Of a DNA stretch of 8,880 nucleotides, positions 1-8,880 are shown in pieces. Within the stretch, counting starts at the first letter, position 1. Each line of letters begins with the position of its first letter. Both the position numbers and the translations under genes were made by a program. Below the pieces are notes generated by a model that saw only the letters and a list, made by a program, of their open reading frames with translations, had not been told where the DNA came from and did no database searches. Source of the stretch: Alphaproteobacteria bacterium (GTDB lineage Bacteria > Pseudomonadota > Alphaproteobacteria > RF32 > CAG-239); contig JAFYWO010000049.1 of the NCBI GenBank assembly GCA_017557925.1, positions 1 to 8,880 of the forward strand. The letters run 5' to 3'.

Positions 1-104
1 TTAACTACCTTCCTGCTGTATGCAAAAAGGTAGTTTTTACATCTGTATTTTTACAGATAACCAGAAAGAGGGTTTCAAACCTCACATCAGTAATCAGCTG
101 ATGC
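1..104 (-). ncRNA. Structured leader RNA, copy A (partial)
   Basis: By analogy with the complete copy at 1241-1428, transcription would begin near 104 and run left past the window edge. Visible minus-strand parts are the 5' hairpin CATCAG/CTGATG, the first strand of the long-range stem (TTGAAACC then TTTCTGG, 78-61), the hairpin ATCTGTA/TACAGAT and the hairpin AACTACCTT/AAGGTAGTT. The 3' strand of the closing stem and any terminator lie outside the window. In this copy the 5' hairpin can extend by AACCTC/GAGGTT, which copy B has with one mismatch. Function is unknown; it is called from sequence identity and folding only. Confidence 0.5.
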
Positions 105-110
105 GAGGTT

Positions 111-139
111 AGGTTATTCCTTTACTTTTTAGATGTCAA
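111..139 (-). promoter_or_regulatory. Putative sigma70 promoter of leader RNA copy A
   Basis: The minus strand reads TTGACA (139-134), a 17-bp spacer, then TAACCT (116-111). The -35 is perfect and the -10 matches 3 of 6. The repeat boundary falls right at the -35 box, which suggests the duplicated unit is promoter plus RNA. Confidence 0.45.
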
Positions 140-187
140 ACAAATTTTTTTCGGTTAGTAGATTATATAAAAAATATATTTAACTTT

Positions 188-212
188 AAAAAACCACCCT
201 AAAAAGGGTGGT
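188..212 (-). terminator. Intrinsic terminator after the 118-aa SHOCT gene
   Basis: ACCACCC (193-199) pairs with GGGTGGT (206-212), with one further T-A pair and an AAAA loop. On the minus strand the stem is followed by six T residues (193-188). It lies 34 bp beyond the stop of the gene at 246-602 and ends that minus-strand unit. Confidence 0.85.
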
Positions 213-245
213 CGGAGACAAAACATTTTGATTTGAAGTTTTATT

Positions 246-602
246 TTATAAATTATCCATAATCTTTTGTTTTTCTCTATTAAATTCAGCATCACTAATA
301 ATACCCTTATCCCTTAGGGTAGATAATTTTTCTAATGTTTCTAAATTATCTATAGGTATAATGGTTTCTTGCGGAGTTTGCTCTTCAATCAAATTATTTG
401 GTTCAAAAGCAAAGGTTAATAAAAGAGCAACTAGCCATGTAAGATCTGCTGTAAGTAAACCGAGCCAGCTTAAAGCTGAAATAGTAGCCAATTTGCTTCC
501 TGTAATACCTTTATCTTCTGCTATTCTAATAGGTAGTCTTATTAACCATACTATTATTCTTATTGCAATTATTGCAATAATTGCATATACAATAAGCACC
601 AT
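246..602 (-). CDS. Small membrane protein with C-terminal SHOCT module
   Basis: 118 aa. Residues 2-22 form a hydrophobic membrane segment, followed by a basic stretch (RLPIRIAEDKG) and a second hydrophobic region at 40-65 that could span once. A polar linker (about 68-86) leads to a C-terminal SHOCT module at 87-117, with the usual pattern of leucines, a DKGIIS turn and AEFNREKQK. SHOCT modules are short helical oligomerisation or interaction segments often attached to membrane domains; no enzymatic role is expected. The gene at 738-1214 carries the same module at its N-terminus. The start ATG (602) lies 1 nt after the stop of a 20-codon ORF. The only Shine-Dalgarno-like site (AAGGAG) lies inside that ORF, 12 nt from the ATG, so translational coupling is likely. 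The molecular function is unknown. Confidence 0.8.
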   Translation of the reverse strand: MVLIVYAIIAIIAIRIIVWLIRLPIRIAEDKGITGSKLATISALSWLGLLTADLTWLVALLLTFAFEPNNLIEEQTPQETIIPIDNLETLEKLSTLRDKGIISDAEFNREKQKIMDNL

Positions 603-603
603 T

Positions 604-666
604 TTATTTTAATACTCCTTCAGGTACTGGACCATATTTATTTTCTTTAAGTTTTTCTATATCCAT
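604..666 (-). CDS. 20-codon ORF resembling a SHOCT N-terminus; leader peptide or gene remnant
   Basis: An ATG at 666 is preceded by GGAG (678-675) at 8-nt spacing, and the frame runs 20 codons to TAA at 606-604. The peptide begins MDIEKLKE, close to MDLEKLEK of the SHOCT protein at 738-1214. The DNA similarity also covers the ribosome-binding site (GGAGAACT shared) and about 50 bp in all, so this looks like a duplicated and decayed 5' end of that gene. After the first residues it diverges to a YGPVPEG sequence. The stop lies 1 nt before the ATG of the next gene and its 3' half carries that gene's AAGGAG, so the ORF may survive because it feeds ribosomes into the downstream gene. Whether the peptide itself does anything is unknown. 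Confidence 0.45.
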   Translation of the reverse strand: MDIEKLKENKYGPVPEGVLK

Positions 667-694
667 ATCAAGTTCTCCATAAATAACTTATTTG

Positions 695-729
695 AAAAGT
701 GTAATGGATAAAAACACCATTACACTTTT
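695..729 (-). terminator. Hairpin terminator between the two SHOCT genes
   Basis: AAAAGTGTAATGG (695-707) pairs perfectly with CCATTACACTTTT (717-729), giving a 13-bp stem and a 9-nt loop. It lies 8 bp beyond the stop of the gene at 738-1214. The A and T runs are inside the stem, so it could work on either strand. It ends only 28 nt before the 20-codon ORF, leaving no room for a separate promoter there. It may therefore be leaky, or act as an mRNA-stabilising structure. Confidence 0.7.
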
Positions 730-737
730 ATTTAACG

Positions 738-1214
738 TTATTTTTTATCTTTTAAGATAGCATTACCTTGTTTTATTTGAAGAAACTCATAAGTACCAGC
801 CCATTGTGCCAATGGACCAAACAAGAAGAACACTAGAAATATTGTACCTGCACCAGCACAATTTTTGTATTTTTTTGTTTCTAGTTTTGAAGCAATTATA
901 GCGTAAATTACACCAAGGAATATATAAAAAAATCGCCAAAATGCTTTCCACTCATTTTCATCAGCTATAATAATACCTGTTTCTTCCAAGATAACACCAA
1001 CTATACCTAATATGACCAATGTAGCAACAGTTATTAAAAAAGATATTCCTACATTTTTCCAATTAACACCTTTCTTTTTATTGCTTTCTGCTTTTACAGG
1101 ATTGTTCACTGTATTATCAGATAAAAGTTGTTGTTTCATTTTATTAAACTCATCTTCGCTCAAAATTCCTTTTTCTTTTAATTCGTTAATTTTTTCAAGT
1201 TTTTCTAAATCCAT
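738..1214 (-). CDS. Membrane protein with N-terminal SHOCT module
   Basis: 158 aa. Residues 1-31 form a SHOCT module (leucine-rich helix, EKGILSEDEF turn, NKMKQQLL). A lysine-rich linker follows (33-53), then three predicted membrane segments at about 55-77, 91-109 and 121-138, and a basic tail. There is no signal peptide and no catalytic motif. Two adjacent ATGs are possible. The one at 1214 has GGGAG at 7-nt spacing and matches the start of the homologous small ORF at 666, so it is preferred over 1217. The gene lies directly below a structured RNA ending in an intrinsic terminator (1241-1267), with 26 nt between terminator and start, so expression probably depends on read-through of that element. 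Topology suggests an inner-membrane protein; function is unknown. Confidence 0.8.
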   Translation of the reverse strand: MDLEKLEKINELKEKGILSEDEFNKMKQQLLSDNTVNNPVKAESNKKKGVNWKNVGISFLITVATLVILGIVGVILEETGIIIADENEWKAFWRFFYIFLGVIYAIIASKLETKKYKNCAGAGTIFLVFFLFGPLAQWAGTYEFLQIKQGNAILKDKK

Positions 1215-1240
1215 CATAGTTCTCCCAAAATAGTCACAAT

Positions 1241-1267
1241 AAAAAAGCTCCCTTGATGAGAGGAAGC
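1241..1267 (-). terminator. Intrinsic terminator closing the leader RNA
   Basis: On the minus strand GCTTCC (1267-1262) pairs with GGGAGC (1252-1247), with a further T-A pair, giving a 7-bp stem that includes one G-U. The loop is 7 nt and six T residues follow (1246-1241). The outer pairs (1265-1267) overlap a strand that can instead pair upstream at 1336-1341, so an alternative anti-terminated fold is possible. Confidence 0.75.
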
Positions 1268-1428
1268 AGGAAGTTGAAACCTATTTTCTGGAATAGTGTA
1301 GTGTATTTAGTAACATATACTTTATTAACTACCTTCCTGCTGTATGCAAAAAGGTAGTTTTTACATCTGTATTTTTACAGATAACCAGAAAGAGGGTTTC
1401 AAACCTCACATCAGTAATCAGCTGATGC
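1241..1428 (-). ncRNA. Structured leader RNA or sRNA upstream of SHOCT gene (copy B, complete)
   Basis: About 188 nt from a predicted start near 1428. In order on the minus strand: a 5' hairpin CATCAG/CTGATG; strand 1 of a long-range stem (1402-1385, TTGAAACC and TTTCTGG); a hairpin ATCTGTA/TACAGAT; a hairpin AACTACCTT/AAGGTAGTT with AGCAGG in its loop; strand 2 of the long-range stem (1291-1274, CCAGAAA and GGTTTCAA). The closing stem has 15 pairs around a 3x3 internal loop. Right after it, CCTGCT (1270-1265) can pair with the loop AGCAGG as a pseudoknot, and the terminator follows. The architecture resembles a riboswitch or attenuator. I see no T-box, TPP, SAM or cobalamin consensus. An independent sRNA with leaky termination is the main alternative. 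Confidence 0.6.
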
Positions 1429-1464
1429 GATGTTAGGATATTCCTTTATTTTTTAGATGTCAAA
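1325..1464 (-). repeat. 140-bp direct repeat, copy B
   Basis: Second copy of the block at 1-140 (137/140 identical, no gaps). It contains the -35 and -10 elements and the first two thirds of the structured RNA. Similarity ends just outside the -35 box. How far the repeat extends toward 1241 cannot be judged, because copy A is cut by the window edge. Confidence 0.95.
1435..1463 (-). promoter_or_regulatory. Putative sigma70 promoter of leader RNA copy B
   Basis: The minus strand shows TTGACA (1463-1458), a 17-bp spacer and TATCCT (1440-1435). The -35 is perfect and the -10 matches 4 of 6. Transcription would start near 1428, at the foot of the first RNA hairpin. Confidence 0.55.
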
Positions 1465-1487
1465 AGATTTTTCTATAATACATTAAA

Positions 1488-1528
1488 GTTAGTAGGTGCT
1501 AAATCAATAATCATTGTTAGTGGTAGCT
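1488..1528. repeat. Short direct repeats upstream of the leader RNA promoter
   Basis: GTTAGTAGGTGCT (1488-1500) and GTTAGTGGTAGCT (1516-1528) are 13-mers with two mismatches, spaced 28 bp start to start. GTTAGTAG also occurs beside copy A at 154-161. The element lies 14 bp beyond the -35 in copy A and 24 bp beyond it in copy B, a difference of about one helical turn. It could be a regulator-binding site, but the 8-mer match is short. Confidence 0.3.
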
Positions 1529-1561
1529 TTTTTATTATATAAAAAAATATAAACAAAATAT

Positions 1562-1589
1562 TTGACAAAAAAATATTTTTTCTTATAAT
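1562..1589 (+). promoter_or_regulatory. Consensus sigma70 promoter of the putative lipoprotein gene
   Basis: TTGACA (1562-1567) and TATAAT (1584-1589) are both perfect hexamers, with a 16-bp spacer made almost wholly of A and T. The predicted start near 1596 gives a 5' UTR of about 40 nt before the ATG at 1639. Confidence 0.8.
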
Positions 1590-1638
1590 CATAACAAATA
1601 GCTTATTTTTATGTTTAACTTCTTAAATTAATACAATT

Positions 1639-2154
1639 ATGAAAAAGTACCTAATCTATTTGGGCGCAATCATCTGCGTTGTGTTGGTAGGATTTTTTAC
1701 CTGCTGCAAAGAGGAGAAAAAGGTTGAAGAAACTCCAGTAGTTATTGAAGAGCCGACACCGGAGCCTTACAAGGCAAAGCATACCACCACAACAGTGGAT
1801 TTGGCCGGTGCTAAGACTTATCAGTATTTTGATGCTCAGAAGGGCGGTGCTGTCTCTGTGTCTGTAGATTATCCTACAACACCATACTCTAAGCCGATTG
1901 TAATTAAGTATGCTTATGCAAATGGAGATACGCATACTTATATTATTCCTGAAACTTTTGGTTTGTGGAAGAATGAGGCCGGAAAACTTCGTGTTGTGAC
2001 TGATGAAAATTACACGGTATGGGTTCAGGGACAGACAAAGAAGGGTAAGTTCCACGAATTTATTTTTTATGCAGATCCTAAATTCAACGGAACAAAAATC
2101 AATCCTAACAGCTATCTTAATCCCCCGTCAGGGTTGATTAAGTATAGAAACTAG
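1639..2154 (+). CDS. Putative secreted lipoprotein of unknown function
   Basis: 171 aa. The N-terminus is a signal-peptide-like segment (MKKYLIYLG, hydrophobic to about 21) ending in FFTCC. Cys22 or Cys23 could be lipidated, but the lipobox is not canonical, so a retained membrane anchor is possible. A charged Pro/Glu linker (24-45) follows, then a body rich in Tyr, Thr and Val and probably beta-stranded, with repeated aromatic positions. I do not recognise the family. A perfect-consensus promoter precedes the gene and a strong terminator follows, so it is a single-gene unit. There is no clear Shine-Dalgarno site. Codon use differs from its neighbours: all four Gln codons are CAG and most Lys codons are AAG, whereas the exporter at 3912-5681 uses mainly CAA for Gln. 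This suggests very high expression or a different origin. Confidence 0.75.
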   Translation: MKKYLIYLGAIICVVLVGFFTCCKEEKKVEETPVVIEEPTPEPYKAKHTTTTVDLAGAKTYQYFDAQKGGAVSVSVDYPTTPYSKPIVIKYAYANGDTHTYIIPETFGLWKNEAGKLRVVTDENYTVWVQGQTKKGKFHEFIFYADPKFNGTKINPNSYLNPPSGLIKYRN

Positions 2155-2161
2155 CTAAAAC

Positions 2162-2193
2162 AAAAAGGCAGAGATTTAATCTCTGCCTTTTTT
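2162..2193. terminator. Bidirectional intrinsic terminator
   Basis: GGCAGAGA (2167-2174) pairs with TCTCTGCC (2180-2187) around a 5-nt loop, flanked by five A residues on the left and six T residues on the right. It serves the lipoprotein gene (stop at 2154) and the convergent gene at 2198-2665 (stop 4 bp away). Confidence 0.9.
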
Positions 2194-2197
2194 GCAT

Positions 2198-2665
2198 TTA
2201 GACAACAGTAATGTCTTTTACGTCATCTACAACAAAAAACTTGATGTAAGCGTTTGTTTTTGTTTCGCCTTTATCCAGTTTTTCAACCGTTGTGAAGTAA
2301 TAGAAACCATCACTTTTACCGTGCCAATCGTCAAAAGTAGACTTTGTTCTTGTGTCAGAAATCTTTACATCAAAATCTTTACCCCAATCGTTTATACGGC
2401 GAATGTCTTCAATTTCAAGCAATGACGCTTTTTTGATTAGAGGATTTTTTTGTAAAAAAATAGAAATTTGCTCTAATGCTTCTTCTTGACTAACATTGAA
2501 AAACATTGGGTTGAAAGAAACATATTGCTTTCCCGTTATTCTTTGTCCACAGCCATTGAAGTAGGAAAAATTACCAACAAAAATAGCAAAACGCTTGTCT
2601 ACACAATCTGAGTTTTGTAGAGGTTTTAAATCTTTACCAACAAAATAAAAGCTAGATGTTATCAT
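2198..2665 (-). CDS. Hypothetical protein, 155 aa
   Basis: Unrecognised. There is no signal peptide or membrane segment, so it is probably cytoplasmic. The first half is aromatic-rich and contains two cysteines (DCVDKRF and GCGQRITGK). A helical stretch follows around 58-85 (SQEEALEQISIFLQKNP), then a region with DDWHGKSDGFYYF and a Lys/Asp-rich C-terminal part ending in valines. The pattern suggests a small alpha/beta domain. The ATG at 2665 is the only early Met; an in-frame stop lies 21 nt upstream and the next Met is near residue 54. The ATG has no Shine-Dalgarno site but a run of T, so translation may be weak or leaderless-like. It converges with the lipoprotein gene and lies between it and the tRNA-Gln gene. 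Confidence 0.65.
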   Translation of the reverse strand: MITSSFYFVGKDLKPLQNSDCVDKRFAIFVGNFSYFNGCGQRITGKQYVSFNPMFFNVSQEEALEQISIFLQKNPLIKKASLLEIEDIRRINDWGKDFDVKISDTRTKSTFDDWHGKSDGFYYFTTVEKLDKGETKTNAYIKFFVVDDVKDITVV

Positions 2666-2758
2666 AAAAAAACAATTTAATAATTAGTACTTAAAAAACA
2701 CATATAAAGTAATTTGTCTTGAGTTTCTTTAGTTTTGAATACAAAAATTAGATTCATA

Positions 2759-2787
2759 ATTATAGAATATAGTTCTGTTAAGTTAAA
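2759..2787 (-). promoter_or_regulatory. Possible promoter of the 155-aa hypothetical gene
   Basis: On the minus strand a perfect TATAAT (2764-2759) lies 17 bp behind a weak -35 (TTTAAC, 3 of 6). The implied 5' UTR is close to 90 nt. Nothing else recognisable lies between 2666 and 2838. Confidence 0.3.
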
Positions 2788-2838
2788 TCCGGTATAAAAA
2801 AAGTCAATAAAAATATTTGCTTAAAGACTTAATAACAT

Positions 2839-2863
2839 AAAAAAAGCCTCCTGGAAGGAGGCT
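2839..2863 (-). terminator. Intrinsic terminator of the tRNA-Gln transcript
   Basis: AGCCTCCT (2845-2852) pairs with AGGAGGCT (2856-2863) around a 3-nt loop. The minus strand continues into a run of seven T residues (2845-2839), the first of which is the last base of the stem. It starts 3 nt past the CCA end of the tRNA. Confidence 0.9.
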
Positions 2864-2866
2864 CTT

Positions 2867-2940
2867 TGGCTGCTTGACCTGGATTCGAACCAAGATTAAC
2901 GGAGTCAGAGTCCGCTGTCCTACCATTAGACGATCAAGCA
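2867..2940 (-). tRNA. tRNA-Gln (anticodon CTG)
   Basis: 74 nt including an encoded CCA. The acceptor stem TGCTTGA pairs with TCAAGCA. The D arm is GTCT...GGAC, and the anticodon stem GCGGA/TCCGT encloses the loop CTCTGAC, giving anticodon CTG, which reads CAG. The T arm contains GGTTCGAATCC, and the discriminator G is followed by CCA. It is an independent unit with its own promoter (2958-2987) and terminator (2839-2863). Its 3' end faces the accessory-looking region to the left. No second copy of its 3' end, as expected for an integration scar, is visible in the window. Confidence 0.96.
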
Positions 2941-2957
2941 TCATAAACAACACAAAA

Positions 2958-2987
2958 ATTATTAGTATGTTTTGATATAAGTGTCAA
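2958..2987 (-). promoter_or_regulatory. Promoter of tRNA-Gln
   Basis: The minus strand shows a perfect TTGACA (2987-2982) and AATAAT (2963-2958, 5 of 6) with an 18-bp spacer. The -10 ends 17 bp before the tRNA 5' end at 2940, a normal distance. Confidence 0.7.
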
Positions 2988-3079
2988 CAATTTTTAATTC
3001 AAAAAAACGTAAAAAATATTTGCAAAACAGTAAAACATAAATTACTTTAGAAAAACACTTATGTTAAAGGAGATTGGGT

Positions 3080-3454
3080 ATGAGCGAAAAACTAAACACT
3101 TCTATGCTAAAAGCAATAAAAAGCTTTTTATTAGGTAAAAAAGATAGTGATATTTCACCTAGTGAGGCAGAAAAAATTCAAAAAGCTTCATATACATTAA
3201 ATACTACAGAATTTAAAAAACATTTTTCTCCTACATATTTGTCAATTATACAAGGATTAGACAGTTCAGACAGGCAGGTTTTTGAAGCAACAGTTTATTA
3301 CCTAACTCAAATTGCCATAAAGAAAAATAAGTATAAAAATGATATTATTAAAATAATGGAAGATAAGCTTTTAAGTAAAAGTTTAAGTCCTGAATTTAAA
3401 GAATATTTGAAACAATATATGCAAAAAATGTTAGTAAAAACAACTAATAAGTGA
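3080..3454 (+). CDS. Small helical basic protein of unknown function
   Basis: 124 aa, not recognised. It is lysine-rich, lacks a signal peptide or membrane segment, and appears almost wholly alpha-helical. Short polar breaks at about 20-25 (KKDSDISPSE), 49-52 (HFSPTY) and 100-104 (SLSPEF) separate several amphipathic helices; there is no cysteine. The ATG at 3080 has AAGGAG (3067-3072) at ideal 7-nt spacing; a TTG two codons upstream is in frame but overlaps that spacing and is less likely. Start codon and AT-rich codon use fit the host genome. No clear terminator follows; the cold-shock promoter begins 10 bp past its stop. Such proteins can be regulators or nucleoid- or ribosome-associated factors, but nothing here decides it. 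Confidence 0.7.
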   Translation: MSEKLNTSMLKAIKSFLLGKKDSDISPSEAEKIQKASYTLNTTEFKKHFSPTYLSIIQGLDSSDRQVFEATVYYLTQIAIKKNKYKNDIIKIMEDKLLSKSLSPEFKEYLKQYMQKMLVKTTNK

Positions 3455-3464
3455 TTTTTGCTTC

Positions 3465-3492
3465 TTGACTATAAAATAAATGGTATTATAGT
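3465..3492 (+). promoter_or_regulatory. Putative promoter of the cold-shock gene
   Basis: TTGACT (3465-3470, 5 of 6) and TATAGT (3487-3492, 5 of 6) with a 16-bp spacer. Transcription would start near 3499, giving a 5' UTR of about 55 nt that contains the hairpin at 3501-3516. Confidence 0.6.
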
Positions 3493-3500
3493 TGACATCT

Positions 3501-3516
3501 GTTAAGCTTGCTTAAC
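3501..3516 (+). promoter_or_regulatory. Hairpin or dyad at the start of the cold-shock 5' UTR
   Basis: GTTAAGC (3501-3507) and GCTTAAC (3510-3516) are perfect inverted repeats around TT. Lying at the predicted 5' end of the mRNA, it could act as a stabilising or temperature-sensitive structure, or as an operator in DNA form. The two-base loop is tight, so a slightly opened stem is more realistic. Confidence 0.4.
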
Positions 3517-3553
3517 AATGACAGTGAAACTTAAATTATAACAAGGAGATAAA

Positions 3554-3757
3554 ATGACAACAGGAACTGTTAAATGGTTTAACTCTCGTAAAGGATATGG
3601 CTTTATTCAACCGGAGAGCGGTGGAAAGGACGTTTTTGTTCATATTACCAAACTGGAAGAAAAAGGTTTAAGAAAGTTATACGAGGGACAACGTGTTAGT
3701 TATGAAATTTATGACGACCGTGGAAGAACTGCTGCAGGTGCTATTGAATTGCTTTAA
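3554..3757 (+). CDS. cspA: Cold-shock protein (CspA family)
   Basis: 67 aa, the usual length for a single cold-shock domain. The five-stranded OB fold binds single-stranded RNA and DNA and acts as an RNA chaperone in the cytoplasm. The N-terminal TGTVKWFN is typical, with RNP1 as KGYGFI (13-18) and RNP2 as DVFVHI (26-31). AAGGAG sits at good spacing before the ATG. The gene has its own promoter, a 5' UTR with a hairpin and a strong terminator, so it is transcribed alone. The family is certain; which paralogue this is, and whether it is cold-induced, cannot be told from one copy, so the symbol is family-level. Confidence 0.93.
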   Translation: MTTGTVKWFNSRKGYGFIQPESGGKDVFVHITKLEEKGLRKLYEGQRVSYEIYDDRGRTAAGAIELL

Positions 3758-3785
3758 TAGTGCTTAAACTGTTGGACTATTTTTT

Positions 3786-3817
3786 GCCGTTTTCTATATA
3801 AAGAGAACGGCTTTTTT
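3786..3817 (+). terminator. Intrinsic terminator after the cold-shock gene
   Basis: GCCGTTTTCT (3786-3795) pairs with AGAGAACGGC (3802-3811), 10 bp including one G-U, around loop ATATAA, followed by six T residues. Confidence 0.92.
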
Positions 3818-3835
3818 ATATCTTCTTTTTTTTTG

Positions 3836-3864
3836 TTTACATCTCTTAAAAAAGTTGGTAATAA
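3836..3864 (+). promoter_or_regulatory. Putative promoter of the exporter-tautomerase unit
   Basis: TTTACA (3836-3841, 5 of 6), a 17-bp spacer, then TAATAA (3859-3864); shifting by one base gives AATAAA at 18 bp. It follows the terminator at 3786-3817, so the exporter needs a promoter here, but the -10 is weak. Confidence 0.4.
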
Positions 3865-3911
3865 ACAAAAAGCATTAAATGCTAATGTTTGTAACTTGTT
3901 GTAGGTGTTAT

Positions 3912-5681
3912 ATGTTTAAAAAAATAAAAGCTAAATTTCTTAGTATGAATTTTGTTGTTAATTATCGTAAAATATTGCCTTATGTTAAACCTTATTGGGG
4001 TAGGGCGATGATTGCTGTTTTGATAACTATTCCGATAGGTTCAATGGACGCAGTTATTGCTTGGGCATTAAAACCATATATGGATGTTGTTATGGTAGAA
4101 AAATCAACAGGAGGGACATCTACTCTCTTAATTCCTATTTTAATCATTGTATTTAGCTCTCTACAGAGTATATTAACTTATACCGCAACATATTTAAATA
4201 CCTGGGTTGGTCATAGAGTATCTATGGATGTTAAGAAAAAGTTATTTGCAAAGCTTATGCATTATAACGCCTCATTTTTTGATAAAAATACATCAGGAGA
4301 TATTATTGTTCGTTTCAATAATGACGTAGATGCAGCTTGTGGTGGTTTGCTTAATAATCTGAAATTGTTTACTACACGTTTATTTTCTTCAATATCTCTT
4401 ATATGTGTATTGTTTTATAATTCTTGGCAATTAGCGATTGTTGCAACACTTGTTTTGTTTGGTGCTTTATTTCCTCTAACCAGAGTTCGTAAACGTATAA
4501 AAGGACTTATGGATAAAACCGTATTTACGGGAACAAGGGTTATTACTCATTATAACGAAACATATAGCGGAAATAGAATTATTTCTTCATACAATCTCTA
4601 TGATTATCAAAATAAGCGTTTTTCAGATACATTAGATGATGTATTTAAGTTGGGTATGAAGATGATTCAACGAACAGGTATTATATCTCCCATTATGCAT
4701 TTTGTTGTTTCGGTTGGTATTGCTATTGTGATATGGTTGGGTTCATATCTTATTGTGACACATCAAATAACAGCAGGTAGTTTTGTATCTTTTATTGCTG
4801 CTTTGATTATGTTGTATAATCCTATAAAAAGTATCGGTAATAATTTTAATAACGTTCAAATGGCATTTCTTGCTATGGAAAGAGTTTTTGATAAATTAGA
4901 GTCTATTCCTGATATCAGAAACTGTGATAATCCGACTGTTTTAGAAAAACCAACAGACTGTATAGAATATAAAAATGTTTGTTTTTCATACGTTGATGGT
5001 AAACAGGTGCTGGAAGATGTAAACTTAAAAATAAATATAGGTCAAACAATAGCCTTTGTCGGAAATTCAGGTGGAGGTAAATCTACACTTGTAAACTTGT
5101 TGCCTCGTTTTTATGAAGTATCAAAAGGCTCTATAAATATAGACGGAAAAGATATTAAAAGCCTTGATATAGATTCTTTACGAGATAATATTGCGATCGT
5201 TTTCCAAGATAATTTCCTGTTTTACGGCACAATTCGTGACAATATTGCAATAGGTAAAAAAGATGCAACAGAAGAAGAAATTCAATCAGCAGTAAAAAAT
5301 GCTTGTTTGGAAGAATTTATATCAACTTTGGATAAGGGTTTAGATACCGAGATAGGGGAAAGAGGTGTTCTTTTATCCGGTGGTCAAAAACAACGTATTG
5401 CCATTGCAAGAGCCTTTGTAAAAAATGCACCTATTGTAATTTTGGATGAGGCTACTTCTGCTCTTGATAATAAGTCTGAAGCAATAGTTCAAAAAGCTAT
5501 AGATAATCTTATGGCAGACAGAACAGTGTTTATTATTGCACACCGTCTGTCAACTGTTCGTAACGCAGATAAGATTGTTGTTGTGAACTATGGTAAAATT
5601 ACAGAAATAGGCTCACATGAAGAGTTAATTAACAAAGAAGGCAGTATATATGCCTCATTGTATAAAACTCAATTACATTAA
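3912..5681 (+). CDS. msbA: MsbA-like ABC exporter (fused membrane and ATPase domains)
   Basis: 589 aa, the normal length for a homodimeric type IV half-transporter. The N-terminal half holds the six-helix inner-membrane domain, including FFDKNTSGDI typical of the MsbA group. The C-terminal ATPase has Walker A GNSGGGKST (about 384-392), Q-loop VFQDN, signature LSGGQ (488-492), Walker B IVILDEA (catalytic Glu near 513) and switch His in AHRLS (544). MsbA flips lipid A-core across the inner membrane, and related alphaproteobacterial exporters may carry other lipids or drugs, so the substrate is inferred. ATGs at 3879 and 3885 are in frame but lack a ribosome-binding site. The ATG at 3912 has AGGTG just upstream and gives a normal N-terminus, so I chose it. 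The tautomerase gene follows after 10 bp. Confidence 0.85.
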   Translation: MFKKIKAKFLSMNFVVNYRKILPYVKPYWGRAMIAVLITIPIGSMDAVIAWALKPYMDVVMVEKSTGGTSTLLIPILIIVFSSLQSILTYTATYLNTWVGHRVSMDVKKKLFAKLMHYNASFFDKNTSGDIIVRFNNDVDAACGGLLNNLKLFTTRLFSSISLICVLFYNSWQLAIVATLVLFGALFPLTRVRKRIKGLMDKTVFTGTRVITHYNETYSGNRIISSYNLYDYQNKRFSDTLDDVFKLGMKMIQRTGIISPIMHFVVSVGIAIVIWLGSYLIVTHQITAGSFVSFIAALIMLYNPIKSIGNNFNNVQMAFLAMERVFDKLESIPDIRNCDNPTVLEKPTDCIEYKNVCFSYVDGKQVLEDVNLKINIGQTIAFVGNSGGGKSTLVNLLPRFYEVSKGSINIDGKDIKSLDIDSLRDNIAIVFQDNFLFYGTIRDNIAIGKKDATEEEIQSAVKNACLEEFISTLDKGLDTEIGERGVLLSGGQKQRIAIARAFVKNAPIVILDEATSALDNKSEAIVQKAIDNLMADRTVFIIAHRLSTVRNADKIVVVNYGKITEIGSHEELINKEGSIYASLYKTQLH

Positions 5682-5691
5682 GGAGATTAAA

Positions 5692-6033
5692 ATGCCGTTT
5701 TTAACTATATATACCAACGCAGAAAATAGTGATAACGCTAAATTAGCCGAAGAGGCATCTGTTTTGGTTGCAAATGTTTTGCATAAACCGATAAATTATG
5801 TTGTAACAAATGTTATTTATAATTCATCAATGGCTTTTGGAGGAAGTGCAAATCAAAAAGGGGCTTTGGTTGAATTGTTATCAATAGGTTTTAATAATAA
5901 AGATAAATTGGTAGAGGATTTAACCGATTTCTTGATAGAAAAGCTAAATATCGCTAAAGCTGAAAATATCAATATATCACTAAATGATGCAAGCGCATCA
6001 TTAGTGGCAAGTGCTGGCAGAACATTTGGTTAA
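5692..6033 (+). CDS. MIF-family tautomerase
   Basis: 113 aa, close to the 115 aa of typical MIF proteins. The family forms trimers of beta-alpha-beta subunits and catalyses keto-enol tautomerisation using the N-terminal proline freed by removal of Met. Here Pro follows Met directly (MPFLTIYTN). Conserved family positions are visible: HKPINYV with the active-site Lys (residue 32 counting Met), MAFGGS (47-52) and the SIG motif (64-66). A CxxC motif as in mammalian MIF is absent. The start at 5692 is fixed by the catalytic proline and by AAGGAG 6 nt upstream, which overlaps the stop of the exporter gene. This makes an upstream in-frame ATG at 5650 unlikely. It is co-transcribed with the exporter and ends at a strong terminator. 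The physiological substrate is unknown. Confidence 0.88.
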   Translation: MPFLTIYTNAENSDNAKLAEEASVLVANVLHKPINYVVTNVIYNSSMAFGGSANQKGALVELLSIGFNNKDKLVEDLTDFLIEKLNIAKAENINISLNDASASLVASAGRTFG

Positions 6034-6053
6034 AAATAAGATAAAAAAGAAAT

Positions 6054-6078
6054 AAACCCTCGTTTTTACGAGGGTTTT
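6054..6078. terminator. Bidirectional terminator between tautomerase and der
   Basis: AAACCCTCG (6054-6062) pairs with CGAGGGTTT (6069-6077), plus a T-A pair closing a TTTT loop. T-rich sequence follows on the plus strand and a broken T-rich run on the minus strand. It separates the convergent genes ending at 6033 and 6082. Confidence 0.88.
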
Positions 6079-6081
6079 GTT

Positions 6082-7452
6082 TTACTTAGCATAAGGGTTA
6101 TCTTTTTTTCTGACATTTATTCTAATAGGTATTCCTCTTAAATTAAATGTATCACGAAGTTGATTTGTAAGATAACGTAAATAAGAATCAGGAAGCCCTT
6201 CAGGGTTGCTGGAAAAGATATAAAATGAAGGTGGTCTTGTTTTTGCTTGTGTTATGTATTTTAATTTAATCCTTCTTTTGTTTTTGCCTAAAGGAGCAGG
6301 ATTTTGTTCTTGCACATCATTAAACCAGTTGTTGAGCGGAGCAGTAGGTATGCGAACATTCCATCTCTCATAAACCTTAATTACCGCACTTAACAGTTTA
6401 TCTAATCCTTTTTTCTTTAATGCAGAAATTGTAACTGTTGGTATACCTTCTGCTTGAGTTAAAGATGTATCTAACTTGTCATTAAGTTTTTGCAAAGCTT
6501 CTTGTTTGTTGGCTATATCCCACTTGTTTACGGCAATAACAAGAGCACGACCTTCATCTAAAACTTTTCTGGCAATGGTTAAATCTTGTTTATCCAATAC
6601 ACCGTCTGCATCTAAAACCAAAATAACAACTTGAGCCATGTTGGCTGCATATAAAGTGCTTTCAACAGACATTTTTTCTATTGCGCCGGTAACTTTTGCT
6701 TGTTTACGAAGACCAGCGGTATCTACAATGTTTATCTTCCAACCTTTCCACTCAAAGTAAGATGTTATTGCATCTCTGGTAAGGCCGGCTTCCGGTCCTG
6801 TTAACATTCTTTCATCATCTAAAAGAGCGTTTACAAGAGTAGATTTACCAACATTAGGTCTGCCGACAATCGCAACTTGAATTGGCTTTTTCTTTAAAAC
6901 ATCTATATTATCTTCAGAGGTATTTTCTTCTAAAACTTCTTCAACGGCATTTTCATTTTTTTCTTCAATTTCTTTTAATGCCATATATAATTCATCAAAG
7001 CCTATACTATGTTCGCCGGAGAAAATAATAGGTTCTCCAAGACCAAGTTTATATGCTTCAAATATACTTTGTTCTTGTGTTCTTCCTTCGCATTTATTGG
7101 CAAGAAGAATAACCGGCTTTTTGCTTTTTCTGACTAAGTCGGCAAAATGTTCGTCATAAGCTTGCATACCTGCTCTTGCATCAAATAAAAATAGCACAAC
7201 TTGCGATTCATCTATTGCGCATTTAGTTTGAAGCCACATACGTTGTTCCATCTTGCCTTCGGTAGCTTCTTCGTATCCGGCCGTATCAATAATTGTAAGG
7301 TTTAAGTCCTTAAATTTTACTTTAGCCTCTTTTCTGTCACGAGTTACACCGGGCAAATCGTGCACTAATGCCAGTTTTTTACCAACTAGACGATTAAACA
7401 ATGTTGATTTACCAACATTCGGTCTTCCAACTATTGCAACTTTTAAAGGCAT
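6082..7452 (-). CDS. der: Ribosome-assembly GTPase Der (EngA)
   Basis: 456 aa, normal for Der. This essential GTPase with two G domains in tandem helps the 50S subunit mature. G domain 1 has GRPNVGKST (9-17), GVTRD (35-39), DTAGYE (57-61 region) and NKCE (119-122). An acidic linker (about 162-185) separates it from G domain 2, with GRPNVGKST (197-205), DTAGLRK (244-250) and NKWD (309-312). The C-terminal KH-like domain (about 355-456) is lysine/arginine-rich, as expected for rRNA contact. All key nucleotide-binding residues are present. The ATG at 7452 is preceded by GAGGAA at proper spacing. It lies 89 bp downstream of thyX and in the same orientation, with a bamB-like gene beyond, an order common in Proteobacteria apart from the intervening thyX. 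Confidence 0.97.
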   Translation of the reverse strand: MPLKVAIVGRPNVGKSTLFNRLVGKKLALVHDLPGVTRDRKEAKVKFKDLNLTIIDTAGYEEATEGKMEQRMWLQTKCAIDESQVVLFLFDARAGMQAYDEHFADLVRKSKKPVILLANKCEGRTQEQSIFEAYKLGLGEPIIFSGEHSIGFDELYMALKEIEEKNENAVEEVLEENTSEDNIDVLKKKPIQVAIVGRPNVGKSTLVNALLDDERMLTGPEAGLTRDAITSYFEWKGWKINIVDTAGLRKQAKVTGAIEKMSVESTLYAANMAQVVILVLDADGVLDKQDLTIARKVLDEGRALVIAVNKWDIANKQEALQKLNDKLDTSLTQAEGIPTVTISALKKKGLDKLLSAVIKVYERWNVRIPTAPLNNWFNDVQEQNPAPLGKNKRRIKLKYITQAKTRPPSFYIFSSNPEGLPDSYLRYLTNQLRDTFNLRGIPIRINVRKKDNPYAK

Positions 7453-7492
7453 CTTTATTCCTCTTCAATAAATAAAATCAAAATTCAGATTG

Positions 7493-7521
7493 CCTATAGC
7501 ATATTATAGAAAATTTTTCAA
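7493..7521 (-). promoter_or_regulatory. Possible internal promoter for der
   Basis: In the 89-bp thyX-der gap the minus strand shows TTGAAA (7521-7516), a 17-bp spacer and TATAGG (7498-7493). Each box matches 4 of 6. No terminator is visible in the gap, so read-through from thyX is also expected. Confidence 0.3.
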
Positions 7522-7541
7522 GATATAAATTAGTAACAGCT

Positions 7542-8471
7542 TTAGTTCGCAAATTTTTTGTATTGTTCATCAAAAAAGTTTGGCCAAATAGCATAAAATT
7601 TATCTAACATCTTATACATTACGGCACGAACAGAGGGGTGTGCAGACATATGGCAACGAAGGTTACAAATGTGTTTCCATTCTGCAACATTAGCAGTCAT
7701 AATCATATCAGCCTTTGTGGAATGTGGCAATAACATTCTTAACTGGTCACCTTTTGCTCCAAGTTCAGCCATTCTCATATAAGTTTCTTCTATACTTGTA
7801 ACTCCTTTTAACCATTCATCATACATAGGTGTTCCTTTTTCTATATTAGAAGGCTCTATCATTGTAAGCTCACTACCAAATTTACCTTTTGAGTAATTAC
7901 AGTATCTTGTAGATTCAATAGAAAAAGAAGCTAATCTGTGGCGTGTAATATCTTTGTATGCACCAACATCAAGTATAGAATGTGTTGTTATATAGTTATG
8001 TATTTGAGAAAATCTTGATTTTTGAATACCTTCAATTTTAAGTCCCTCAAAAACAGTATTTTCGTCTTCTTTGATATAAAAAATAGATTTATTTATTGCA
8101 TACAAGAAGTCATGAATGTTATAAGTTCTTGCAATATCCCTTAATGCTCTTAAATTACCGGAAACAACAATAACTTTCTCATTGATATTTTCATCTTGCT
8201 CAACAGAAATATTTAATCCTCTTATATCTTTCATCTCAAAGATTTTTTGGTTATTTTCGTTGTTAGGCATACTAAAAATGATATTGGCGTGTTCAATAAC
8301 CGATTCGTGTCCGCTTTTTAGTATTCCGCTTATAAAAGGAACAGCAGTTTCATTTGTAATCAAATTTTCGGACTTATAACAAGTTCTACCGCATCTTTCA
8401 ATATGAGTAAGAATATCATCAATGTTATCTAATTCATAAATTTCTGTATCTATACTAACTATTTTTACCAT
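7542..8471 (-). CDS. thyX: FAD-dependent thymidylate synthase ThyX
   Basis: 309 aa. Makes dTMP from dUMP using methylene-tetrahydrofolate, with FAD and NADPH for reduction; a cytoplasmic homotetramer unrelated to ThyA. The signature RHRx7S is intact (RHR 177-179, Ser187 within STRYCNYSKG). GHESVIEH (54-61) and the C-terminal RMLLPHSTKAD (245-255) region are also typical. An insertion-rich stretch at about 65-150 makes it longer than the compact 220-aa bacterial forms but within the family range. The ATG at 8471 has GAGGAT just upstream. It follows the bamB-like gene by 16 bp and probably shares its transcript. Organisms with ThyX usually lack ThyA, and thymidine formation is then uncoupled from dihydrofolate production; absence of thyA cannot be judged from this window. 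Confidence 0.95.
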   Translation of the reverse strand: MVKIVSIDTEIYELDNIDDILTHIERCGRTCYKSENLITNETAVPFISGILKSGHESVIEHANIIFSMPNNENNQKIFEMKDIRGLNISVEQDENINEKVIVVSGNLRALRDIARTYNIHDFLYAINKSIFYIKEDENTVFEGLKIEGIQKSRFSQIHNYITTHSILDVGAYKDITRHRLASFSIESTRYCNYSKGKFGSELTMIEPSNIEKGTPMYDEWLKGVTSIEETYMRMAELGAKGDQLRMLLPHSTKADMIMTANVAEWKHICNLRCHMSAHPSVRAVMYKMLDKFYAIWPNFFDEQYKKFAN

Positions 8472-8487
8472 TTTATCCTCTTAATTA

Positions 8488-8880
8488 CTATTTTAATACA
8501 ATGATGTCTGCTTTATCAGATACAGCAATAACACTTTGGTTTGCAACTATTAAGCTACTTCCAATACCCGTATCTAAAAGTGTTTTAGCAACAATATTTC
8601 CCGTTGAAGCGTTAATCTTAAATACTAAACCATTAGAAAAAGGTAACAATATGTGTCCATCTATCATAATCGGTTCATAAGAAAATACTTTCATATCAAA
8701 ATCTTCTTCAAAAATATGCTCTCTTAAATCTTTAGTCCAAGCAATCTCGCCGGCATCTTTATTTATAGCATATAAGAAATTCTTATTAGATACTAAAAAT
8801 AAATAATCACCTGCAAGAAGCATATTTTGCATAGAGCCAATTTCTTTTTCCCATAAAGCTTCACCACTTCTGACATCTAA
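8488..8880 (-). CDS. bamB: BamB-like PQQ-repeat beta-propeller protein (C-terminal part)
   Basis: The frame is open to the right window edge, so only the last 130 residues are seen; the true start lies outside, and the Met at 8832 is internal. The visible part has successive propeller-blade motifs: DVRSGEALWEK, INKDAGEIAWTK and INASTGNIVAK. The segments between them alternate hydrophobic residues and glycine (GDYLFLVSNKNFLYAI, DGHILLPFSNGLVFKI). BamB is an outer-membrane lipoprotein scaffold of the BAM complex that inserts beta-barrel proteins. The assignment rests on these repeats and on proximity to der, a common gene order in Proteobacteria. A generic PQQ-binding-like enzyme would share the repeats, but the last blade ending a few residues before the stop suits BamB. 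thyX begins 16 bp after its stop. Confidence 0.78.
   Translation of the reverse strand, partial: LDVRSGEALWEKEIGSMQNMLLAGDYLFLVSNKNFLYAINKDAGEIAWTKDLREHIFEEDFDMKVFSYEPIMIDGHILLPFSNGLVFKINASTGNIVAKTLLDTGIGSSLIVANQSVIAVSDKADIIVLK

Follow-up and report, generated by a model that had tools for sequence, protein, structure and literature searches.

The question raised by this locus is what lies between the promoter and the start codon of a SHOCT membrane protein gene in the window, the 8,880-nt stretch of DNA analyzed here, which is one contig (C30) in a draft genome of 1.3 Mb and 192 contigs. The initial annotation had proposed a novel riboswitch-like leader RNA on the minus strand, acting either as a cis-acting attenuator or as an independent sRNA. 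Comparison with homologues shows that the leader is a conserved structured RNA with a 3′ half homologous to the sRNA-Xcc1 family (RF02221), and makes it rather probable that it controls the SHOCT unit by attenuation.

All features described here lie on the minus strand. The promoter boxes were found as proposed and are sigma-70-like, with the -35 box TTGACA at 1463-1458 and the -10 box TATCCT at 1440-1435 separated by a 17-nt spacer. The leader covers 1241-1429 (the covariance models R1 and R2 match 1243-1429), and its 3′ end is expected in the T-run at 1241. It is followed by a gene for a SHOCT membrane protein of 159 aa (738-1217) and, behind this, by a second SHOCT gene of 118 aa (246-602); both match PF09851. 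The terminator predicted ahead of the start codon was located at 1241-1267 (stem 1267-1261/1253-1247, loop CTCATCA, six Ts at 1246-1241), but the start codon at 1217 lies 23 nt past the T-run and not 26 nt as had been stated. The reported repeat is also real. Positions 1-148 repeat the promoter and the 5′ part of the element with 96% identity to 1325-1472; the contig start cuts this second copy, as it does its R2 match (1-105).

A blastn search placed the leader at five positions in its own genome, G000. In the copy on contig C148 (L005), two ORFs stand behind the leader in the same order as in the window. Near-identical copies of the promoter, leader, ribosome-binding site (RBS) and ATGATG precede unrelated genes (window 1201-1472 and 1-148; C31:2-257; C2:1-102); the similarity runs from the -35 box as far as the start codon, and the repeat is where contigs break. 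A diverged element also stands before a 254-aa ORF in this genome (C155:1104-1315, L230 405-616), scoring 58.8 bits with R2 and 29.6 bits with RF02221.

The fold was derived from homologues. Twenty-seven leaders were aligned, and 24 of them were used to build R1. Alignment A2 (MAFFT, 24 leaders) was not fitted to a structure, yet the structure tested was derived from A2; in it, 95.0% of pair cells were paired, compared to 83.6% after shuffling and 35-46% after sliding by 1-3 columns. The initial annotation had named covariation among homologues as one of its checks, and changes on both sides were seen in 34 of 51 pairs, a number reached by none of 500 shuffles. RNAalifold on alignment A1 returned most of the same helices, with P3 missing and changes on both sides in 30 of 49 pairs.

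From the 5′ end, the leader begins with hairpin P1 (1408-1428; stem 1428-1422/1414-1408, loop CTGATTA), which corresponds to the 5′ hairpin noted initially and has double-sided changes in six of seven pairs. P2 (1392-1407), read from the sequence, is a GAGG/CCTC hairpin with strand x as its loop; the variant GGGG/CCCC occurs in L014. Strand x (1395-1402) pairs with x′ (1274-1281) to form helix PK, with double-sided changes in four of eight pairs, and strand Y (1385-1391) pairs with Y′ (1291-1285) to form helix P3. These two helices, 1402-1395/1281-1274 plus 1391-1385/1291-1285, make up the 15-bp long-range helix that had been claimed. Y′ also lies in the loop of hairpin P8 (1281-1296, CTAT/ATAG), which is marked by covarying columns in 75 copies from genome G171 and is present in the RF02221 structure line. 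Two internal hairpins had been noted, but three were found: P4 (1364-1383; 1383-1376/1371-1364), with double-sided changes in five of six pairs, A:B (1358-1346/1340-1328), in five of 13, and P6 (1309-1321; 1321-1318/1312-1309), in four of four. Strand A covers 1346-1358 and strand B 1328-1341; the 3′ end of B (1332-1329) also has strand D (1298-1301) as a partner, with double-sided changes in three of four pairs on alignment A10.

The strands were further tested by swapping them between elements. The 299 rows of alignments A3-A6, many of them repeats, were reduced to 243 elements by dropping short, antisense and partial rows, and to 235 by dropping near-identical ones. Since A3-A6, like A10, were fitted to R1, own pairing is favored in this test for all helices other than B:C and B3′:D, which lie outside R1; own strands were paired at 98% compared to 48% for swapped strands in P3 (n=225), 95 to 67% in PK (n=231), 96 to 64% in P1 (n=227), 93 to 78% in A:B (n=106) and, in the set of 235, 89 to 68% in P4 and 98 to 85% in the terminator stem. 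Strand Y took 166 distinct forms among the 225 elements. When the 75 G171 paralogues were analyzed alone, the eleven top covarying column pairs were all in PK and P3 and were 93-100% paired. Across the aligned sequences, P1, PK, P3, P4, A:B, B3′:D, P6 and the terminator stem covary. The fold also contains invariant unpaired positions and a conserved AATA..AATA internal loop in the PK/P3 region. The lengths of the P3 and P4 region vary among the aligned leaders, which argues against a conserved leader-peptide frame.

Kissing between the P1 loop and the terminator loop is a candidate interaction, which was assessed in 160 of the 235 elements. A complementarity score of at least 4 was reached in 72 of 83 family elements (1208 of 1636 swapped) and 10 of 13 from distant Alphaproteobacteria (59 of 156 swapped), and in 18 of 35 from G171 (231 of 684 swapped) and 9 of 29 from G033 (201 of 556 swapped). 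The pairing appears supported in the family and distant elements, weak in G171 and absent in G033, and it was therefore kept out of the core claim. Matching loop variants among the family and distant elements include TGAT/ATCA, TGACTA/TAGTCA and TGGCGT/ACGCCA.

Strand B is complementary not only to A but also to strand C (1265-1273, partner 1341-1333), the 3′ end of which is common with the terminator stem. B:C was paired at all nine positions in all 24 A2 sequences, and the complete 9-nt complement was present in 217 of 235 elements compared to 906 of 2350 swapped combinations. On A10 (44 elements), B:C and B3′:D were together paired at 94.5%, compared to 82.9% after shuffling (0 of 500) and 38-47% after sliding. 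Double-change cells numbered 77 against 23.7 in shuffled alignments, the outermost B:C pair having letters in only 1 of 44 rows.

The switching that we infer from these helices would depend on strand A as an anti-antiterminator and strand C as an antiterminator. If A:B formed, C would be free and the terminator could form (off); if B:C formed, C would be taken from the terminator stem and the terminator would be weakened (on). The overlap of C with the stem is only 2-3 nt, and removal of the nucleotides used by C weakens the terminator hairpin of the window from -9.1 to -4.6 kcal/mol. The competing helices have energies of -17.6 (A:B) and -13.8 kcal/mol (B:C). Since the minimum-energy fold of the window leader contains A:B and the terminator (-66.6 kcal/mol, compared to -48.1 with B:C forced, both without pseudoknots), the leader is predicted to be off in its ground state. 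Because the off fold is so much more stable when pseudoknots are left out, a trigger or a kinetic effect must be assumed. The choice between A:B and B:C could be set by the folding of the long-range helices PK and P3, next to C, or by the binding of a trigger to them.

The leader thus combines a terminator hairpin with a conserved competing helix, the two structural features of an intrinsic-terminator attenuator, and the cis-placed layout suggested initially holds, with strong covariation and an end like that of an intrinsic terminator. It resembles transcription attenuators and riboswitch expression platforms in its mutually exclusive helices and in a terminator-like hairpin just before an ORF, but differs from them in having no known ligand or aptamer family. 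It is likely a switch for ending the message prematurely: transcription would end at the leader's own terminator unless the alternative helix formed, and the SHOCT unit behind it would be controlled in this way.

The flanks of the homologues follow the same plan. TTGAC preceded GAGG by exactly 56 nt at 26 of 31 loci and by 55-57 nt at 30 of 31, and a promoter with at most three mismatches in 12 positions preceded 131 of 231 elements compared to 24 of 233 shuffled ones. TTTT was present no more than 10 nt past the last stem in 208 of 233 elements, compared to 7 of 233 in a control stretch 18-28 nt on; it was missing in the other 25, and some of these may therefore act otherwise. An ATG with a 4-nt Shine-Dalgarno match opened an ORF within 75 nt of 198 of 232 elements; the opposite strand gave 1 of 227, and positions drawn at random 46 of 1160. 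A lax rule, which accepted any 40-aa ORF no more than 75 nt away, held for 224 of 232 elements, at a median distance of 33 nt, and also for 610 of 1160 random positions, so only the rule with ATG and Shine-Dalgarno match is informative. By these counts, the element stands between a promoter-like site and an ORF.

The element is not confined to this genome. With blastn (E≤0.01), the leader matched 39 of 129 genomes including its own, although several matches were weak. R1 was found in at least 115 of 152 genomes of its own family, its own genome included, representing 14 of 16 genera, and also in the single available genome of another family of the order (at least 116 of 153). In a class-wide draw, at least 20 of 385 genomes had R1 matches, four from the same family and 16 from ten other families. 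The broader model R2 matched at least 5 of 398 phylum genomes, including the window's own genome and G220; the one outside the class was G800. These counts are lower bounds, as 17 candidates per genome were scored in the family search and six in the class-wide and phylum searches. An exact 23-base match was present in five uncultured-proteobacteria records, three of them labeled Alphaproteobacteria or Rhodospirillales and one from roe deer colon; "RUG" in record names we take to mean rumen. On the sequence comparisons, the window leader is one of a large family of structured leader RNAs in many Alphaproteobacteria, the assignment of the relatives to this class resting on an alphaproteobacterial tmRNA on L007 and on record titles.

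Copy numbers vary widely. When as many as 150 candidates per genome were scored (E≤0.1), R1 had 147 matches in G171 and 95 in G033, both being 1.6-Mb genomes, while six other genomes had 6-12; related copies are not independent of one another. In a survey that took in 100 of 191 loci, genome G043 showed tandem elements (L065 1244-1425 and 1501-1680; L080 263-427 and 503-671), 257 and 240 nt apart from start to start, before a lipoprotein-like ORF.

The genes behind the leaders were compared next to that of the window. Placement upstream of a SHOCT gene is true of the window, but SHOCT is just one of many target types. Among 100 downstream proteins (the window's and 99 others) scanned with Pfam, OMP_b-brl was matched by 17, Opacity by 12 and Surface_Ag_2 by 10, barrel families that can match the same proteins, and RgpF by 4, SHOCT by 4, PilS by 3, EcoRI methylase by 3 and several glycosyltransferase families by others (among the 25 of 44 families listed). 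The targets are often outer-membrane, lipoprotein, pilin-like or glycosyltransferase genes. A hydrophobic N-terminus was found by a crude rule in 73 of 74 G171 targets, no Pfam family was present in more than one of the 30 scanned, and these proteins resemble paralogues of a single family with signal peptides. Of 25 G033 targets scanned, 23 matched Bundlin and 19 matched PilS. Of 55 pilin motifs in a 370-kb portion of G033, 40 had an R1 leader, and the six displayed of the other 15 resemble carriers of a more diverged leader with the same plan.

Next, relatives were sought in Rfam. At gathering thresholds, the window gave only a tRNA gene (RF00005, 2870-2940), which leaves no known riboswitch or other Rfam class for the leader. 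RF02221 had no match in the window at its gathering threshold (53 bits) and none at E≤1 for the window's locus, L001. The full-element homologue in G800, however, scored 76.6 bits with RF02221 over its 3′ half. At E≤1, RF02221 matched 12 of 13 element-bearing genomes, only G800 being above the cut-off, and also 2 of 14 control genomes, so a single weak match means little. In the stretches fetched from G171 and G033, all 24 weak RF02221 matches (of 64 listed for these genomes) fell on R1 elements, on the same strand and at relative starts of 0.44-0.48; elements make up 3.0% of the bases of these stretches, which were chosen because they hold elements. Scans at E≤1 of 8 family, 15 distant and 7 further loci placed RF02221 on the element in L226, L234 and L230. 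Overlaps of STnc430 with the L220 element on the other strand (E 0.41) and of mir-9413 with the L226 element (E 0.94) were taken as chance.

The RF02221 family, of 87 positions, spans strands B to C and the terminator foot, with B:C as closing helix, B3′:D, P6 and P8, and its structure line is the B:C fold; the leader's 5′ half (P1, P2/x, Y, P4 and A) is absent from it, as is the greater part of the terminator. The window leader belongs to an sRNA-Xcc1 superfamily, in which it is best read as a cis-acting attenuator. The initial annotation had called the leader novel and had named a match to an already described RNA as evidence to the contrary. The window itself has no Rfam match, but homologues tie its 3′ half to RF02221, so this contrary evidence exists for that half. 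The same kinship gives the independent-sRNA option a basis.

The title of Chen et al. 2011 calls sRNA-Xcc1 trans-acting and integron-encoded. In print it is accordingly described in these terms and not as a leader of surface genes, which speaks against the attenuator reading. Published reports state that mapping in Xanthomonas campestris gave an RNA of 88 nt, seen at ~100 nt on a Northern blot (PMC2996969), that it lies upstream of symE in the most widespread integron cassette of Xanthomonas (PMC12444791), that a Xylella genome has seven copies (PMC12189769) and that its structure is among 26 revised by Rfam 15 using R-scape (PMC11701678). Like the present leader, it is thus also found upstream of genes, symE in these cassettes and ant in phage Rac-SA53. 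A longer leader or an attenuator is not described in the excerpts covered of the literature on sRNA-Xcc1/RF02221, C4 and antirepressors, and SymE cassettes, a selection that is not exhaustive and that Chen et al. 2011 lies outside; what comes closest there is the placement upstream of symE (PMC12444791).

RF02221 also occurs in a second class, that of G800, which is presumably Gammaproteobacteria, judging only by near matches in Escherichia and Vibrio phages and Enterobacterales plasmids. In this class, 18 of 369 genomes had RF02221 at E≤1e-6, 12 of them above the cut-off. In annotated records with RF02221 above the cut-off, the element stands before ant, before a hypothetical gene beside an annotated sRNA-Xcc1 and before a Rha-family gene. 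Of 5426 E. coli genomes, 158 matched the Rac-SA53 leader, 31 of them over at least 80% of the query. The downstream ORFs of second-class loci presumably include SymE-like proteins and one Bro-N-like protein. R2 finds the full element in only 8 of 29 second-class loci. Upstream of RF02221, these loci have stretches complementary to its 3′ strand, often, as judged by eye, as a hairpin loop and a strand like x and Y. The tests covered 27 of the 29 loci, L266 and L270 being left out as near-copies of L256, and one analysis used 24 of the 27, three having no start codon by the rule applied. Own pairing within the leader averaged -32.9 kcal/mol compared to -26.1 for permuted partners (0 of 2000).

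The strongest alternative is that the leader is processed into an antisense RNA like C4. The 3′ half would be cut from the leader, Y′ and x′ would pair with the RBS of the next gene and perhaps of paralogues, the 5′ strands x and Y would serve as a decoy mimicking the RBS, and the terminator would only set the end of the small RNA. In C4 antisense RNA (RF01695) of phages P1 and P7, two short stretches of the processed leader are complementary to the RBS region of the target, as in the second-class loci; the b′ loop covers the RBS and the a′ loop pairs upstream (PMC5320573). The mapping of sRNA-Xcc1 as a short RNA of 88 nt speaks for such processing. In the 27 second-class loci, pairing of Y′-x′-C with the locus's own stretch 12-72 nt downstream was better than in all 2000 permutations, while 353 of 2000 were as good in a control stretch at 72-132 nt. 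The leader also resembled its own downstream site more than in any of 5000 permutations, compared to 429 of 5000 for the control stretch. In Alphaproteobacteria, none of 2000 permutations paired as well in type-I-like (n=38) or distant (n=16) elements; as low a value was reached by 27 of 2000 in the rest of the family and 9 of 2000 in G171.

Other data do not fit this alternative. G033 had no signal (260 of 2000), and the control stretch of the type-I-like elements gave 78 of 2000. The RBS region of the window (1221-1233) is partly complementary to 1293-1281, but the pair, at -10.0 kcal/mol by RNAduplex, is about at the permuted mean of its group (-10.2) and by itself is no evidence. The choice between A:B and B:C and the conserved T-run are not needed for an antisense RNA of this type. 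C4 also has a different fold, the terminator-like hairpin and the choice among strands A, B and C being particular to the present leader, and RF01695 had no match in the window scan or in the 8 family, 15 distant and 7 further loci (E≤1). On balance, we lean slightly against C4-like processing as the main function, and it is compatible with attenuation. Since Y′-x′-C is complementary to the RBS of the same gene in the second class and in some Alphaproteobacteria, a second, translational layer like that of C4 is likely there; for the window itself the case for such a layer is weak.

Attenuation by the same terminator could also be gated by a metabolite, with the PK/P3 region and its AATA..AATA loop as an aptamer for an envelope-related small molecule. 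The complex conserved fold with its invariant unpaired positions, the recurrence of outer-membrane and surface proteins among the targets and the tandem elements in G043 would suit a riboswitch. However, GGDEF proteins had no match in 5 of 13 element-bearing genomes (G017, G005, G509, G220 and G339) and RelA_SpoT none in 3 of the 13 (G509, G220 and G339), so c-di-GMP and ppGpp cannot be universal ligands. Homologues also front phage antirepressor and SymE-like genes, for which there is no obvious common metabolite, and 147 copies in one genome is unusual for a riboswitch. We consider a metabolite riboswitch unlikely.

A mobile or recombining promoter cassette, spreading as DNA with an incidental RNA fold, could account for the near-identical copies from -35 box to start codon before unrelated genes in the window's genome, the very large numbers of copies in G171 and G033, and RF02221 in integron cassettes, phages and plasmids, but is highly improbable because copies within one genome have diverged strongly and still keep their pairing, and DNA spread alone explains neither this nor the nearly constant sense position before ORFs. 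That the window copy came from a phage or plasmid was rejected, as its element had no blastn match in phage or plasmid collections; viral contigs scanned for an exact 26-base pattern also gave none.

The attenuator reading offers a mechanism that can be tested directly, with A:B set against B:C, the terminator and the RBS mimic. The 88-nt "trans-acting sRNA" family would become the 3′ half of a longer leader that occurs in phages, plasmids and two classes of Proteobacteria. Two 1.6-Mb genomes have 147 and 95 copies, many before members of one fimbrial-like and one pilin-like protein family; with such numbers the leader would, to our knowledge, be one of the cis-regulatory RNAs most often repeated within a genome. 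Its distribution would also point to a common regulon among the surface proteins of uncultured gut bacteria. More tentatively, gut Alphaproteobacteria may have turned a phage-type self-antisense leader into a genome-wide address system, in which up to 147 surface-protein genes would each have their own attenuator with private arms (the 166 distinct P3 strands in 225 copies), the members of a large adhesin repertoire would be switched singly and sRNA-Xcc1 would be only the 3′ piece of the switch; we regard this as doubtful.

The pilin-like repertoire of G033 is unusually large for 1.6 Mb, with 179 protein matches compared to 6-10 in three congeners. Five of its loci with pilin motifs and no R1 match (L112, L113, L117, L118 and L119) appear to have a second, strongly diverged leader type with a GAACTTCGGTTC 5′ hairpin, in which strands resembling A, B and C plus a terminator stand before pilin-like genes.
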